Assembly: GCA_016125185.1 (NCBI GenBank)
Contig: WGMG01000002.1
Location: forward strand, 124,001-188,000
Length of the DNA: 64,000 nt
Reading direction: 5' to 3'
From: Armatimonadota bacterium
GTDB taxonomy: Bacteria; Armatimonadota; Fimbriimonadia; Fimbriimonadales; Fimbriimonadaceae
Position numbers and translations under genes: made by a program. The notes below the pieces were generated by a model. It worked only from the letters and a program-made list of their open reading frames with translations. It was not told the origin of the DNA and did not search any database. Below are positions 1 through 64,000 of the stretch, piece after piece (position 1 is the first letter of the stretch; each line of letters begins with the position of its first letter).

Positions 1-341
1 ATCATTTCCGGTGGTTTCTCGGGTCCTACCCTTTCCGGTTCGGGAGCATTGGCATAGATGTCGATCCTTGTCGCGCTATCCATTATCGCTTGCCCGATGA
101 TAGCGGAGGCAAGCTTACATATGGGAGCCGCGTCGGCTCCACTAGTTCTCATAGCCAACTCATCAACGGGGCACCGATGGTTCCGATAGGGCCATAGGGT
201 TTGATCACCAATGAGCCAATCGAGCGCCGCCGTTAGAGGCGCAGGGAAGGTGGTGTCGATCCCCTGCTCATCAAGGCTCGCTAGCGCCAAGTTGTATGGC
301 ATAGCAATGCACCTGTCGTAGAGCCTGGCGACGGCATTCAT
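1..341 (-). CDS. Hypothetical protein, 3' end beyond the left edge
   Basis: An open frame runs leftward from an ATG at 341 to the window edge without a stop, giving about 113 residues that begin MNAVARLYDRCIAMPYNL. An AGGA about 12 nt upstream is a weak ribosome-binding site. The product looks soluble, with no signal peptide or membrane segment in the visible part. I do not recognise the family. The frame is uninterrupted, but only the N-terminal part is visible, so it could also be a chance open frame. The gene faces away from the PEP-CTERM gene across a gap of about 275 nt. Confidence 0.5.
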   Translation of the reverse strand, partial: MNAVARLYDRCIAMPYNLALASLDEQGIDTTFPAPLTAALDWLIGDQTLWPYRNHRCPVDELAMRTSGADAAPICKLASAIIGQAIMDSATRIDIYANAPEPERVGPEKPPEM

Positions 342-392
342 CGAGATTCAATCCTATTATCGGATAAATCGAGTCCGCGATTGCACAGATTT

Positions 393-422
393 CAGGGGCA
401 GCCCCTAAAGAAGGGGCCCCTG
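393..422. repeat. GC-rich hairpin in the 342-617 intergenic gap
   Basis: CAGGGG and CCCCTG form an outer stem; CCCC and GGGG form an inner stem around the loop TAAAGAA. No T-run follows on either strand, so a classical terminator is unlikely. It lies in the divergent gap upstream of the PEP-CTERM gene. Nothing else was recognised in that gap. Confidence 0.4.
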
Positions 423-617
423 CATAAATACCGGTATTCGAAATTCTTAACTGGAAAGAAGGGAGATTGACCAAGCTAGGTTCAAAATGCACCTAACATG
501 TACAGCAATTCTTAAGACCAACGGACGACTGGCGTGGTTCCTCGCCTTGCCTAAGAATACTTTCTTTGGTAGATTGAATCTGTGGGCTGGCTAACAGTCC
601 ATTTTTTTTGGAGGCTT

Positions 618-1289
618 ATGAAAAAGTACTTTGCGCTATTCATTCTTACCGGGATCGCAACGGCGGCAAACGCCCAGCAGATCTTGACCAGAGGAGACCT
701 AAACTCGATCCTGTCCACCTCGACCACCGACGATTTTGAAACCTTCAACGTCGCCGACCAGGACGCAACGACCCTTTTCGGCAATTCAGTTTTGGATTCG
801 ACAACAACTTACGACAGTCAAGGGCCCAACTTGGTTCACTCCGGCGCATTCTATGTCGATTCCAGTGAGTATGATTTTCAGTGGAATGGCGACCATTACT
901 TTGGCCTGAATTCCAAGACGCTGGTAGCTAATGGCACTTCAGGGGGCGTAGAGATCGTCTACAACACGCCGGTCGGAGCCATGGGCGTTGACGCCATGGC
1001 CTACTCGGGCTATGGCTACGCGGGCACCATGAAGGTCTACAGTGGAGTGAACCTGCTTGGCACGGTCAACTTTTCGCTCAGCGGCACCGCCGGAGAAACG
1101 GTCTTCCTCGGTTGGCAGAGCACGCAGTTGATCACGAGCGTTTCGATTTCTTCTCCAGCCTATTCTTGGAGCCCGATCATCGATAACCACACCTACGGCA
1201 GCGTCGGGACCGTTCCTGAACCGGCTTCGATGGCGGTTCTTGGGCTCGGCGCCTTGGCTCTCGTTCGCCGACGACGAACCCAGAAGTAA
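618..1289 (+). CDS. PEP-CTERM sorting domain protein
   Basis: A 223-aa exported protein. The start at 618 has GGAGG just upstream (610-614) and gives a good signal peptide, MKKYFALFILTGIATAANAQ; an in-frame start at 582 would bury that signal. The C-terminus has the PEP-CTERM arrangement: VPEPAS, a hydrophobic stretch (MAVLGLGALAL) and the basic tail VRRRRTQK. In the known family this signal is cut by an exosortase and the protein goes to the cell surface or matrix. The middle is rich in Ser, Thr, Gly and Tyr, like other beta-rich PEP-CTERM proteins. No exosortase is present in the window. The specific role is unknown. Confidence 0.9.
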   Translation: MKKYFALFILTGIATAANAQQILTRGDLNSILSTSTTDDFETFNVADQDATTLFGNSVLDSTTTYDSQGPNLVHSGAFYVDSSEYDFQWNGDHYFGLNSKTLVANGTSGGVEIVYNTPVGAMGVDAMAYSGYGYAGTMKVYSGVNLLGTVNFSLSGTAGETVFLGWQSTQLITSVSISSPAYSWSPIIDNHTYGSVGTVPEPASMAVLGLGALALVRRRRTQK

Positions 1290-1302
1290 GGCAAGCACCG
1301 AC

Positions 1303-1340
1303 AAAAAGGGGCTCCCTCGAATCGAAGGAGCCCCTTTTTT
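1303..1340. terminator. Bidirectional rho-independent terminator
   Basis: GGGGCTCC and GGAGCCCC form a strong stem flanked by A5 on the left and T6 on the right. It lies between the convergent PEP-CTERM and tdh genes and can serve both. Confidence 0.9.
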
Positions 1341-1345
1341 CGCGT

Positions 1346-2374
1346 TTATTCGAAGGTGAAGACGACTTTGCCGGCCTTGCCCGCCTTCATCAGTTCCATC
1401 GCTTCTTGGAACTGCGTGAAATGCATCACATGCGTCACAACCGGATCGAGCTTCAGCTTTCCACTCCCCAGCAGATCCGACATCTGATCCCAGGTCTCCC
1501 AAAGGCGTCGCCCCACGATGGCGTGGACGTCGATTCCCTTGAAGATCAAGTCGTTGATGGGTAATGTCTGGTCGTTGTTGGCATAGACCCCCAACAGCGA
1601 AATTCGTCCGCCCGGACGGACCACTTGACACGCCAACGATAGCTGGGTCGGATGCCCGGACATCTCCAGCACGCCATCCACGCCCTCGGGGTGAAGTTTG
1701 GCAAGTTCGCAGACCACGTCTTCTTGAACCGGATTGAACACCCGATCCGCCCCGACTTGCCGCGCGATATCCGCCCGATATTCGCTAATCTCGGTGGCAT
1801 AAACCGCCTTCGCCCCCATCGCCTTGCAAACGGAAACCGCGAATTGGCCGATCGGTCCCATGCCCGTAATCAGGATCACGCAACCCTCGACTGGCCCAGA
1901 AAGGGCCGTGTGCACGGCGTTGCCCAACGCGTCCTGGAACGACGCGATCAGCGGCGACACCGTTTTCGGCGTCGGCCGTGCGTTTTCCCATGGGATAACG
2001 GCGTAGGTGGCGAATCCGCCGTCTACGTCGACTCCCAAAATCTTCGTGTTGACGCAAACGTGCGCCTGCCCTCGTCGGCATTGAAGACAATGGCCACAAA
2101 CGATGTGGCTTTCACTGGCGACGAAGTCGCCGACTGCTCTCTCGCTTACTCCCTCGCCGATTTCGACGATGGTGCCGCAAAATTCATGGCCGATGATCCG
2201 CGGCGGCTTGATTCGGCCGGCAGACCAAGGGTCCCAATTGTAGATATGGAGGTCCGTTCCACAAACTGACGCTGCTTCAAGCTTGATCTTAACGTGACCG
2301 GATCGGACTTCTGGCTCTGGAACTTCGACGATCTCAACACCAGGCTCCGGTCGCGTCTTTGCGATCGCTTTCAC
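1346..2374 (-). CDS. tdh: L-threonine 3-dehydrogenase (zinc-dependent MDR family)
   Basis: A 342-aa medium-chain dehydrogenase that would oxidise L-threonine to 2-amino-3-ketobutyrate using NAD. Visible motifs are the catalytic zinc site VCGTDLHIYNWDPW (Cys near residue 38) and GHEFCG, the structural zinc cysteines in CGHCLQC plus a fourth Cys, and the Rossmann motif GMGPIGQ. Length matches the family (about 340). I prefer the GTG at 2374 (M-K-A-I-A-K) over the TTG at 2380, because family members begin M-K-A. No 2-amino-3-ketobutyrate CoA ligase is nearby, so the partner enzyme must be elsewhere. It is transcribed divergently from the TPR gene with a 29-nt gap. Confidence 0.9.
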   Translation of the reverse strand: MKAIAKTRPEPGVEIVEVPEPEVRSGHVKIKLEAASVCGTDLHIYNWDPWSAGRIKPPRIIGHEFCGTIVEIGEGVSERAVGDFVASESHIVCGHCLQCRRGQAHVCVNTKILGVDVDGGFATYAVIPWENARPTPKTVSPLIASFQDALGNAVHTALSGPVEGCVILITGMGPIGQFAVSVCKAMGAKAVYATEISEYRADIARQVGADRVFNPVQEDVVCELAKLHPEGVDGVLEMSGHPTQLSLACQVVRPGGRISLLGVYANNDQTLPINDLIFKGIDVHAIVGRRLWETWDQMSDLLGSGKLKLDPVVTHVMHFTQFQEAMELMKAGKAGKVVFTFE

Positions 2375-2403
2375 GGGCAAGATTTTACTCGCACGAGTAC
2401 ACT

Positions 2404-4257
2404 ATGCACGTGCTAAAAGTTGCTGTCTTACCGTTAAACGCTGGAGAAGGTACAAAACCTCAGATTGGTAGGCAAATTTCCGCCTTTGTTGCCGATCAGT
2501 TGAGAAGCAACACCGACGCCGACATTCAATCCGTGTCATTCCTAACGCAGGTCGAACAGGATGGCGTCGCCAGAACCGCTTTTGTCAATATTTCCGACGG
2601 CCTGATCGAACCGGGTCAACTCAAGGACCTTTTCGAGCAGTCCGGCGTCGAGCTTTCGATGGATGGCATGATCAAAGCCACCGAAGGCGGCTACGAAGTC
2701 ACCACCCGCTACACCTCGAAGGACGACTTGGAGAATGGCGAGCAGTTAGTCCAAAGCTTCACTCCGGCCGAAACCTTCGAAGTCCTGACCAAGTTGGTCA
2801 AGAAACTGGCCGACAAGGCTAAAATCGGTCTCCCCGAAATCCTGGCCGGTGAAAAGCTCGAATTTGGCACCGACAACCCCGAAGTCTTCCTCAAGTTCCT
2901 GGAAGGCTACGACGCCCTCAACTATATCCAGCAGGCGAACGGGCTCGTGGCACAGGAATTCAATCCCGAGGGCGCTCTCAACACGCTCCTTGAAGCCATC
3001 GAAGGCGACACCGAGTTCGAAGGTTCCTACCAGGTGCTCGTTGGCCTCTGTCGCGCCTGCACCGCGTACCAGATCGGCACATTCGACCTCATCAAGGACA
3101 GCCTCACCAAAGCCACGCAACTGGTGCCGGAAGATTTCGGCGCATTCTTCGCCCTTGCCGAGCTATACCAAGCCGCGAACGATATTCCCAAAGCCGTTGA
3201 CCTCTTCGAGAAAGCCTCTGCGCTAAACCCCGAAGATCCGGCCATCCTCAACCGTCTTGGCAACGCTCAGGCGATGATGAACATGTTCGTCAACGCCGAG
3301 CGCAACTTCAAGAAGGCCGTCGAGTTGGAAGGCCCGGACAAGCCGAGCATGGATTACCTGGTTGGCGTCCTCAATGCTACCGGTCGAAACCACGAGGTCC
3401 CCGCCCTTTGGAAGTCGATCATCGATCAAGACAACCAGAACGCCAATGCCCACGCTAAGTACGCCATCTCGCTGATTCAAAACAGCAAGCAGGAAGAAGG
3501 CGAACGCGCCTTTGAGGCCGGTTTGGAGGCGGTCGACGACAACACACTGGTAAAGCGGTACTACGCGCCTTACCTCGCGCAGAACAACGATCTTGACCGC
3601 GCCATGGACTTTTACGAGGACTGCATCGACGTGGCCCCGAACGACGTCGCGCTCCTCGTCGAGTACGCTCAGACCCTCCAAGCCGCTGATCGCGCCTTTG
3701 AGGTTCCCCAGGTCCTTCAGACGATTCTCAAGTCCAACCCGGACCCCAACACGAAGGCCAACATGCAGGCATGGCTGATCGAGCTCGAACAGCCGAAGCG
3801 CGTCGAGAGTGTTCAGCTTGCCCAAGAAAAGCTCGCCAACGGCGACGCCGAGGGTGCCATCCGCGACCTGAAGCCGATGCGCAACTGGCTGGCCGACTAT
3901 TGGAAGATGTGGGCGGTCCTGAGTTCTGCCCTCAACCGAGTCGGCGACTACGAGGAAGCCGAGAAGGCGGCCCAACAGCTTTTGCAGGTGTTCCCAGGCT
4001 GCGAGCCGGCCTATGGCGAGCTTCGCGAGGCCCTCAATGGCCAAGGCAAAAACGAGGAAGCGTGGCAGTTCATGCAGTACGCCTTCGCCAATAATCAGCA
4101 GAGCTTTGGCGTGTTTATTAATCTCGGCATCGCCGCCAAGCGGGCCGGGCATATGCAGGAAGCCAACCAAATCACCGAGCAAATCAAGGCTGTTGTGGCA
4201 CAAAATCCCGACATGCAGGAAGAACTAAAGGACATACTGGCCGAACTTCAGCAGTAA
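2404..4257 (+). CDS. TPR-repeat protein, cytoplasmic
   Basis: A 617-aa protein. Residues about 1-170 form an alpha/beta domain (KVAVLPLNAGEG, QIGRQISAFVADQL) that resembles the N-terminal domain of TolB/FlgO-like proteins. The rest is tetratricopeptide repeats, for example AFFALAELYQAANDIPKAVDLFEKA. No signal peptide is seen. The start at 2404 (MHVLKVAVL) is preferred over the in-frame ATG at 2359, which would overlap the divergent tdh. It heads a co-directional cluster with two membrane proteins and recN, so a scaffold role is possible, but this is inference. Confidence 0.85.
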   Translation: MHVLKVAVLPLNAGEGTKPQIGRQISAFVADQLRSNTDADIQSVSFLTQVEQDGVARTAFVNISDGLIEPGQLKDLFEQSGVELSMDGMIKATEGGYEVTTRYTSKDDLENGEQLVQSFTPAETFEVLTKLVKKLADKAKIGLPEILAGEKLEFGTDNPEVFLKFLEGYDALNYIQQANGLVAQEFNPEGALNTLLEAIEGDTEFEGSYQVLVGLCRACTAYQIGTFDLIKDSLTKATQLVPEDFGAFFALAELYQAANDIPKAVDLFEKASALNPEDPAILNRLGNAQAMMNMFVNAERNFKKAVELEGPDKPSMDYLVGVLNATGRNHEVPALWKSIIDQDNQNANAHAKYAISLIQNSKQEEGERAFEAGLEAVDDNTLVKRYYAPYLAQNNDLDRAMDFYEDCIDVAPNDVALLVEYAQTLQAADRAFEVPQVLQTILKSNPDPNTKANMQAWLIELEQPKRVESVQLAQEKLANGDAEGAIRDLKPMRNWLADYWKMWAVLSSALNRVGDYEEAEKAAQQLLQVFPGCEPAYGELREALNGQGKNEEAWQFMQYAFANNQQSFGVFINLGIAAKRAGHMQEANQITEQIKAVVAQNPDMQEELKDILAELQQ

Positions 4258-4269
4258 AATCCTTTAGCC

Positions 4270-4992
4270 GTGGCGAAAACCGCTCCTAGAAAAAAGCCTA
4301 ACGGAAACAGGCCGGTTCCTCAGCAACCCTTCCCCAAGAAGGAAGCGCCTAAGGAACCGGAAGCTCCTAAAGCACCGACCGTGCGCGTCCACCCTTTGGT
4401 GGTCGCGTTCGTCGTGTATCACATCATCGCGGTAACTACCTACGCCCTTCCAATACCGAGCAAAAAGGTCCTCGACGACGAAGTCCCGGCTCGTGGAACC
4501 GACATCCTCCTCAAATATAACCAGAAGGAAGTCAAGAACTGGGCTCCGATTTACGGCTACCTGTACGTCACCGGCTTTTGGCAGTACTGGGATATGTTCG
4601 CTCCCGATCCCGCCCAGACGGACCTCTGGTGTAGCGCCGAAATTACCTACCTAGACGGAACCAAGAAGGAGTTCCACTACCCCCGCATTAAGGACCTGAC
4701 GATTCCCCAAAAGTTCGTCTATGAGCGGCATCGAAAGTATTACGAGCGCGTCAACCAGGACGACAAGGCATTTCTTTGGCCCTCCTTTGCCCAGGCAATC
4801 GCCTACCAAGCTGCGGAAGATACAAACAATCCTCCCGTTGAAGTGACACTAATCCGCCACTTTCAGCCGGTGATGCGCCATAACGATCCTAAGCCGCAGG
4901 AGCCGCCGTACACGGCCGTGAAGTTCTATTGGTACGCCGTCGACCAGCACGAATTATTTGCCGACAAGGGGTGGAAACTTGGAATCCATTAA
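4270..4992 (+). CDS. Single-pass membrane protein with MFAPDP motif, partner of the HTTM protein
   Basis: A 240-aa protein with a GTG start, 12 nt after the TPR gene. The N-terminus is basic and proline-rich (residues 1-40), followed by one membrane segment at about 42-60 (PLVVAFVVYHIIAVTTYAL). A W-x-MFAPDP motif lies at about 107-114, reminiscent of DUF5819-type proteins that occur next to HTTM-domain genes. The C-terminal part looks like an extracytoplasmic beta-rich domain. It overlaps the HTTM gene by 14 nt, which suggests the two are translated together and work as a pair. The biochemical role is unknown. Confidence 0.8.
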   Translation: MAKTAPRKKPNGNRPVPQQPFPKKEAPKEPEAPKAPTVRVHPLVVAFVVYHIIAVTTYALPIPSKKVLDDEVPARGTDILLKYNQKEVKNWAPIYGYLYVTGFWQYWDMFAPDPAQTDLWCSAEITYLDGTKKEFHYPRIKDLTIPQKFVYERHRKYYERVNQDDKAFLWPSFAQAIAYQAAEDTNNPPVEVTLIRHFQPVMRHNDPKPQEPPYTAVKFYWYAVDQHELFADKGWKLGIH

Positions 4993-5935
4993 GGTTGCTT
5001 ACACGTACTGGTTCCGCCAGGGCAGCCCAGTAGCGCTTGGCGTCTTCCGCGCCATTATGGCTGGGCTCATCGCCATCAATTTCTGCATGATCTCCCTCTT
5101 CTTCCAAGACTGGTTCTCGGAAAAGGGATACACGCCGGCCTGGCTGTCCGCGTATTTTTTGGACAACAATGTCGCCCTCACGCAGAACGGCAAGCTGAAC
5201 TTGACGCGCGTCGATCTGCTCTACGGCATTACCGATTACCGGATTCTGCTTGCCTTCAACGTGATCGTCATTACCCTGGCGATCATGGTCTCGCTGGGTC
5301 TTTTCACGCGCATTACGTCGATCCTTTTGGCCATTGGCGTGGTGACCTTCCACCATCGAAATTCGGCCATCCTGCACGGCGGCGACACCGTCATGCGGAT
5401 GTGCGCACTGTACCTCGCCATCGCTCCATCCGGCGCAGCATTTTCACTGGATCGCTACTTCGCCGTGAAGGCAGGCAAAGCCCCACCGGTGCCGCCTGAA
5501 ATATCGATGTGGCCTCAACGGCTCATCGCTTACAACTGTAGCCTGCTGTACTTCACCACCACCTGGGCCAAATGGTTCGGAGTGCTCTGGAAGTCAGGCG
5601 CGGCGACCTGGTACCCGGCCCGCCTACATGAATTCGACCGCTTCCCTGTCCCAGGCTTTTTCAATCAGTTCCCGATGGTCTACGTTACGACCTACGGCAC
5701 TCTCGCCGTCGAGTTCGCGATGGCCACCCTCGTGTGGTTCAAGCCACTGCGAAAGTGGGTTCTACTGAGTGGAATTCTCCTCCACGGCTACATCGAGTAT
5801 TCGATGAATATCCCCCTCTTCAGCTACTTGATGATCTCCATGTACATCACGTACTATGAGGGCGATGAAGTCGTCGGCTGGTGGGAGCGGGTCAAGGCTC
5901 GCTTCGGCAAAAAGCCGTCGCTTGAGGCCGCATGA
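4979..5935 (+). CDS. HTTM-domain (gamma-carboxylase-like) integral membrane protein
   Basis: A 318-aa protein with several membrane helices: about residues 18-40, 80-105, 112-130 and 140-155, then further C-terminal segments. Features of the HTTM family (the membrane domain shared with vitamin K-dependent gamma-carboxylase) include TFHHRNSAILHGGDTVMR and FFTTTWAKW-like segments; here the latter reads YFTTTWAKWFG. I chose the TTG at 4979 because AAGGGG lies 7-8 nt upstream; the TTG at 4958 is possible. The stop overlaps the recN start by 4 nt. Most bacterial members have no proven reaction, so activity is not assigned. Confidence 0.82.
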   Translation: MESIKVAYTYWFRQGSPVALGVFRAIMAGLIAINFCMISLFFQDWFSEKGYTPAWLSAYFLDNNVALTQNGKLNLTRVDLLYGITDYRILLAFNVIVITLAIMVSLGLFTRITSILLAIGVVTFHHRNSAILHGGDTVMRMCALYLAIAPSGAAFSLDRYFAVKAGKAPPVPPEISMWPQRLIAYNCSLLYFTTTWAKWFGVLWKSGAATWYPARLHEFDRFPVPGFFNQFPMVYVTTYGTLAVEFAMATLVWFKPLRKWVLLSGILLHGYIEYSMNIPLFSYLMISMYITYYEGDEVVGWWERVKARFGKKPSLEAA

Positions 5936-7590
5936 TCGTCGAACTCCACGTCGAAAACCTCGCCATCATCCAAGAGGCGAAGGTCGCTTTTCGTGACGGC
6001 TTCACGGCCCTCACCGGCGAAACCGGCGCGGGTAAATCGCTTCTGATCGATGCCCTGGAACTATGCCTCGGTGAGCGCGCCGACACCGAACTGGTTCGTA
6101 CCGGGGCGACGAAGGCCTCGGTTCAGTTGGTGGTCGATCTCTCGACCCGTCCCGAAATCCTCGCTATCGCCGAAGAACTCGGTGTCGATGTTGAGGAGGG
6201 TCAAGTCTACATCCAACGCGAAGTGATGGCCGAGGGTCGCTCGCAGGCTCGGGTTAACGGCAAATCTGTCCCGCTCTCCGTACTTCGCGAGCTTGGCGCG
6301 GCGATCGTCGATCTGCACGGTCAGCACCAGCACCAGGCTCTGCTCGACCAAGAAACGCACGTGCAGTACTTGGACAGTTGGATCGGCGGCCCGGTAACTA
6401 ACCTAAAGGCCGAGACGGCCGAACGATACTCCGCCTGGCAAGAAGCGAAACGCAAATATGAGGCCCTTCAAAAAGGCATTCAGGAGCGTGAACAACGGCT
6501 GGACATGCTTCGCTTCCAGGTCAACGAAATCGAATCGTTTTCGCCGGTCGAGGGCGAAGAAGCGGACCTCAATGCCCGCCTGGGCCGCCTGCGAAACGTC
6601 GAGAAGATTTCTGATGCCGCCCAGCGATCGCTAGTAGCCCTCTCGGAAGGCGAGGTTAACGCTCGCGATCTCCTCGCCGCCGGCCTGAAGGACGCCGAAG
6701 AGGTCACCCGCCTTGATCCGTCGCTCGATCTCTCCGAACTGCAGGAAGCTCTCGTCGATGTTCAGGAAGCCATCCACAAGCTCCAGGCTTACATGGATAC
6801 TCTCGACAGCGATCCCGAAGCGCTGGAAGAAACCATTGAGCGGCTAGACGGTCTCAAACGCCTCAAGCGAAAGTATGGCGAGACCGAGGCCGAGATTCTG
6901 GCTTATCTGGAGTCGGCCCAAGCCGAGCTAAACGATCTTACCGACATCGAGGCTAGCGAAGACGCCCTCCGACAAGCCCTCGACGCCTCGTCGGCCCGTC
7001 TCAAAGAGTCGTTCGCCGAGTTGACCGCACTGCGCTCTTCGCGCTCGAAGGACTTTGTCGCCGACGTTCAAGACCACTTGACCGATCTCTCGATGGCCAA
7101 AACACAGTTCGCGGTGCAAATTCGGCCCGGTGAACCATCGCCTGACGGCACCGACTTTGTCGAGTTCTTGTTCAGCGCCAACGCGGGTGAAGATCTAAAG
7201 CCGTTGGCCAAGATCGCCTCGGGTGGCGAAATCAGCCGTGTGATGCTGGCCATGAAGAGCGCATTGGCTGGTCGCGCCGGGGTTCCGACTCTCATCTTCG
7301 ACGAAGTCGACACTGGCCTGGGTGGTGCCGCTGCCGCTGCCGTCGGCAAGAAGATTCGCGCGCTCAGCGAGCACTATCAGGTGCTCGCCATCTCACACCT
7401 GCCCCAGGTCGCTAGCCGCGCCAACGAGCAGTTCCGAATCCAAAAAGCCGAGGCCGGAGGACGCGTGCAAACCGAAATCATCCGTCTGAGCGAAGACGAT
7501 CGTGTGCAGGAAATCGCTCGCATGTTGGCGGGCGACGAGGTCAGCGAACACGCCGTCGCCAACGCGCGTGACCTCTTGCGGTTGCTGTAA
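5932..7590 (+). CDS. recN: DNA repair protein RecN
   Basis: A 552-aa SMC-like ATPase of double-strand-break repair. It begins MIVELHVENLAIIQEAKV and carries the Walker A motif GETGAGKS near residue 33. QHQHQ follows in GQHQHQALLD, then long central coiled coils with many Glu and Arg residues. The ABC signature is KIASGGEISRVMLAMK and Walker B is TLIFDEVDTGLGG. The end LAISHLPQVASRA and MLAGDEVSEHAVANARDLL is typical. Length matches the family. The ATGA overlap couples it to the HTTM gene, an unusual partner for recN. No SOS-type box was recognised by eye. Confidence 0.95.
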   Translation: MIVELHVENLAIIQEAKVAFRDGFTALTGETGAGKSLLIDALELCLGERADTELVRTGATKASVQLVVDLSTRPEILAIAEELGVDVEEGQVYIQREVMAEGRSQARVNGKSVPLSVLRELGAAIVDLHGQHQHQALLDQETHVQYLDSWIGGPVTNLKAETAERYSAWQEAKRKYEALQKGIQEREQRLDMLRFQVNEIESFSPVEGEEADLNARLGRLRNVEKISDAAQRSLVALSEGEVNARDLLAAGLKDAEEVTRLDPSLDLSELQEALVDVQEAIHKLQAYMDTLDSDPEALEETIERLDGLKRLKRKYGETEAEILAYLESAQAELNDLTDIEASEDALRQALDASSARLKESFAELTALRSSRSKDFVADVQDHLTDLSMAKTQFAVQIRPGEPSPDGTDFVEFLFSANAGEDLKPLAKIASGGEISRVMLAMKSALAGRAGVPTLIFDEVDTGLGGAAAAAVGKKIRALSEHYQVLAISHLPQVASRANEQFRIQKAEAGGRVQTEIIRLSEDDRVQEIARMLAGDEVSEHAVANARDLLRLL

Positions 7591-7599
7591 TTCCGGTCC

Positions 7600-7645
7600 T
7601 AGCCGACGAACTTATAGCCGACACCGCCCATCTTCACGATCCGCG
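7600..7645 (-). pseudogene. Remnant of an OmpR-type response regulator C-terminus
   Basis: Read on the minus strand this segment encodes RIVKMGGVGYKFVG followed by TAG. The intact regulator at 9761-10432 ends RIVTVRGVGYKFVG. The first 17 nt (TAGCCGACGAACTTATA) are identical at 7600-7616 and 9762-9778, and about 35 of 44 nt match overall. The sequence upstream of the remnant (7646-7712) is unrelated. It is therefore a 3' fragment of a second regulator copy, not a gene. Confidence 0.75.
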
Positions 7646-7712
7646 TTCACTCCTAGATCAGCCAAATAAGAATTTGGTGTTACAATCCGAAATTAGTTAG
7701 GTGTAATAGGCC

Positions 7713-9764
7713 GTGCTGTTCTCGCTTCTGCTAACCATCGCATGCCAGGAGTCGGACATCATTGCGACTCTCAACGAACTCGTTAGAGCCAAACCTGCAT
7801 TCTTAGTCGCTGGCGATCTTAGCGCAGCGGAGACAGGCAAACCAAAGGTCGAGAAGGGGCCAGATGATTATTTTGACAAAGAAGGCAACAAGATCGCTTC
7901 GTTCCATTTGTCGGCAAGGTATTCATCGATCCAATTGAACTGGGAAAAAACCTTGGCGAAAACTTCATTCGCAGAAAACGACGGTGAAACGCTGTTGATC
8001 GCGGATGGAAACTCAGTCACCTCCAAACACTTTAGCTATCCGGTTACCTCGTCGTGGATGGGCAACTCAATCTTGTTGACCAGCGCAAAAGACCTCCACC
8101 ATTGCTCGATCCTGAAACTGGACGGAAAATCACGGGAGTGGAGAGAAACACCAATTGATGTCGAAGAATTAAGTCAGGCGTGGGCTGATTCGGAAGAGAC
8201 CTTTTGGGCGATCGAGAAGAAGTCTTCGATGCTCATTCATATGGGGAAGGATGGAACCATCGACCTTCGCCACAGTTTCAGCGGCGACCACAACTCGATA
8301 CCGGCATCTGGATTCAGTTTCTTGTTCTCGAGCCACATGGCGACCGACGTGATTGTTTACGATGCCGATGCTAACGAGGAAAAGACAATCCTCGAAAGCC
8401 TTAAGGTCAAAGACGCCACCGACTACCACTACCAATGGGTACCAGATTCCGCTGTCCTTGCCGTGCTGTATCGAGACATCGGTGGACGACAGGTTTTGAA
8501 AACATACAAACCAGAAACCGGAGTGTGGGCTGAATTCACACTTAATGTCGCCGCCTTTGGCGACATGGTTCCGATCACCAATGACGAAGTCGTAGTTCGG
8601 GCGAGTCCGAAAGATGTGCTTTCGTTCGATACCTACTTGTACAAAATCAACGTGAAAACTGGCGTAGCCAAGCCTCTTGCCGCAAAGTCACCATTAGGTT
8701 GGTTAAGGATGCTATACCCATGCAGTTCAAACGTCGCTCACGCGGAATCCGGCGTCTTCTCATCTGCATATCCAACCGGAAACACTCCATCGCTGGTCGA
8801 GGCGATGAAGCAAGTCCTCAGCTTGAAACCCGACTTCGTCATGCGGACGTTTAGCCCGGCAGCTTCAAAGGCGGGAGACTTCGATTGGCCGACTTCTTAT
8901 ACATACTACTCAGCCGCGGGACAACGACTATCAACAATCGAATTGCCGAAAAAGTGCGGTGGGATCCACCTCTCACCCGACAAAAAGACGGCAGTCTCGT
9001 GGATTTACGCTGACGGGCGCACTTATGTGACCATTGTCAAAGACAATGGCGATGATAGCTATAAGGAGCTATCAGGTGGGACTTCCTTGGAGTGGTTCGG
9101 CAACCGATTGCTAGCCACGACCCGAGGTTTGAGCGTGATCGAACAGGACGGAGCCAACATAGAGTGGCTTCTGCGATCCATTAGCAAGTACGAGTTTTCG
9201 TCCTACTGCCTCGATTCGGCGGGTGGTATATGGGGTTGTCCCAATGCAACCTTGGGAGGTAACCGTTATCCGCTCATCCACATAAATAAGCTTGGGGTTG
9301 TCGATACCACCCTGGAGACTTCACAAAGCCTTGTGCCGGTTTTGGCTGTCGATGGGGAGTCGCGCTACGTTTTTTTGAGCAACCACAATAACCTCGTCGT
9401 GATGGATACTCGGACGAAATCGGAGACGACATTGGTAGAGCCGACGAAGGATTCGATTTTGTCCCAGGTGGTCAAGTTCGTCTGGATGCCAAAACTAGAA
9501 GCGCTGGCCCTGTTCCAAAATGGCGACTTGTCTCTCTATTACCCGGGAACAAAGCAGCGCGTCCCCATTCGAATTGTTGGAGGCTATGGAATAGGATCCT
9601 TCATTCCGCTTAACGACACCGAACTACTAGTTGCAGCCCGGCCACAGGATAGCGGGAAGATTCAGCTCTATCGTCTCAACCTAACGAATGGCGAAATGAC
9701 GCCGTTCGATAAGGATGGGCCCACAGGCTTGAGTGTTCACCTGGAGCGAGTAAGCGCTCTTTAG
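7713..9764 (+). CDS. Large beta-propeller-like exported protein, family not recognised
   Basis: A 683-aa protein with a GTG start and the hydrophobic N-terminus MLFSLLLTIACQES, which reads as a weak signal peptide without a basic n-region. The body contains repeated short beta-strand units with Asp-Gly turns, such as LLIADGNS, HLSPDKKTAVSWIYADG and VLAVDGESRYVFLSN, as in WD40/TolB-like propellers. Base composition looks more AT-rich than its neighbours. Its stop shares a TTAG tetranucleotide with the convergent response regulator. It sits between two copies of the regulator's 3' end, which suggests it arrived by recombination. Function unknown. Confidence 0.75.
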   Translation: MLFSLLLTIACQESDIIATLNELVRAKPAFLVAGDLSAAETGKPKVEKGPDDYFDKEGNKIASFHLSARYSSIQLNWEKTLAKTSFAENDGETLLIADGNSVTSKHFSYPVTSSWMGNSILLTSAKDLHHCSILKLDGKSREWRETPIDVEELSQAWADSEETFWAIEKKSSMLIHMGKDGTIDLRHSFSGDHNSIPASGFSFLFSSHMATDVIVYDADANEEKTILESLKVKDATDYHYQWVPDSAVLAVLYRDIGGRQVLKTYKPETGVWAEFTLNVAAFGDMVPITNDEVVVRASPKDVLSFDTYLYKINVKTGVAKPLAAKSPLGWLRMLYPCSSNVAHAESGVFSSAYPTGNTPSLVEAMKQVLSLKPDFVMRTFSPAASKAGDFDWPTSYTYYSAAGQRLSTIELPKKCGGIHLSPDKKTAVSWIYADGRTYVTIVKDNGDDSYKELSGGTSLEWFGNRLLATTRGLSVIEQDGANIEWLLRSISKYEFSSYCLDSAGGIWGCPNATLGGNRYPLIHINKLGVVDTTLETSQSLVPVLAVDGESRYVFLSNHNNLVVMDTRTKSETTLVEPTKDSILSQVVKFVWMPKLEALALFQNGDLSLYYPGTKQRVPIRIVGGYGIGSFIPLNDTELLVAARPQDSGKIQLYRLNLTNGEMTPFDKDGPTGLSVHLERVSAL

Positions 9765-10432
9765 CCGACGAACTTATAACCCACGCCGCGTACCGTTACG
9801 ATCCGATCCGCCGCCTCTTGCGAGGTCGCCAATCGCATGCGGAGCCATCGTACATGCACGTCCACCGTTCGGCTCGTCACGTACGCGTCCTTGCCCCAGA
9901 TGCGGTCTAGCAACGCCTCACGAGAGAACACCTGACCGGCGTTCTTGGCCAAAAACAGCAGAAGGGCGAACTCCTTCGGCGAAAGGGTGAGCAGTTTGCC
10001 GTCCAGGGTCGCTTCGTGCGTTCGTGGATCAATTCGGAGGTCGCCCCGTTCGACGACTTCTTGAATCGCTTCGCCGCCGGATCGGCGCAGGATTGCCCGC
10101 ACGCGGGCCACCAATTCGGTCATATTGAACGGCTTTACGACATAGTCGTCGGCGCCCATCTCCAAGCCCTTGATGCGATCCTCTTCCGAGGCGCGGGCCG
10201 AGACGAAGATGATCGGCGTTTGGTGTTCGCGCCGCACGGCCTTGCAGAAATCGTGGCCGCTTCGGTTGGGCAACATGATATCGAGGATGACCAGGTTTGG
10301 CTTCACGCGCTTATACAGGCGCATCGCATCTTCGGCGGTCTCCGCCGTAAACGTGGTGAATCCTTCCTTCCGGAACTTGTTTTCCAGTGTCTCAATGATC
10401 GCGGTTTCGTCATCGACGATCAGGATTGTCAT
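9761..10432 (-). CDS. OmpR/PhoB-family response regulator
   Basis: A 223-aa regulator: an N-terminal receiver domain with DD at 7-8, phospho-acceptor D51 (VILDIMLP), the switch Ser in VSARAS and Lys in VVKPF. This is followed by a C-terminal winged helix ending TVRGVGYKFVG. The start at 10432 (MTILIVDDE) is preferred; an ORF start at 10480 would add 16 unconserved residues. No histidine kinase is adjacent, so its partner is unknown. The neighbouring segment 7600-7645 shows that a second copy of its tail existed. Confidence 0.92.
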   Translation of the reverse strand: MTILIVDDETAIIETLENKFRKEGFTTFTAETAEDAMRLYKRVKPNLVILDIMLPNRSGHDFCKAVRREHQTPIIFVSARASEEDRIKGLEMGADDYVVKPFNMTELVARVRAILRRSGGEAIQEVVERGDLRIDPRTHEATLDGKLLTLSPKEFALLLFLAKNAGQVFSREALLDRIWGKDAYVTSRTVDVHVRWLRMRLATSQEAADRIVTVRGVGYKFVG

Positions 10433-10542
10433 CGTCTCCGTTCCCTGTCTAGCCTTATCGAGTCGGTCAGCAATTGCCATATTGTCCTCGGCGAGTACAC
10501 CGAGAATCGTTTTTACATTTCTTTATTAAGGGACGGTAAAGC

Positions 10543-11673
10543 TTAGGACCCTGCGGCGATGATTTCAACATTTGCCCGCGGAACCGTGACTTCTTCGCCC
10601 GAACCTAATTTGGCCCGAAGCACCCTGACATGAGTACCAGATTCGAGCGTCACCAGCTCGGCCGGAAGCTGAGTGACCGATCCGATGAGTCCGAAATATG
10701 GTTCGCGAATGATTCTGATCTGCGATCCGATCTCCAAAGCCAGGGCCTTTGCCTCCGCCGGAGCCTCGCCCGCGTGCTTGGGCTCAGGAACGATCAGCTC
10801 GGGTCGAATAACGCCTGCGCGAATCTGTGTTGCACCATTGATCGACGCGTCATGTCCATTGATCGACTTCAGCAGGTCAAAAGTGCGCTGAGCCATCGGC
10901 AAGAAACCAAAGCCTTCCGTGACCATCAGAGTCAGGTCGATCTTTTCCGTACCGGTGATCGCCACGCCAATGTCGTAGCCCAGAAATTCGATAAGGTCGC
11001 TGTCCTTCAGGCCGCCAGCGATGATTCCCGCTGCGCCTACCGACGCCGCCTTCTTGATCGCCGCCGCCGTCATACCTGCGCCGCCAACCAGAATCTTGCC
11101 CTTGTCGTCCGGCTTGATGTCGCCTTCATCGAGAACCTTTTCGTGGTCGGTCACAGCTAGCCGAACGACACCTTGTCGCTCGCCGCCAACGCCGAAAATG
11201 CCTTGGATCATCGCGCATCGCGTCTCGACGATCGCGCCTTCGTCCGGCATGACGTCCAGGACGGTGCCTTTGATATAGGCGTCAATCTCGATCGGGATCG
11301 AAGGTTCGCGGATCAGCGCATTGCCCGTGACCTCACTGAACGACTCGAACGTCCCGGTGTAATCGCAAGTCGCGGTCGGCGCTTTGAACAAACCGAACAG
11401 CTTCTTCCCTTCCGCCACCAGTTGGCCCTTTTCGACCGGATCGCCGACATTGATCTTCAAAAAGGCAGGAACGTCTTTGGCTTCAACTCCGAGTTGGTCC
11501 GCAATCTTGACGGTTTGGAGCGCGCCTGGAAGCATCGCTTGGGCGACGGCAGTCTTTGGCTCGACGGAATCGCCAACTTTGACGAGGACGTTGCCCTTAA
11601 TGGGAAGGCGTCGAGTGCGGCGGACGACGATGTCGCCGCTGACGGTGAGTCCAGGGGTATATGCGCTTGCCAA
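10543..11673 (-). CDS. KOW-motif protein with a barrel-sandwich-like N-terminus
   Basis: About 376 aa from a TTG at 11673, which has AAGGAT just upstream; the open frame extends to 11790 but would overlap the preceding gene. The N-terminal part (VLVKVGDSVEPKTAVAQ, KINVGDPVEKGQLVAEG) resembles biotinyl/lipoyl barrel-sandwich folds as in RnfC-type proteins. A glycine- and alanine-rich alpha/beta section follows (ILVGGAGMTAAAIKKAA, GAAGIIAGGL). The C-terminal 70 residues look like a KOW domain (GSQIRIIREPYFGLIGSVTQL). It probably forms an operon with the reductase upstream (45-nt gap). I cannot name a function. Confidence 0.75.
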   Translation of the reverse strand: MASAYTPGLTVSGDIVVRRTRRLPIKGNVLVKVGDSVEPKTAVAQAMLPGALQTVKIADQLGVEAKDVPAFLKINVGDPVEKGQLVAEGKKLFGLFKAPTATCDYTGTFESFSEVTGNALIREPSIPIEIDAYIKGTVLDVMPDEGAIVETRCAMIQGIFGVGGERQGVVRLAVTDHEKVLDEGDIKPDDKGKILVGGAGMTAAAIKKAASVGAAGIIAGGLKDSDLIEFLGYDIGVAITGTEKIDLTLMVTEGFGFLPMAQRTFDLLKSINGHDASINGATQIRAGVIRPELIVPEPKHAGEAPAEAKALALEIGSQIRIIREPYFGLIGSVTQLPAELVTLESGTHVRVLRAKLGSGEEVTVPRANVEIIAAGS

Positions 11674-11717
11674 ACTGTTGATCCTTCGAGTGAAATCTCG
11701 AAAGAGTGTACTTGATG

Positions 11718-12698
11718 TTAAGCGTCGCGGTCGCTGCTGTGGCCGGGGAATAGCTTCGCCGTTGGGTCCAGATACGTCTTCGCAAAGCACACCGCCGTAG
11801 CCGCTTCGCCGACGCCCGTCGCGATCAGCTTCAGCTTGCTTCCGTAGCTCGCCACGTCCCCAACCGCGAAGATACGCGGTCGGTTAGTTTCGAACTTATC
11901 GTCCACCTTGATCTGGTTCTTTTCAATCTCCAGACCCCAATCCTTGAGCGGCCCCAAGCTGGACTTGAATCCGATATTGACGCACACCTCGTCACAGTCG
12001 AAGAATTCGGTCTCTTTCGTCTGGGTGTTCTCGATGGTTAAACCATTCACGTGATCGTCGCCGTGAAGTTCTTTAACGACGTAGAAAAGCTTCATATCGA
12101 CCGAGCTGGTCGTCACCTTCACGACGCTGTCCTCGTGCGCCTTGAAGACGTCTCGACGGTGGATCAGCGTGATCGACTCCGCAATGTCTTCGAGGGCCAT
12201 CGCCCAGTCGAACGCGCTATCGCCGCCGCCAACGATGGCGAGCTTGCGGTTGGTGAAAACGCTGGTGTCCCGAACGCCGTAGTGAACGCCCTTGCCGATA
12301 AAGTCGTCCTCGCGAAGCGCCCCGATCTTGGTGGGCTGGAATGCGCCCGGTCCCGCCGAGATGATGATGGTCTTGGTCGAGAGTTCGAGCCCCTTGTCGG
12401 TGTTGATGATGTAGTGGTCGCCTGCATCGATCAGTTCCTCCGCCGTGTTCTCCAGCACCAGCTTGGGGTGGAACTGCGTCCCTTGCTCGATCATCGCCTT
12501 GGCCAAATCCTTGGCCAGCACTTTCGGGAAACCGGGCATATCGTAGACGTACTTTTCGGGATACAACGCGGTTAGCTGCCCACCCAATTCGGGAAGCGAA
12601 TCGATAATTCGGACCGACATGCCGCGCAACCCAGCGTAAAAGGCCGCGAACAGGCCACAGGGTCCACCGCCGATAATCGTAACGTCAACTGTATTCAT
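11718..12698 (-). CDS. Ferredoxin--NADP+ reductase-like (TrxB-type flavoprotein)
   Basis: A 326-aa flavoprotein with the FAD motif IIGGGPCGLFAAFYAG at residues about 8-23, LGGQLTALYPEK, and the NADPH motif VGGGDSAFDWA. The C-terminal FAD contact is RIFAVGDVASYG. There is no CxxC redox pair where thioredoxin reductase has one, which fits the type-2 ferredoxin/flavodoxin-NADP reductases (YumC class). The predicted reaction is electron transfer between NADPH and ferredoxin. The KOW gene follows with 45 nt between them. Confidence 0.88.
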   Translation of the reverse strand: MNTVDVTIIGGGPCGLFAAFYAGLRGMSVRIIDSLPELGGQLTALYPEKYVYDMPGFPKVLAKDLAKAMIEQGTQFHPKLVLENTAEELIDAGDHYIINTDKGLELSTKTIIISAGPGAFQPTKIGALREDDFIGKGVHYGVRDTSVFTNRKLAIVGGGDSAFDWAMALEDIAESITLIHRRDVFKAHEDSVVKVTTSSVDMKLFYVVKELHGDDHVNGLTIENTQTKETEFFDCDEVCVNIGFKSSLGPLKDWGLEIEKNQIKVDDKFETNRPRIFAVGDVASYGSKLKLIATGVGEAATAVCFAKTYLDPTAKLFPGHSSDRDA

Positions 12699-12883
12699 TT
12701 TGCAAGGAATCGGCTCGGCGTCGAACCGGACAATAGTTTACTCCGTGGGGTGCCTTCAGGATTCTTCGCCGAGGCCCGGCACCTTTTAGCCTTTCCCATC
12801 TATTGGCTTCGACCTAATATTGTTTGGCGGAACGCGACGACGACATGCGGTCGTTGCCACGAAAAACGGAGGGTGCACCAATT

Positions 12884-12938
12884 CTCCCTCATTTGTGAGG
12901 GAGTCCGTGAGCTAGGCACTAGGGCGAACGGGTGAGAG
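12884..12938 (+). repeat. REP-like hairpin element, copy A
   Basis: CTCCCTCA and TGAGGGAG (12884-12903) form an 8-bp stem with a TTTG loop. The tail includes CCGTGAGC, GGGCGAAC and GGGTGAG. The same arrangement occurs at 24467-24511. It sits in the 288-nt intergenic gap 12699-12986, where nothing else but a possible -10 box was seen. Confidence 0.6.
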
Positions 12939-12968
12939 CAAGTAGGTTTTATGAAAGCCGATACGGCT

Positions 12969-12974
12969 TATAAT
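12969..12974 (+). promoter_or_regulatory. -10 box TATAAT before the 12987 gene
   Basis: A perfect TATAAT ends 12 nt before the ATG at 12987, and no ribosome-binding site is visible, so the transcript may carry almost no leader. The -35 region is not convincing. Confidence 0.45.
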
Positions 12975-12986
12975 AGCCAATAGTTA

Positions 12987-13406
12987 ATGGACATCCCCGA
13001 TGACCTGCGCCCCCGATGGATGCCCAAATGGCTGATCGCTTTCATGTTTGGCCCTAAATTCAAGCGATTCATGAAATGGGTTATGTTGTTCGTTGCCGTC
13101 GTCGCTGTAACCAAGACGATCTACAACTGTGTGGCCCCAGGACATGATAGGGTTATTAGGCTTGTTCTCCTAGGGCCAGTCCTGTTCGTGCTGGCTCAAA
13201 CCGCGCTGTTTATTTGGAAAATCGAAAAAGGCAAGTTCGAGAGCCCAAGTAAGCTATGGATATTCGCCGGGCTTGCCGTGTTCTTGCCAGAAACGACTCG
13301 AAAGGAAGGGTTTCTTGCGGCGTCGATAGATTTCGCGATGATCTTGGGAATCTTCTGGGTTTTCAACCTCTTTGATCGTCGCAAGCAGAAGGACATTTGC
13401 CCCTAA
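12987..13406 (+). CDS. Small multi-pass membrane protein, unknown
   Basis: A 139-aa protein with about four hydrophobic segments (VMLFVAVVAVT, LVLLGPVLFVLAQTALFIW, IFAGLAVFLP, FAMILGIFWVFNLF) and charged ends. I do not recognise the family. It stands alone between the reductase and sufE, and is convergent with sufE across a short gap. A TATAAT 12 nt before the ATG supports real expression. Confidence 0.65.
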   Translation: MDIPDDLRPRWMPKWLIAFMFGPKFKRFMKWVMLFVAVVAVTKTIYNCVAPGHDRVIRLVLLGPVLFVLAQTALFIWKIEKGKFESPSKLWIFAGLAVFLPETTRKEGFLAASIDFAMILGIFWVFNLFDRRKQKDICP

Positions 13407-13432
13407 CTCCCGACTTCAAACCCTCATCTAAC

Positions 13433-13843
13433 TTACGCCGCCAGGCGCTTGACGATCCGCACCATGTTGGTGAGCCCCAGATTCTTTCCCATCGATAGCT
13501 CGTTCCCAAAGACCTGAAAGACGATCCCTTCATCGATCGCCCCAATCTCCGCCTTCGGCGCGCCCGACGCCGACTGGAGAAGCACCGCCATTGCCATCGC
13601 CGAAATCCCCTGAGGATTGTCGACAGCGAAGTGAAATTCGACCGACGATCCCACCGGAACTGCCTCGATGTAAACCTCGGATTCGCACCCCGGAACCTTC
13701 TTCTCCTCCGACCGAACCATTTGCTCCACCGAGGGATGCCGATACTCGTCGGCCAAGGCGATCAACGCCTCGATACGATCCTGCCGGTCGGTGAAAAAGG
13801 CAAGGTCGTCCAAATGCTCCTGGAGCTTCGCGGGAATTGGCAC
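13433..13843 (-). CDS. sufE: SufE-like sulfur acceptor protein
   Basis: A 136-aa protein from a GTG at 13843. SufE takes persulfide sulfur from the cysteine desulfurase SufS and passes it to iron-sulfur cluster assembly. The conserved active-site segment VPGCESEVY (Cys53) and the later GISAMAMAVLLQSASG region match the family, as does the length (about 140). The rhodanese gene lies just upstream on the same strand, separated by a hairpin, so the two may share a sulfur-transfer role. No sufS or sufBCD genes are in the window. Confidence 0.9.
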   Translation of the reverse strand: MPIPAKLQEHLDDLAFFTDRQDRIEALIALADEYRHPSVEQMVRSEEKKVPGCESEVYIEAVPVGSSVEFHFAVDNPQGISAMAMAVLLQSASGAPKAEIGAIDEGIVFQVFGNELSMGKNLGLTNMVRIVKRLAA

Positions 13844-13872
13844 TTCCCTATTATGTCAGGGACCATAAACAA

Positions 13873-13902
13873 GAATTCCCCTCCGCTTTCAGAGGGGAAT
13901 TC
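13873..13902 (-). terminator. Hairpin after the rhodanese gene
   Basis: GAATTCCCCTC and GAGGGGAATTC form a perfect 11-bp stem with an 8-nt loop. On the minus strand it is followed by TTGTTTATG, a weak T-run. It separates the rhodanese gene from sufE. Confidence 0.6.
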
Positions 13903-13928
13903 CGTTCTCCAGCCTGAAGCCCAGTAAG

Positions 13929-14807
13929 TTACTTCTCGACCGGTACGCCGACCAGGTTGCCCCACTCGGTCCAAGAACCGTCGTAGTTTCGCACCGTCGA
14001 GTAGCCCAGCAGGTACCGCAGCACGAACCAGGTGTGGCTCGATCGCTCTCCGATTCGGCAATACACGATCACGTCATCGCCCTCGGCGGTTCCCGCACCG
14101 TCCTGATAAATCTCCTTCAGTTGGGTCGATGTCTTAAACGTGCCATCTTCGGGATTGATCGCCTTAGCCCACGGCACGCTCTTCGCGCCGGGAATGTGAC
14201 CGCCGCGCAGGGCGCCCTCGTTAGGATAATCCGGCATGTGCAGTTTCGCGCCGCTGAACTCGTCTGGCGAGCGAACATCGATCAATTTGCCGTCCGTCTT
14301 CAGATGCGCCAAGACCTGGTCGCGGAACGCCCGCTGAGTCTTGTCGTCGCGCGTCTTCGACGGGTACGATGTGCTCTTCTCGGCTGGCACTTCTCGCGTT
14401 AGCTCTCGACCTTCCTTCACCCATTTCAGGCGTCCACCATCCAGAATTCGGGTGTTCGTGTGGCCGAAAAGTTCGAAAATCCAGAGTGCATAGGTAGCCC
14501 ACCAGTTGTTCTTATCGCCATAAAGCACGATCAGCGTATCGGGCGTTGCACCAATGCGAGACATAAGCGTGGAGAACGCCTCGCTCTGGATATAGTCGCG
14601 GATAAGCGGATCGTTCAGGTCTCGCGTCCAATCCACTTCATACGCACCGGGAATGTGCCCCGACGGGTAAAGAAGTGAGTCCTCGTTAGACTCCACGATG
14701 ATCAAATTCGGGTTGTTGAGGTTCTCGGCCAACCATTCGGTCGAGACAAGCTTGTCCGGGTGCACGTAGCCACGGGTTTCAATCGGTTGCTCCAATGTAG
14801 TCGGCAT
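13929..14807 (-). CDS. sseA: Thiosulfate/3-mercaptopyruvate sulfurtransferase (two rhodanese domains)
   Basis: A 292-aa tandem rhodanese. The first, inactive domain contains [18 protein letters not shown], with Gly-Asp-Lys (YGDKNN) in place of an active-site Cys loop. The second has [15 protein letters not shown] with catalytic Cys250 in the loop CRIGERS. It would transfer sulfane sulfur from thiosulfate or mercaptopyruvate to an acceptor. The loop CRIGERS is usual in thiosulfate-type enzymes, but the substrate cannot be settled by eye. sufE lies downstream. It diverges from the DUF5916 gene over about 200 nt that shows no other clear features. Confidence 0.9.
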
Positions 14808-15009
14808 AACGGTTTCCTAATTTCAGTTTGGCACTTGCTGGTACCTTCTACGACATTCAACTGGACAAAGAAGTCGAGATTCGCACTTTATTTGGGAAAA
14901 AGTCCCCGCGTCGAAACTTGTCGAAACCCATTCCCCGTACTTTCTCCCGTTGCCGCGACCAGGGGAAAACGAGCCATCATAAAGGGCGCGGCGGTCGACA
15001 AAGGGGTTG

Positions 15010-16974
15010 ATGAAGGTTTTTCGTATTTGGGGTTTGGTTGCGGGTCTTGCTCTTGCTGGATCCACTTTGGCCGATGGGCAAGTTCCCATCGTAAAGGCCC
15101 ACCGCCTCGATAAAGCCCCGACCATCGACGGCAAAATGAACCCGGGCGAATGGGACGAAGCCTTCGAAACTTCGACTTTCCTCGACCGAGCCACCACGAA
15201 GCCTCCTTCCGACAAAACCGAGGCCTGGATCGGCTACGACCGCAAGGGTATCTACATCGCCTTTTACTGCCACGACTCCCAACCGGACAAGATCGTTGCC
15301 CGCGAAATTATCCCAAATTCCAAATTTGACGGCGAAGACTGGGTCGAGTTCGACATCAATCCTTTCGGGAATCGGACCTTCAACCAGCTTTGCGAGTTCG
15401 TTGTGAACGCTCGCGGCACCAAGTCCGAGAACTTCAAAGGTGGCCGCACCGATAAGCGCGAATGGCGGGGCGACTGGAAAGCTGCCACCTCGCGTACCTC
15501 CGACGGCTGGGTCTGCGAAATGGAAATCCCGTGGCCGATCCTCAACTACCCACGCAAGGATCGGTTCAACATGGACCTCAACCTCATCCGTGGACAGGGT
15601 CGATCCCAAATCGAGCAGAGCTGGGCCAACGCCCGACTCAACCCTCTACCCGAGCAGCAGGGCATCTGGGAGGGCGTCGAACCTCCTACCCCGCCGACCG
15701 CGCACGTTCAGTACCTCGCTTACAGCGCGCCGGAGGTAGCCAATGGCAAATTCCAGAACCGAGTCGGTCTCGACGCCCGTTACGCGTTCACCCAGTCGGT
15801 CACCGGCGTCATGAGCCTCGCGCCGGACTTTAAGAACATTCAGGACGTCGTTCCCGGAATCGACTTCGTACGAACCGAACGAAACCTCGATGAGTCGCGC
15901 CCTTTCTTCAACGAAGGCTCCGGCTTCTTCCGCCTGACGGACAACTTCACCTACGGTTCGATGTTCTACAGCCGGCGCATCGCTGACTTCGATATGGGAG
16001 CCAAGGTCTACGGTCAAGCCAACCCGAACCTCGGATTCGGCGCCCTCTACACCAATAAATTCGACGGCGAAAAGGCCGCCGTATTCAACGTCAAGCGCAC
16101 CTTTTCCTCGACCGAAGGTATCAACCTTTTTGGAACCGTCAATGCTGATGGCAACGACAACTCGTCGCTCGGCTTTGGCTACAACAAGCGGGTCGGCAAG
16201 ATCGGATTCGATGTCGGAGCGGCAATGGAGAAGGATAACGGAACCAAGGCCGACACCGCCGGTTCCGCCGCGATTTCCTACCAAGGCAATGGCGACTTCC
16301 TGATGGCCCGGTACCTATGGGTCACGCCGGAGTTCAACCCCTCCCTCGCCTACATCCCCTGGACCGACCGTCGGGGCGGCTACATCTACGGCGAGAGCAA
16401 TCGTCAATATCGTAAGGGTCCAATTCGGGAAACCCAATACAACTTCAGCACCGATCAATTCCGCACCTATTCCGGCGTCCTACAAGAAAATGGCTTCGAT
16501 ACGTCGTTCAACGTCGGACTCCGAAACGACATGGGGGTCGGCTTTGCTCGCGTCCGCTACACTTACAGCGGTTCGCTCGACGACTATTGGGTTTACGGTA
16601 TCGCCTTCAACACGTCCAACCGATTCAAAAAGCTTTCGATGAACTACCTGCAGGGCACCCAAGGCGACATGCCCAGCAAGTACTACTTTGTGCGCGGAAG
16701 CTACCGGGTGGTCAACAACCTCGACCTTAGCATCGATAAGTCCGTCCAAGAGCTCGGCGGAACTACACGCCAAACCATCGCGACCCTCGCCTATCAGGCA
16801 TCGCCGCAGGATCTTCTGTCCAGCCGGTTCGTCATGAACGGCAACGACCAAAACATCTACTTCAGCTTCCGCCACGCGGGATTCCGAGGAACGGAATACT
16901 ATCTGATCTACGGTGATCCCAACGCCCAGCGGACTTCCAACCGATTAAGCTTGAAAGCGGTCTGGGCGTTCTAG
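15010..16974 (+). CDS. DUF5916-type protein with CBM9-like N-terminal domain
   Basis: A 654-aa exported protein with the signal peptide KVFRIWGLVAGLALAGSTLADG. Residues about 35-230 match CBM9-like domains (DKAPTIDGKMNPGEWDEA, EAWIGYDRKGIYIAFYCHD, DGEDWVEFDIN). The rest is rich in alternating aromatic beta-strands (FRTYSGVLQENGFDTSFNVG) and ends in Phe (KAVWAF), as in outer-membrane beta-barrels. This fits DUF5916. AAGGGG at 15001-15006 is close to the ATG at 15010. Such proteins are thought to bind carbohydrate at the outer membrane; the ligand here is unknown. Confidence 0.85.
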   Translation: MKVFRIWGLVAGLALAGSTLADGQVPIVKAHRLDKAPTIDGKMNPGEWDEAFETSTFLDRATTKPPSDKTEAWIGYDRKGIYIAFYCHDSQPDKIVAREIIPNSKFDGEDWVEFDINPFGNRTFNQLCEFVVNARGTKSENFKGGRTDKREWRGDWKAATSRTSDGWVCEMEIPWPILNYPRKDRFNMDLNLIRGQGRSQIEQSWANARLNPLPEQQGIWEGVEPPTPPTAHVQYLAYSAPEVANGKFQNRVGLDARYAFTQSVTGVMSLAPDFKNIQDVVPGIDFVRTERNLDESRPFFNEGSGFFRLTDNFTYGSMFYSRRIADFDMGAKVYGQANPNLGFGALYTNKFDGEKAAVFNVKRTFSSTEGINLFGTVNADGNDNSSLGFGYNKRVGKIGFDVGAAMEKDNGTKADTAGSAAISYQGNGDFLMARYLWVTPEFNPSLAYIPWTDRRGGYIYGESNRQYRKGPIRETQYNFSTDQFRTYSGVLQENGFDTSFNVGLRNDMGVGFARVRYTYSGSLDDYWVYGIAFNTSNRFKKLSMNYLQGTQGDMPSKYYFVRGSYRVVNNLDLSIDKSVQELGGTTRQTIATLAYQASPQDLLSSRFVMNGNDQNIYFSFRHAGFRGTEYYLIYGDPNAQRTSNRLSLKAVWAF

Positions 16975-16988
16975 GTAAGGTATCCACC

Positions 16989-17375
16989 GTGGGACCGGAT
17001 ATTCGTTTTAGGAACGCAACCTTCGATGTGAAGAAGGAGAAGGAAAACTCCTACAACCCGGGCGTTGTTTGGGGTGAGGCCATCTTGGTTTGGCTTCGCG
17101 ACCACGCAAGCAAGCTCACCGACGTCTCCGACATCGATGAAGAAGACCACGGTAACTTCTGCTCGGCAACGTTCGATGGCCAACGGTACAGCTTTGTGGG
17201 AATGTGCGGAGCCGATGAGCCCGATGTTTGGCATCTTGTGATCGAGCGCAAGCGAACATTCAAGGAGCAGTTATTGGGCCGAGGCAAAACGACGGTTGAA
17301 GACCCATGCTTCACTTACGTCAAGGGCCTGCTGGAAGCAGACCCTTCGTTTACCGACATCGAAGTCGATCCTTAG
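16989..17375 (+). CDS. Small hypothetical protein
   Basis: A 128-aa protein from a GTG at 16989, 14 nt after the DUF5916 gene. It is acidic, soluble and without signal or membrane segments; notable stretches are DIDEEDHGNFCSATFDGQRY and MCGADEPDVWHLVIERKRTF. I do not recognise a family. Its stop codon overlaps that of the convergent anti-sigma-like gene through a shared TTAG. The spacing suggests co-transcription with the DUF5916 gene, but a functional link is not shown. Confidence 0.6.
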   Translation: MGPDIRFRNATFDVKKEKENSYNPGVVWGEAILVWLRDHASKLTDVSDIDEEDHGNFCSATFDGQRYSFVGMCGADEPDVWHLVIERKRTFKEQLLGRGKTTVEDPCFTYVKGLLEADPSFTDIEVDP

Positions 17376-18532
17376 CCGCCATCGGTGAACATAAATGGTT
17401 CATTGAGAATGACAGCCCCTGCACAGCGAATCAAAGGCACCTTTTCGAACTTCAGCGTCTTGTCGCCAAACTTGACCGAGCCCGATACCTTGTCGCCTGC
17501 CTTCCAGACCTTTGACCAGTCGTCTTGCATCCCGGACCACCGAAACGGAGCAAACGATTGCTTGTCAATTCTGAGCGTTCCGAAGTAAGGCGTGTAAGTC
17601 GCGCTGAAATGCTTTGTAGCGCCATTGCCAGTCTTCACATTGAGTTCGAACTTTACTGAACGGCTCTTCGGAGCAACCGCCACGGGTATAGGAATAACGA
17701 CCTCCGTCGGGGAGACCTCGATAAACGGCATCCCTCGACCCGCCTGCCCCACGGCCGTCATCATCGCCTTTCGGACCTCGCGATTGTCGAAAACCTCCGT
17801 TCCTGCCGGAAACTCAGGCTTGAGGTCCGCCGGATCAAGCTTGGAATAGTCGTAGAGGTATTCGTCGCCCCACGATCCGTGATCTCGCATTGCCAGCAAC
17901 CGAATGGGAAGGTTGGTTTGAGGGTCGGCCAGCAACTCAACCCGCTGATCGGTATTGCTTGTGACCTTTGTGCACACGAATCGGGTGACCTTTCGGCCCT
18001 TCCAGTCGAAGTCCCGTTCGACCGTAGGTGGCGGGAACCTCTTGAGGATGTCATCCAGACTGGGAATTCGGAATTGCAGTTGGTACCGAGTCGACGGCAC
18101 ATCGATCGAGCCCGCGTGAATGGCCGCAACGTAACCCATGACCGTCTTGTCGTCTCGGTACGAGAAGTTCTGGGCTGGCCCTTTCTCGTCATCGAGAGTA
18201 TAAAAGTTAACGCAAACTCCCTTAGCGATCTTCGTCGTCACCGTAAAGGAGCGCTTTTCGGGTGAACCCATGATACGGTGGTTCACGATGGTCACCGAGT
18301 CTGCTTTCTTCTCTGCGGCGATGACCTGCGCCATCGTCATCGGCGCCGAACCAAACAAGAAAACGGTGCTCAGCGCTGCAACGCCAAGGCCAGAACCAGC
18401 CAGGCTCAGGACAACGAGCTTCGCCCGCCGTCGTTTCGCGTCTCGCTCGACCCGAGCCAAAAGGTCGCCCGCCAAGTAAGGTGCGGGGGATGAATCTCTC
18501 CATCCATCCAAATCAAAAGTGGGTTCATTCAT
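17372..18532 (-). CDS. Putative anti-sigma factor with large extracytoplasmic domain
   Basis: A 386-aa single-pass membrane protein. Residues 1-38 are cytoplasmic and charged (LLARVERDAKRRRAK), a membrane helix lies at about 39-61 (LVVLSLAGSGLGVAALST), and about 320 residues are outside. The outer part holds a segment like LolA/RseB-type domains (VELLADPQTNLPIRLLAM). It overlaps the ECF sigma gene upstream by 4 nt (ATGA), the usual layout of a sigma/anti-sigma pair. No zinc-binding HxxxCxxC motif is seen in the N-terminus, so it is not a ZAS-type anti-sigma. Confidence 0.7.
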   Translation of the reverse strand: MNEPTFDLDGWRDSSPAPYLAGDLLARVERDAKRRRAKLVVLSLAGSGLGVAALSTVFLFGSAPMTMAQVIAAEKKADSVTIVNHRIMGSPEKRSFTVTTKIAKGVCVNFYTLDDEKGPAQNFSYRDDKTVMGYVAAIHAGSIDVPSTRYQLQFRIPSLDDILKRFPPPTVERDFDWKGRKVTRFVCTKVTSNTDQRVELLADPQTNLPIRLLAMRDHGSWGDEYLYDYSKLDPADLKPEFPAGTEVFDNREVRKAMMTAVGQAGRGMPFIEVSPTEVVIPIPVAVAPKSRSVKFELNVKTGNGATKHFSATYTPYFGTLRIDKQSFAPFRWSGMQDDWSKVWKAGDKVSGSVKFGDKTLKFEKVPLIRCAGAVILNEPFMFTDGG

Positions 18533-19047
18533 AACGTTGCCTCGTGAAGTTTGGTTGGGGTCAAAGGTTCGATTTCAAGCTGATCTCGCAGGCGATGCAC
18601 CGCCTCGTGCACTCTCGACTGCACCGTGCCCTGCGGAAGACGCAGAATCTCGGCTGCCTCTTTCGACGTGAAACCCTCCGCCTTCACCAGCACAAAAGCC
18701 TCCTGTAAAGACTTGGGCAAGGCGCGAAAGGCTCGTTCCAAGTCGAGAAGCGAATCCATATCCACCGCTTCGCTGGAAACGAGGTCGTCGATCGGCTCCG
18801 TCGGAATGTGGCGGAGTCGCCTCCAACGGTTGAGCGTGATGCCAAACAGGTAGCTTCGATGCATCTCCTCGATCGGCTTTCTTCGCGCCGATTGTAAAGC
18901 GGCAAGGATCGTTTCTCCCACCAAGTCCTCTGCAATCGAGCGATTGCCGGTCAAGCGAAGCGCAAATCGGTACACCGCCGCACCGTGGTCGTCCCACAGC
19001 GCCGCGGCTAACCGCTTCTTCTCGTCACCGCCTAACTTTGGCCCCAT
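18529..19047 (-). CDS. ECF-type RNA polymerase sigma factor
   Basis: A 172-aa sigma-70 family protein. Region 2 is FALRLTGNRSIAEDLVGETILAAL, and region 4 is LPKSLQEAFVLVKAEGFTSKEAAEILRLPQGTVQSRVHEAVHRLR, with the helix-turn-helix at SKEAAEILRLPQGTVQSRVH. The linker contains IPTEPIDDL. Length is typical for the group. The downstream anti-sigma-like gene overlaps by 4 nt. It likely responds to an envelope signal read by that partner. The regulon cannot be read from this window. Confidence 0.93.
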   Translation of the reverse strand: MGPKLGGDEKKRLAAALWDDHGAAVYRFALRLTGNRSIAEDLVGETILAALQSARRKPIEEMHRSYLFGITLNRWRRLRHIPTEPIDDLVSSEAVDMDSLLDLERAFRALPKSLQEAFVLVKAEGFTSKEAAEILRLPQGTVQSRVHEAVHRLRDQLEIEPLTPTKLHEATL

Positions 19048-19162
19048 ACTCCTCTATTGCCGATTTGCCGCCATTTTGTTGGACGAATTTCTTTACACTC
19101 GGGCTCTCTTGCTGGGTTCCCTGTTCTCGGTTCTCCGCGCCCCACACGGTAACATCTTCCTA

Positions 19163-20092
19163 ATGCCACAAGCCGAGGACTTCTACCGCCAGATGGTGCG
19201 TCTGCGCGCGGTCGAAACCGAACTCACCAAGCTCTCGCAATCCGGTCAACTTCGCGGCTCTCTCCACCTTTGCCAGGGACAAGAAGCCGTCCCCGCTGGA
19301 GCCTGCGCCGCCCTCCGCCAGGACGACTACCTCACCTGCACCTACCGCGGTCACGGCTACGTCCTCGCCAAGGGGCTCGACCTCGACCTCGTCCTCCAAG
19401 AAATCCTCGGCAAAGCCACTGGTCTGTGCCACGGCAAAGGCGGCAAGATGCACCTCTTCGACCCCGAATTCGGCCTCCTCGGCACCAACGGCATCGTCGG
19501 TGGCGGCGTCGGAACTGCCGTCGGGGGCGCGATGGCATCGTGGATCGACGGAGCCGACCGCGTCGCCCTCACCGTCTTCGGTGACGGCACTCTCAACCAG
19601 GGCCACGTCAGCGAATGCTTCAACATGGCCGCGCTCTACAAACTGCCCGTCATCTTCCTGTGCGAAAACAACCTTTACGCCGAGATGACCCCGCTGGACC
19701 GCAGTCACGGCAACACCGACCTTTGCGCTCGCGTCGCGGGCTTCGGCATCCGCACCGACAAGTGCGATGGTAACGATCCGTTCCTCGTGCATGAGACCAT
19801 GAGCCGGGCGGTAGCCCACGCCCGAAAAGGCGACGGTCCAACCTTCATCGAGGCCATGACTTACCGCACCATCGGCCACTACCAAGCCGACCCAGGCACC
19901 CAATACCGAACCGCCGACGAGGTCTCCGCTTGGCGCGAAAAGTCCCCGATTGCCAAACTGGAAAAGGTGATCGGAGGGGCGGCAATTGCCATTCGGGAAG
20001 AGGAAGAGCTTCGCGTTTCCGACGCCATGCAGCGGGCTCTCAAGCAGCCCGATCCGCACTTCAGCCATGCCCTCACGGAGGTGTTCGCATGA
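19163..20092 (+). CDS. 2-oxoacid dehydrogenase E1 component, alpha subunit
   Basis: A 309-aa thiamine-diphosphate enzyme of the split E1 (PdhA/AcoA) type. Visible are RGSLHLCQGQEAVPAGACAA, the HGKGGKMHLF segment, and the ThDP motif GDGTLNQGHVSECFNMAALYKLPVIFLCENN (Gly-Asp-Gly to Asn-Asn). FIEAMTYRTIGHYQADPG carries the conserved HY pair. The start at 19163 is used; the open frame begins earlier at 18944 but runs antisense to the sigma gene. It overlaps the beta subunit by 4 nt. No E2 or E3 is in the window; acetoin, pyruvate or branched-chain specificity cannot be told. Confidence 0.9.
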   Translation: MPQAEDFYRQMVRLRAVETELTKLSQSGQLRGSLHLCQGQEAVPAGACAALRQDDYLTCTYRGHGYVLAKGLDLDLVLQEILGKATGLCHGKGGKMHLFDPEFGLLGTNGIVGGGVGTAVGGAMASWIDGADRVALTVFGDGTLNQGHVSECFNMAALYKLPVIFLCENNLYAEMTPLDRSHGNTDLCARVAGFGIRTDKCDGNDPFLVHETMSRAVAHARKGDGPTFIEAMTYRTIGHYQADPGTQYRTADEVSAWREKSPIAKLEKVIGGAAIAIREEEELRVSDAMQRALKQPDPHFSHALTEVFA

Positions 20093-21057
20093 GCGAAATG
20101 ACCTTTGTTCAGGCTATCAACTCCGGCCTTCGCCAGGAGTTCGACCGCGATCCCAACGTCTTCCTGATGGGCGAGGACGTTGCCCACTACGGAGGCATGT
20201 TCCGCGTAACCGAAGGGCTCCTCGACACGTACGGCCCGAAGCGAGTGGTCGACACCCCGATCTCCGAATCCGGCTTCATCGGTATGGCTCTCGGTGCCGC
20301 GCTTGCTGGCAAACGCCCGGTCGCCGAACTTATGTTCATCGACTTCTCGCTGGTCGCAATGGACCAGGTTCACAACCAGATCGCCAAGACGCATTACATG
20401 AGCGGCGGACGCGTGAAGGTTCCGCTGACCATCATCACCCAGGGCGGCGGCTACAAAGGCGCGGCAGCCCAGCACAGCCAGATGCTGGAAGCCCTCTTCC
20501 TCCAGGTTCCCGGCATCAAAGTCGTCTGCCCATCGAACCCTGCCGACGCCAAGGGCCTTCTCGCCGCATGCATCCTCGACGACAATCCCGTCCTCTTCAT
20601 CGAGCACAAACAGCTTCTCGGCGTGAAGGGTGAGGTGCCAGATGGCGAGCACGTCATCCCGCTTGGCGAAGCCAAAGTCCTCCGCGAAGGCACCGACCTA
20701 ACGATCTTTACCTACTCTTACGGAGTCACCCTCGTCGAGCAGGCTCTGGAAGGGCAAAGCGTGTCGGTCGAGCTCATCGACCTCCGAAGCCTCAACCCGC
20801 TCGATTGGCCGACCATTGCCGCCAGCGTCAAGAAAACCCACCGCGCCATGATTGTCCACGAATCGCACACGCGATGCGGCGTTGGTGTCGATCTCGCCGC
20901 CCAAATTCAGGAAAAGCTATTCGACGAACTCGATGCGCCTGTCCTCGTCTGTGGCGGTGCCGATACTCCGATTCCCTTCGCCAAAACGCTTGAGGAGGTC
21001 GTCCTCCCGACACCCGAGCGGATCCGAACCACGATCGAAAGGGTCTTCCATGGCTGA
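20089..21057 (+). CDS. 2-oxoacid dehydrogenase E1 component, beta subunit
   Basis: A 322-aa transketolase-like beta subunit. It begins MSEMTFVQAINSGLRQEF and contains VFLMGEDVAHYGGMFRVTEGL, DTPISESGFIGMALGAAL, MFIDF, and QGGGYKGAAAQHSQMLEALF. The C-terminal transketolase domain has VELIDLRSLNPLDWPTI and HESHTRCGVG. The true start is the ATG at 20089, coupled to the alpha stop through ATGA. The SDR start overlaps its end by 8 nt, so these three are one translational unit. Confidence 0.92.
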   Translation: MSEMTFVQAINSGLRQEFDRDPNVFLMGEDVAHYGGMFRVTEGLLDTYGPKRVVDTPISESGFIGMALGAALAGKRPVAELMFIDFSLVAMDQVHNQIAKTHYMSGGRVKVPLTIITQGGGYKGAAAQHSQMLEALFLQVPGIKVVCPSNPADAKGLLAACILDDNPVLFIEHKQLLGVKGEVPDGEHVIPLGEAKVLREGTDLTIFTYSYGVTLVEQALEGQSVSVELIDLRSLNPLDWPTIAASVKKTHRAMIVHESHTRCGVGVDLAAQIQEKLFDELDAPVLVCGGADTPIPFAKTLEEVVLPTPERIRTTIERVFHG

Positions 21058-21781
21058 TCGCCTCGTCGGCAAAACTGCCCTCGTCACCGGTGCCGCCCAG
21101 GGCATTGGTGCGGCTATTCTCGACCTCTTCGCCCAGGAAGGCGCTACCGCCTGGGGTGTTGACCGCACGCCAGGAGCGACCGATTTCACGCTCGACCTCG
21201 CCAACGTTGCCGAGATTCCCGACTTCATCCGCGCTCTCCCATCGATCCCCGATGTCCTCGTCAACTGCGCCGGAATCTGTCTGACCCGGCCCTTTTTCGA
21301 CATCGAAGTCGATGGCTTTGAGCGCACATTCAAGATCAACGTGACCGCAAGCTTTGTGCTGATGCAGGAGTTGGCATGGCACCTCAAAGAGGGCCAGCGC
21401 CCTGGTTCGATCATCAACATGGCCTCCAACAGCGGTCTCATGCCCAAGTTGGAGCAGCTCGACTATGGCGCCAGTAAGGCCGCCGTTATCAGCATGACCC
21501 GCTCTGCCGCCGCCAGCCTCGGCCCGCACGGCATCCGGGTTAATGCCATCGCACCCGGCGTTATCGACACCCCGCTCACCCAGTCGATCGCCAAACAGCG
21601 AAGCGAAATCCGGGGCGTTCCGCCGGAAGAAACGCTTCGTCCCGTCCTCGACTCCCTCCCCCTCCGCCGCATGGGTACGGCTGATGAGGTCGCTAACGTC
21701 GCTCTTTTCCTTGCTTCGGACGAATCCGCCTTCGTCACGGGCCAAACCTATCTGGTCGATGGCGGTCAACTGATGCACTAA
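21050..21781 (+). CDS. Short-chain dehydrogenase/reductase
   Basis: A 243-aa NAD(P)-dependent SDR. The cofactor motif is TGAAQGIGAAI near residue 13, NCAG follows, the catalytic Ser lies in NMASNSGL and the catalytic pair is YGASKAA. It ends with the typical DESAFVTGQTYLVDGGQLMH. The start at 21050 overlaps the E1 beta stop by 8 nt. Linkage to the E1 subunits suggests it acts on a substrate or product of the same pathway, for example an alpha-hydroxyketone, but the substrate is not determined. Confidence 0.9.
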   Translation: MADRLVGKTALVTGAAQGIGAAILDLFAQEGATAWGVDRTPGATDFTLDLANVAEIPDFIRALPSIPDVLVNCAGICLTRPFFDIEVDGFERTFKINVTASFVLMQELAWHLKEGQRPGSIINMASNSGLMPKLEQLDYGASKAAVISMTRSAAASLGPHGIRVNAIAPGVIDTPLTQSIAKQRSEIRGVPPEETLRPVLDSLPLRRMGTADEVANVALFLASDESAFVTGQTYLVDGGQLMH

Positions 21782-21883
21782 AATTCATATCGTCAATTGC
21801 CCGGAAGGGTGGGGAATCCAGATATCGCACAATAAGCGAGACTACGATTTTTAGTTCTCCGCTCACTCCTTGCCGATCTCCTG

Positions 21884-21889
21884 TAAACT
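21884..21889 (+). promoter_or_regulatory. -10-like box before the VOC gene
   Basis: TGTAAACT ends 11 nt before the ATG at 21901, with no ribosome-binding site between. It matches the box seen before several other genes in the window. Confidence 0.4.
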
Positions 21890-21900
21890 GATGCGACAAC

Positions 21901-22410
21901 ATGGCATTCAACGGACTTTGGCACGCCAGCTTCACCGTCTCCAACCTCGAGCAAAGTCTCGAATTCTACTGCGGTCTGCTCGGCATGGAACTCCATCACC
22001 AGCAAGTCCAACACAACGAATACACATCCAAGCTCGTCGGCTACCCCGACGCCAACTTGAAAGTCGCGATGCTCCGCATCCCCAACGCCTTCGTGGGCCC
22101 CTCGAATCACCACCTAGAACTCGTCGAGTACGTCCACCCTCGCGGCGAAAAAACCGACGTCAGCACGAACCGACCGGGTGCCCCGCACCTGGCGTTCGTC
22201 ACCGACGACATCCACGCCGACTACCGACGCCTCGCCGCCGCTGGAGTCCGATTCAAGGCCCCCGCTCCCGTCGCTATCGAAGAGGGAGTCAATAAGGGAG
22301 GCTTCACCGTCTATTTCCTTGATCCTGACGATATCACTCTCGAAATGTTGCAGCCGCCAGCTGGTCGCCCATGGGGCAGCGTCAACGGCACCGAACTGAA
22401 AAAGCCCTAA
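21901..22410 (+). CDS. VOC-superfamily (glyoxalase/dioxygenase-like) protein
   Basis: A 169-aa protein made of two beta-alpha-beta-beta-beta modules. Likely metal ligands are His in GLWHASFTV, Glu in HHLELVEYVHP, His in APHLAFVTDD and Glu in DDITLEML, matching the usual H/E/H/E pattern. The substrate could be a glyoxal-type adduct or a ring compound; it cannot be told. It lies 4 nt before the solute-binding protein gene and downstream of the E1/SDR unit, so it probably belongs to the same catabolic cluster. Confidence 0.85.
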   Translation: MAFNGLWHASFTVSNLEQSLEFYCGLLGMELHHQQVQHNEYTSKLVGYPDANLKVAMLRIPNAFVGPSNHHLELVEYVHPRGEKTDVSTNRPGAPHLAFVTDDIHADYRRLAAAGVRFKAPAPVAIEEGVNKGGFTVYFLDPDDITLEMLQPPAGRPWGSVNGTELKKP

Positions 22411-22414
22411 CGCA

Positions 22415-23635
22415 ATGAAGCTAAAACTCATCTCCCGCCAGCAGGAGACTTTCGAAAACGCCTTCCGCGCCCAAATCGCCGACTTTCAGCGGGTTCACCC
22501 CCACGTCGAAGTCGAGTGCACCTTCCTACCCATCCACGACCACTACGAAAAGATGGTCGCCAACATGGGCACCGAATCCGACGAATTCGATCTTTTCCTA
22601 TGTTGCACCGACTGGTTGCCGATCCTCATGGAGAACGAGAGCATCACCGCCCTCGACGAAATGATCGACTCCAATCCGCCCGTCGATTGGCCCAATGGAT
22701 GGCACCCCGCCATGCTGGGGCTTCAACAACGCCACGGCTACATCTACGGCCTACCTTGGCACGACGGCCCCCAGGTCTTCCACTACCGTACCGACCTCTT
22801 CAACGATCCCAACGAGCAGAACGCCTTTCGCGAGCAACACGGCCGCGACCTTCGTGTGCCCGAGACGTGGGACGAATTCCTCGAAGTCGCCATGTTCTTC
22901 ACTCGGCCCGACAAGGGTCTGTGGGGCTGTTGCGAAGCGGCCTACACTGACGGCCATAACAACGTCTACGACTTCCTCATCCACCTCTGGAGCCGAGGAG
23001 GCAGGCTCCTCGACGCCGACCGCAACCCCATCTTCGATAGCCCAATCGGGGTCGAAGCCTTACAGTTCTACGTCGATCTCTTCCACAAGCACAAGGTCGC
23101 CTCGCCCGAATGCCTCAACCTCGGCAGTGTCGAATGCGGTGACTACTACGCCCAAGGCAACGCCGCCATGATGTGGAACTGGTGCGGTTTCGCCGCCGTC
23201 GCCGAGATGCCCGAGTACAGTAAGATCGTCGGCAAGAACGCTTGCACCAAGCTCCCGGCGGGCTCGGCTGGCTCGGTGTCTCTCAACATCTATTGGGTCC
23301 TCACGATCCCTTCCGGCTCGGAGAATAAGGAGCTCGCCTACCAATTCCTCCAGCACATTTCCGGTCCTGCGACCGACAAAATGGTCTCGATGGCCGGAGC
23401 CAACGGCGTTCGCCTCTCGACCTGGAACGATCCCGAAGTCCGCGCGAAGTACCCGTACTACGGCATCATCGCCGACGTCCACGCCAACACGCGGACTCTT
23501 CCCGCCATTCCCGAATACCCCGAGATCAACGAAGCGATCTCGCGGGCGGTGCATCGGGCCCTCCACGGCGAAATGTCGGTGGAGGAATCGCTAAAGAAGG
23601 CCGCGAGCGAAGCGAGAACGATTCTGAAGAAATAG
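22415..23635 (+). CDS. Sugar ABC-type solute-binding protein without a signal peptide
   Basis: A 406-aa protein of the MalE/UgpB type (cluster 1). It starts MKLKLISRQQETFENAFRAQ and reads ADFQRVHPHVEVECTFLP, LPWHDGPQVFHYRTDLF and YAQGNAAMMWNWCGFAAVAE, which are family features. The N-terminus lacks any hydrophobic segment or lipobox, and only 4 nt separate it from the VOC gene, so a hidden signal is unlikely. No permease or ATPase genes are nearby. It may be a cytoplasmic ligand sensor or bind a partner, or export may be lost. Confidence 0.85.
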   Translation: MKLKLISRQQETFENAFRAQIADFQRVHPHVEVECTFLPIHDHYEKMVANMGTESDEFDLFLCCTDWLPILMENESITALDEMIDSNPPVDWPNGWHPAMLGLQQRHGYIYGLPWHDGPQVFHYRTDLFNDPNEQNAFREQHGRDLRVPETWDEFLEVAMFFTRPDKGLWGCCEAAYTDGHNNVYDFLIHLWSRGGRLLDADRNPIFDSPIGVEALQFYVDLFHKHKVASPECLNLGSVECGDYYAQGNAAMMWNWCGFAAVAEMPEYSKIVGKNACTKLPAGSAGSVSLNIYWVLTIPSGSENKELAYQFLQHISGPATDKMVSMAGANGVRLSTWNDPEVRAKYPYYGIIADVHANTRTLPAIPEYPEINEAISRAVHRALHGEMSVEESLKKAASEARTILKK

Positions 23636-23682
23636 GAGGGCGACCGTCTAGTCGTTCCATCTTCCTATAGACCCCCCAATTG

Positions 23683-23800
23683 TGATGATGAAACCAGCCT
23701 TTCATCATCATTTCCCCCCTCTCTATAGTGAGGATGTTGAAAGGCGAGATGGGTGGCACTGGTCATGACACCCCCGTTTGCGGGCTGGGAATGACCAGTG
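23683..23800. repeat. Two inverted repeats in the 23636-23867 gap
   Basis: TGATGATGAAA (23683-23693) pairs with TTTCATCATCA (23700-23710). CACTGGTCAT (23757-23766) pairs with ATGACCAGTG (23791-23800), and an inner CCCG-TTTG-CGGG stem lies between. The first could be a transcription stop after the binding-protein gene, although no T-run follows; the second has operator-like symmetry. The role is not known. Confidence 0.45.
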
Positions 23801-23849
23801 ATTTGCCGACTCAATAGAGCCATTCGCTACCGATGCATCGAGCCCGGCG

Positions 23850-23855
23850 TACAAT
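23850..23855 (+). promoter_or_regulatory. -10-like box before the 23868 gene
   Basis: GTACAAT ends 12 nt before the ATG at 23868 and no ribosome-binding site is visible, suggesting a very short leader. Confidence 0.4.
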
Positions 23856-23867
23856 GAAAGCCGAGCC

Positions 23868-24338
23868 ATGAATGCTCCCGTTGCCGACGATCCAAGAGCA
23901 TTCCAGATGCCGTTCCGAGACTCAACGGAGATGAGCTACTTCGCCTTCATCTTCATGTTTAGCCTTATCACGGTTCGCGCTCTGGCTGAAGCCCTAGGTC
24001 GGCTGTCCCGTCATGACTTTGCCGCCAGAAATGTCGGCGCAATTCTGTTGCCGCTCAGTTTCACCTGTATCTTCATTTGGGCAAAACATTTGTCTAAGAA
24101 GCAGAAGATTTCGTTTGAAGATGGGACCTACCAATTGCCAAACGAGGATCAAACTTCCTCCCTTGCCGAACTCAAAAAAATCACGATCATGACTCCAATC
24201 CTGCATCAGGATCGGCGAGAAGTGAGGCTAACATTGGCGAACCACAAGGCGGTCTACGTCCGCCCCACGCCACAAGACCTGGAGCCATTTATCCAATACC
24301 TCGAATCCCAAACCGGTCTAACCGCCGAACGCCCCTAG
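23868..24338 (+). CDS. Two-helix membrane protein with cytoplasmic tail domain
   Basis: A 156-aa protein with two membrane segments (FAFIFMFSLITVRALAEAL and NVGAILLPLSFTCIFIW) and a tail of about 75 residues (KISFEDGTYQLPNEDQ to IQYLESQTGLTAERP). The tail has the beta-rich then helix pattern of PH-like domains. The proteins at 51406 and 51849 have the same plan, so the three may be one family. No function is known. It lies alone between inverted repeats and the oxidoreductase. Confidence 0.6.
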   Translation: MNAPVADDPRAFQMPFRDSTEMSYFAFIFMFSLITVRALAEALGRLSRHDFAARNVGAILLPLSFTCIFIWAKHLSKKQKISFEDGTYQLPNEDQTSSLAELKKITIMTPILHQDRREVRLTLANHKAVYVRPTPQDLEPFIQYLESQTGLTAERP

Positions 24339-24346
24339 CCTCGAAG

Positions 24347-24352
24347 TAAACT
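24347..24352 (+). promoter_or_regulatory. -10-like box before the duplicated oxidoreductase 5' end
   Basis: GTAAACT ends 12 nt before the ATG at 24365, the start of the broken first copy. It may now drive the intact oxidoreductase gene downstream. Confidence 0.35.
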
Positions 24353-24364
24353 CTCCGCCATCGC

Positions 24365-24460
24365 ATGGAATCTCGGATTCTGACCCAATCCTCCGCCCCG
24401 CCTCGCCAAAAGTTCCCCATCGTCTGCATTGGGACGGACGGAATCAAGCGCAATGCGAGC
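24365..24460 (+). pseudogene. Truncated 5' duplicate of the oxidoreductase gene
   Basis: From an ATG at 24365 this reads PPRQKFPIVCIGTDGIKRNA, against QPRQKFPIVCVGAGGIMRNA in the intact gene. Segment 24401-24457 matches 24565-24621 at about 47 of 57 nt. The glycine motif is damaged (GTDGI for GAGGI), and the frame then runs into a REP-like hairpin. It is a decayed duplicate, not a working gene. Confidence 0.7.
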
Positions 24461-24466
24461 AGAGAT

Positions 24467-24511
24467 ACCTCTCTGGCTAGAGAGGTCGGTGAGCGGAGCG
24501 AACCGGGTGAG
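24467..24511 (+). repeat. REP-like hairpin element, copy B
   Basis: ACCTCTCT and AGAGAGGT form an 8-bp stem with a GGCT loop. The tail is CGGTGAGC, then GAGCGAAC, then GGGTGAG, as in the copy at 12884-12938. It separates the broken and intact copies of the oxidoreductase 5' end. Confidence 0.6.
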
Positions 24512-24540
24512 TCGCACATCGCATCGAAGGAGCGGATAAA

Positions 24541-25581
24541 TTGGTAAACCAATCCCCTACTCAGCCTCGCCAAAAGTTCCCTATCGTCTGCGTTGGCGCC
24601 GGTGGAATCATGCGCAACGCCCACCTCCCGGCCTACCGCATGTGCGGCTTCGAGGCCGTCTCCATCATCGACACGAAGCCCGAACTCGCCCGCCAGCTTG
24701 CCCAAGAGTTCGACATTCCCTTCGTCGCCGAATCCCTCGACCAACTCATCGCTGAGGCTCCCAGCGACGCCATCTACGACCTCGCCGTCCCACCCGATGC
24801 TCACGCCGATATCCTCCGCAAACTCCCCGACCACTCCCACGCGCTCCTCCAAAAGCCGATGGGCGAAACCCTCAACCAAGCCGAAGAAATCCTTCGCGTC
24901 TGCGATGAAAAAAACATCAGGGCCGCGGTCAACTTCCAACTCCGCTGGGCTCCCTACACGCTCGCCCTCAAATCGCTTCTAGATCAAGGTGCACTTGGCG
25001 AACTCCTCGATCTGGAGTTCAAAGTCAACGTCCACACGCCGTGGGCCGGCTGGCCCTTCCTCGAACTGGCTCCCCGAATGGAAATGGTCTACCACTCCAT
25101 CCACTACACCGACCTCACTCGCGACCTGCTAGGCGAACCCCACAAGGTGTGGGCGAGGGCCATCAAGCACCCGGACGCCCCCAAGCTCGAATCCACCCGA
25201 AGTTGTCTGTATTTCGAGTACGGTGACCAACTCCGCGCCACCATCAACACCTACCACGCGCACAAAGCCGGGCCAAAACACCAGCAGTCCTACCTCAAAC
25301 TCGAAGGCACCAAGGGCGTCGCCTGGTTCCAGATGGGTCTCAATCTTAATTACCCAAAGGGCGGCGCCGACATCTTCGAATACTGGCTGGAAGGCGACTC
25401 CGACTGGACCCCAGTCCCGCTCGAAGGCGGCTGGTTTCCCCACGCCTTCCGCGGCCCCATGTCGGCCATGATGGATTGGCAAGCTGGCGGTGACGCGCCT
25501 TCGACGGAGGTTCACCAGGCAATTCTCACCATGCGCCTCGTCGAGGAAGCCTATCGCTGTTCGGATTTGATGGCTGAATAG
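24541..25581 (+). CDS. Gfo/Idh/MocA-family oxidoreductase
   Basis: A 346-aa NAD(P)-dependent sugar-type oxidoreductase. The start is a TTG at 24541, supported by AAGGAG 7 nt upstream. The Rossmann motif VGAGGIMRNAHLPAYR, the segment AVPPDAHADIL and the catalytic Lys motif LLQKPMGETL are all visible; a beta-sheet C-terminal domain follows. Nearby E1, SDR, VOC and binding-protein genes suggest a sugar or polyol pathway. The substrate is unknown. Its 3' end overlaps the convergent STN-type gene by 31 nt. Confidence 0.88.
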   Translation: MVNQSPTQPRQKFPIVCVGAGGIMRNAHLPAYRMCGFEAVSIIDTKPELARQLAQEFDIPFVAESLDQLIAEAPSDAIYDLAVPPDAHADILRKLPDHSHALLQKPMGETLNQAEEILRVCDEKNIRAAVNFQLRWAPYTLALKSLLDQGALGELLDLEFKVNVHTPWAGWPFLELAPRMEMVYHSIHYTDLTRDLLGEPHKVWARAIKHPDAPKLESTRSCLYFEYGDQLRATINTYHAHKAGPKHQQSYLKLEGTKGVAWFQMGLNLNYPKGGADIFEYWLEGDSDWTPVPLEGGWFPHAFRGPMSAMMDWQAGGDAPSTEVHQAILTMRLVEEAYRCSDLMAE

Positions 25582-26393
25582 GCAAGCTGTTTCGACGGCA
25601 GTCCCGACAAGACCAGGTGCTGTTCAGACGATAATTTGGATTTACTATCCTTGAGGATCGTGAAGCTTCCGCCTTCATATCGATACGTCAGTCCGGCTTC
25701 ACTGAGGACATTTGCCAGAGTTACCTCGAATTTGCCTTTTAGCGAATGAACATCGATAGCGTGGCCCAAGAAAGGCACGGCAGAATCGTCGATTTGGTAC
25801 TTGGCGTTCAGTTGGCTAAAGAGCCCATTGAGCACAAGTTGAATGGGTTCTTTACACGCTTCTGGAATGATCTCCAGAACAGTTCCGCGGTTCCATTGCG
25901 CTTGATATCCATAGGTGTGAACAAGGGTAGCCAGCACTTGCCCGGTGTTTCCTTCGGGAATCACAATATTGGATGGTCCGCTAATATAGGCATCAATGGA
26001 ATAGTCAACCTTCGCGCCGCGACAAAGGCTTTTAATCGCATCACGAATATCGATTCGAGTCAGGTCTGATGTGCCCGTCTGACCTTCCAGATTTGGGACA
26101 TATTTTGGCGTATGCTCGACGACCAACTTCCCATCTCGCAGGAAACAAATAGCTCCGATCTGGTCGGTTATTTTGCGGATAATCGCGACCGATGGCGTGT
26201 CCCTCAAGTGAAGGGTGACATTGCCATGAACATCAGGATCAACGGCTTGCTTAAGTCCAATCTCTTTGGTGACCGCGCTCAAAACGTCGTGAACGTCTGC
26301 CCCGTCATAGTCCACCTGATGAATGATTCGATCTAAATACTCTCCCTGCAAACGCGCAGCCGAGAGGATCATTCCAATTCCAATAGCTACCAT
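25551..26393 (-). CDS. Exported protein with secretin/TonB short N-terminal-like domains
   Basis: A 280-aa protein with a hydrophobic N-terminus (MVAIGIGMILSAARLQG). Two similar units follow: VDYDGADVHDVLSAVTKEIGLKQ and HSLKGKFEVTLANVLSEAGLTYRYEGGSFTILKD. Both carry the beta-alpha-beta plan of STN/secretin N1-like domains (VTLHLRDTPSVAIIRKI). There is no secretin beta-domain, so it is probably a periplasmic accessory protein or a lone STN protein. It overlaps the convergent oxidoreductase by 31 nt, and the start is not secure. Confidence 0.65.
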   Translation of the reverse strand: MVAIGIGMILSAARLQGEYLDRIIHQVDYDGADVHDVLSAVTKEIGLKQAVDPDVHGNVTLHLRDTPSVAIIRKITDQIGAICFLRDGKLVVEHTPKYVPNLEGQTGTSDLTRIDIRDAIKSLCRGAKVDYSIDAYISGPSNIVIPEGNTGQVLATLVHTYGYQAQWNRGTVLEIIPEACKEPIQLVLNGLFSQLNAKYQIDDSAVPFLGHAIDVHSLKGKFEVTLANVLSEAGLTYRYEGGSFTILKDSKSKLSSEQHLVLSGLPSKQLAYSAIKSEQR

Positions 26394-26492
26394 GGCTTAT
26401 CCAGTCAGACGTCTTGCGGCACCAACCAATTCATCATCAACCCTGATATTCCTGGCACCCAAAGGAGAAGAACAGGCTAACATGGACGTACA

Positions 26493-26825
26493 ATGCGGAC
26501 ATTGCTACTCACGTTGCTGGGGGCATTCCTTATGATCGGATGCCGAGAACCGTCGGTTGCTGGGCTCTATCACATCGGGCAGTCCCAATCAACTCTCGAC
26601 CAATCGATTGCCAGCTATAAGATGAATTTCAAAGTGGACAACACATTCGAGATGAGAGATGGCGATAAGGTTCTCTATCAAGGCAAGTGGACTCCTGCGA
26701 ATGGCGACGTCTACCTCAACGCGTCATTCAAGCAATTTGGACTGAACTACCATGTCCACGGCAACAAGCTGGTGGCGTTCTACGGTGACGACGAGGAAAA
26801 GCGTTGGTGCTGGGTCCACGACTGA
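26493..26825 (+). CDS. Small lipoprotein, unknown
   Basis: A 110-aa protein with the lipobox LMIGC after MRTLLLTLLGAF, so Cys17 would be lipidated. The mature part has a beta-rich layout with NTFEMRDGDKVLYQGKW, which resembles small lipocalin-like proteins such as the YXWGXW/META type, but no family is certain. A GTACAAT box at 26488-26494 overlaps the first ATG, so the true start could be the TTG at 26502. Function unknown. Confidence 0.65.
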   Translation: MRTLLLTLLGAFLMIGCREPSVAGLYHIGQSQSTLDQSIASYKMNFKVDNTFEMRDGDKVLYQGKWTPANGDVYLNASFKQFGLNYHVHGNKLVAFYGDDEEKRWCWVHD

Positions 26826-26886
26826 TGCACTCCGCAAGCACGTGCAATCGCTAATTCCTAGAGATCGAAGCGCCAGCAACGAAATC

Positions 26887-27726
26887 TCAGCCGAAACTGG
26901 CCGTTTCGAACAGCTTCCGCGCCACTCCGATGAGGTGCGTCCCGCTGTCCAGGCAGACCGCCCGCATCTCTAGCTCCACCAACTCGGTCCACTTCTGCTC
27001 GTCGGCACGGATCGCGTCAAGCCGGTCCCCGTACACTGCAGTCAGGTTATTCGACGCTGCCATGTCCACCACGGCTAGTCCGTTGGCCTCCAAAAACGAC
27101 CATAACTCGTCGGACCGAAACAAGTGGCAATAGTGAGTCGCAAATTCCGAGTTCGCCTTGGTCAGATCTCCGGTTGCAAGAACGTTCTCATTGTCCACCC
27201 ACGGAAATCCCAAAACCCCTTCCAAATACTGCCGGATCGTGCCAAAAAGGTTCATAACGTCCACTAACAGCACTCCGCCCGGACGCAAAACCCGAACACA
27301 TTCAGCAATCGCCACATCTCGCCGATCCAGCACGTAGCTCAGCGGCCCGCCGTACGCCACGACCGCATCGAACGACTCGTCGGCATACTGGGAAAGGTCG
27401 CACAGATCGAGCTTTTCCCACGCCGCTACGCCGTGCTCAAAACCCAGTTCTTTCGCCTTCGCCTGGTTCAACTCAAGCTGAACCGACGAAATATCGGCCA
27501 CCGTTACTTGGCAACCGTGCCGAACCAGCTCCTGCGTAAACTTCCCTGGCCCAGCGCCGACCTCCAGCACCTCCGACCCACCTCCAACGTGGTTCAAAAG
27601 CAGTTGGCGATGGACCAGGAACTGTATTTCCCGCATCGGATTCAGCGCCAGCCGATCCCATTCCTGGTCGGCGAACTCGTCAAAGTATCGCTCTACCCAC
27701 GTCGAGTCGTACTGCCCTTCCATCAC
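26887..27726 (-). CDS. Class I SAM-dependent methyltransferase
   Basis: A 279-aa methyltransferase with motif I EVLEVGAGPGKFTQELV near residue 57, motif II-like VTVADISSVQL, SFDAVVAYGGPLSYV at the motif IV position, and VRVLRPGGVLLVDVM. The substrate cannot be told. It follows the polysaccharide deacetylase gene with an 18-nt gap on the same strand, so the two may be co-transcribed. Confidence 0.88.
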   Translation of the reverse strand: MMEGQYDSTWVERYFDEFADQEWDRLALNPMREIQFLVHRQLLLNHVGGGSEVLEVGAGPGKFTQELVRHGCQVTVADISSVQLELNQAKAKELGFEHGVAAWEKLDLCDLSQYADESFDAVVAYGGPLSYVLDRRDVAIAECVRVLRPGGVLLVDVMNLFGTIRQYLEGVLGFPWVDNENVLATGDLTKANSEFATHYCHLFRSDELWSFLEANGLAVVDMAASNNLTAVYGDRLDAIRADEQKWTELVELEMRAVCLDSGTHLIGVARKLFETASFG

Positions 27727-27744
27727 CCTAGACTGTACCTAGGT

Positions 27745-28674
27745 TCAATTTTGGACATGCTCCACGCGAATTGACGAGGCCCGGGGCAGAAAGTCGAAGT
27801 GCACCGCCCCATCGGTAACTTCCAAAGTCATCGGACTCCCGCCGTCAATGATCACTTTCGCCTTCTTCCATCCAGCGGGAACCGGATAGTGCATCGTGAG
27901 TGGGACATCGTAACCATCGAAAGGCACGAGCTTTTCGTGGTCGAATCGCGGCTTGCCCTTCGCGTCAAGGCCCAAGAACGCCTCCCGCTCTCTCTGATAT
28001 TTCCAAACCACACCAGTCGGCGCGACCAACATCTTGTCCCGATGCTGATCGAGAAATTCGAGCAACGTCTTCATGTTCGCGACGCTCGTGCTCAACCACT
28101 CACCGCCCACTCCATGAAAGCCCAAATGATGCCACGAGGACGAATCTAGAGCCATCTTTGCCCACTTGGTAATGTCACCCTGCCCATCCTGATAGAACGC
28201 CTCGCGCCCGGGCAGAAACAACCGATTCTCAGCCAGAATCCGGTCGAAGTCAGCCTTGGGAATCTCCCATTTGACGCCACCGGGAATTGCAAACGGCATC
28301 AGGGCGTCATGCCCCACGATCTTGTGGAGGATCTTTGCGGCATCGCCGATTTCGCTCGCCCCCTGCTCAGGACCAACGGTGTCTCGATGGTGCATCGTAT
28401 GGTCGCCAAGCTCATGTCCTGCGGCCAATACCTTCTTCTCCCAAACTTCCTGATGCTGTCGATATCGCTCCTCGCCGGGGTTGACGTAGAAGGTCGCCGG
28501 GAATCTGTACTGAGCCAAGAGGGGCAGAAGGTTTTGCACTTGCGAACCCATCGAGTCGTCGAATTCCATGCTGAACGCGCACGACTTACCATGCGCGAAC
28601 GGAGTAATCGTCGGGGTCTCGACCATAGGTGACACCAGCGCCGAACCGAGAAGCATCATTGCGACCATCGGCAT
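27745..28674 (-). CDS. Polysaccharide deacetylase (NodB/CE4 family)
   Basis: A 309-aa exported protein with signal MPMVAMMLLGSALVSPMVE. The NodB motif is present: SMEFDDS with the Asp pair, GHELGDHTMHHR with metal His residues, and AIPGG for motif 3. It would remove acetyl groups from N-acetylated polysaccharide or peptidoglycan. Residues about 235-300 form an extra C-terminal beta domain. Upstream lies the SRPBCC-type gene, downstream the methyltransferase. Confidence 0.85.
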   Translation of the reverse strand: MPMVAMMLLGSALVSPMVETPTITPFAHGKSCAFSMEFDDSMGSQVQNLLPLLAQYRFPATFYVNPGEERYRQHQEVWEKKVLAAGHELGDHTMHHRDTVGPEQGASEIGDAAKILHKIVGHDALMPFAIPGGVKWEIPKADFDRILAENRLFLPGREAFYQDGQGDITKWAKMALDSSSWHHLGFHGVGGEWLSTSVANMKTLLEFLDQHRDKMLVAPTGVVWKYQREREAFLGLDAKGKPRFDHEKLVPFDGYDVPLTMHYPVPAGWKKAKVIIDGGSPMTLEVTDGAVHFDFLPRASSIRVEHVQN

Positions 28675-28721
28675 GTCGGCAGGTTACCACGCGGTCGAGA
28701 CCGCCTTCTTTAGCTAACGGT

Positions 28722-29474
28722 TCAGGCCTTTTCGGCGTCTTCCGCTAGTTTCTTTAACGTCAGTAGCATCTTTCGCTCAATCACGAACTGAACCGGCTCG
28801 TTAGCGACGACATCGACTACCTTTTCCAAGCCTGACTTCTCTCGCTCACGGAATCGAATGATCAGTCGCGTATGCTCGACATTTTCTTGCCCCGCCAGTT
28901 TATAGGGATGCAAGAGGATCGACCAAGTCGCCGCTTTTTCTGTCCCGAGGTCGATGCCCAGTACGAGGCTTCGCTTTGCTTCCATTGAGACGACCGGTGC
29001 CGGTGGGTAGTTGCCGTGGATCGACACCACATCTCCGACATTGAGGTCCTGCCATTGCGGCTCGCCCGACTCCACCGTCGCGATATCGGCGTCGATGATG
29101 TTCTCAAGCCAGGTGAGGTGATACACACCGCCTCGGTTTTCTCCAAGCTCGGTCAGGAAGGGCCAAATTGTATCGGCGGATGCTTCCACCGTGATCGCAT
29201 GCGTAATACTGCGAGCCCCGCTGATGAGTTCGTCACCTGGCATGGCTTCTTTCGCTTCTTCGTCCGTGGCTCCCCATGTCAAATGCCAAGGTCGAATAAC
29301 CTTGGCGTAAGCCGCGGCAGCGGCCGCGATTCCTCCTACTGCCAGCAGAGCCCCAAGAATCTTGCCCTTGGCCCCACATCCCTGTGAGTTCTCCTCACCC
29401 TGCCCATAGTTGCCGTCGCCAATCGAGGCGGCTTCGTCCGACATCGTTTCTGGAGTTTTCGTAACAGATTCCAT
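28722..29474 (-). CDS. SRPBCC-fold protein with N-terminal membrane anchor
   Basis: A 250-aa protein. A polar stretch of 35 residues precedes a membrane helix at about 38-57 (KILGALLAVGGIAAAAAAYA). The rest matches START/SRPBCC domains: ITHAITVEASADTIWPFLTELGENRGG, VGDVVSIHG, and RLIIRFRE. A hydrophobic ligand or lipid is possible. It is on the same strand as the DprE-like operon but 50 nt away, so membership is uncertain. Confidence 0.75.
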   Translation of the reverse strand: MESVTKTPETMSDEAASIGDGNYGQGEENSQGCGAKGKILGALLAVGGIAAAAAAYAKVIRPWHLTWGATDEEAKEAMPGDELISGARSITHAITVEASADTIWPFLTELGENRGGVYHLTWLENIIDADIATVESGEPQWQDLNVGDVVSIHGNYPPAPVVSMEAKRSLVLGIDLGTEKAATWSILLHPYKLAGQENVEHTRLIIRFREREKSGLEKVVDVVANEPVQFVIERKMLLTLKKLAEDAEKA

Positions 29475-29524
29475 ACACGTATAGTGCTATCTGCAATTCA
29501 AACCAACAAGTCAAAACTTTCCCG

Positions 29525-30952
29525 TCATCCAAAGGACGGACAGGAACTTTTCGTCAACCCAACTCGCTCTGCCAAATCGCTCGTCAGCAGATTCTCGGGA
29601 TCGACTTCGGCCTTGATCGCAAAGAACCGATCTAGGTTCTCGCCCAAATATGCCGCCACATCCGACGGCCGCAACGTCGAATCCTTCGCAAAATAGAACC
29701 GCCCCCCGCAGGAAAGCGTCAGGTCATTCATTTTGTGGGCTAGTTCCCAAAGCCGCTCGCGATTGCGCTCTGTTACCTTGAAGTCCAGGGCCAGCGAATA
29801 GCCGTCCACCGCGTGGGAGAACAGAAACTTGTCTTCTCGGTGCCGCTTCAGCACTCCCAAATATGACTCCAGCTTGTACTCCTGCTGAAGTCGAACCTGT
29901 TCGGCGAAAACGCGCTGAGCAAAACCCTTCGGCACAAAAGTCTGATACTGGATGAACCCGCCCGGCTCGTATGCCTTACGCCAATCCGGCACGTAGTCGA
30001 GCAGGAATGAGAACGCCACCAGGCTCTGTTCGTGCGTCTTCTTGTTGCCCAGCTTGGTTCCCGCAACGTACTTCATCCAATTGAGGAGGTGCATCCCCGT
30101 TCGGTTGCAGAGCATCTTCAGGATCTTCCAAACCATCGCCTTCGGAAAGAACCCCATGATCAGCGGCGGCAGGTCTTGAGCGTCGGCTCGGCGACTCTTG
30201 GGATCATCGAATTTATCGTACCAAGCGGCGTGAAACTGCCCTCTTCCGGCGCCGTTACCTCGACCAAAGCAATCCACCCACGAGACCATGTAGTCCGCCT
30301 CGTGCTCGAACCGCTGAAACATTTCGAACTGCTCATCCCAGTTGTGCGCCGCCTCGGCGTAGACCTTCAGATTTCCGCTCGCAACGTGGTGCATCTGCAA
30401 TCGAACGCGTGTGATTACGCCTAACAGACCCGCCGATGAAACCACCTCAAAGAATCGCTCATCGCTGGGTGTCAAGGTTGCCAGCGTCCCGTTTGGATAC
30501 AAAACGTCCAGTTCAAGCACATGCTCGCCAATCGTTCCTTGGCAGAAGTTGTTTTTGCCGTGGACGTTCATCGCCAAAGCACCCGCCAGGGTCGGATACA
30601 TGGTTCCCGTCACCACGGGAGGCCACCAGCCGTCTTCCAGGCAGTAGCGCCATAAGCCCTCGATCGTTGTTCCTGCCTCACATTCGATGACGCCCGTCTC
30701 CTTATCCCAATGGAGGATTCGGTTCATCCGCGTGATGTCGATCACCAACTTTTCGGTGCCGACGTTGGCATCGCCGTAGCTTCGGCCCGACCCGCGCAGG
30801 GTCACTTGGCGGCCAGAAGTCCGCGCCAACGCAAACACATCGCGAACCTCGTCGACCGAGGTGGGTCGATACACAAAGGCGTCCGTATGCCCCGACTGCC
30901 CGAATCCGCTGATCCGGTCCAGGTGATCGAGGGTTAAGCCAGCGGAGCTCAT
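29525..30952 (-). CDS. dprE1: DprE1-like FAD-linked oxidase (decaprenylphosphoryl-ribose 2-oxidase family)
   Basis: A 475-aa flavoprotein of the VAO/ALO type. Visible features shared with DprE1 are RGSGRSYGD (FAD loop), GTMYPTLAGALAMNVHGKNN, VVSSAGLLGVITRVRLQM, GGFIQYQTFVPKGFA, and KVTERNRERLWELAHKM preceded by YSLALDF. DprE1 oxidises the ribose C2 of decaprenylphosphoryl-ribose. The gene is coupled by 4 nt to a DprE2-like SDR, itself coupled to a UbiA-type transferase, which is the mycobacterial DPA pathway order. Homology is by eye; the lipid substrate is inferred. Confidence 0.8.
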   Translation of the reverse strand: MSSAGLTLDHLDRISGFGQSGHTDAFVYRPTSVDEVRDVFALARTSGRQVTLRGSGRSYGDANVGTEKLVIDITRMNRILHWDKETGVIECEAGTTIEGLWRYCLEDGWWPPVVTGTMYPTLAGALAMNVHGKNNFCQGTIGEHVLELDVLYPNGTLATLTPSDERFFEVVSSAGLLGVITRVRLQMHHVASGNLKVYAEAAHNWDEQFEMFQRFEHEADYMVSWVDCFGRGNGAGRGQFHAAWYDKFDDPKSRRADAQDLPPLIMGFFPKAMVWKILKMLCNRTGMHLLNWMKYVAGTKLGNKKTHEQSLVAFSFLLDYVPDWRKAYEPGGFIQYQTFVPKGFAQRVFAEQVRLQQEYKLESYLGVLKRHREDKFLFSHAVDGYSLALDFKVTERNRERLWELAHKMNDLTLSCGGRFYFAKDSTLRPSDVAAYLGENLDRFFAIKAEVDPENLLTSDLAERVGLTKSSCPSFG

Positions 30953-31671
30953 ATCTTCAGCTTGCGAAAGATCGGGCTGGGGATGCGTTTGATGATGTAA
31001 AACGCGAGGCGGTGGAACAGCTTCAAATAGTGTTCGCCGTTCTTGTCAAACTTCGAAACGCAAATCTCGGCGGCGGTTCGCACCGGCATCTTGCTCATCG
31101 TCATATGCTTTGCCAAATCGGTCTCCACTGGCCCCGGCTTGATCGTACTCACGACAACGCCGTAGCGCGACAACCGGTTCCGCAGGGCTTCCAGATACGT
31201 GTGTAGGAACGCCTTGCTCGCGTTGTACACCGGCTGAAGCTGTCGCCCTCGGTCGCCAGCCACGCTCCCGATGCCGACCAAGTACCCGTGCTTCGTGTTC
31301 ATAAATCGTTCGGCGGCCTGGTTGCACCAAGCGATCGCTCCAACCATATTGACGTCGGCCATCGATTTGTCCTTCTCGAAATTGAATTCGGTGGGACTTA
31401 TTTCCGGCATCACGCCACTGCAGTACACGAAGAGGTCGAGCCCATTCAACTGCTTCGTCATGTCCAAGAAAAGCTCAGGTACTTCGCCCGTGTTCAAGAC
31501 ATCGTGTTCGAACGCCAAGACCTGATTGGGAAATTCGTTCGCCAGTTCGTCGAGCAACGCACGACGGCGCGCAACTGCGGCTACCTTCACTCCCTGCTGA
31601 GCGAGAATGCGGACGATCTCGCGCCCGATTCCGCTGGACGCGCCGATGACGATGGCAGTCTTATATTTCAT
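30949..31671 (-). CDS. dprE2: DprE2-like short-chain dehydrogenase
   Basis: A 240-aa SDR. The NAD(P) motif is IGASSGIGREIV, NCAG is replaced by YCSG, the catalytic Ser lies in GIGSVAGDRGRQ, and YNASKAFLHTYLEAL has the Tyr-Lys pair. In mycobacteria DprE2 reduces the 2-keto intermediate made by DprE1, completing C2 epimerisation. Overlaps of 4 nt on both sides tie it to the DprE1-like and UbiA-like genes. A different keto-reductase role is possible. Confidence 0.8.
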   Translation of the reverse strand: MKYKTAIVIGASSGIGREIVRILAQQGVKVAAVARRRALLDELANEFPNQVLAFEHDVLNTGEVPELFLDMTKQLNGLDLFVYCSGVMPEISPTEFNFEKDKSMADVNMVGAIAWCNQAAERFMNTKHGYLVGIGSVAGDRGRQLQPVYNASKAFLHTYLEALRNRLSRYGVVVSTIKPGPVETDLAKHMTMSKMPVRTAAEICVSKFDKNGEHYLKLFHRLAFYIIKRIPSPIFRKLKI

Positions 31672-32693
31672 CGATAGAGGAAAGGCAGGGGCACATTGGT
31701 AAGCCCGATCGCGGCGGCGGCGGCAAAACCGACGAAAGTGACGATAAGGTGGGGGTCGCGCAGAACCATCGACTCAGGCTCTCCGCTCTCACCGCTCCCA
31801 AAAACGATCACGATGTACCGCGCAATCCCGTAGATGACGAACGGTGTGGTCAGGATGATGCCTGGGTAGCTTCGCGCGGTCGGGCTCTCGATCGAGTAAA
31901 CGCTGTACGTGAGGGCCGCGCAGGTGGCCGAAAACATGACCAGCATATCCAACGACTGATGCGTGTATTCCGCCAGGCTTTTGCGCGACGTGTGGGCGTC
32001 GTCACCCATCAGAATGTATTCGTGTCGGCGTTTACCAAAGCCCAGCATCAGCGCCAGCGTCGCCGTACAAAGCAGAATCCAACCCGAAACGTGGGCCGAA
32101 ATTGCCAGCGCGCCGATCACGACGCGGATAACGAACCCCAGTGATATGCAGGCCACATCCGCGACCGATTTGTTGCGGAGCCAAAGGTTGTACATCACCT
32201 GGATCAGCAGGTAGGCGGCCAAGCCGTACACAACCTGGATATTCGAAAGAAAGCCGAGAACGACGGAGGCGATGAGCAGGACCACGGCCATCGTGAAAGC
32301 AACCAGCACCGGCACCCGTCCCGAGGGCAAAGGGCGATTCTTCTTGACCGGATGGTTGCGGTCCTTCTCGATATCGTAGATGTCGTTGGCGATGTAGGTC
32401 GTCGACGACGCACAGCACATCGCAGCAAACGCAAGCAGAACGGCTTTGATCGCGCCAGGAGTCTGCCAACCTTCGACATAGAAGATGTACGCGGCAAACA
32501 CGAAGACATTCTTCGTGTACTGCTTCACGCGGACAAGCTTGACTAGATCGGTTACCGACATCGATTGCCCCAGTGTTTTTACTGGGATACCGTATATGTT
32601 GGCTGATTCCGGTCGATTTTGAGGCATCGCGGTTCGATAGCCCGGCGTTGAGTTGACCGGATTCTCGGTCTTCAGTACAATTTCGTCGTCCAT
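31668..32693 (-). CDS. UbiA-family prenyltransferase, decaprenyl-phosphate phosphoribosyltransferase type
   Basis: A 341-aa protein with about eight membrane segments. The key motif is NDIYDIEKDRNHPVKKNRPL at about residues 103-122, the Asp-rich pocket of the DPPR synthase (Rv3806c/UbiA) branch, followed by PSG; an Arg/His-rich second site is GDDAHTSRKSLAEY. DPPR synthase transfers phosphoribose to decaprenyl phosphate. The start is uncertain: 32693, 32627 and 32561 (MSVTDLVKLVRVKQYTKN) are possible, and the last matches family N-termini best. It shares its CATG with the divergent gene at 32692. Confidence 0.8.
   Translation of the reverse strand: MDDEIVLKTENPVNSTPGYRTAMPQNRPESANIYGIPVKTLGQSMSVTDLVKLVRVKQYTKNVFVFAAYIFYVEGWQTPGAIKAVLLAFAAMCCASSTTYIANDIYDIEKDRNHPVKKNRPLPSGRVPVLVAFTMAVVLLIASVVLGFLSNIQVVYGLAAYLLIQVMYNLWLRNKSVADVACISLGFVIRVVIGALAISAHVSGWILLCTATLALMLGFGKRRHEYILMGDDAHTSRKSLAEYTHQSLDMLVMFSATCAALTYSVYSIESPTARSYPGIILTTPFVIYGIARYIVIVFGSGESGEPESMVLRDPHLIVTFVGFAAAAAIGLTNVPLPFLYR
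32676..32681 (+). promoter_or_regulatory. -10-like box before the 32692 gene
   Basis: GTACAAT ends 10 nt before the ATG at 32692, with no ribosome-binding site visible. The box lies inside the longest reading of the divergent ubiA-like gene. Confidence 0.4.
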
Positions 32694-33204
32694 GGAAAGC
32701 ATTGGTGACCTACTGAAAGAGTGGCAGACGTTCTATTTCACGTTGGCCGGTGCCACTGCGACTCTCATGGGTCTGCTGTTCGTCTCCCTCTCCCTCCATG
32801 CCAACCAAATCCACGACGAAGAGAATTCCCACTTTCTAAGGCTCGCCCGGCTCACATTCAGCAATTATCTGATGCTGTTGACCCTTTCGCTCCAGATGCT
32901 CGTGCCGATGCGGGTTCGGCCCCAGCTCATCATTCCTATGGCCGCCGTCGGCGTCATCGGCTTGTTCTGGACGATCACCCTTCGCAACCGAGGACTGAAG
33001 AAGTCGGACCCGACCACGCCCTTCCTTCACCGCTCCTATTACATGGCGTTCGCCAGCTACGCGGTCGTTTTGGCGCTTTCGCTGATCCGGTTTGAAATCG
33101 CAACACTGATGTACCTTCTCCTCACGCCCATCATGCTTCTGACCGTCACGTCGGTCCGCAACTCGTGGGGCCTCATGATGATGCTCCGTACGAAGTCGGA
33201 CTGA
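32692..33204 (+). CDS. Four-helix membrane protein, unknown
   Basis: A 170-aa protein with about four membrane helices: FTLAGATATLMGLLFVSLSL, TFSNYLMLLTLSLQMLVP, LIIPMAAVGVIGLFWTITL and YMAFASYAVVLALSLIRF, plus a final IATLMYLLLTPIMLLT segment. I do not recognise the family. Its ATG overlaps that of the divergent ubiA-like gene (CATG). The TPP riboswitch begins 28 nt after its stop. Confidence 0.65.
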   Translation: MESIGDLLKEWQTFYFTLAGATATLMGLLFVSLSLHANQIHDEENSHFLRLARLTFSNYLMLLTLSLQMLVPMRVRPQLIIPMAAVGVIGLFWTITLRNRGLKKSDPTTPFLHRSYYMAFASYAVVLALSLIRFEIATLMYLLLTPIMLLTVTSVRNSWGLMMMLRTKSD

Positions 33205-33231
33205 AATGACGTAAAATAGAGTGTACGAACA

Positions 33232-33328
33232 GCCCGCGAGGGGAGCCTGAATTGGCTGAGATTGTGGAATTACACCACTCGACCCTTGAACCTGATCTGG
33301 TTAGTACCAGCGTAGGGATAGCGTGAGC
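33232..33328 (+). ncRNA. TPP riboswitch (THI element)
   Basis: The sequence has the strongly conserved blocks of the TPP aptamer: GGGGAGCC, GGCTGAGA, ACCCTTGAACCTGATCTGG and CCAGCGTAGGGA, in the usual order. Closing strands at 33232-33238 and 33321-33328 pair with one mismatch. A TAAAAT box at 33212-33217 could be its promoter. The next gene on the strand is a pseudopilin at 33394; no thiamine gene is in the window. Such elements normally repress thiamine synthesis or transport genes when TPP is bound. Confidence 0.95.
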
Positions 33329-33333
33329 AGAAC

Positions 33334-33390
33334 CGGATCCGTTCCGAAATTGCCGCGATTATCATTTTTTGCGGCAGTTCGCACGGACCG
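33334..33390 (+). promoter_or_regulatory. Possible expression platform of the TPP riboswitch
   Basis: CGG-TCCGT (33334-33342, with one bulged A) can pair with ACGGACCG (33383-33390), and TGCCGC (33351-33356) pairs with GCGGCA (33371-33376) inside it. The outer stem covers the GGA at 33385-33387, the likely ribosome-binding site before the ATG at 33394. There is no terminator T-run after the stem, so control would be at translation. Confidence 0.5.
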
Positions 33391-33393
33391 AAT

Positions 33394-34155
33394 ATGAAAC
33401 GAGCCTTTACGCTAATCGAACTTCTCGTGGTCATCGCGATCATCGCGATTCTCGCCGCGATCCTCTTTCCCGTCTTTGCCCAGGCCAAGGAAGCCGCGAA
33501 ACGCACCGCGTGCCTTAGCAATGCGAAGCAGATCGCCCTCTCTCAGAAGATGTACAGCACCGACAACGACGACGTGCTGCCGATCTTCCACGCCTACAAC
33601 ACCACTCCGGCCCCATGGTTGACCGGTCACCTTGGTACGGAGATGCAACTGCTACCCTATGTGAAGAGCAAAGACATCTTTAAGAGCCCGCTCGACTCCG
33701 GCGGCCCATATTTGGCCGTTGACCCCGGTCTTACCAGCCGACCGAGCTCGACCTATTGGCAAGCGTACGGCTCTTCGTACCGATTCGGCAAGTGCAGTTT
33801 CACCGTCGTGGCCGGCTTTAGCATGCAGAACGATGCTCCCCGAACGGAGAACTGGACCGTGACAGACACGTCATTCTCCGACCCGTCGAACACCCGCTCC
33901 ATCCGCATCGAGATGATGCCGTTCTTCAAGAAAGAGAATGATCCGACTTGCACCAAGTACGGCTACGACTGCGGCTACTTCCAGACCTGGTCGTCAGTGG
34001 GCGGCTCCGTGATCTTCGCCGATTCCCACGCCAAGTCGGTGACCAATTACGGCGCTTTCGACAATGAAATCGTCGACCCAGCCGGACACAAGTCGAACGA
34101 AGCCACCGGAAGCGGCACCGCCTACGACGACACCTACTACTGGCGCTGCGACTAA
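33394..34155 (+). CDS. Prepilin-type (DUF1559-like) pseudopilin
   Basis: A 253-aa protein with the type IV prepilin signal [20 protein letters not shown], Glu at position 5 of the mature part, then [30 protein letters not shown], the signature of the DUF1559-like proteins expanded in Planctomycetes and Armatimonadota. The C-terminal H-x-G-like ending ([19 protein letters not shown]) is typical. It lies directly behind the TPP riboswitch, which is unexpected. A terminator-like hairpin follows at 34165-34200. Confidence 0.93.
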
Positions 34156-34164
34156 TTGTCTTAA

Positions 34165-34200
34165 TCTGGTTGTCGTGGCCACCAAGCTGCGGCAACCAGA
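34165..34200 (+). terminator. Terminator-like hairpin after the pseudopilin
   Basis: TCTGGTTGTCG and CGGCAACCAGA form an 11-bp stem with one G-T pair and a 14-nt loop. Only AATTGTAAAG follows, so the T-run is weak. Confidence 0.55.
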
Positions 34201-34245
34201 AATTGTAAAGATTCCGGCCTAAAACTTCCGAAAATCGACATATCT

Positions 34246-35022
34246 ATGTCGCATTATCGGCCATACGCGCCTCCAGTCCAAAACCGTGCAAAGCCTTGGT
34301 ACTATGCTTCGCCATTTATGATCGCCCTGGGAGCCTTTGGCTTCATGTATATCAAGGGGCTGGCCATTAACTCATTAGTGAAGGCACCGCACAAGGTCCA
34401 GTCCAATCTTCCGAAAGCGAAGTCGGAGATTGATGCGATGCTCAAGGGCGTGAAGAATGAGGACTTGCCCAGGATTAACCTTAAGGTCCAAGCGACCCAG
34501 CCACTCTCGATTTCCTTTAAGAACTGTTTTGTCGACCTGTGCAAGGCAGAGGCAACTTTGGAGAAGCAAGTCGGCAAAGTCAATCCAGACAAGCTCATCA
34601 CGCTTAAGGCGGGCACCATCGAAGCCCAGCCGAAGTCTCGGCACGACTGTCGCGTGTTCGACGAAGGAATTGTCGTTTTCCTCGACTCCGAAGGTCTGAT
34701 CTTCTCCCAGTACATGGACACGTGGCGTGACAACTACTCACTCTCATCCAAAGGCGATCTTGAGGTCCAGAACCTCAGAATCAAGGCTCGAACGGAGTAT
34801 CAGACGGTGGCGGACAGCCGCACCAAAATTCTCGATTTCTTAGAGGCTCATCCGCCAAAGCTAGTGAAGAACAAGTACGTTCTCGATCCCGCATCGATGA
34901 AGGACTACAAGCAACTCGTTCACAACTACAATGCGTCGATCGATCAATTCAACGATGACGTAGCAGTTTGGGAAGGGCACGAGTACAAAGCCGTGGCCGA
35001 TGTCCTCAATCGAATTCAGTAG
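34246..35022 (+). CDS. Single-pass membrane protein, unknown
   Basis: A 258-aa protein with a proline-rich N-terminus and one membrane segment at about 22-42 (PFMIALGAFGFMYIKGLAI), then a long helical and beta-rich domain outside or inside (KARTEYQTVADSRTKILDFLEAH). Two cysteines (NCFVDLC) lie near residue 90. I see some resemblance to LemA-type helices, but not enough to assign. It is tail-to-tail with the DprA-like gene with a 9-nt gap. Confidence 0.6.
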   Translation: MSHYRPYAPPVQNRAKPWYYASPFMIALGAFGFMYIKGLAINSLVKAPHKVQSNLPKAKSEIDAMLKGVKNEDLPRINLKVQATQPLSISFKNCFVDLCKAEATLEKQVGKVNPDKLITLKAGTIEAQPKSRHDCRVFDEGIVVFLDSEGLIFSQYMDTWRDNYSLSSKGDLEVQNLRIKARTEYQTVADSRTKILDFLEAHPPKLVKNKYVLDPASMKDYKQLVHNYNASIDQFNDDVAVWEGHEYKAVADVLNRIQ

Positions 35023-35031
35023 CAGACTGAA

Positions 35032-36021
35032 CTAGGAAGCAAAAAGGCCGGTGTTCATCTCTCCAGCAATGCGAGAGAAGGACCAATCTAGCCCCTCGTC
35101 TAGCTTTGCGTCGATATCCTGAGCGAACGACGCCAGATCGAGCACGAGCGGAAAAGCGCCGAGGTTCTTGAAGGCCCTCTGGGCCAACCCGTAGGTGCCT
35201 TCGGTGTACTCCTTGGCCGTCGAAGCAAAACCGACCGTAGTCCAATCCGCAACCATGACGGGCCGATTGACCTTCAGGGCCGCCACCGCCCCTTGCCACG
35301 ATCCACCCATGCGGAAGCGAGCCGATGAAACGACCGTCGAATGCCCGAAGCCATAAATCAACGCGTTCCGTTCCATGGCCCGCGCGGCGCTGAACGCTTC
35401 ATTGGGCGGGCAGACGGACATGGCATAGCCAAAAATGTTTCGCGGAAGCTTGTTGAGGCCATGAGGCAAGATATGAACCACTTGGCCACCTGCCTTCAGG
35501 GCCGAATTTCCGAAGGCCTCGTCGCATCCTTGCGCGCCGCCGGAGACAGCGAAGTAGCCGCGCGACGCAACCCACTCGCCCACCTTCGTGGCAATCGCAA
35601 GCCCAACTCCCAGCGGCTGTCGGCAGCCAACACCGGACACGCACACCCGCTGGGAGCCGTCCGGGTTCATCCAGGGCGTCTCCTCGCGCAATCGAGGGTC
35701 GCTGATCCAGAAAATCGGAGGTGCATTCACGCCTAGGTTCGCGATGAGCAGTTGGGGGTAGCATTCACAGGCCAAGGTGATCACCTTGCCTTCCTGGATC
35801 AGGGCAGCTCCTCTTTCGCGGTTGTGCTTGGTAGCAATGAAGAGGGCTTCCTGAACGAAATTGTTGCGTCGCAGAGCCTCGACGACGTCGTCCCAGTCCA
35901 CGTCGCTCTCATCGCCAAAAGCCTTTCTCAGGCATGAGAGTATCTGGGTGTGCCGGGCAACACGCGACAGAGAGCGAAAATCGCTCTCGCCATACAACGT
36001 TGCTATGACGGTACCCAGCAT
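35032..36021 (-). CDS. DprA/Smf-like DNA-processing protein
   Basis: A 329-aa protein with a Rossmann-type DprA core: RVCVSGVGCR, VASRGYFAVSGGAQGCDEAFGNSALKAGGQVVHILPHGL, and ERNALIYGFGHSTVVSSARFRMGGSWQGAVAALKVNRPVMV. These follow the DprA order (SG-x-A-x-G-D, RN, S-G-x-T/A-x-x-A). The RN-I segment is RNALI, and the serine-glycine motif reads MGGSW. It is shorter than classical DprA, with no winged-helix tail. In DprA the protein loads RecA on ssDNA; some relatives act in defence. The start is uncertain. Confidence 0.7.
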   Translation of the reverse strand: MLGTVIATLYGESDFRSLSRVARHTQILSCLRKAFGDESDVDWDDVVEALRRNNFVQEALFIATKHNRERGAALIQEGKVITLACECYPQLLIANLGVNAPPIFWISDPRLREETPWMNPDGSQRVCVSGVGCRQPLGVGLAIATKVGEWVASRGYFAVSGGAQGCDEAFGNSALKAGGQVVHILPHGLNKLPRNIFGYAMSVCPPNEAFSAARAMERNALIYGFGHSTVVSSARFRMGGSWQGAVAALKVNRPVMVADWTTVGFASTAKEYTEGTYGLAQRAFKNLGAFPLVLDLASFAQDIDAKLDEGLDWSFSRIAGEMNTGLFAS

Positions 36022-36088
36022 TTATATGGGTTCGGCCCCAATATTAATAGTCACTCCTTTTATCAAGAAACTTTAGGCCCCAGTTCAG

Positions 36089-36094
36089 TAAACT
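36089..36094 (+). promoter_or_regulatory. -10-like box before the GH38 gene
   Basis: GTAAACT ends 17 nt before the ATG at 36112. It lies in an inverted repeat, CCAGT-N10-ACTGG, at 36080-36099, that could be an operator. Confidence 0.35.
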
Positions 36095-36111
36095 ACTGGT
36101 TTTTACCCCCA

Positions 36112-39100
36112 ATGCTCAAACACTCTGACCTTACTTTAAGACGAATTAGTCTATTTCTGAAGACCGAACTCAAGCCCAGAATCTACGGAGATCGGCATGG
36201 CTTGAAGATCGAAGTCAACTCCAACCCCTGCAAGACTCAGAAGGAAGCCGAGAAAGGACCTTGGCAAGAGGTCGAGAAGGGATTTGAGTACGGGCCGGCT
36301 TACACCACCTTCTGGTTCCGCCTCTCCGGCAAAGTGCCGAAGGAGTGGGAAGGCAAAGAAGTCGTCGTCTACGCCGAAATCGGTAGTGAACGCACTCTCT
36401 GGAAGGACAACTCCCCGTTCCGTGGCGTCGACTACGAACACACCGACTTTGGATTTCTGACCGGCGGCACTCTTCCGACCGAAGGCCCCGTGAAGGGTGG
36501 CGAAAACGTCAGCTACGTCATTGAGGCGTATACCAAGAACCCGCAATGCCGCGTTCACCTCAAGGAGCTTCCGCGCGAACCCAAGGTCGAGAAGGTCGAA
36601 TTTGCCGATCTCGTCATCGTCAACAACGATGTCAAGGCTCTCTATTTCGACGTCGATTTTGCCTATGACCTGCTTTCGAGCGTCGATAAGGAAGATCCGT
36701 CGTTCTACACTCTGCTCCAAGCCCTTAACGAGGTCATCAACCTCTTCGCGAAGGATGGCCTGGACTCCATTACGCGAAGCCGAAAGATCATCAAGGACGC
36801 CCTTGGAAGTCTGAATTCCGAGTACAAACACACCATCTACCCTGTAGGTCACGCCCACCTCGATACTGCTTGGCTTTGGCCGATCTCGATCACCAAGCAG
36901 AAGATGGCCCACACGACGGCGACTCAGCTTTCGCTGATGGAGAAGTACCCTCAGTACATCTTCGTCCACTCGCAGGCCAGCCAGTACGAGTGGCTGGAGA
37001 AAGACTATCCGAAGCTGTTCGAGCGCGTGAAGGCGGCGATCGACCGAGGCCAGTGGGAGCCGGTTGGCTCCATGTGGGTCGAAGCCGACTGTAACCTGAC
37101 GGGCGCCGAGTCATTGGTTCGCCAATTCCTGTATGGCAAGCGATACTTCAAGGAGAAGCTTGGCTACACCACCCACGACATGTGGCTTCCGGACGTCTTT
37201 GGCTACTCTGCGGCGCTTCCGCAGATTCTCGAAAAGTTCAACATCAGCTACTTCCTCACCCAGAAGATTAGCTGGAACCAGTTCAACAAGTTCCCGCACC
37301 ACACCTTCTACTGGCAGGGCATCGATGGCACCAAGGTTTGGACCCACTTCCCTCCTGCCGACACCTATAACGCGTCGTGTGAGCCAAAGGAAGTCATCAA
37401 GTCGGTTAAGAACTACAAGGATCACGCTCGATCCGAGAATTCGCTGTACGTGTTCGGTCACGGCGACGGTGGGGGCGGCCCAACCGAGCGACACCTAGAA
37501 TTCATCCAGCGCGGACGAATGGCGCCGAACTACCCCGAAGTCATGTTCGGTAAGAGGGCCATCGACTTCTTCCGGGATGCCAAAGCCAAGAGCAAAGACC
37601 TCATGACGTGGGTCGGCGAGCTCTACCTGGAGCTTCACCGTGGCACCTACACCAGCCAAGCCGCAAACAAGAAGTCGAACCGCGACTGCGAGTTCCTGCT
37701 CCGCGATGCCGACTGGCTCGCCTTCTTTGCCGGTGGCAAGCACCCGTCGAAAAAGCTGGAAGAAGCCTGGAAGCTCGTGCTCCTCAACCAGTTCCACGAC
37801 ATCATTCCCGGTTCGTCCGTCCACGAAGTCTACGTGGACAGCAAGGTCGACTACGAAGCCGTCGAAAAGATGGGCAACGAAGTCATCCAGGATTCGCTGA
37901 AGGCGATCAGCAAAAGGCTCGACTCGTCTGAGTTCAGCAAGCCGATCGCGATGTTCCAGAACGGCAACGTTCCCACCCAGGCGTCGATTCCGTGGACCGA
38001 CGAGGAAACTCCGGTCGGCCTCAAGGTCGGCGATGAATTCCTTCCGGTTCAGCTTGTCGAAGAGTTCGGCGAACGAAAGCTGATCTTCGAGACCCCGCAG
38101 GATGCCCTCAGTACGGTCGCCGTCGGCGACTTTAAGGAGTCCGGCACCCCGCTGAAGAACCGCCTGAAAGGCTCTTCGCGAAAGCTCGAGAACGATCAGT
38201 TCTCGGTTCGGTTCGATGTCAACGGCAACATCTCCTCGATTCAAAGTCTGGAGGACGGCACCGAGTTTGTCGAGCCGGGCAAGCTGGCCAACGTGTTCCA
38301 ACTGATGGAAGACAAGCCGCTGTTCTGGAGCGCATGGGACGTCGACGTTTATGCCTACGAGACCGCCCAAGACCTGCTGAAGAGCGAAAGCGTTGAGTTG
38401 GTTGAAAAGGGTCCGGTCCGAGTCGCGATCGAAATCGTCAAGAAGTTCGGACAATCTACCATTCGCCAGCGCATTTCGCTCGGCCCCACGCCAGGTATCC
38501 GCTTCGACACCGAGATCGACTGGCACGAAGAGGATAAGATGCTGAAGGTCGCCTTCCCGGTGAAGGTGAACTCCAGCCGTGCAACCTACGAAATCCAGTT
38601 CGGCAATGTCGAGCGACCGACGCACTACAACACGAGTTGGGACATGGCCCGATTCGAAGTGTGCGCCCAGAAGTGGGTCGATCTCAGCGAGGGCGACCTC
38701 GGTGTTGCCCTCATCAACGATGGCAAGTACGGCCACGACATCAACGGAAACGTGATGCGAATGTCGCTCCTGCGCGCTCCCAAGGCACCGGATCCCGAGT
38801 GCGACATGGGCGTGCACCGGTTCAGCTACGTCCTGTTGCCGCACTTCGGGCCGTATAACTATGCGGACGTCGTCCACGCCGCCTATGCGCACAACTCGCC
38901 GCTCCGCGCGGCGATGATCGAGCCAACGGCAGGACCTGCGACTCAGCTCGACCCGCTGGTGACCTGCGACGACCGAAACATCGTCATCGAAACGGTGAAG
39001 AAGGCCGAGGATTCGGACGATCTGATCATCCGACTCTACGAGTGCCACAACAGCCGAGGCCAAGCCGAGCTGTTCTGTGTGAACGCTCCAGGCGAAGCCG

Positions 39101-39210
39101 TCTTGTGCGACCTCGAAGAGAACGAGATCGCCGACCTCGACGTCAACGACGGACTGGTCCAGTTCTCGTACAAGCCGTTCGAGATCATCACCATCAAGCT
39201 CAAGGGCTAA
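36112..39210 (+). CDS. GH38-family alpha-mannosidase
   Basis: A 1032-aa protein, the usual size for a class II alpha-mannosidase. The catalytic domain starts with GHAHLDTAWLWPI (zinc ligands H247 and D251) and has LPDVFGYSAALPQIL, where D361 is the expected nucleophile. It continues FPHHTFYWQGIDGTKVWTHF and HGDGGGGPTERHLE. The C-terminal half is the all-beta mannosidase domains, ending SYKPFEIITIKLKG. I chose the ATG at 36112; an upstream frame start at 35950 lies antisense to the DprA-like gene. No signal peptide, so it is probably cytoplasmic. Confidence 0.93.
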   Translation: MLKHSDLTLRRISLFLKTELKPRIYGDRHGLKIEVNSNPCKTQKEAEKGPWQEVEKGFEYGPAYTTFWFRLSGKVPKEWEGKEVVVYAEIGSERTLWKDNSPFRGVDYEHTDFGFLTGGTLPTEGPVKGGENVSYVIEAYTKNPQCRVHLKELPREPKVEKVEFADLVIVNNDVKALYFDVDFAYDLLSSVDKEDPSFYTLLQALNEVINLFAKDGLDSITRSRKIIKDALGSLNSEYKHTIYPVGHAHLDTAWLWPISITKQKMAHTTATQLSLMEKYPQYIFVHSQASQYEWLEKDYPKLFERVKAAIDRGQWEPVGSMWVEADCNLTGAESLVRQFLYGKRYFKEKLGYTTHDMWLPDVFGYSAALPQILEKFNISYFLTQKISWNQFNKFPHHTFYWQGIDGTKVWTHFPPADTYNASCEPKEVIKSVKNYKDHARSENSLYVFGHGDGGGGPTERHLEFIQRGRMAPNYPEVMFGKRAIDFFRDAKAKSKDLMTWVGELYLELHRGTYTSQAANKKSNRDCEFLLRDADWLAFFAGGKHPSKKLEEAWKLVLLNQFHDIIPGSSVHEVYVDSKVDYEAVEKMGNEVIQDSLKAISKRLDSSEFSKPIAMFQNGNVPTQASIPWTDEETPVGLKVGDEFLPVQLVEEFGERKLIFETPQDALSTVAVGDFKESGTPLKNRLKGSSRKLENDQFSVRFDVNGNISSIQSLEDGTEFVEPGKLANVFQLMEDKPLFWSAWDVDVYAYETAQDLLKSESVELVEKGPVRVAIEIVKKFGQSTIRQRISLGPTPGIRFDTEIDWHEEDKMLKVAFPVKVNSSRATYEIQFGNVERPTHYNTSWDMARFEVCAQKWVDLSEGDLGVALINDGKYGHDINGNVMRMSLLRAPKAPDPECDMGVHRFSYVLLPHFGPYNYADVVHAAYAHNSPLRAAMIEPTAGPATQLDPLVTCDDRNIVIETVKKAEDSDDLIIRLYECHNSRGQAELFCVNAPGEAVLCDLEENEIADLDVNDGLVQFSYKPFEIITIKLKG

Positions 39211-39214
39211 CCCT

Positions 39215-39925
39215 ATGATCGCCCTGCTCGTCTCACTCAGCCTGATTGAGACGGTGCAGGGCGATCTCGCCATCATCCTCGCCGCACCGCACGGCGGAAC
39301 CACGGAAATTCCCGGTGGAGTTCGCACTGGGAACGGGGCCAAACAGTTCGTCGTCGTCACCGATACACGCACCGATGACCTTGCAAGGGCGACGGCTAAG
39401 GAAGTTGAAAGACTCTTTGGCAAGAAGCCTTGGGTGGTCATCGCCCAATTTTCGCGCAAATACGTCGACGTCAATCGCCCCATCGAATCCGGCGCGGAGT
39501 CCGACGACGCCCGCGAACAGTACAAAGCCTATCATGAGGCTGTCAAGAAGGCGGTCGACGCGGTCCGGGCAAAGTTTGGACACGGACTGTTGATCGACAT
39601 CCATGGTCAGGGTGCGGACAAGGACACCGTCTTCCGTGGGACCCAAAACCTCAAGACCATCGCTGGCCTTTCGGACAATGACCTCTTCGGTCCCTCGTCG
39701 TTCCTCGGCTTACTCGAGGCGTCGGGAATCAAGATTTTCCCGACCATGAAGAACGCTCACGACCCGGAAAATCCCAAGTTTGACGGCGGATACACGGTCC
39801 AGACTTACGGCAAGGATGGAATCGCGGCGATCCAATTGGAATTCGGAGCGTCCTACCGAACGACGAAGGCAATTCCCGACACCGCGAAGAAGCTGGCCGA
39901 AGCACTCCACCAAGCCAAGATCTGA
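39215..39925 (+). CDS. N-formylglutamate amidohydrolase-like protein, exported
   Basis: A 236-aa protein, 4 nt after the mannosidase. The N-terminus MIALLVSLSLIETVQG reads as a short signal peptide. Family signs are AAPHGG, RKYVDVNRP, and GLLIDIHGQGADKDTVF, in the order known for FGase (Pfam PF05013). The amidohydrolase fold uses a metal-bound His/Glu pair. Substrate is unknown; related members act on N-acyl or peptide-type amides. Coupling to a mannosidase suggests glycan or glycoprotein breakdown. Confidence 0.75.
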   Translation: MIALLVSLSLIETVQGDLAIILAAPHGGTTEIPGGVRTGNGAKQFVVVTDTRTDDLARATAKEVERLFGKKPWVVIAQFSRKYVDVNRPIESGAESDDAREQYKAYHEAVKKAVDAVRAKFGHGLLIDIHGQGADKDTVFRGTQNLKTIAGLSDNDLFGPSSFLGLLEASGIKIFPTMKNAHDPENPKFDGGYTVQTYGKDGIAAIQLEFGASYRTTKAIPDTAKKLAEALHQAKI

Positions 39926-39953
39926 CAAAAAAGCCCCCGAGAGACGGGGGCAA
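39926..39953 (-). terminator. Rho-independent terminator of the small lipoprotein gene
   Basis: GCCCCC and GGGGGC form a stem around GAGAGAC. On the minus strand the stem is followed by T6, and it lies just past the stop of the gene at 39982-40203. It also stands behind the amidohydrolase on the other strand. Confidence 0.85.
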
Positions 39954-39981
39954 GTTCACGATAATTTGGGTCAGAAAAGCT

Positions 39982-40203
39982 TTAAGCCCCGTTGGAGGCG
40001 TTGGCGGGCATGTTGGTCGCGCCGCCGTGCTTCTCCTCAAAGCGCTTCTTGAAATCGGCGATTCCCTGAGTTGCCTTGGGATCCCGCTTCGCATCCTTGG
40101 GCGGAGCAAAGTTTTTTGTTTCTTCAGAATTCATGGACGAGTCGGCCGACCCACATCCCGCGAGACAAGCCGAAACAACGATTAACAGGCTGAGTATCTT
40201 CAT
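39982..40203 (-). CDS. Small lipoprotein
   Basis: A 73-aa protein with signal MKILSLLIVVSACLAGC; the lipobox LAGC places the lipidated Cys at residue 17. The mature part is short and charged (PPKDAKRDPKATQGIADFKK), then Gly/Asn/Ala-rich. Its own terminator follows. It sits downstream of the pseudopilin gene and may be a small anchor or assembly partner. Function unknown. Confidence 0.75.
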   Translation of the reverse strand: MKILSLLIVVSACLAGCGSADSSMNSEETKNFAPPKDAKRDPKATQGIADFKKRFEEKHGGATNMPANASNGA

Positions 40204-40208
40204 GATCT

Positions 40209-40245
40209 TTCAAAAAAGAGGGGGAAGGGCCGAAGCCCTTCCCAA
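40209..40245 (-). terminator. Rho-independent terminator of the pseudopilin gene
   Basis: GGGAAGGGC and GCCCTTCCC form a stem with a 4-nt loop. On the minus strand it is followed by CCTCTTTTTTG. It lies just after the stop of the gene at 40254. Confidence 0.85.
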
Positions 40246-40253
40246 ACACTCAC

Positions 40254-41096
40254 TTATCGATCTGCGTTCCACATATTGAGGTCAGGCTTGCCAATCGGAT
40301 CGGGATTGGTAGCCTCTGGCTTCATCGCCTTGGCGTGGCCATCCGAGAAGGTGAAGTTGGACGTGTTGGCAGTGGTCAGGCCAACCGCACCGCGCGAGCC
40401 AAGCGGGTAAGCCGCGCCGACCGCGCCGTTGATCCAGCCTGCGTTCGGGTTGCCGTTCGGTATTTCGCCAGGTGCGGCCCAGTCAAACCAGTTCTCGGGG
40501 CCGATGAAGACCGATCCGTAGAAGGCCGAATAGACGCCCATACTTCCGTAGGCGACGGCTTCGCCGTTGTACTTGTTGGCGAGCATAATCGTCTCGGCTG
40601 GCTTGGTTACCGCAGTTGCGCTCTTGGTGTCGGGCAGAATCCATCCCTGCGCCATCGGGGTAAAGAGTCCGTGGAGCACGCACCCATTATCGCAGTCGAA
40701 GTAGCCGTTAGCACCATAGGAAATGGTCGTGCCAAGGGCCCAACCGACCGGATCGACGCCTGCGGCCGGAGCCGAGTTGGTCTCAAACGGGCTTCGGAAC
40801 AGACCAGCGCTCTTGCCGTAATCCTGTGCACCCATGGCGCCGCTCTTGATGTACGGTGTAACGAGAAGGGGCCAAGCGGCCTGCCAGTTGGCGTCGAGTC
40901 CGAACGGCACGACGTCATCGACGTCGGATTCGTACATGATGACGCCTAGCGTCTGTTGCTTCAGGTTCGAAAGGTCGGAAGTCTTCTTAGCGGCGGCTTT
41001 GGCCTGGGCGAAGACAGGGAAAAGAATAGCGGCAAGAATCGCGATGATAGCGATGACGACGAGTAGTTCGATGAGCGTGAAACCTCTACGTTTCAT
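40254..41096 (-). CDS. Prepilin-type (DUF1559-like) pseudopilin
   Basis: A 280-aa protein with [20 protein letters not shown], then [28 protein letters not shown]. The start is the ATG at 41096; an upstream start at 41153 would add 19 residues before the prepilin signal. The body has a Gly/Asn-rich segment and ends with the usual FSDGHAKAM motif. It lies 16 nt after the LacI gene, so it may be co-transcribed with it. It is a second member of the same family as the gene at 33394. Confidence 0.92.
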
Positions 41097-41112
41097 GATT
41101 ATTTCTCTAAGA

Positions 41113-42135
41113 TTAGGGTGGGGACGTGGTGGATTCGCGAAGGTCGAAGCCACAAGGGATGACGAGGTGCTTGTCGGGGACCGTCTCCTGCTGGATCGTC
41201 TTCACCAGTAGGTCGATGGCGGTCTCGCCGATCTTGAAAAGCGGTTGGGCAACCGAGGTGATCGAGGGTCGAAATTCGTTGCAGTACGCAGTGGAATCGA
41301 ATCCGACGATGGAAAGGTCGTTGGGAATATTCAGCCCGCGGCTCTGGGCAGTTTCGATCATCCTGCCCGCCGCGCCATCACTGACGGCGAGAAAGGCCGT
41401 GTGGCGAATCCCGTCGTCCAGGTAGCGACCAAAGCCCGCCCCATCCCAGTTGACATCGACGATGTCTCGCTCGGAAACCGGGAGGTCTCGCGACAGCATT
41501 TGGGCAACGAAAGCGTCATGTCGAATCTTCCCCTCCCCAAAGGAGTCCTCCGAAACGATAGCGAAGCCGATTCGCCGATGACCGAGCGACTGCAAATGGT
41601 CGAGCGCGAGGCCGATACCCTGATAGTTGTCGCAAATGACCGTCGGAAAACGCCCACCAAAATCCTCGCCAGTCGAGTGGATAAGGACCAACGGCAAGGA
41701 CGTCTTTTCCAGAAGTTGGTGATTCTCCTCGCTCGGCGACGTGCTGTACCAGACGAGGCCATCGAAGCGACCGTCGGCTAGCGCATCGGTCGGATCGTCA
41801 CCGAGGAGTTTCGGACAAAGAGTGACGCTATAGCCGTGGTTGAATGCCCCCTCGACGATGCCGTCCATCAATTGAGCAAAGTACCGGCTTCCGTAGTCAA
41901 AGCGGGGACGACCGAATCCAACCCCATGCAAGATGCCGATCGACATCGTTTGCCGCTCTCGCAAGCCCCGAGCCGCCGCATTCACGCGGTAGTTCAGATC
42001 CTTTGCCGCCTGTCGAACCCGCTCAGCCGTTGCCTCGCTAACCCGGATCGAGAGAGCTTTGTTGTGCAAAACACGCGAAACGACGGTCGGGGTCACCCCC
42101 GCCCGTTCGGCCACGGTCTTCAATGTCACTGCCAT
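41113..42135 (-). CDS. LacI-family transcriptional regulator
   Basis: A 340-aa regulator. The HTH is at residues about 2-22 ([21 protein letters not shown]), with the hinge helix [32 protein letters not shown]. The periplasmic-binding-like sensor domain has [29 protein letters not shown] and [24 protein letters not shown]. It is divergent from the GH74-GH31 pair across an intergenic region with two operator-like repeats. It likely represses the pair until a sugar inducer binds. Confidence 0.93.
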
Positions 42136-42184
42136 AGTCTCACTCTACTCTGAGTCAGCGAGGTTCCCGCCAAAGGAGGGGTCG

Positions 42185-42202
42185 CTACAACGATGTATCA
42201 AA
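42185..42202 (+). promoter_or_regulatory. Putative LacI operator, copy 1
   Basis: CTACAACGATGTATCAAA occurs here and again 22 nt later. It lies between the divergent LacI and GH74 genes. The core CGATGTATCAA also occurs, inverted, upstream of the SASA gene at 51323-51333. Confidence 0.65.
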
Positions 42203-42206
42203 CATA

Positions 42207-42224
42207 CTACAACGATGTATCAAA
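42207..42224 (+). promoter_or_regulatory. Putative LacI operator, copy 2
   Basis: An exact 18-nt copy of the sequence at 42185, two helical turns away, which allows dimers on the same face of the DNA. Confidence 0.65.
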
Positions 42225-42264
42225 TTTTGTGTAGCTTTTTTCAAATTTCTGGCAAACTTAGGGA

Positions 42265-44388
42265 ATGATCGTCGCCGCCGCCGTTCTGATGGGGCTATTG
42301 GGCCCAGGGCCGAAGAGCATTCCGTATACGTGGAAGAATGTCGAAATCGTCGGCGGAGGGTTTGTCACCGGCATCACCACCCACCCTTACGCCAAGAATG
42401 TGATCTACGCCCGAACCGACATCGGCGGTGCGTACCGGTGGAACGAGAAGACCCAGCGCTGGGTGCCGATCGAGGATTTCATCACCCGGTCGGACTGGAA
42501 CCTGTACGGTACCGAATCGGTTGCCATTGACCCAAGCGACCCGAAGCGGGTTTACATCGCGGCCGGTACGTACACCAATGAATGGGGGCAAAACGGGGCG
42601 ATCCTGCGCTCGCGCAATCAGGGTGAGACTTGGGATCGGGTCAATTTGCCCTTCAAAAACGGAGGAAACGAAGACGGACGGTCGATCGGAGAGAGGCTGG
42701 AGGTGGACCCGAATGATGGCCGTGTCCTCTACTTCGGCACCCGCAACAATGGCCTGTTGCGAAGCAGCGACTACGGATCGACCTGGAAGGCGATTTCGGG
42801 TTTCCCGATCACTGGTCGAACCAACCGCATTGGAATCGGCTGGATTGAGTTCGACTCATCATCATCCAAGAAAGGCATGCCTTGCCAAACCCTCTACGCT
42901 GGAACGACCGGGTTGGACGAAAACCTCTATGTTAGCCATGACGGTGGAACCTCTTGGACCGCTGTTCCTGGCCAACCTAAAATGCTTTGGCCCCATCATT
43001 GCAAGCAGGCTAAGAACGGCGATCTCTTCCTGTCCTACTGCAACGCGGCTGGTCCAAATGGCGTGACCGATGGCGCCGTATACAAGTATTCGCCAAGCAA
43101 AGGCAAGTTCATGAACATCACGCCCGAAGAACCGGGAGCAGGCAACACCTTTGGCTACGGCGGCATCACCCTCGATGCCAAAAACCCGGGCGTAGTGATG
43201 GTGAGCACCATCGACCGTTGGGGCAAGCACGACACAGTCTTTCGCTCGACCAACAGTGGGATTAGCTGGATGAATCTAGCTCAACACTCCAAGCGAGACT
43301 CATCGAAATCTCCGTTCCTCAACTGGGCCCGGCCTGAACCAGAATTTGGACACTGGATCGGCGACGTCGAGATCGACCCCTTCAATTCCAACCGAGCCTG
43401 GTACGTGACCGGCGCGACAATCTGGGGCACAGACAATCTCACCGATGCCGACAAAGGCAAGACCGTGAACTGGGTTCCCCGCGCTGAGGGATTGGAAGAA
43501 ACCGCGGTTCTCGATCTTGCCAGCCCGCCGCAAGGGGCGCACGTGATCTCGGCCCTCGGCGACATCGCCGGGTTCACCCACTTCGACCTCGACCACTCAC
43601 CCCCCGGCGGCATGTGGGCGAACCCACTTTGGAACACCACGACCGACGTGGATTATGCAGGCAAGGACCCCCTGGCGGTCATCCGTGTCGGGGCGGGGCA
43701 GGGCGCGTTCTCCCACGATGGCGGTAAGACTTGGAAGCCCTTTGCAGGAAAGCCGACCGGGATGCGAAACTCTGGTACCGCCGCAATCTCCGCCGATGGC
43801 AAGACAATTGTCCAACAAGTCAACGGCCTTACCGCCCAATGGAGCGACGACGGAGGCGCGACCTGGCACGCCGCGAGCGGCGAAAGGACAACTGGGCGAG
43901 TCGTCGCTGATCGAACCAACGCCAACTACTTCACCATTCACGACGGTCGGACCGGCAATCTGTGGTTTTCGTCCGATGCGGGCCGCTCGTTCCGGGCCGT
44001 CGCCAACAAGTATCCGTCCGACCAGGGGCGCATCTACCCCTCGCCGAATGAAGCGGGCGTGGTCTGGATTCCTCTGAATAAGGGTGTCCTCCGGTGTGAT
44101 CTCGTCAAGGCCGAGGGCTCCGTTTACCAGCCCGGTCAGTTCATCGAGCAGATCGCGTTTGGCGCTCCTGCACCAGGTTCGAAGACACCCACTGCCTACG
44201 TCATCGGCAAGTTCGATGGAGTAGAAGGAATCTACCGCTCGACCGACGGATGCAACACCTTCCAGCGAATCAATGACGCCAAAACTGGCTTCGGCACCGG
44301 AGACTGCATCGAAGGCGATCCTAAGGTGTTTGGCCGTGTGTACCTAGGCACCAACGGGCGCGGCGTATTGTACGGAGATCCGAAATGA
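42265..44388 (+). CDS. GH74-family xyloglucanase-like glycosidase
   Basis: A 707-aa protein of BNR/sialidase-type repeats in two seven-bladed propellers. The N-terminal segment GGGFVTGITTHPYAKNVIYA, then RTDIGGAYRW (D52 as catalytic base), is the GH74 hallmark. A second acidic site is at D461/D463 (DVDYAG) near the centre, where the general acid is expected. Repeats such as SRNQGETWDRV and SSDYGSTWKAI are seen. The signal (MIVAAAVLMGLLG) lacks basic residues. Coupled to an alpha-xylosidase by ATGA, it fits xyloglucan cleavage. Confidence 0.88.
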   Translation: MIVAAAVLMGLLGPGPKSIPYTWKNVEIVGGGFVTGITTHPYAKNVIYARTDIGGAYRWNEKTQRWVPIEDFITRSDWNLYGTESVAIDPSDPKRVYIAAGTYTNEWGQNGAILRSRNQGETWDRVNLPFKNGGNEDGRSIGERLEVDPNDGRVLYFGTRNNGLLRSSDYGSTWKAISGFPITGRTNRIGIGWIEFDSSSSKKGMPCQTLYAGTTGLDENLYVSHDGGTSWTAVPGQPKMLWPHHCKQAKNGDLFLSYCNAAGPNGVTDGAVYKYSPSKGKFMNITPEEPGAGNTFGYGGITLDAKNPGVVMVSTIDRWGKHDTVFRSTNSGISWMNLAQHSKRDSSKSPFLNWARPEPEFGHWIGDVEIDPFNSNRAWYVTGATIWGTDNLTDADKGKTVNWVPRAEGLEETAVLDLASPPQGAHVISALGDIAGFTHFDLDHSPPGGMWANPLWNTTTDVDYAGKDPLAVIRVGAGQGAFSHDGGKTWKPFAGKPTGMRNSGTAAISADGKTIVQQVNGLTAQWSDDGGATWHAASGERTTGRVVADRTNANYFTIHDGRTGNLWFSSDAGRSFRAVANKYPSDQGRIYPSPNEAGVVWIPLNKGVLRCDLVKAEGSVYQPGQFIEQIAFGAPAPGSKTPTAYVIGKFDGVEGIYRSTDGCNTFQRINDAKTGFGTGDCIEGDPKVFGRVYLGTNGRGVLYGDPK

Positions 44389-46535
44389 AATTCACCGACG
44401 GCAACTGGATGCACCTCCCGGGCGTCTCGCCCAACTATGCGGCACAGGTGTACGACGCGTCGTCCGACGACCGATCGGTCACCGCCATCGTCCCCTGCCA
44501 CCAAATCAATCATCGCGGCGATACCCTGGGAGGGGCGAATCTGACAATCACGCTCTCAAGCCCCCTGCCCGGCGTCATCGCGGTCAAACTCGTGCACCAC
44601 GCGGGTGTCAATGCCAAGCGTCCGTCATTCGAAATCGCTCAGACGGACTGCCCGGTCAAGCTTGGCGAAGACGAGGATTTCCTAACCCTCACCAGCGGCT
44701 CGCTCACTGCAAAAGTCAGCAAGAAGAGTTACAAAATCGAGTTCCTGCGGGGTGGCAAAATCATTACGACTTCGCCGAACCGAGGTGCCGCCTACATGGA
44801 AGTCGCGGGCGAAGGAGCCTATATTCTCGACAAGCTCACGCTCGGCGTCGGTGAATTGGTCTACGGCCTTGGCGAGCGTTTCACGGCGTTCGTTAAGAAC
44901 GGCCAAGTCGTCGATATCTGGAACGAAGACGGCGGGACCTGTAGCAACCAGGCATACAAAAACATCCCCTTCTACCTCACCAATCGGGGTTACGGCGTGC
45001 TCGTCAACCACACAGGCCGCATCTCGTTCGAGGTCGCCAGCGAGCGCACCTCAAGGGTCCAGTTCTCAGTTCCCGGCGAGTCGCTGGAGTACTTCGTCAT
45101 CGACGGTCCCACGCCCAAAGAGGTGCTGGACAAGTACACCCAATTGACGGGACGCCCAGCCCTCCCGCCGCCGTGGTCATTCGGCCTCTGGCTGTCCACC
45201 TCGTTCACCACCGACTATGATGAGGCGACCGTCACCGAGTTCATCCAGGGCATGGCCGATCGAGACATCCCCCTCTCCGTCTTCCACTACGATTGCTATT
45301 GGATGCGCGGCTTTCGGTGGTGCGATTTCGAATGGGACCCCAACGTGTTCCCCGACCCCAAGGGCATGCTGGCGCGCCTCCACGACCGCGGACTCAAGGT
45401 CTGCGCGTGGATCAATCCGTACATCGCCCAGGCCTCAGACCTCTTTGAGGAAGGGCGAGAGAAAGGCTATTTCCTCAAGCAGCCAAACGGCGACGTCTGG
45501 CAGTGGGACATGTGGCAACCCGGGATGGCGATCGTCGATTTCACCAATCCCGACGCCAAGGCTTGGTACCAAGGGCTTCTCGCCGACCTGCTCGACCAAG
45601 GTGTCGATGCCCTCAAGACCGACTTCGGCGAAAGGATTCCGACCGACGTCGCCTACCATGATGGCAGCGACCCCGTGATGATGCACAATCTGTACACGCA
45701 GCAGTACAACCAAGCCGTCTTTGAACTTCTGGAGCGCAAGCGTGGCAAAGGCGAGGCCGTGCTTTTTGCCCGCTCTGCAACCGTTGGCGGTCAGAAGTAC
45801 CCAGTGCATTGGGGCGGCGACTGCTGGTCGGATTTCGAGGCAATGGCCGAATCCCTTCGCGGCGGACTATCGCTCTGCCTGTCCGGTTTCGGGTTCTGGA
45901 GCCACGATATCGGTGGCTTCGAAGGCCTTCCGCCCGCCGACCTCTACAAGCGATGGGTCGCCTTTGGACTGCTGTCGTCCCACTCCCGCCTGCACGGAAG
46001 CACCAGCTACCGTGTGCCGTGGCTCTACGACGAAGAAGCGGTCGATGTGCTACGCTTTTTCACTCGCCTCAAGCATCGCTTGATGCCGTACCTTTGGTCG
46101 GCGGCGGTGACGGCTCATCGAACCGGCGTACCAGTCATGCGGGCGATGCACTTGGAATTCCCCGACGATCCGGCATGCGATACACTCGACCGGCAGTACA
46201 TGCTTGGCGAAGCTATACTGGTCGCACCAGTCTTCTCGTTCGATGGCATGGTGGACTACTACGTCCCATCGGGCCAGTGGACCAATCTGCTGACTGGCCA
46301 AGCGGTGGATGGCGGTCGCTGGATTCGCGAGCAGCACTCGACCCTGTCGATCCCGCTTCTCGCGCGTCATGGATTCTCTATCCCCATCTCGCTCGCCGAC
46401 GACACGCCATACGACGCCTTCGCTGCTGAGCTTGGAGTTCTTGATTTTGGTGGCGGAATGCCGACCGTGTTCGACGAATCTGCCGAGCCGTTCACCCCTA
46501 AATGGCGAAGGCTCGACAACTTGAAGCAGAGCTAA
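44385..46535 (+). CDS. GH31-family alpha-xylosidase (YicI type)
   Basis: A 716-aa GH31 enzyme. The nucleophile motif LKTDFGERIPTDVAYHDG (D413) is identical in its core to YicI alpha-xylosidase. The general acid is D479 in WGGDCWSDFEAMAESLRGG, followed by GFGFWSHDIGGF. It would remove xylosyl side residues from oligosaccharides released by the GH74 enzyme. The start shares ATGA with GH74, and the stop overlaps that of the convergent DUF5695-like gene through CTAA. No signal peptide, so it acts inside the cell, unlike the exported GH74. Confidence 0.93.
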   Translation: MKFTDGNWMHLPGVSPNYAAQVYDASSDDRSVTAIVPCHQINHRGDTLGGANLTITLSSPLPGVIAVKLVHHAGVNAKRPSFEIAQTDCPVKLGEDEDFLTLTSGSLTAKVSKKSYKIEFLRGGKIITTSPNRGAAYMEVAGEGAYILDKLTLGVGELVYGLGERFTAFVKNGQVVDIWNEDGGTCSNQAYKNIPFYLTNRGYGVLVNHTGRISFEVASERTSRVQFSVPGESLEYFVIDGPTPKEVLDKYTQLTGRPALPPPWSFGLWLSTSFTTDYDEATVTEFIQGMADRDIPLSVFHYDCYWMRGFRWCDFEWDPNVFPDPKGMLARLHDRGLKVCAWINPYIAQASDLFEEGREKGYFLKQPNGDVWQWDMWQPGMAIVDFTNPDAKAWYQGLLADLLDQGVDALKTDFGERIPTDVAYHDGSDPVMMHNLYTQQYNQAVFELLERKRGKGEAVLFARSATVGGQKYPVHWGGDCWSDFEAMAESLRGGLSLCLSGFGFWSHDIGGFEGLPPADLYKRWVAFGLLSSHSRLHGSTSYRVPWLYDEEAVDVLRFFTRLKHRLMPYLWSAAVTAHRTGVPVMRAMHLEFPDDPACDTLDRQYMLGEAILVAPVFSFDGMVDYYVPSGQWTNLLTGQAVDGGRWIREQHSTLSIPLLARHGFSIPISLADDTPYDAFAAELGVLDFGGGMPTVFDESAEPFTPKWRRLDNLKQS

Positions 46536-49264
46536 ACGCCCTGCTTCAGTTCGATCCAGCGGGTTCTGCCCGCCACCATCGGTATAGTGGTCGCGCCAGC
46601 GTCAGTCGTATAAGACCCTTCGATCGCATAATGCCCAACTCCGGCCATCTTGGCTGGTTGATCAAATCGCAGGCGTGCGTTTGGCGTGTTCGCATCGCCC
46701 GAAACCGCCACCCGCACAGCCCTCGTCTTCGTGTCGTACTCGACCGAAACAAACGAACCCGCGTCCAAAGTCAGCCACAAACCAGCCGGAGCAATGTAGA
46801 ACTGTCGCCGGTAGCAATCGAGCGGTAAGATGCTGACTTTGCTTCCCGCCACCGAAACATTGCCGCCGAATGCCTGCCAGCCAAAGTCGGGGTGGTCGAT
46901 CAAATAGGTCGCTGCATTCAGCGAGTGCCCCAAGAAGTTCGGCCCATAGTCGCCGGTATAGGCATCCCACTTCAGCGTCGACGGGAATGAGTGGAACGCG
47001 ACCGACGCACACCCTTCCTTGCTGATGTTGGAAAGCGAGCCCATGGCCCCGCCGTAGCCCGCAAACAGCAGGTGATAGTCATCTGGATGCTCGCGATATT
47101 CGGTCAGCATCGGAATCGCGTTCAGGCCCGACCCGTAGTGATGCAGTTGCCGCTCGATCCGAGGGAGCTTGCCACCGTACAGAAAGTCCCAATACCGACG
47201 CGCGTTGCCGTTATAGCCCCAGTGCGGAAGGCTCGGCATGTAGCCGATGATCGAGTTCAGCGACACCATCGCCTTGTCGTTGCGACCGAAGTACTTGCAC
47301 CAACCGTAAACCTCTTCTTGGCCGGTCGAGTCCCACGCCATTTCACTTCCAAACGGGTACTCCTCCGCGATCCAGTGGTCGGCCCGCGCCTTCATCCGTG
47401 CCTCCATCTGCTTGGCCTGATCAGCCCAACCCTCGTTCTTCAGGTCCTTCAGCAAATCGATGAAGATTGTGCCTTCCATGAGCCCAAGGTCCACATACCA
47501 GACGCGCGGATTGCCGTCCTTGTCCTTACTCGTCATGAACATCGTCGTCTCGTACGCCTGATTCAGATACCACTGCCAGTCGTGATGGGTGGCCAGCCCC
47601 GGATGGTTGCGCGCCACGCGGTACATCGCCCAATACGACGCGACGGTATGCGGATAGTTGTAGCCACGGCCGATGTCTTCCGATGCCTTCTTGTTCCAGC
47701 TCGTCCAACTGGTCCAATTGAAGTTCGGATTGTATTTGAAGTCGGGCACAAGCGCCGGTTCGTAAAAGAACACGCTCTTGCGAACGCCATACTTGTTCGG
47801 GCCGTCCTTGAACTGGATGTTGCCCCACAAAACGCCATCCACAAAGTCTTCGAACTTCCCGACCTCGTCCTTAGTCGGCTGTCCAAACAGCTTCATCGCC
47901 TCGGCCACGAACGAACCCGAGCCGCCTTCGTCGCCGAGTCCAGCGATCCAAACCCGGCTGTCCTGCGTGACCTGCTTGTCGGCGTCGCGGTCATAGCTGA
48001 TGAACGACGGCGCGCGATGGAACGGATCGTCCATGTCCGTGAAGTACTGCTTGGTGCTGAGGAAATGCCCCATGTCCTTCACCACTTGCTGCGCCGGTTT
48101 GGTCAGGTAGTAGTGGATGGTCTGGTGGACCCCATCGGTGTAGGTGATGGTCAGTCGGGCCCTTCCCCACCCCTTTCCGTTCACACTCAAAGTCTTGTAG
48201 CCGTTCTTGGCGCTCCCTGCTTTGGAGACCAGCATCGCCCCCTTTGGTTCCACTTCCAAGCTCTTGATCGCCTTGTCGTACTTGACGAACAGCTTTCCGT
48301 GTTGGTCGATCGGCAGAATGTAGCCCGGAATTCCCACCGTGACCGGCTTATGGTTGTCAGCCAAAGTCTTCTCGATCCCCCGGATGCTGGGCGACACCAG
48401 GAACTCCAAGCCATAGGTCTTGGTTTCCCCCGCGCCAACCGAAGCCTCCGTGGGCGGGTTCCACTGCTCAGCTTCCTTCCATTCATTGTCCGCGTATGCC
48501 TTGCTATGCACCATCCACTCGAACATGCCTTCGAACGTTTGGTTGGGTCGCGTCGGCTCGTTCAGCAGGTGATATGCCTCTAGCGGCGACCCTGATTGCG
48601 GTGTGATCACTAGCGCCGGTCCTTCCCCGCTCAGCCTCGTCACCTGAACATAACCCGCGTCGCGCCCGATGTACGGGTCGCTGAACGAGCACCGCTCGTG
48701 GGCTTCCTTCAAATTTCGATCGCTGATGATGTTGTTCAGGATCATCGGAATGCCGAGCGATCCAACTTCGATCGTGTCCTTGGTCGGATTCTTGATCGAA
48801 AAAGTGAGTTTGAGATGGCCGTTATCGACACTCCATGTCCGGTTTACTTGAAGGGGAAAGTCACCAGGAAAAGTCGCTCTAAGGTCCGCCGTTGATGCCT
48901 GGGGTGTGCTTTTGAGTAACGTCACCGGAGCCCGATGGGTCGCCGTCGAATAGCTCTTCCAGTCGCTTTCGCCTGCCTTGCGCAAACGGAGATTGAGGTC
49001 GCCAAATTGGTAATAGCCGTTGGCGTTGCGGAACTGCTGGCGGTCGGTGGGCAGAAAATCGAAGCCGGACGTGCTCTTTGGATGAAGCGACAGCAGAGTC
49101 TGCGAATCCTTGATGAACTCGAGGCTCAGGCTCGGAGTCTCGATGCGAAATGTCCCGTGCGCGAAACCGACGTCGTCGGCGCTGGGCTTTTGGTTGGGGC
49201 GTTGGGCCATCGAAATCGAGACCATCATCAGTGTGGCGACAGTGCCCACAATCGTTCGCATCAT
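46532..49264 (-). CDS. Large exported DUF5695-like glycan-active protein
   Basis: A 910-aa exported protein with signal MMRTIVGTVATLMMVSISMAQ. The N-terminal third is beta-rich (FRIETPSLSLEFIKDSQTLLSL, RTWSVDNGHLKLTFSIKNPT), followed by a helical alpha/alpha-toroid-like region with many Trp and Tyr (TSWTSWNKKASEDIGRGYNY, PHTVASYWAMYRVARNH). This matches DUF5695 in plan, but I am not certain. A glycoside hydrolase or lyase activity is possible. It lies between the GH31 and SASA genes, which supports a role in glycan breakdown. Confidence 0.65.
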   Translation of the reverse strand: MMRTIVGTVATLMMVSISMAQRPNQKPSADDVGFAHGTFRIETPSLSLEFIKDSQTLLSLHPKSTSGFDFLPTDRQQFRNANGYYQFGDLNLRLRKAGESDWKSYSTATHRAPVTLLKSTPQASTADLRATFPGDFPLQVNRTWSVDNGHLKLTFSIKNPTKDTIEVGSLGIPMILNNIISDRNLKEAHERCSFSDPYIGRDAGYVQVTRLSGEGPALVITPQSGSPLEAYHLLNEPTRPNQTFEGMFEWMVHSKAYADNEWKEAEQWNPPTEASVGAGETKTYGLEFLVSPSIRGIEKTLADNHKPVTVGIPGYILPIDQHGKLFVKYDKAIKSLEVEPKGAMLVSKAGSAKNGYKTLSVNGKGWGRARLTITYTDGVHQTIHYYLTKPAQQVVKDMGHFLSTKQYFTDMDDPFHRAPSFISYDRDADKQVTQDSRVWIAGLGDEGGSGSFVAEAMKLFGQPTKDEVGKFEDFVDGVLWGNIQFKDGPNKYGVRKSVFFYEPALVPDFKYNPNFNWTSWTSWNKKASEDIGRGYNYPHTVASYWAMYRVARNHPGLATHHDWQWYLNQAYETTMFMTSKDKDGNPRVWYVDLGLMEGTIFIDLLKDLKNEGWADQAKQMEARMKARADHWIAEEYPFGSEMAWDSTGQEEVYGWCKYFGRNDKAMVSLNSIIGYMPSLPHWGYNGNARRYWDFLYGGKLPRIERQLHHYGSGLNAIPMLTEYREHPDDYHLLFAGYGGAMGSLSNISKEGCASVAFHSFPSTLKWDAYTGDYGPNFLGHSLNAATYLIDHPDFGWQAFGGNVSVAGSKVSILPLDCYRRQFYIAPAGLWLTLDAGSFVSVEYDTKTRAVRVAVSGDANTPNARLRFDQPAKMAGVGHYAIEGSYTTDAGATTIPMVAGRTRWIELKQGV

Positions 49265-49335
49265 GGTTCTTGGCAGGTTATCACAAAATGTTTGAACATT
49301 GAACGATTTTGGGAATAACTATTCCTAGATGGTGT

Positions 49336-49372
49336 GATCGATCCTCCTCGCAACACACAAGGAGGATCGATC
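49336..49372 (-). terminator. Inverted repeat after the SASA gene
   Basis: GATCGATCCTCCT and AGGAGGATCGATC form a perfect 13-bp stem with an 11-nt loop, 4 nt past the stop of the esterase gene. No T-run follows on the minus strand, so termination is inferred from position. Confidence 0.55.
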
Positions 49373-49376
49373 TTAG

Positions 49377-51278
49377 TTATCGCGTTCGGAACGGAACGGC
49401 GGGTAGGCCGTCGCCGTTGTACAGGGTCGCGACCGGGTCGTCGTCCCAGGCATATCGAACGTCGACCGGGTTAGCAACCTCAGGCGAAGTCAGCACCACT
49501 GATTCACCAACCACCTTCGCATCGGCCCAAACGAACTTGCCATCCTTGCCACAAATGGCAAAACCGGAGGTCGCCCCTGGTCGCAACACCAATCCCTTCG
49601 CATGGTGGAACCACACCACCAGCTTCCCGTCTCCCTTGGAATTTGCCTCGGCGAAGGTCGGTCCCGAGTCCTCCAGCTTCTTGCCGTAAGCGATTTTGAG
49701 GGCCGAAAGGGCGAGACGTCGCCCGACCTCTTGCTTGTTCTTGGGGTGAATATCGCGGGCTTCGCCAATGTCCACCGTCACAGCCAGCCCCGCGTTCTTC
49801 ACCGAGTTGACCGCCTTGGTCTGAGCCTCGCGAAGCTCGGGCCAACCGGCGTCGTGCGGTTGTGCGCTCCGACCGCCAAAGTTCGCCAACTGAACCACGA
49901 AGAACGGGAAATCGCCCTGGCCAAATCCCTTTCGCCAATCCGTAATCATCGCTGGAAGCAGGCGCGAATACTGCTCCGCTCGCCCGACATTACTCTCGCC
50001 CTGATACCAAATCGCGCCCTTGATCGCCATCGGCATTAGCGGATACAGCATTCCGTTGTAAAGCGTCGTCGGCCAGTAGGGATTGTTCTCCACCAGCGGC
50101 GGCACGGGAGCCACGTCCTTCAGTTCGAAGGCTTTCTTCATCTTCCAGGGACCGCCCAGCGGGAACCACTTACCGCCGATCCTCAGGTTGAAGGCGTCGG
50201 CTCCGGTCGTAAATCCGGCCCCGCCGCTCATGCCCGTAAAGCAGATCGAAATGACATTCTTGCCCGGGTGCAGAGCGCTACGCGGAACCGCGTGGTTGCG
50301 CCAGTTGAGCACCGAACTGCCGAAGTCGGTGCGAACTCCGTTCACAAAGTTCAGGTCGATGCCATCGTTGGAACCGGTCGTCAGTTGCGCGTCGCCATCT
50401 GGCAAAGGGTCGGGCAAATCGACCGTCTTGCGGAACCAAACCGCACCGCGGAAGTTCGCTAGGCCGATGCGTCCGAACCGCGCGGGCAGATCGACGCTAT
50501 CCCATGCCGAGTCGTCCACATCCGCGCCAGAGTACTCAGGCCCGCTTGCTTTGGCCCATTGCTCCACGAGGTCGGCAGTGTGCGGTGCGCCCGGCTCGTT
50601 CATCGCCTCCACCGCGTCCACCTGCTTCTGGAAGTCCTTGATAATCCCCTTCGCGCTCGTCCAAGACTCGGCTGGCGTTCCGCCCCAACTGGTGTGGATC
50701 AGCCCGATCGGAACCTTCAGATCGTCATTCAGCTTGCGGCCGAAGAAGTATCCGACGGCGGTGAAGCCACCCCATCCGCCCTTCACGATGTTCTCGGGCG
50801 TGCAGGCTAGCCACTGACTCTCGACGAACGGTCGAAGGGTGTTGGAAGGGCTCTTCGGCACCGCGTAAAGACGAATCGTGGGTCGGTTGGCGTTCTGAAT
50901 CTCCTCCTTGGCGTTGTTTGCCATAGTGATTCCGAACTCCATGTTGGACTGCCCCGAACAAATCCACACGTCGCCGACGAGCACGTCGTGCAGTTCTACG
51001 GTCTGACCGCCCTGAATCTTGACCGTGTATGGTCCGCCGGTCACGGGCGGTCGGAACCGGAGCGTCCATTTGCCATTCGCATCCGCTTTTCCCATCGCGG
51101 TCACGGTCCGTACGCCACCCTTGTCGGGATTGATGGTCAGCGACACGCTGGCGTTCGGCTGAGTCCACCCCCAGAGTTCATTCACTTTGTCCCTCTGCAG
51201 GACCATGTGGTCGCCAAAAACGGGGCTGAGAAACGGCATCGTCGATGCGAGTTGCGCCATCACAAACAGGGTCATCAT
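49377..51278 (-). CDS. Sialate O-acetylesterase-like carbohydrate esterase (SASA/SGNH)
   Basis: A 633-aa exported esterase. The SASA features are SPVFGDHMVLQRDKVNELWG, VGDVWICSGQSNMEFG with catalytic Ser111, IGLIHTSWGGTPAESWTS, and GAIWYQGESNVGRAEQY. A beta-galactosidase-like jelly-roll domain is inserted (residues about 265-365). The signal is short (MMTLFVMAQLASTM). It would remove acetyl groups from glycan side chains. A LacI-operator core lies upstream of its start (51323-51333), linking it to the GH74/GH31 unit. Confidence 0.9.
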   Translation of the reverse strand: MMTLFVMAQLASTMPFLSPVFGDHMVLQRDKVNELWGWTQPNASVSLTINPDKGGVRTVTAMGKADANGKWTLRFRPPVTGGPYTVKIQGGQTVELHDVLVGDVWICSGQSNMEFGITMANNAKEEIQNANRPTIRLYAVPKSPSNTLRPFVESQWLACTPENIVKGGWGGFTAVGYFFGRKLNDDLKVPIGLIHTSWGGTPAESWTSAKGIIKDFQKQVDAVEAMNEPGAPHTADLVEQWAKASGPEYSGADVDDSAWDSVDLPARFGRIGLANFRGAVWFRKTVDLPDPLPDGDAQLTTGSNDGIDLNFVNGVRTDFGSSVLNWRNHAVPRSALHPGKNVISICFTGMSGGAGFTTGADAFNLRIGGKWFPLGGPWKMKKAFELKDVAPVPPLVENNPYWPTTLYNGMLYPLMPMAIKGAIWYQGESNVGRAEQYSRLLPAMITDWRKGFGQGDFPFFVVQLANFGGRSAQPHDAGWPELREAQTKAVNSVKNAGLAVTVDIGEARDIHPKNKQEVGRRLALSALKIAYGKKLEDSGPTFAEANSKGDGKLVVWFHHAKGLVLRPGATSGFAICGKDGKFVWADAKVVGESVVLTSPEVANPVDVRYAWDDDPVATLYNGDGLPAVPFRTR

Positions 51279-51322
51279 GATTCAGGTGCCTCGGTGCACG
51301 GGTAGGTTCATCTTACACCAGA

Positions 51323-51333
51323 TTGATACATCG
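51323..51333 (-). promoter_or_regulatory. Putative LacI operator upstream of the SASA gene
   Basis: TTGATACATCG is the reverse complement of the core of both repeats at 42185-42224. It lies about 45 nt before the esterase start at 51278. Confidence 0.5.
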
Positions 51334-51389
51334 GTCTATCCTTCGCCGTCGATGGCGTTACTGGACTAGAAACCAAGGCCAAAATCGCT

Positions 51390-51395
51390 TACAAT
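51390..51395 (+). promoter_or_regulatory. -10-like box before the 51406 gene
   Basis: TTACAAT overlaps the ATG at 51394 and ends 10 nt before a second in-frame ATG at 51406. This favours 51406 as the true start, with a near-leaderless transcript. Confidence 0.4.
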
Positions 51396-51405
51396 GAGTC
51401 TGTCG

Positions 51406-51852
51406 ATGGAACGGTTTGCCTGTGTATCAAAAAGGTCCATCGTCGCCTATTTTGCGACCGTCGCGATATTCGTATCTGCCCTCATCATTCTAGGACTGGG
51501 AGGGTTAGCCTCGCACCGAGTTCCGCTTCTTAACTTCTTCGCGAATGGCGTAAGCACCTCGGTCTGCATTGTCGTTATATTTTCGACTAATTTTCGGCGA
51601 AAGAGGGGCATTATCTCTATCGATGACGAGCGCATTCATTGCGAAGGAAAGCATCGAAAAGCCATCGACCAGCTTCTATCTGAAGTCACCGACCTTTCGA
51701 TCAAGAGCTACTTTGGCCGACTTACCCGGACATGGCAGATTTCCTTTCGCAACCTCGAGCGAATCGAGTTCGATACAGATGTTCAGAACCGTCGGCGCCT
51801 AGTCGCCCTCCTCGAAGAACGCACAGGCAAGAAGTTCGAGGCGTCGTCATGA
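51406..51852 (+). CDS. Two-helix membrane protein with PH-like tail, first of a pair
   Basis: A 148-aa protein (152 if the ATG at 51394 is used). Two membrane segments (FATVAIFVSALIILGLGGLA and LLNFFANGVSTSVCIVVIF) are followed by a beta-rich tail of about 80 residues (RGIISIDDERIHCEGKHRKA to LVALLEERTGKKFEAS). The layout matches the next gene and the one at 23868. It overlaps the next gene by 4 nt. Function unknown. Confidence 0.6.
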   Translation: MERFACVSKRSIVAYFATVAIFVSALIILGLGGLASHRVPLLNFFANGVSTSVCIVVIFSTNFRRKRGIISIDDERIHCEGKHRKAIDQLLSEVTDLSIKSYFGRLTRTWQISFRNLERIEFDTDVQNRRRLVALLEERTGKKFEASS

Positions 51853-52334
51853 TGGCTCCCAATCCGCATTGGTGGTCGGAGCCCGCCGATCGATACGATT
51901 ACACACCAAACACACGATTCTTTCTGTTTTTCTGGGGAGCCAATACGGCATTCCTTGTCGTACGCCAAATCTTTTTTCCCAACAACGACGTCTGCAACCT
52001 GCTGGGGACCATCGTAGTGGTGACCCTCACCGCTATCGTAGGATTAATGATGAATCCGGGGCGTCGCCGGTTTGAGGTCCGGTTCACCTACCTGACCTGC
52101 TATCGCGGGACCGACGTCATCGAGCACCAAGACATGCGAGATATCGTTTCCCTCGACTCAGTACTCGACCGCAAGGGCAAAGCCCGACAATACATCGCCA
52201 AGTTCTCGACTGGTAAAACGATCTCGTTCTACGCGTACCTTGGCAAGTGCGACGAACTCATCGCCAAGCTGCGCGGCTACCTTGCCGCAAAAGAAGAAGG
52301 CGAAGGACAAAGCCCTTCGCCTTCTTTGGCCTAG
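51849..52334 (+). CDS. Two-helix membrane protein with PH-like tail, second of a pair
   Basis: A 161-aa protein coupled to the previous gene through ATGA. Two membrane segments (FFLFFWGANTAFLVVRQIFF and LLGTIVVVTLTAIVGLMM) precede a tail with beta-strands and a final helix (YIAKFSTGKTISFYAYLG, CDELIAKLRGYLAAK). The extreme C-terminus (EEGEGQSPSPSLA) is encoded by a terminator hairpin. Its function is unknown; it probably acts with its neighbour as a pair. Confidence 0.65.
   Translation: MMAPNPHWWSEPADRYDYTPNTRFFLFFWGANTAFLVVRQIFFPNNDVCNLLGTIVVVTLTAIVGLMMNPGRRRFEVRFTYLTCYRGTDVIEHQDMRDIVSLDSVLDRKGKARQYIAKFSTGKTISFYAYLGKCDELIAKLRGYLAAKEEGEGQSPSPSLA
52294..52326 (-). terminator. Terminator hairpin inside the 3' end of the 51849 gene
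   Basis: AAGAAGGCGAAGG and CCTTCGCCTTCTT form a perfect 13-bp stem with a 7-nt loop. On the minus strand it is followed by CTTTTGC, so it best serves the propeller gene at 52348, but it also codes for the last residues of the opposite gene. Confidence 0.7.
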
Positions 52335-52347
52335 ACCGAGGGAACTG

Positions 52348-55242
52348 CTACTCTAGCTTCCACTCCTTCTCGACCTTCTTACCGTTCAGCGTGATCACGA
52401 CCTTATAGGTGCCCGCCGCCAGATACTTGGCACGATTCGCCTCGAAGGGGTCCTTCACCGCGTCCACACCGGTCTTCGGTTTGGTCGGCTTGATGTCGTC
52501 AAACTTCTCGTCCGAAAGCCGAAGCGGAATCTCGCCAAAGTTGAAGCCCTTAACGCACGTCATGTCCGTCGAGAGCACGCTCTTGCCGTCCTTATCGACG
52601 ATTTCAAGCTTCGCCTTGCCCGCCTGACCCGCAAAGAAGCTCACCTTGGCCGTCGGGCTCTTTGGCATTTCCGAGCTGTACTCGGGTCGCCGCTCATAGC
52701 CCCACGAGGAACTTCGGATGCCGTCGCTCAGCGACAGAATCTTCAGGTCTTCCTTGCGCAGGTCGGGCGTGATCGACCGGACCGTCTTTAGGTTCAGCAC
52801 GTAGCATCCGCGAGCGTGAGTTGCAATCACAAGGTCGTCTTCTCGCTCCTGGATCACCATGTCGTGGACCGGCAGGTGGCTGAGGCCGCCCTGCAGGGCT
52901 TCCCACGTCTTGCCGCCATCGAACGTGATGAACACGCCCATGTCGGTGCCGACGTACAGGATGTCCTTGTTCTTCGGGTCCTCGCGGACGACGTTGATCG
53001 TCTCCGCCGGCAGGTTGCCGACGATCGACGTCCATGTCTTGCCAAAGTCCGTCGATTTCCAAAGGTAGGCCGACCAGTCGTCTTCGCGATAGCCGCTCTG
53101 CGAGCAATAAACCGTGCCCTCGTCCCATCGGCTCGCCACGATGCGTGAGACCCACTTGTCCGGCTCTGGCGTCGGAATATCCTTCCACGTAAAGCCGCCG
53201 TCTGGCGTCATTGTCACGCGACCGTCATCGGCTCCGCAGTAAATCAGTCCGAACCGAATCGGGCTCTCGCTGATGTCCTTCAGGGTCGAGTACGGCACGT
53301 CGCCGTCCGGTTTTTCGCGCGTCAGATCGGGCGAGATCGCCGTGTAATTCCGTCCGCTGTCGAACGACCGATAGAGCTTGTTGAAGCCAACGTACACGAT
53401 ATCGGGATGGAACGATGAGATGATGATCGGCGAAACCCAGTTCGCGCGGGCCTCTTCGCCTCGCGGGGTTCGCGGGCGAGCCGAGTAGTTTTGACCACCC
53501 TTCAAACTGTGGGCTTGGTGAGCGCCGAACTGCGACGCCACGAACACGAGGTCGCCGCGTGGATCGACCGCAACCGCCGATCCGTCGCCGCCGCCAATAG
53601 CCTGCCACTGGTCAGGTCGCGACCGTCCCGGTGTGTAGGTGCTCGGACCCATCTCCGTACCGTTGTCCTGCAAACCGGTGTAGATGTTGTACGGTGAGGC
53701 ATCATCGACAGCCAATGTCGTCGATTGCCCAACGCTCAGGTTTTCGATGTGGTCCCAGCTTTCGCCGTCATTACGCGTAAAGTACGCACCACCGTCGTTC
53801 CCAACCCAGATCGTGCCCTTTGATCGCGGATCGAAATAGACCGTGTGGTAGTCCACGTGCACTCGTCCGTTCGTGCCCTGGGTCCACGTTTTGCCGCCGT
53901 CTCGCGAGCGGATGAGCGGCACGCCTGTTAGCCACAGGTCGTTTTCGTCGGTCGGATTCACGAACACTCGATCATAGTAATAGCCGCCCAACTCGCCAAC
54001 TTTTCGCATGCGTTGGAAGGTCTTTCCGCCATCGGTGGAGCGGTAGATTTCGTCGTTGTTCTGGCCCGGATCAAACGCCTTCGGGTTTCGTTTCTCGATG
54101 AGCATGTGGACGTCCACCATGGTCATTTTCTTGTCCTTCAGGCCCTTCAGCACGTCCTCCAGCTTGGAATCGCGCGGTCCGTAAGTGTTCCAAAACGACT
54201 TCAGGACATCCTTGTCGATGTCCATAAACACATCGGCATCGAGTTTGGCGAAACGGCGGAGCGTTAATCGATCGCCCGGTGCACGCTCGTCCTCGTCTTC
54301 CCACTCCTCATCCTTGCCTGGGTTCTCGACGAAGGCATAAACCACCTTGGCGTTCGACCGCGACCAAGCAAGGCCGGTTCGCCCGCACCTTTCGCCGCTC
54401 GGCAAAGTCGTGATGGGCGTCCAGGTCTTGCCGCCATCTTCGGTGCGGTACATCCCGCTTCCCTCTCCCGACTCCAAAAAGTTCCAGGCCCGGCGGTCGC
54501 GCTCGTACATCGCCGCGATGGCGATCTTGCTGTTCTTGGGGTCAAGCTGAATATCGGTACAACCCGTCCAATCGTCCTTCTTCAGAACCTGGGTCCACGT
54601 CTTTCCGCCGTCGGTTGTCTTGTACAGTCCGCGCTCGGGATTTTCGGAATAGAGGTGGCCCATCGTCGCCGCCCAAACCGTGTTCTCGTCCTTCGGGTCG
54701 ATAATGATTCGCGCGACGTGGTGACTCTCCGGCAGACCGACAAACTGCCAAGTCTTGCCTGCGTCGGTGGACTTATACATGCCCGTTCCCGCGTAGCTGG
54801 TGCGCTGGTTATTTGCCTCGCCGCCGCCAACATAGATCGTCTGACCGTCTTTGCTCACGGCGAAGTCGCCAATGCCGAAGCACGGCATGTTTTCCCAAAC
54901 CGATGTCCAAGACTGACCGTCGTCCTCAGTTCGATAGAGGCCACCGGTGGCGAACGCCACATAGATTTGGTTCGGCTTGTTCTCCGGCGCGTTGATCATC
55001 ACTACGCGTCCACCCTGAACCTCCGGCCCAACATTGCGCCAAAGCAACGCGCTGAAGGGCGAGTCGACTTCCATCTGGAGGCGCTTGGCGTAGGAAGCCG
55101 CTGTTTGACTGGCAGGCATTCCGACGACCTTTTTGGAGTGAAACTTCGCTTTTTCGGCCTTCTTGTCCCAAGGCTGGATTTCTTGTGAGAACGCGGTCGC
55201 AGCCACCCCAAGGGCAAGCCCGACCAAAAATAATTGCTTCAC
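52348..55242 (-). CDS. VPS10/BNR-repeat exported beta-propeller protein
   Basis: A 964-aa exported protein with signal MKQLFLVGLALGVAATAFSQ. It is made of many BNR-type repeats such as YRTEDDGQSWTSVWENMP, YKSTDAGKTWQFVGLP, YKTTDGGKTWTQVLKK and ITFDGGKTWEALQGG, as in sortilin/VPS10-like glycosidase-related proteins. The last 100 residues are a separate beta domain (AKVSFFAGQAGKAKLEIVDK), as often found at the C-terminus of these proteins. Enzymatic activity is not shown. It may bind or cut glycans or act as a scaffold. Confidence 0.85.
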   Translation of the reverse strand: MKQLFLVGLALGVAATAFSQEIQPWDKKAEKAKFHSKKVVGMPASQTAASYAKRLQMEVDSPFSALLWRNVGPEVQGGRVVMINAPENKPNQIYVAFATGGLYRTEDDGQSWTSVWENMPCFGIGDFAVSKDGQTIYVGGGEANNQRTSYAGTGMYKSTDAGKTWQFVGLPESHHVARIIIDPKDENTVWAATMGHLYSENPERGLYKTTDGGKTWTQVLKKDDWTGCTDIQLDPKNSKIAIAAMYERDRRAWNFLESGEGSGMYRTEDGGKTWTPITTLPSGERCGRTGLAWSRSNAKVVYAFVENPGKDEEWEDEDERAPGDRLTLRRFAKLDADVFMDIDKDVLKSFWNTYGPRDSKLEDVLKGLKDKKMTMVDVHMLIEKRNPKAFDPGQNNDEIYRSTDGGKTFQRMRKVGELGGYYYDRVFVNPTDENDLWLTGVPLIRSRDGGKTWTQGTNGRVHVDYHTVYFDPRSKGTIWVGNDGGAYFTRNDGESWDHIENLSVGQSTTLAVDDASPYNIYTGLQDNGTEMGPSTYTPGRSRPDQWQAIGGGDGSAVAVDPRGDLVFVASQFGAHQAHSLKGGQNYSARPRTPRGEEARANWVSPIIISSFHPDIVYVGFNKLYRSFDSGRNYTAISPDLTREKPDGDVPYSTLKDISESPIRFGLIYCGADDGRVTMTPDGGFTWKDIPTPEPDKWVSRIVASRWDEGTVYCSQSGYREDDWSAYLWKSTDFGKTWTSIVGNLPAETINVVREDPKNKDILYVGTDMGVFITFDGGKTWEALQGGLSHLPVHDMVIQEREDDLVIATHARGCYVLNLKTVRSITPDLRKEDLKILSLSDGIRSSSWGYERRPEYSSEMPKSPTAKVSFFAGQAGKAKLEIVDKDGKSVLSTDMTCVKGFNFGEIPLRLSDEKFDDIKPTKPKTGVDAVKDPFEANRAKYLAAGTYKVVITLNGKKVEKEWKLE

Positions 55243-55293
55243 GCGGCTAGTTTCTCATATGCGGGCAGAAATTGCCTAGCAAATATAAGATTT

Positions 55294-56463
55294 CTATCGC
55301 AACGCTGGCAGGGCCTGGGCGATGTCGGCGATGAGGTCTTCAGGATCTTCCAATCCGCAGAACAACCGCACGAACCACTCCGACTCGGCGTAATCGATCG
55401 GCTTCACGTGCGACGCCACAACCAAGCTCTCAAACGCGCCCCACGAAATGCCGCGTCCGAACTGCTTCAGGCGATTGCAGAAGTCCATGATCTTCGCCTT
55501 GTCGCGCGTCTTGGCCTCGAAAGAGAATAGGCCCGACGAGCCCGTCATCGTGGCTTTATACAAATCGTATTGAGGGTTCGATGGCAAAGAAATGTGGTGA
55601 ACCACCTTGACCTCCGGTTGTTGCTCCAGCCATGCCGCAACCTGGTTAGCCGTCGCCTCATGCTGTTTGATGCGGAGCTTCAGCGTTCGCGTGCCCTGAA
55701 TGAACAGCCACGCCGGGAACGGGGGCAATAGCGCCCCGATCATCAGGATTTCGCGCCTAATCAGCTTTTGAATGTATGCCTTGCTTCCGATCACCGCGCC
55801 GCCCATCGCGTTGCTGTGGCCGCCATAGTACTTGGTGAGCGAGTGGACGACGATATCGGCACCCATCTCCAACGGCTTCATGTGGATGGGCGTGTTGTAC
55901 GTGCTATCGACGATGGTCGTGATGCCCTTCGACCGAGCGAACGCGCAAATGGCGGGCACATCCTGAAGTCGGAACGTATTCGAGGTCGGAGTCTCCAGGT
56001 AGATCAGCGTTGTGTTGTCCTTGCACGCATCGATGATCGCCTGAGTGTCTCGTCCATCGACGATCGAACACTCCACGCCGAACTGAAGCAGATAGTCCGT
56101 CAGAAATGCCTTCGTCGGACCGTAAATTCCGTCGACGGCCACCACGTGCGAGCCTTGCTTGACGCAGGATAGGATAGCCATGGATACGCCCGTCATGCCT
56201 GCGGCAAAGACCTTACACGCCTCGCCACCCTCAAAATGCGCGAGCTTCTGCTCGAGGATATCGATCGTCGGATTGCTGACCCGGCTGTAGTGGTGCGGGG
56301 CGCTTCCCGGGTGATTCTGGATGGCCGTGTGGAGTTCCTCCATCGTGTCGAACACGAAAAGAGAGTTCTGGTAGATGGGAGGAATCACCGCTCCGTGGTG
56401 CTTCTCATCTTCGGCGAAGTGGGCTAAATCAGTCGAGAATCCGTACTCGTCCGGGGTGGACAT
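55294..56463 (-). CDS. Cys/Met metabolism PLP-dependent enzyme (trans-sulfuration family)
   Basis: A 389-aa PLP enzyme. PLP-Lys211 lies in VVHSLTKYYGGHSNAMGG. Other motifs are HHYSRVSNPTIDILEQKLAHFEGGEA, FAAGMTGVSMAIL, LIYLETPTSNTFRLQDVPAI and IVDSTYNTPIHMKPLEMGADI. It could be a cystathionine gamma-synthase or beta-lyase, or a methionine gamma-lyase; residues visible do not decide. It lies between the propeller gene and the SGNH gene on the same strand, without clear operon coupling. Confidence 0.9.
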   Translation of the reverse strand: MSTPDEYGFSTDLAHFAEDEKHHGAVIPPIYQNSLFVFDTMEELHTAIQNHPGSAPHHYSRVSNPTIDILEQKLAHFEGGEACKVFAAGMTGVSMAILSCVKQGSHVVAVDGIYGPTKAFLTDYLLQFGVECSIVDGRDTQAIIDACKDNTTLIYLETPTSNTFRLQDVPAICAFARSKGITTIVDSTYNTPIHMKPLEMGADIVVHSLTKYYGGHSNAMGGAVIGSKAYIQKLIRREILMIGALLPPFPAWLFIQGTRTLKLRIKQHEATANQVAAWLEQQPEVKVVHHISLPSNPQYDLYKATMTGSSGLFSFEAKTRDKAKIMDFCNRLKQFGRGISWGAFESLVVASHVKPIDYAESEWFVRLFCGLEDPEDLIADIAQALPALR

Positions 56464-56520
56464 ATCTCCTTCATTATGGAAGATTTAGCGGCTCAGATTC
56501 CGGCCAGCGGCCCTGCTTCG

Positions 56521-58221
56521 CTATCCCTTTCGCCGCAAAGCGTCCACCTGCGACTGCAGGTCCCTGGCTTTGTCCTCGACCGACACAATGTCGTTGGTCT
56601 TGAAAGACTCTCCACGCGTATAACCGATGAAGGGCAACCAACCGTCCGAGCGAGTGTGTCGGTGCTGATCGACGAGCTTGTAAAGTGGGTCCGCTTCGAC
56701 CTCGCTCAATTCATCGGGCGGATAATCGGTCGATACCTCAATGCCCAAGCCTTGAAGAATGAACCGGGCCATCAGCAGATGCCCCACCGATGTCGGATGA
56801 ATGCCGTCCCCAGAGTTGTGGAGGTCGTAACCAAGCGGATTCGCGGACGTCGCCCGCCGGTTCATCGGTGTAAATAGGTCGATGACCTCAGCGCCCGCGG
56901 GTCGAGACTTGACTTCCCATGCGGCGAACTGAGCCAGAACGTCGTTGTATTTGACGTATGGCTTAGACGAACCTGCGTCCACCCCATCGCGAGAAACGTT
57001 CTCACCGAATTGAGCGATATCGAACGACGGCGGCGTGACCAAGATCACCTTTGCGCCCGCCTTTTGACATTCCTGGATCATCGAGGTGATTCCATGCTGA
57101 AAGGCTTCAAAACGCCCCTTGTCGAATGGCTGGTAAATGCCGTCGTTCATGCCGTAACACGCAAACACCACGTCGGGCCGAACGGCCTTGAGTGCCCGCG
57201 CGAGTCGCTCGTGAATATCAGGACGAGGAAACGGATGGCTAGCTTCGGCCAAACCGGAAGCCGTCTCACTCGCAAGCCCAACGCTAAAAAGGTTGAAATT
57301 CAGCCACGGGTACTGCTTCTCCAACATGTACTCCAAGAACCCAACGTAGCGACCATCTTGTGTGATGCTGTCGCCGAGGATCATCACCCTCTTTTCCGCC
57401 AGCATTTGGATCGGCTTTGGCGCGCTTTCGAACGCCAACTGGTGCTGCGACTTGATCGGCTTGTCATCCATCAGCTTGGACAAAGTCGGCTCCAAAGCGT
57501 TTGCCCAGGCTTCCGCGCCCTCAGCATTGGGATGAACCAAGTCGGGAATCAGATCGGTGTTCATCGCCCCGTCCTTGCGGAAGAAAACCGAATTGACGTC
57601 GAGCCAAAACACGTGCTTACCGTCGGCTAGCTTCTTGGTCATCAGCCCCGCCTCGTCGCAGGTCTTCACGCATTGCTCCGAGTTCTTGTACCGTCGGTGG
57701 TAGTTGGTGACCTCATTGGCTCCACCTCGGGGGAAGATGCGGAGGATGAGAACTTTCGTGGTCGGATGCTTCGTCCGAATGGTCTCGACAATGGCCTTGG
57801 TTCCAGCAAAGATTTGAGCAGCGGTGTGGACCGTCGGATAGTTGGTGTCGTCCGTGTTATTGGTTCCAATGAGCAGGACCGCGACCTTCGGCGACTTGTC
57901 ACAGTCGAGTTCACCGTTCTGGAGATTCCACAGCACATTCTCGGTGCGGTAGCCGCTATAGCCCAGATTGATTGCATTTCTAGGCGCAAAGTGGGTCGCC
58001 CAGACCTGCTTCAAGGGCTCCCATTCGCCGCCCTCATCACCCATCGTCTGGGTGATGCTGTCGCCGATCATCATCAGGTCGTAGTTGTGGCTCCGAACAG
58101 CTGCAACCTTTGTGTCGTGCCTCGGGTTCGGTGTCGGCTTGGGAAAATCGGCGTCACCGAGCTTAGGAGATTGCGTTTGGAACGACATGAGTGCGGCGAA
58201 GCAAAAGAGAGAGGCGGTCAT
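56521..58221 (-). CDS. Two-domain SGNH/GDSL hydrolase
   Basis: A 566-aa exported protein with signal MTASLFCFAALMSFQTQ. Domain 1 has MMIGDSITQTMGDEGG (Ser55), NLGYSGYRTENVLW, LIGTNNTDD and DLVHPNAEGAEAW. Domain 2 has VMILGDSITQDG (Ser285), SETASGLA, ACYGMNDGIYQPFD and DGIHPTSVGHLLMARF. Both keep the SGNH block I Ser, block III Asn and block V Asp/His, so both may be active. Domain 1 resembles platelet-activating-factor-hydrolase-like esterases and domain 2 acetylxylan-type esterases. It fits a glycan deacetylase role in this region. Confidence 0.85.
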   Translation of the reverse strand: MTASLFCFAALMSFQTQSPKLGDADFPKPTPNPRHDTKVAAVRSHNYDLMMIGDSITQTMGDEGGEWEPLKQVWATHFAPRNAINLGYSGYRTENVLWNLQNGELDCDKSPKVAVLLIGTNNTDDTNYPTVHTAAQIFAGTKAIVETIRTKHPTTKVLILRIFPRGGANEVTNYHRRYKNSEQCVKTCDEAGLMTKKLADGKHVFWLDVNSVFFRKDGAMNTDLIPDLVHPNAEGAEAWANALEPTLSKLMDDKPIKSQHQLAFESAPKPIQMLAEKRVMILGDSITQDGRYVGFLEYMLEKQYPWLNFNLFSVGLASETASGLAEASHPFPRPDIHERLARALKAVRPDVVFACYGMNDGIYQPFDKGRFEAFQHGITSMIQECQKAGAKVILVTPPSFDIAQFGENVSRDGVDAGSSKPYVKYNDVLAQFAAWEVKSRPAGAEVIDLFTPMNRRATSANPLGYDLHNSGDGIHPTSVGHLLMARFILQGLGIEVSTDYPPDELSEVEADPLYKLVDQHRHTRSDGWLPFIGYTRGESFKTNDIVSVEDKARDLQSQVDALRRKG

Positions 58222-58272
58222 GGGAGTTTCTGAATCTCGTTAGGCTGAAGTCCAGTTTAACCTGTTCCGGTC

Positions 58273-58947
58273 TCACACCACAGATAGGCTCTGACTTCGC
58301 GCAAGAGCCCGCAAGTTGCGATTAATCTGACGAACGAGCTCGATTCCTACGACAAGAGCAATGACGAATCCAACCGTACTGATCCGATCGAACTGGAGAC
58401 TAATGGCCGGGTCCGAGGTGTCATTGACGTGCATGACGAAGCTGTACACCAAGGGCACGCACCCCACGATCACCGAAAGTGCAAATACGTTGGCGAGGAA
58501 AGACTTCGAAAACAGAGACTTCCAGGTCATCGTTTTGGTCTCGGCCGACTTAGACCGGACCGCCAGGAAGTCGAGGGTGTAGCTCAGCGGCATAAAGCAA
58601 AAGACGATGGGGATGGCGCTCATGACCGCCACCAACTCCGATGAGAATCGCGACTCGACTTTGCGCAACACGCAAACGTAACGATGCGCATGCAGGACCC
58701 ACCGGTAGATCGAAAAGGGCAAGTAGATGGCAGACGCAAACATCGCACCGGCAACGAACAAATACGGCTGAGAATGGATGTCCCATGGTCCGCTGACCAT
58801 CGGTTTGACGTGGAGAATCACGTCGGTCGTCGCCAACGCCCCAGCGAAGACCATTCCGTTTCGGGCGATCCGGTCCAGCTTATCGAGGTCGGCGATCGTA
58901 ACGACCACGTCGGAATCTCGGGGGTAATTGGACTGAATCTCGACCAT
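58273..58947 (-). CDS. Multi-pass membrane protein, unknown
   Basis: A 224-aa protein with about five membrane segments, for example MVFAGALATTDVILHVKP, YLFVAGAMFASAIYLPFSIY, LVAVMSAIPIVFCFMPLSY, FLANVFALSVIVGCVPLVYS and VGFVIALVVGIELVRQI. No family is recognised. It lies between the SGNH gene and the fucosidase gene, both on the same strand, with gaps of 51 and 12 nt. A role in transport or signalling is only a guess. Confidence 0.6.
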   Translation of the reverse strand: MVEIQSNYPRDSDVVVTIADLDKLDRIARNGMVFAGALATTDVILHVKPMVSGPWDIHSQPYLFVAGAMFASAIYLPFSIYRWVLHAHRYVCVLRKVESRFSSELVAVMSAIPIVFCFMPLSYTLDFLAVRSKSAETKTMTWKSLFSKSFLANVFALSVIVGCVPLVYSFVMHVNDTSDPAISLQFDRISTVGFVIALVVGIELVRQINRNLRALARSQSLSVV

Positions 58948-58959
58948 CGAACCCGGCGT

Positions 58960-60234
58960 CTAGCTCCTTCCCTTCCCCAGGTTTAGCTTAATCGGCTCCT
59001 CAAGCTCGACCTTGTACACCGTGCAGTCCTCGTCGGGAACAAAGTCGTCGGGAATCTGAATTTCGAGATCGGATGGAACGCCCATCCAATCCGCCATTTT
59101 CACCTTCTTGAATTCGAGTTTCTGACCAGTCCCGACGACGGAAACCGATTTGACATTGCTGGCCACACCGCGGACATTCACAAATTCGCGAGGAACATCA
59201 AACTGCATTAGACAGAGGGTTTTGCCATCTTTGGAAAGCGTCGAGGTTCCGTAGAAGAGCCCACCCGGCAAGCCCGCGACCGTGCCGTAGATTGCCTCAG
59301 CATGCTTGTGGACCCAACGTCCGAGTCCAAGCAACCGCTCGGTCTGGACAGGTGTGATCTGGCCATCTTCCGTCGGCCCGACGTCCAGCAACAGATTTCC
59401 GCCCAAGCCGATCGTCTCGGCAAAGATGCGCACCAAACGTTTAACTGACTTGTCGTTGTGATCCTGCTTCTGGTAGCCCCACGAGTCGTTGACCGTCATG
59501 CAGAACTCCCACACGCCGTCCGGCGCAGTAACCGGCTGTCCTTGCTCGGGCGTCGCGTAGTCGCCAAGGCCTAACAGGCGGGAGTTCAGAATCGCGGTTG
59601 GTTGCTTGGCGTGGATTCGGTCGCGGAGCTCGGCGAAGTCCCATTGCTCCGGGTCGCGCTCCCAATCACCGTCGAACCAAAAGAGGTCCACCGGACCGAA
59701 TTCAGTGCAGAGTTCATCCATCTGGGCGCGATGGAACTTCAGGAACCGCTCCCATTTGGCCGGGTCCTCCTTCCCCTCTTCGGGAAAAGCAAACCTGTTT
59801 GAGAAGTCGGAATAATGCGAGCCCTTTTGGCGGACCGACGCGTAGTCGGGATGCGCCCAGTCGAGGTGGCTGAAATAGAAACCGACCTTGAGATCGTGGC
59901 GGCGTAAGGCCTCTGCGTATGGCGTGATGAGGTCCCGACCGGCGGGCGTATCCTTCACCACGCTACGCCCGTCCTGCTTGGTATCCCACAGGGCCACGCC
60001 GTCGTGATGCTTAGTCGTCAGAACGGCATACTTCGCCCCGGCTTTAGCAAAAAGATCGGCCCACTGCTCCGGGTCGTACTTGCTGGCTGTGAAGCCGCTC
60101 AACTGGCCCCAATACACCTCCGAGGTCACCTGACCGCTGAAAAGCGACCACGATTCAGGGATGCCTTCGACGGCATAGATGCCGTAGTGAATGAAAATGC
60201 CAAGCTTCGCATCCGGGAACCAGGATTGCATCAT
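58960..60234 (-). CDS. GH29-family alpha-L-fucosidase
   Basis: A 424-aa protein lacking a signal peptide. The start MMQSWFPDAKLGIFIHYGIY and AVEGIPESW leads into the GH29 motifs FTASKYDPEQWADLFAKAGAKYAVLTTKHHDG and FGPVDLFWFDGDWERD, where D188 is the expected nucleophile. It continues LGGNLLLDVGPTEDGQITPVQTERL. Length is close to that of short GH29 members without extra domains. It would remove alpha-L-fucose, a known side sugar of plant xyloglucan and other glycans, and acts in the cytoplasm as read here. Confidence 0.93.
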   Translation of the reverse strand: MMQSWFPDAKLGIFIHYGIYAVEGIPESWSLFSGQVTSEVYWGQLSGFTASKYDPEQWADLFAKAGAKYAVLTTKHHDGVALWDTKQDGRSVVKDTPAGRDLITPYAEALRRHDLKVGFYFSHLDWAHPDYASVRQKGSHYSDFSNRFAFPEEGKEDPAKWERFLKFHRAQMDELCTEFGPVDLFWFDGDWERDPEQWDFAELRDRIHAKQPTAILNSRLLGLGDYATPEQGQPVTAPDGVWEFCMTVNDSWGYQKQDHNDKSVKRLVRIFAETIGLGGNLLLDVGPTEDGQITPVQTERLLGLGRWVHKHAEAIYGTVAGLPGGLFYGTSTLSKDGKTLCLMQFDVPREFVNVRGVASNVKSVSVVGTGQKLEFKKVKMADWMGVPSDLEIQIPDDFVPDEDCTVYKVELEEPIKLNLGKGRS

Positions 60235-60265
60235 GATTGGCTGAGTTTAGCGGATTTCCTGGGCC

Positions 60266-61207
60266 CTAAGACTTCCCAAAGGTCTTATCCGCCCACGAAT
60301 TGAAATCCTTAAAGGTGTCGTCGAAAGACGATCCTTTAAACTCAACTTCCCACGGCTCGATATAGCGAATCCCCAATTCGCGGGCTTGCCGAAAGACCGA
60401 CTTAAAATTCCCGTCCTCGAACTGTGACGAGTCGCTAGACCGCGCAATGACCTGAGCGTACTTATCGCCAGGAAAGTCCTTGATCGCCTTGACTAGATCG
60501 CCCTGATACGACGTTCGACCCGACAACCACCACATCGCGACCCCAACCCGATGCCCCAGTGCCTTGTCGTTCCACAGGTCGTTCATGATTCGCGTAGCCG
60601 GTTTTGCCGACCGCTCGACTTCGTGAACCTCGACGGCTAGCGCCTTGGTCGGGAACGCAGCCGCAAAATCAGCCGCCGTCTGCTCGACCCCACTCACCCA
60701 TTTGTCCTCCGTATATCCAGCTTCGTCTAACGTCTGATTGGGACAACCATTGAAGTGTCCTTCAATTCCGTTAGCCGTCATTTGAGGCACGTACACGAGC
60801 TTCAGCTTTGCGTCGTCACCAAATTCCTTTGCCGCCGCTTGGGCCAGTAGTTTTAGCCGTTTTTGCACCTCGGCATTCCACTGAACCGGGACTTTGACCG
60901 TGGTGGTTCGTCGGAAATCGAATTTGATAACGGGGATCGAAGCGTCGTCTGAAAGCCACGACGGTGCGTGCTGTCCGGCCACGATTCCGAGTGACCAGTC
61001 CTTGTCGGCAGACTTGACGCGATCCAGTTGACGGCGGACGGCGGCAAACGAGTATTGACCCTTTTCAGATTCAATTTCGTCCCATCGAACCCGAATTAGG
61101 GTCCCCCGCGCAGTCGAATTGGCGATCGCAGTCGGGTCAGGTGCACTCAGAAAAAGGCCAATTGGTTTAGCGACGACAACGAACCCCAAAGACAAGGCAA
61201 CGAGCAT
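60266..61207 (-). CDS. Exported TIM-barrel-like glycosidase-type protein
   Basis: About 313 aa from the ATG at 61207 (MLVALSLGFVVVAKP as signal); a longer frame starts at 61258. RGTLIRVRWDEIESEKGQYSFAAVRRQL is typical for the first strand of GH5/GH42-like barrels, and QMTANGIEGHFNG has the likely acid/base Glu. LAVEVHEVERSAK has another Glu at the end of a strand and may be the nucleophile. The family is not certain. It lies near the fucosidase gene, in the same direction, with 31 nt between them. Confidence 0.65.
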   Translation of the reverse strand: MLVALSLGFVVVAKPIGLFLSAPDPTAIANSTARGTLIRVRWDEIESEKGQYSFAAVRRQLDRVKSADKDWSLGIVAGQHAPSWLSDDASIPVIKFDFRRTTTVKVPVQWNAEVQKRLKLLAQAAAKEFGDDAKLKLVYVPQMTANGIEGHFNGCPNQTLDEAGYTEDKWVSGVEQTAADFAAAFPTKALAVEVHEVERSAKPATRIMNDLWNDKALGHRVGVAMWWLSGRTSYQGDLVKAIKDFPGDKYAQVIARSSDSSQFEDGNFKSVFRQARELGIRYIEPWEVEFKGSSFDDTFKDFNSWADKTFGKS

Positions 61208-61342
61208 AGCGGCATCAACGACGATTTCTCGGCAAGGTTCGCTGAACGTGTCGGTCAAAGGTATGACAGGCTAAAGTCCGACTTGCTAGACCACCCAATT
61301 CCGACAAAAATTTGATCAAGGCCAGAGAGCCAGAAAAGGAAA

Positions 61343-62227
61343 ATGAGACATCTTGACAACAACCACTCGAACGAACACACGAACCGCCCGTTAGTGATCG
61401 GGATTGCTGGTGGATCGGGATCCGGCAAGACGCATCTGGCCTACGAAATCATGGAGCGAGTCGGAGAAGAAAACGTCCTCGTGCTGAGCATGGACCAATA
61501 CTTCTGGAGCACCGACGACCCGACCGCCGACGCGTCGCTGATCAACTTCGACCACCCGCAGCACCTTGACTTCCAGCTTCTCATCAAGCACATCCGCCTC
61601 TTGCAGGAAGGTAAGAACATCTTCGCACCGGGCTACGACTTCCGCAACATGACCCGCATCTGGGCCACGGAGCCAACCAAGCCGAAGCCGATCATCATCG
61701 TCGAAGGTCTTTTCGTCCTCGCCCAACCAGTCGTCTCGATGTGCGACCTCGCCGTCTTCCTCGACGTCGCCTCCGATGAGCGTTTGCTTGGCCGCATCCT
61801 TCGAGATACTCGAGAGCGTAGCGTGACCACCGAACAGGTCATCGACCGCTATCAGCGATACGTTCGACCCAGCTACGAGATCTTCGTCAACCCCACCAAG
61901 CAGAACGCCGACATGGTCGTAGACTTCACCTTCCGACGCAACATGTTCGCTTCGATGCTATCGCACATGCTGAGCGACTACCTCAGCAAGGCGATCACGG
62001 CAGAAGACCTGATCTACACGCTGCGCGGCGACCGAGCCCTGCTCGGAATTGGCAAGGAAGAACCCTATATGCCGCTGACGACCAATATCGAGGTTCTCTC
62101 CAAGGCTTACCCCGAGAAGGTCTGGCCGGTCGAAACAAGTCGGAATCACCTCTCTTCGCCCGCGTTCACGGAGTATCGAGGCATTCCCACGACCGCGACA
62201 GAACCCAATTCTGCTGTCGCAGTTTGA
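61343..62227 (+). CDS. Uridine kinase/phosphoribulokinase-family P-loop kinase
   Basis: A 294-aa protein with the P-loop GIAGGSGSGKTHLA at residues 20-33, then SMDQYFW, DFDHPQHLDF-like (FDHPQHLDFQLL), APGYDFRNMTRIW and IIIVEGLFVLAQPVVSMCDLAVFLDV, which fit uridine kinase. ERSVTTEQVIDRYQRYVRPSYEIFVNPTKQNADMVVD matches the family's C-terminal region. It is longer than classical Udk (about 210 aa), with an extra 70-residue tail. AAAGGA before the ATG supports the start; a strong terminator follows. Confidence 0.85.
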   Translation: MRHLDNNHSNEHTNRPLVIGIAGGSGSGKTHLAYEIMERVGEENVLVLSMDQYFWSTDDPTADASLINFDHPQHLDFQLLIKHIRLLQEGKNIFAPGYDFRNMTRIWATEPTKPKPIIIVEGLFVLAQPVVSMCDLAVFLDVASDERLLGRILRDTRERSVTTEQVIDRYQRYVRPSYEIFVNPTKQNADMVVDFTFRRNMFASMLSHMLSDYLSKAITAEDLIYTLRGDRALLGIGKEEPYMPLTTNIEVLSKAYPEKVWPVETSRNHLSSPAFTEYRGIPTTATEPNSAVAV

Positions 62228-62246
62228 TCCTCGGGGGGTTAAATTG

Positions 62247-62273
62247 GGTCCACGGCGCTGTGGACCCTTTTTT
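62247..62273 (+). terminator. Rho-independent terminator after the uridine kinase gene
   Basis: GGGTCCAC and GTGGACCC form a stem around GGCGCT, followed by T6. Confidence 0.92.
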
Positions 62274-62388
62274 CATGTTTGGACCTCGAATCTTGAACTT
62301 CGCTCGCCTCGTTGAACATGAATTTGAACCTAATTCGACTTTTTTCTGGCGAATTTGTGGGTAGGCGAACAGATTTGTTTTCCTTTCG

Positions 62389-62394
62389 TATAAT
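62389..62394 (+). promoter_or_regulatory. -10 box TATAAT before the 62404 gene
   Basis: GTATAAT ends 6 nt before a GTG (62401) and 9 nt before an ATG (62404). No ribosome-binding site is visible. Confidence 0.45.
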
Positions 62395-62403
62395 GGGGTT
62401 GTG

Positions 62404-62799
62404 ATGCGCTTGGACGGAAACCGGCGATGGATAAGGCTCGCGATTTTGGTCGTGGTCGTCGCCATTTCGGGCTTCACCAGCATCCAAATTCGGATGGCAG
62501 TGGCAGTTGGCGTTCTCGGCGGACTGTCCGTTTCTTGGCTGGATCGCGACCGTCCTTCGCTGAGCGATCTGCTCCAGGGCCGCGAGCTCTCGGACCGAGA
62601 GCAATTGGCGTTGCGGCGAGTGATGACTTACCAGCGGATCGGTCTTCTGCTCGTCGGCGTCGTCTTTGCGACGTTGCTATGGTTGACGAAGGATTCGCCG
62701 ATGTTCCCGATGTTCATCGGGATGGCCGCGTTCTCGATGTCCGAGGGTGCGGTTTCCGTAACCAGATCGGTTTTGGACAGCCACACCCACGCACACTAA
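62404..62799 (+). CDS. Small membrane protein, unknown
   Basis: A 131-aa protein with about four hydrophobic segments (LAILVVVVAISGFTSI, MAVAVGVLGGLSVSWL, IGLLLVGVVFATLLWL, MFPMFIGMAAFSMSEG), a charged loop (DRDRPSLSDLLQGRELSDREQ) and a His-rich C-terminus (DSHTHAH). The GTG at 62401 is an alternative start. No family is recognised. It stands alone after the kinase terminator. Confidence 0.65.
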   Translation: MRLDGNRRWIRLAILVVVVAISGFTSIQIRMAVAVGVLGGLSVSWLDRDRPSLSDLLQGRELSDREQLALRRVMTYQRIGLLLVGVVFATLLWLTKDSPMFPMFIGMAAFSMSEGAVSVTRSVLDSHTHAH

Positions 62800-62805
62800 C
62801 ATCAT

Positions 62806-62925
62806 TCCTTTGAAATGATTCCTGCGGGGCGCGTCGGCTCGAACGGATCGAAAATTCAACCCTGGACCACCGACTCCTAATCCGGCGGGCCACCGACGTA
62901 CGGGCATCCTGCCCCGCCCCTACGG
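62806..62925. other. GC-rich intergenic segment with inverted repeats (62800-63073 gap)
   Basis: ATCATT and AATGAT form a small hairpin just after the 62404 gene. GGGGCG near 62826 can pair with CGCCCC near 62916, and a 62874-62892 stretch looks like an anticodon arm, but no T-arm is present. It may be a repeat element. Nothing else was seen in the 274-nt gap except the promoter at 62992-63020. Confidence 0.35.
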
Positions 62926-62991
62926 TTCCGACGCCCATAGGCAAGTTGAGCTTCGCCAAAATTTCAACGCTTTTGTCGCGCTTGGTCATCA

Positions 62992-63020
62992 TTGACACTT
63001 TTTTTGTTCAGGTTTAAGAT
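62992..63020 (+). promoter_or_regulatory. Sigma-70-type promoter
   Basis: TTGACA at 62992-62997, a 17-nt spacer and TAAGAT at 63015-63020. It is about 55 nt upstream of the GTG at 63074 and would drive that gene. Confidence 0.6.
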
Positions 63021-63073
63021 GGACATGAACGGCCTATGGGGTTGGCTCCGTACTTATAGGCGGGGGTTGACAC

Positions 63074-63343
63074 GTGCAAGTCATCGACAATTGGGCCATC
63101 GTGAGCGGAGAGGTGCGCGAAGTGCGCGCCGCGGCAGATCATACGACGTTAGTCGTCTACGTTTCGAGCGCAGAAGACTTCGAGGACTTCCCAAATCTGT
63201 TTAACTGGGCTAAAAACAACCTGCTGACCGTCGAGTTACCAGCGGACGCCCACGCGCCCAATATCGGTGCTCATATCTCTTGGCGATTGCGAATCGTGGA
63301 ACCCGGCAGTTCGGAACCCCATCCTTCGTCGCTGGCCGTCTAA
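63074..63343 (+). CDS. Small hypothetical protein
   Basis: An 89-aa soluble protein from a GTG at 63074, with GGCGGGGG upstream (63060-63067) and a good promoter before it. It begins MQVIDNWAIVSGEVREVRAA and looks beta-rich (TTLVVYVSSAEDFEDFP, AHISWRLRIVEPG). It is acidic in its middle. No family is recognised. The partial gene at 63385 follows in the same direction. Confidence 0.6.
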   Translation: MQVIDNWAIVSGEVREVRAAADHTTLVVYVSSAEDFEDFPNLFNWAKNNLLTVELPADAHAPNIGAHISWRLRIVEPGSSEPHPSSLAV

Positions 63344-63384
63344 GAACCCGCCAATCCGGGCAAAAAAGCGGATAACCTATTAGG

Positions 63385-64000
63385 GTGTTCGCTTTCTTGT
63401 TCGCCGCCGCTCTTCAGAGCCCCGACCTGACCCTTTCCCGTGGAGCGGAACTGACGGGACCATTCGCAGGGGTTCAGCAGCGCTATTGGGATGTGTCAGA
63501 GGCCGAAATCGACGGCAGCGCGCCAGAAAGCTCGATTCCGAATCTATTCGCACTCACGGGAAGCGCCCAACGGAAGGTGCTGTTGCGTTTCGGAAGCCTC
63601 GACTTGGCGACGATTCGCAACAGCAAGATTGTGGATGGCACGCTGGTGCTTGGCATCGTCGACAAGGACCATGCACACCTGAAAGCCGTCAAAGTGGTGA
63701 AGCGGCCGTGGATGACCCCAGGAGTGAACGTGCTGGTCTCTCAGATTCGCCAGCCCGAACCGCAAAAGACGAAGGACGGCAAGATCATCACGCCGTTTGC
63801 ACCGGGCGTGAACTGGACCAAAGCTGGAGGCGACACGGCAAATTGGCAGTCTCCCGGAGCTTCGGCGACGAGCGATGCTGAGGCCGTCGACGCCAAGATC
63901 GATATCGTCGGCGACACGATTCGAGTCTCAAATCTTGGCCCAACGCTTCAATACTGGAAGACGCACGAGGGTGACAATTTCGGTTTCCTCTTGGAGTTTT
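63385..64000 (+). CDS. Exported protein, 3' end beyond the right edge (DNRLRE-like)
   Basis: From a GTG at 63385 the frame is open to the window edge (about 205 residues). It begins MFAFLFAAALQS, a short signal-like segment without basic residues, then DLTLSRGAELTGPFAG. Segments such as KVLLRFGSLDLATIRNSKIV and GTLVLGIVDKD resemble DNRLRE-type surface domains (LRFDLSSIP, a TL-x-L strand). This is a weak resemblance. The rest of the gene lies outside the window, so the final length and function are unknown. Confidence 0.6.
   Translation, partial: MFAFLFAAALQSPDLTLSRGAELTGPFAGVQQRYWDVSEAEIDGSAPESSIPNLFALTGSAQRKVLLRFGSLDLATIRNSKIVDGTLVLGIVDKDHAHLKAVKVVKRPWMTPGVNVLVSQIRQPEPQKTKDGKIITPFAPGVNWTKAGGDTANWQSPGASATSDAEAVDAKIDIVGDTIRVSNLGPTLQYWKTHEGDNFGFLLEF

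Follow-up and report, generated by a model that had tools for sequence, protein, structure and literature searches.

We are fairly confident that a three-gene operon in a Fimbriimonas-like bacterium makes a lipid-linked pentofuranose donor, which would end as polyprenyl-phosphoryl-D-arabinofuranose and be flipped by a GtrA-type protein. The operon lies in a stretch of 64,000 nucleotides, called here the window, which corresponds to C2:124001-188000 of the genome G000 (4.52 Mb, 13 contigs). The arabinose-donor route is a tuberculosis drug target; with this operon it reaches several little-known phyla, whose enzymes form a deep clade of their own, and an uncharacterised envelope sugar is suggested there. 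The following genes were assigned to the operon:

31668-32702, minus strand: UbiA-family protein, predicted polyprenyl-phosphate 5-phosphoribosyltransferase (DPPRS/PPPRS type)
30949-31671, minus strand: DprE2-like SDR, predicted 2-keto-sugar reductase
29525-30952, minus strand: DprE1-like, predicted FAD-dependent polyprenylphosphoryl-ribose 2'-oxidase of the type-1 clade

From the enzyme families, active-site residues, linkage, co-occurrence and gtrA context, all of which were read from the sequences, we infer the reactions, the lipid and the sugar as follows. The UbiA protein would place 5-phosphoribose from PRPP onto polyprenyl phosphate, probably undecaprenyl phosphate rather than the decaprenyl-type carrier of the initial annotation, whose proposed route is otherwise well supported. 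A phosphatase, for which the YqeG half of a YqeG::GtrA fusion is a candidate only, would take off the 5'-phosphate; DprE1 would turn C2' of the ribose into a ketone by oxidation, and reduction of this ketone with inversion by DprE2 would give polyprenyl-phosphoryl-D-arabinofuranose. A GtrA-type flippase would then bring the lipid-linked arabinose to the outer side of the membrane, and a GT-C enzyme would add arabinofuranose to an envelope glycan or glycoprotein.

The operon and its three enzymes

As had been described initially, the three genes are coupled by 4-nt overlaps: two overlaps of exactly 4 nt (ATGA) join the UbiA, SDR and FAD oxidase genes, and the motifs quoted at the time, including NDIYDIEKD of DPPRS, are present. 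Position 32693, first taken as the end of the feature, is an internal ATG inside the UbiA frame. Most homologues begin to align at about residue 46-54, which makes Met48 at 32561 the probable true start of UbiA. The nearest named locus, from an uncultured Fimbriimonas sp., has the same three genes with 77-80% protein identity, which bears out the earlier presumption that the DNA comes from Armatimonadota; the host genome appears to be Fimbriimonas-like, belonging to Fimbriimonas or close to it. The gene order of the trio is kept within the genus and the family.

The predicted role of the UbiA protein, moving phosphoribose from PRPP to polyprenyl phosphate, is well supported by sequence comparison. 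The protein matched NCBIfam DPPRS with an E-value of 1e-64 and the solved mycobacterial DPPRS of the Rv3806c type (PDB 8j8j) with an E-value of 4e-37. It passed the cut-off of one of the three NCBIfam DPPRS models (NF008978, 210 bits; cut-off 207) and scored under those of NF008977 (218.7 bits; cut-off 234) and NF008976 (174.5 bits; cut-off 474). When the Mg- and PRPP-binding residues of Rv3806c, as given in PMC10994848, were mapped onto the protein, eight of the nine were identical (K28, N73, D77, K87, R90, Q135, Y138 and K208), and the ninth, K143, was replaced by arginine.

The oxidase scored 291 bits (E 2e-86) against NCBIfam DprE1, below the equivalog cut-off of 500, and its next NCBIfam family reached 60 bits, i.e. 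230 bits less. The best PDB matches were DprE1, with an E-value of 8e-48 for the M. smegmatis enzyme (4aut). Identity to mycobacterial DprE1 is about 31%. The equivalents of Y60, H132, K134, Q334, Q336, K367 and K418, which we take to be the catalytic set of DprE1, are all identical in the oxidase; in place of N385 and Y314 it has Ser, and in place of C387 it has Ala. Cys387 of DprE1, the target of benzothiazinones, is dispensable for catalysis. At its site the oxidase has Ala388, and alanine was invariant in 16 of 16 Armatimonadota sequences. The examined members of the clade, being without the cysteine attacked by benzothiazinones, offer a natural reference for a cysteine-less DprE1.

Among the three assignments, that of the SDR as DprE2 is the weakest. 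The protein scored 92 bits against NCBIfam DprE2, where the equivalog cut-off of 250 was not reached, and 153 bits against PRK07102. The catalytic Ser-Tyr-Lys of SDR proteins (S136-Y149-K153) is invariant among its orthologues. With a profile of 19 orthologues, M. tuberculosis DprE2 (21gq_C) ranked second among PDB sequences and was the only full-length match among the 60 PDB matches listed, the rest of which stop by about profile position 222. It seems that the trio works like the mycobacterial donor pathway, yet DprE1 and DprE2 miss the curated cut-offs. Because the scores lie far under these cut-offs and N385, Y314 and C387 are changed, the substrate details of the oxidase and the SDR may differ from those of DprE1 and DprE2.

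Two DprE1 clades and the distribution of the genes

A tree with actinobacterial homologues had been suggested as a check on the assignments. Our tree of 130 DprE1 sequences splits into two clades, both with full SH-aLRT support. The type-1 clade (95 rows) contains the window gene and sequences from Armatimonadota, Chloroflexota, Planctomycetota and Myxococcota, while the type-2 clade (35 rows) is made up of Actinobacteria, M. smegmatis DprE1, a cyanobacterial contig and a few Armatimonadota. The window gene is thus placed in a separate deep clade beside the one that holds the M. smegmatis enzyme; the tree covers DprE1 sequences only, so membership of the DprE1 family is judged from the scores. 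The type-1 clade appears to be an ancient branch of its own that spans several phyla. Given its type-1 position, the window gene was not acquired recently from Actinobacteria.

Fourteen genomes of the window's family (f1) have a DprE1 only 29-34% identical to that of the window, as type 2 is; five of these genes were placed in the tree, as type 2, and the other nine were typed by identity alone. Each f1 genome has one DprE1 match and never both types, split gene fragments aside. Since type 2 seems to replace type 1 in f1 and the two are mutually exclusive, the pattern suggests that they do equal work. In the open-access papers searched we did not find a description of the second deep clade, or of type 2 apparently taking its place inside a single family.

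The type-1 pair might also act on polyprenyl-phosphoryl-ribose and yield another sugar, e.g. xylofuranose, so that the envelope sugar would not be arabinose. The scores far under the DprE1 and DprE2 cut-offs and the changes at several active-site neighbours are consistent with such a product, as are the GalE-type epimerase genes that adjoin DPPRS in several relatives and the finding that other epimerases make other pentofuranoses from the same ribose intermediate (PMC11127046). However, the core catalytic residues are kept, and the replacement of type 1 by an actinobacterial-like type 2 within f1 suggests the same product, and we consider another sugar unlikely.

DprE1 was found in 137 and DPPRS in 267 of the 291 Armatimonadota genomes; 133 genomes had both, 4 had DprE1 alone, 134 had DPPRS alone and 20 had neither (Fisher p 0.001 for co-occurrence, kinship ignored). 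The completeness of three of the four genomes with DprE1 alone is 69-77%. DPPRS is a core gene of the phylum, and DprE1/E2 are an addition that is near-universal in f1. Because DPPRS is near-universal in the phylum, also in genomes without DprE1, part of its role needs no arabinose.

A scan of named genomes revealed a type-1-like DprE2-DprE1 pair in Chloroflexota, Planctomycetota, Myxococcota, Acidobacteriota and others, and DPPRS was found in 24 of the 25 genomes of other phyla tested. Among these 25, DPPRS was present in 22 of the 23 type-1 genomes, usually far from the pair, and in both type-2 genomes (L190 and L208). In 40 loci from Armatimonadota and 80 named ones, DprE1 was not surrounded by a glycan cluster; most of the neighbours examined were of housekeeping, regulatory or unknown function (tRNA synthetases, TruB, DHH, fumarase and, by eye, LipB and NusA), and a polysaccharide deacetylase and one GT4-like gene were also present.

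In most f1 loci with type 1 the order is UbiA-E2-E1, and in another Armatimonadota family, f13 (L045, L333-L335), it is E2-E1-UbiA; the trio was assembled in two different orders. Across 41 loci the three proteins show correlated pairwise distances (r 0.60-0.69, 0 of 999 permutations). An accidental arrangement, in which the FAD oxidase and the SDR act on an unrelated substrate and lie next to the UbiA gene by chance, would fit the position of the pair in most other phyla and several Armatimonadota families, where it stands among housekeeping genes away from DPPRS. It is nevertheless very improbable given the co-occurrence with DPPRS (133 of 137 and 22 of 23 genomes), the assembly of the operon in two orders and the exchange of type 1 for type 2. 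The original assignments of DPPRS, DprE1 and DprE2, and the route drawn from them, are well supported by the residues, the tree, the co-occurrence and the repeated formation of the operon.

A GalE-type epimerase was considered as a strict substitute for DprE and was ruled out, because f13 genomes with a DprE1 have such an epimerase next to DPPRS as well. We also noticed that in the Anaerolineales loci L245, L247, L249, L251, L255 and L258, DPPRS has as its neighbour a GHMP kinase resembling mevalonate kinase, and in two of them there is also an amino-acid-kinase-type gene, possibly isopentenyl phosphate kinase; for this naming, one GHMP kinase and one amino-acid-kinase-type gene were run against Pfam. 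These neighbours read as a link of DPPRS to isoprenoid synthesis.

Candidate flippase and phosphatase

Two steps of the route, that of the phosphatase and that of the flippase, are poorly settled, and gene context supplies candidates for both. In this genome GtrA occurs once, as part of a fusion with a YqeG-type HAD phosphatase:

G000:C2:375465-376550 (L209:718-1806), outside the window: YqeG::GtrA fusion, between mltG and aroE

The fusion scored 117 bits against TIGR01668 (cut-off 89) and 60 bits against GtrA (cut-off 26), and the YqeG half carries the HAD motifs DVDHT, SNT, K and GD. Among the listed matches of the phylum, full-length matches to the fusion occur in f1 only. There, the array mltG-[yqeG::gtrA]-aroE (mltG and aroE were named by eye from sequence) was seen in 30 loci, with a single ORF in 29 of them and one contig ending before aroE. 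In the sister family (f2) seven loci have mltG-yqeG-DPPRS-gtrA-aroE in this slot, and again one contig ends before aroE; in five of the seven, gtrA was detected only with a GtrA query from f3, another family of the phylum. In f3 itself, gtrA adjoins DPPRS in three loci without yqeG. Two reduced f1 genomes, G132 and G133, have neither DPPRS nor DprE1, and they keep yqeG with no adjacent gtrA.

A link between gtrA and DPPRS is thus well supported in three ways, namely by the f2 slot together with the f1 fusion, by the adjacency in f3 and by the joint absence in G132 and G133. The arrangement reads as if DPPRS had left the yqeG/gtrA slot and joined dprE2-dprE1 in f1. The link between yqeG and DPPRS is weaker and may be incidental, because mltG-yqeG survives without the pathway and no PgpA over the cut-off was found in f1, so that YqeG may be the PGP phosphatase of this family.

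The initial annotation had noted that the phosphatase step was not seen nearby; this is right for the neighbourhood of the operon, but elsewhere in the genome the YqeG half of the fusion is a candidate. A five-gene arabinose-donor pathway, in which YqeG also removes the 5'-phosphate, is fused to its own GtrA and feeds a conserved arabinose-containing envelope glycan, is conceivable, though we find it rather doubtful; the YqeG family is otherwise tied to phosphatidylglycerophosphate. For the phosphatase step only, we lean slightly towards YqeG being just a phosphatidylglycerophosphate phosphatase that stands beside DPPRS-gtrA by chance, with another phosphatase completing the pathway; the fusion would then have arisen once DPPRS left the array. 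This is favoured by the retention of mltG-yqeG in the reduced genomes without DPPRS, by the possible service of YqeG in lipid synthesis in f1, where PgpA over the cut-off is lacking, and by the DPPRS-gtrA pairs without yqeG in f3. Against it stand the fused ORF kept in 29 of the 30 loci examined, the HAD phosphatases that carry out this step in Citrobacter (PMC11127046), and a Leptolyngbya contig in which DprE1 and DPPRS lie next to a HAD phosphatase fused with a flippase-like domain. In the latter (L257:3047-4672) a HAD-IB phosphatase is joined to an LPG_synthase_TM flippase-like domain, which is an independent parallel to YqeG::GtrA.

Transferase, acceptor and known pathways

The absence of arabinosyltransferases near the operon, noted earlier, extends to the whole genome for two types: neither an AftB-type transferase nor GT87 was found in it, these two being the arabinosyltransferase types covered by the search. 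The genome also has four PMT_2-type GT-C genes, all of them away from the trio and with no evident glycan clusters around them. As for the traits of a three-component system, the flippase gene is linked to DPPRS (in f2 and f3) and a GT-C gene is not linked to the donor genes. Separately, a contig from a bin labelled Rickettsiales encodes a GT-C protein between DprE1 and DprE2 (L208:7140-8714); it is weakly AftB-like (NF041481, E 5e-11), far under the cut-off.

In f3 and a further Armatimonadota family, f4, DPPRS clusters with exosortase, DUF3485, Bac_transf and Wzz/AAA genes. The one exosortase of our genome adjoins a DUF3485 relative and genes reading, partly by eye, as RmlB/GalE and RmlA, and the window encodes, at 582-1289 on the plus strand, a protein whose sorting tail is of the PEP-CTERM type (TIGR02595 over the cut-off). 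On account of this context in relatives, the exosortase locus and the PEP-CTERM protein, our guess is that the acceptor might be an exosortase-linked exopolysaccharide. Among open-access papers we found none that links exosortase with DPPRS.

The mycobacterial decaprenylphosphoryl-arabinose pathway consists of Rv3806c, DprE1, DprE2, Rv3807c and Rv3789. Common to it and the pathway proposed here are three homologous enzymes, conserved catalytic residues, a separate flippase gene and the same proposed reactions. Unlike in mycobacteria, DprE1 belongs here to the other deep clade, the order is UbiA-E2-E1, the benzothiazinone cysteine is replaced by alanine, AftB-type and GT87 transferases, the two types searched for, were not found, and a HAD-type phosphatase candidate fused to a GtrA domain stands in place of Rv3807c.

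The occurrence of such a route outside Actinobacteria, as first claimed, is not new in itself, since Gram-negative glycans with Araf use DprE1/E2 homologues and a polyprenyl-phosphoribose synthase (PMC11127046). The logic of synthase, phosphatase, epimerase, flippase and GT-C resembles that of Citrobacter youngae ORF15/14/12 (PMC11127046). There the genes form a dedicated glycan cluster, the flippase is of the MATE type and the PRP phosphatase is a fused domain, whereas here the operon is conserved and stands alone, the candidate flippase of GtrA type lies elsewhere and no transferase is seen nearby. As cited in PMC11127046, D-arabinofuranose for pilin glycosylation in Pseudomonas aeruginosa is also made via DPPRS and DprE1/E2 homologues; by that description it is a similar pathway outside Actinobacteria, though pilin-specific. 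In open-access papers we found nothing on decaprenylphosphoryl sugars or this pathway in Armatimonadota, nor a description of phylum-wide DPPRS or of the yqeG-DPPRS-gtrA context.

The window also contains a run of glycan-degrading genes at 35950-60234, which includes a GH38 alpha-mannosidase, a LacI regulator, a BNR-repeat protein, GH31, DUF5695, a SASA esterase and an alpha-L-fucosidase.
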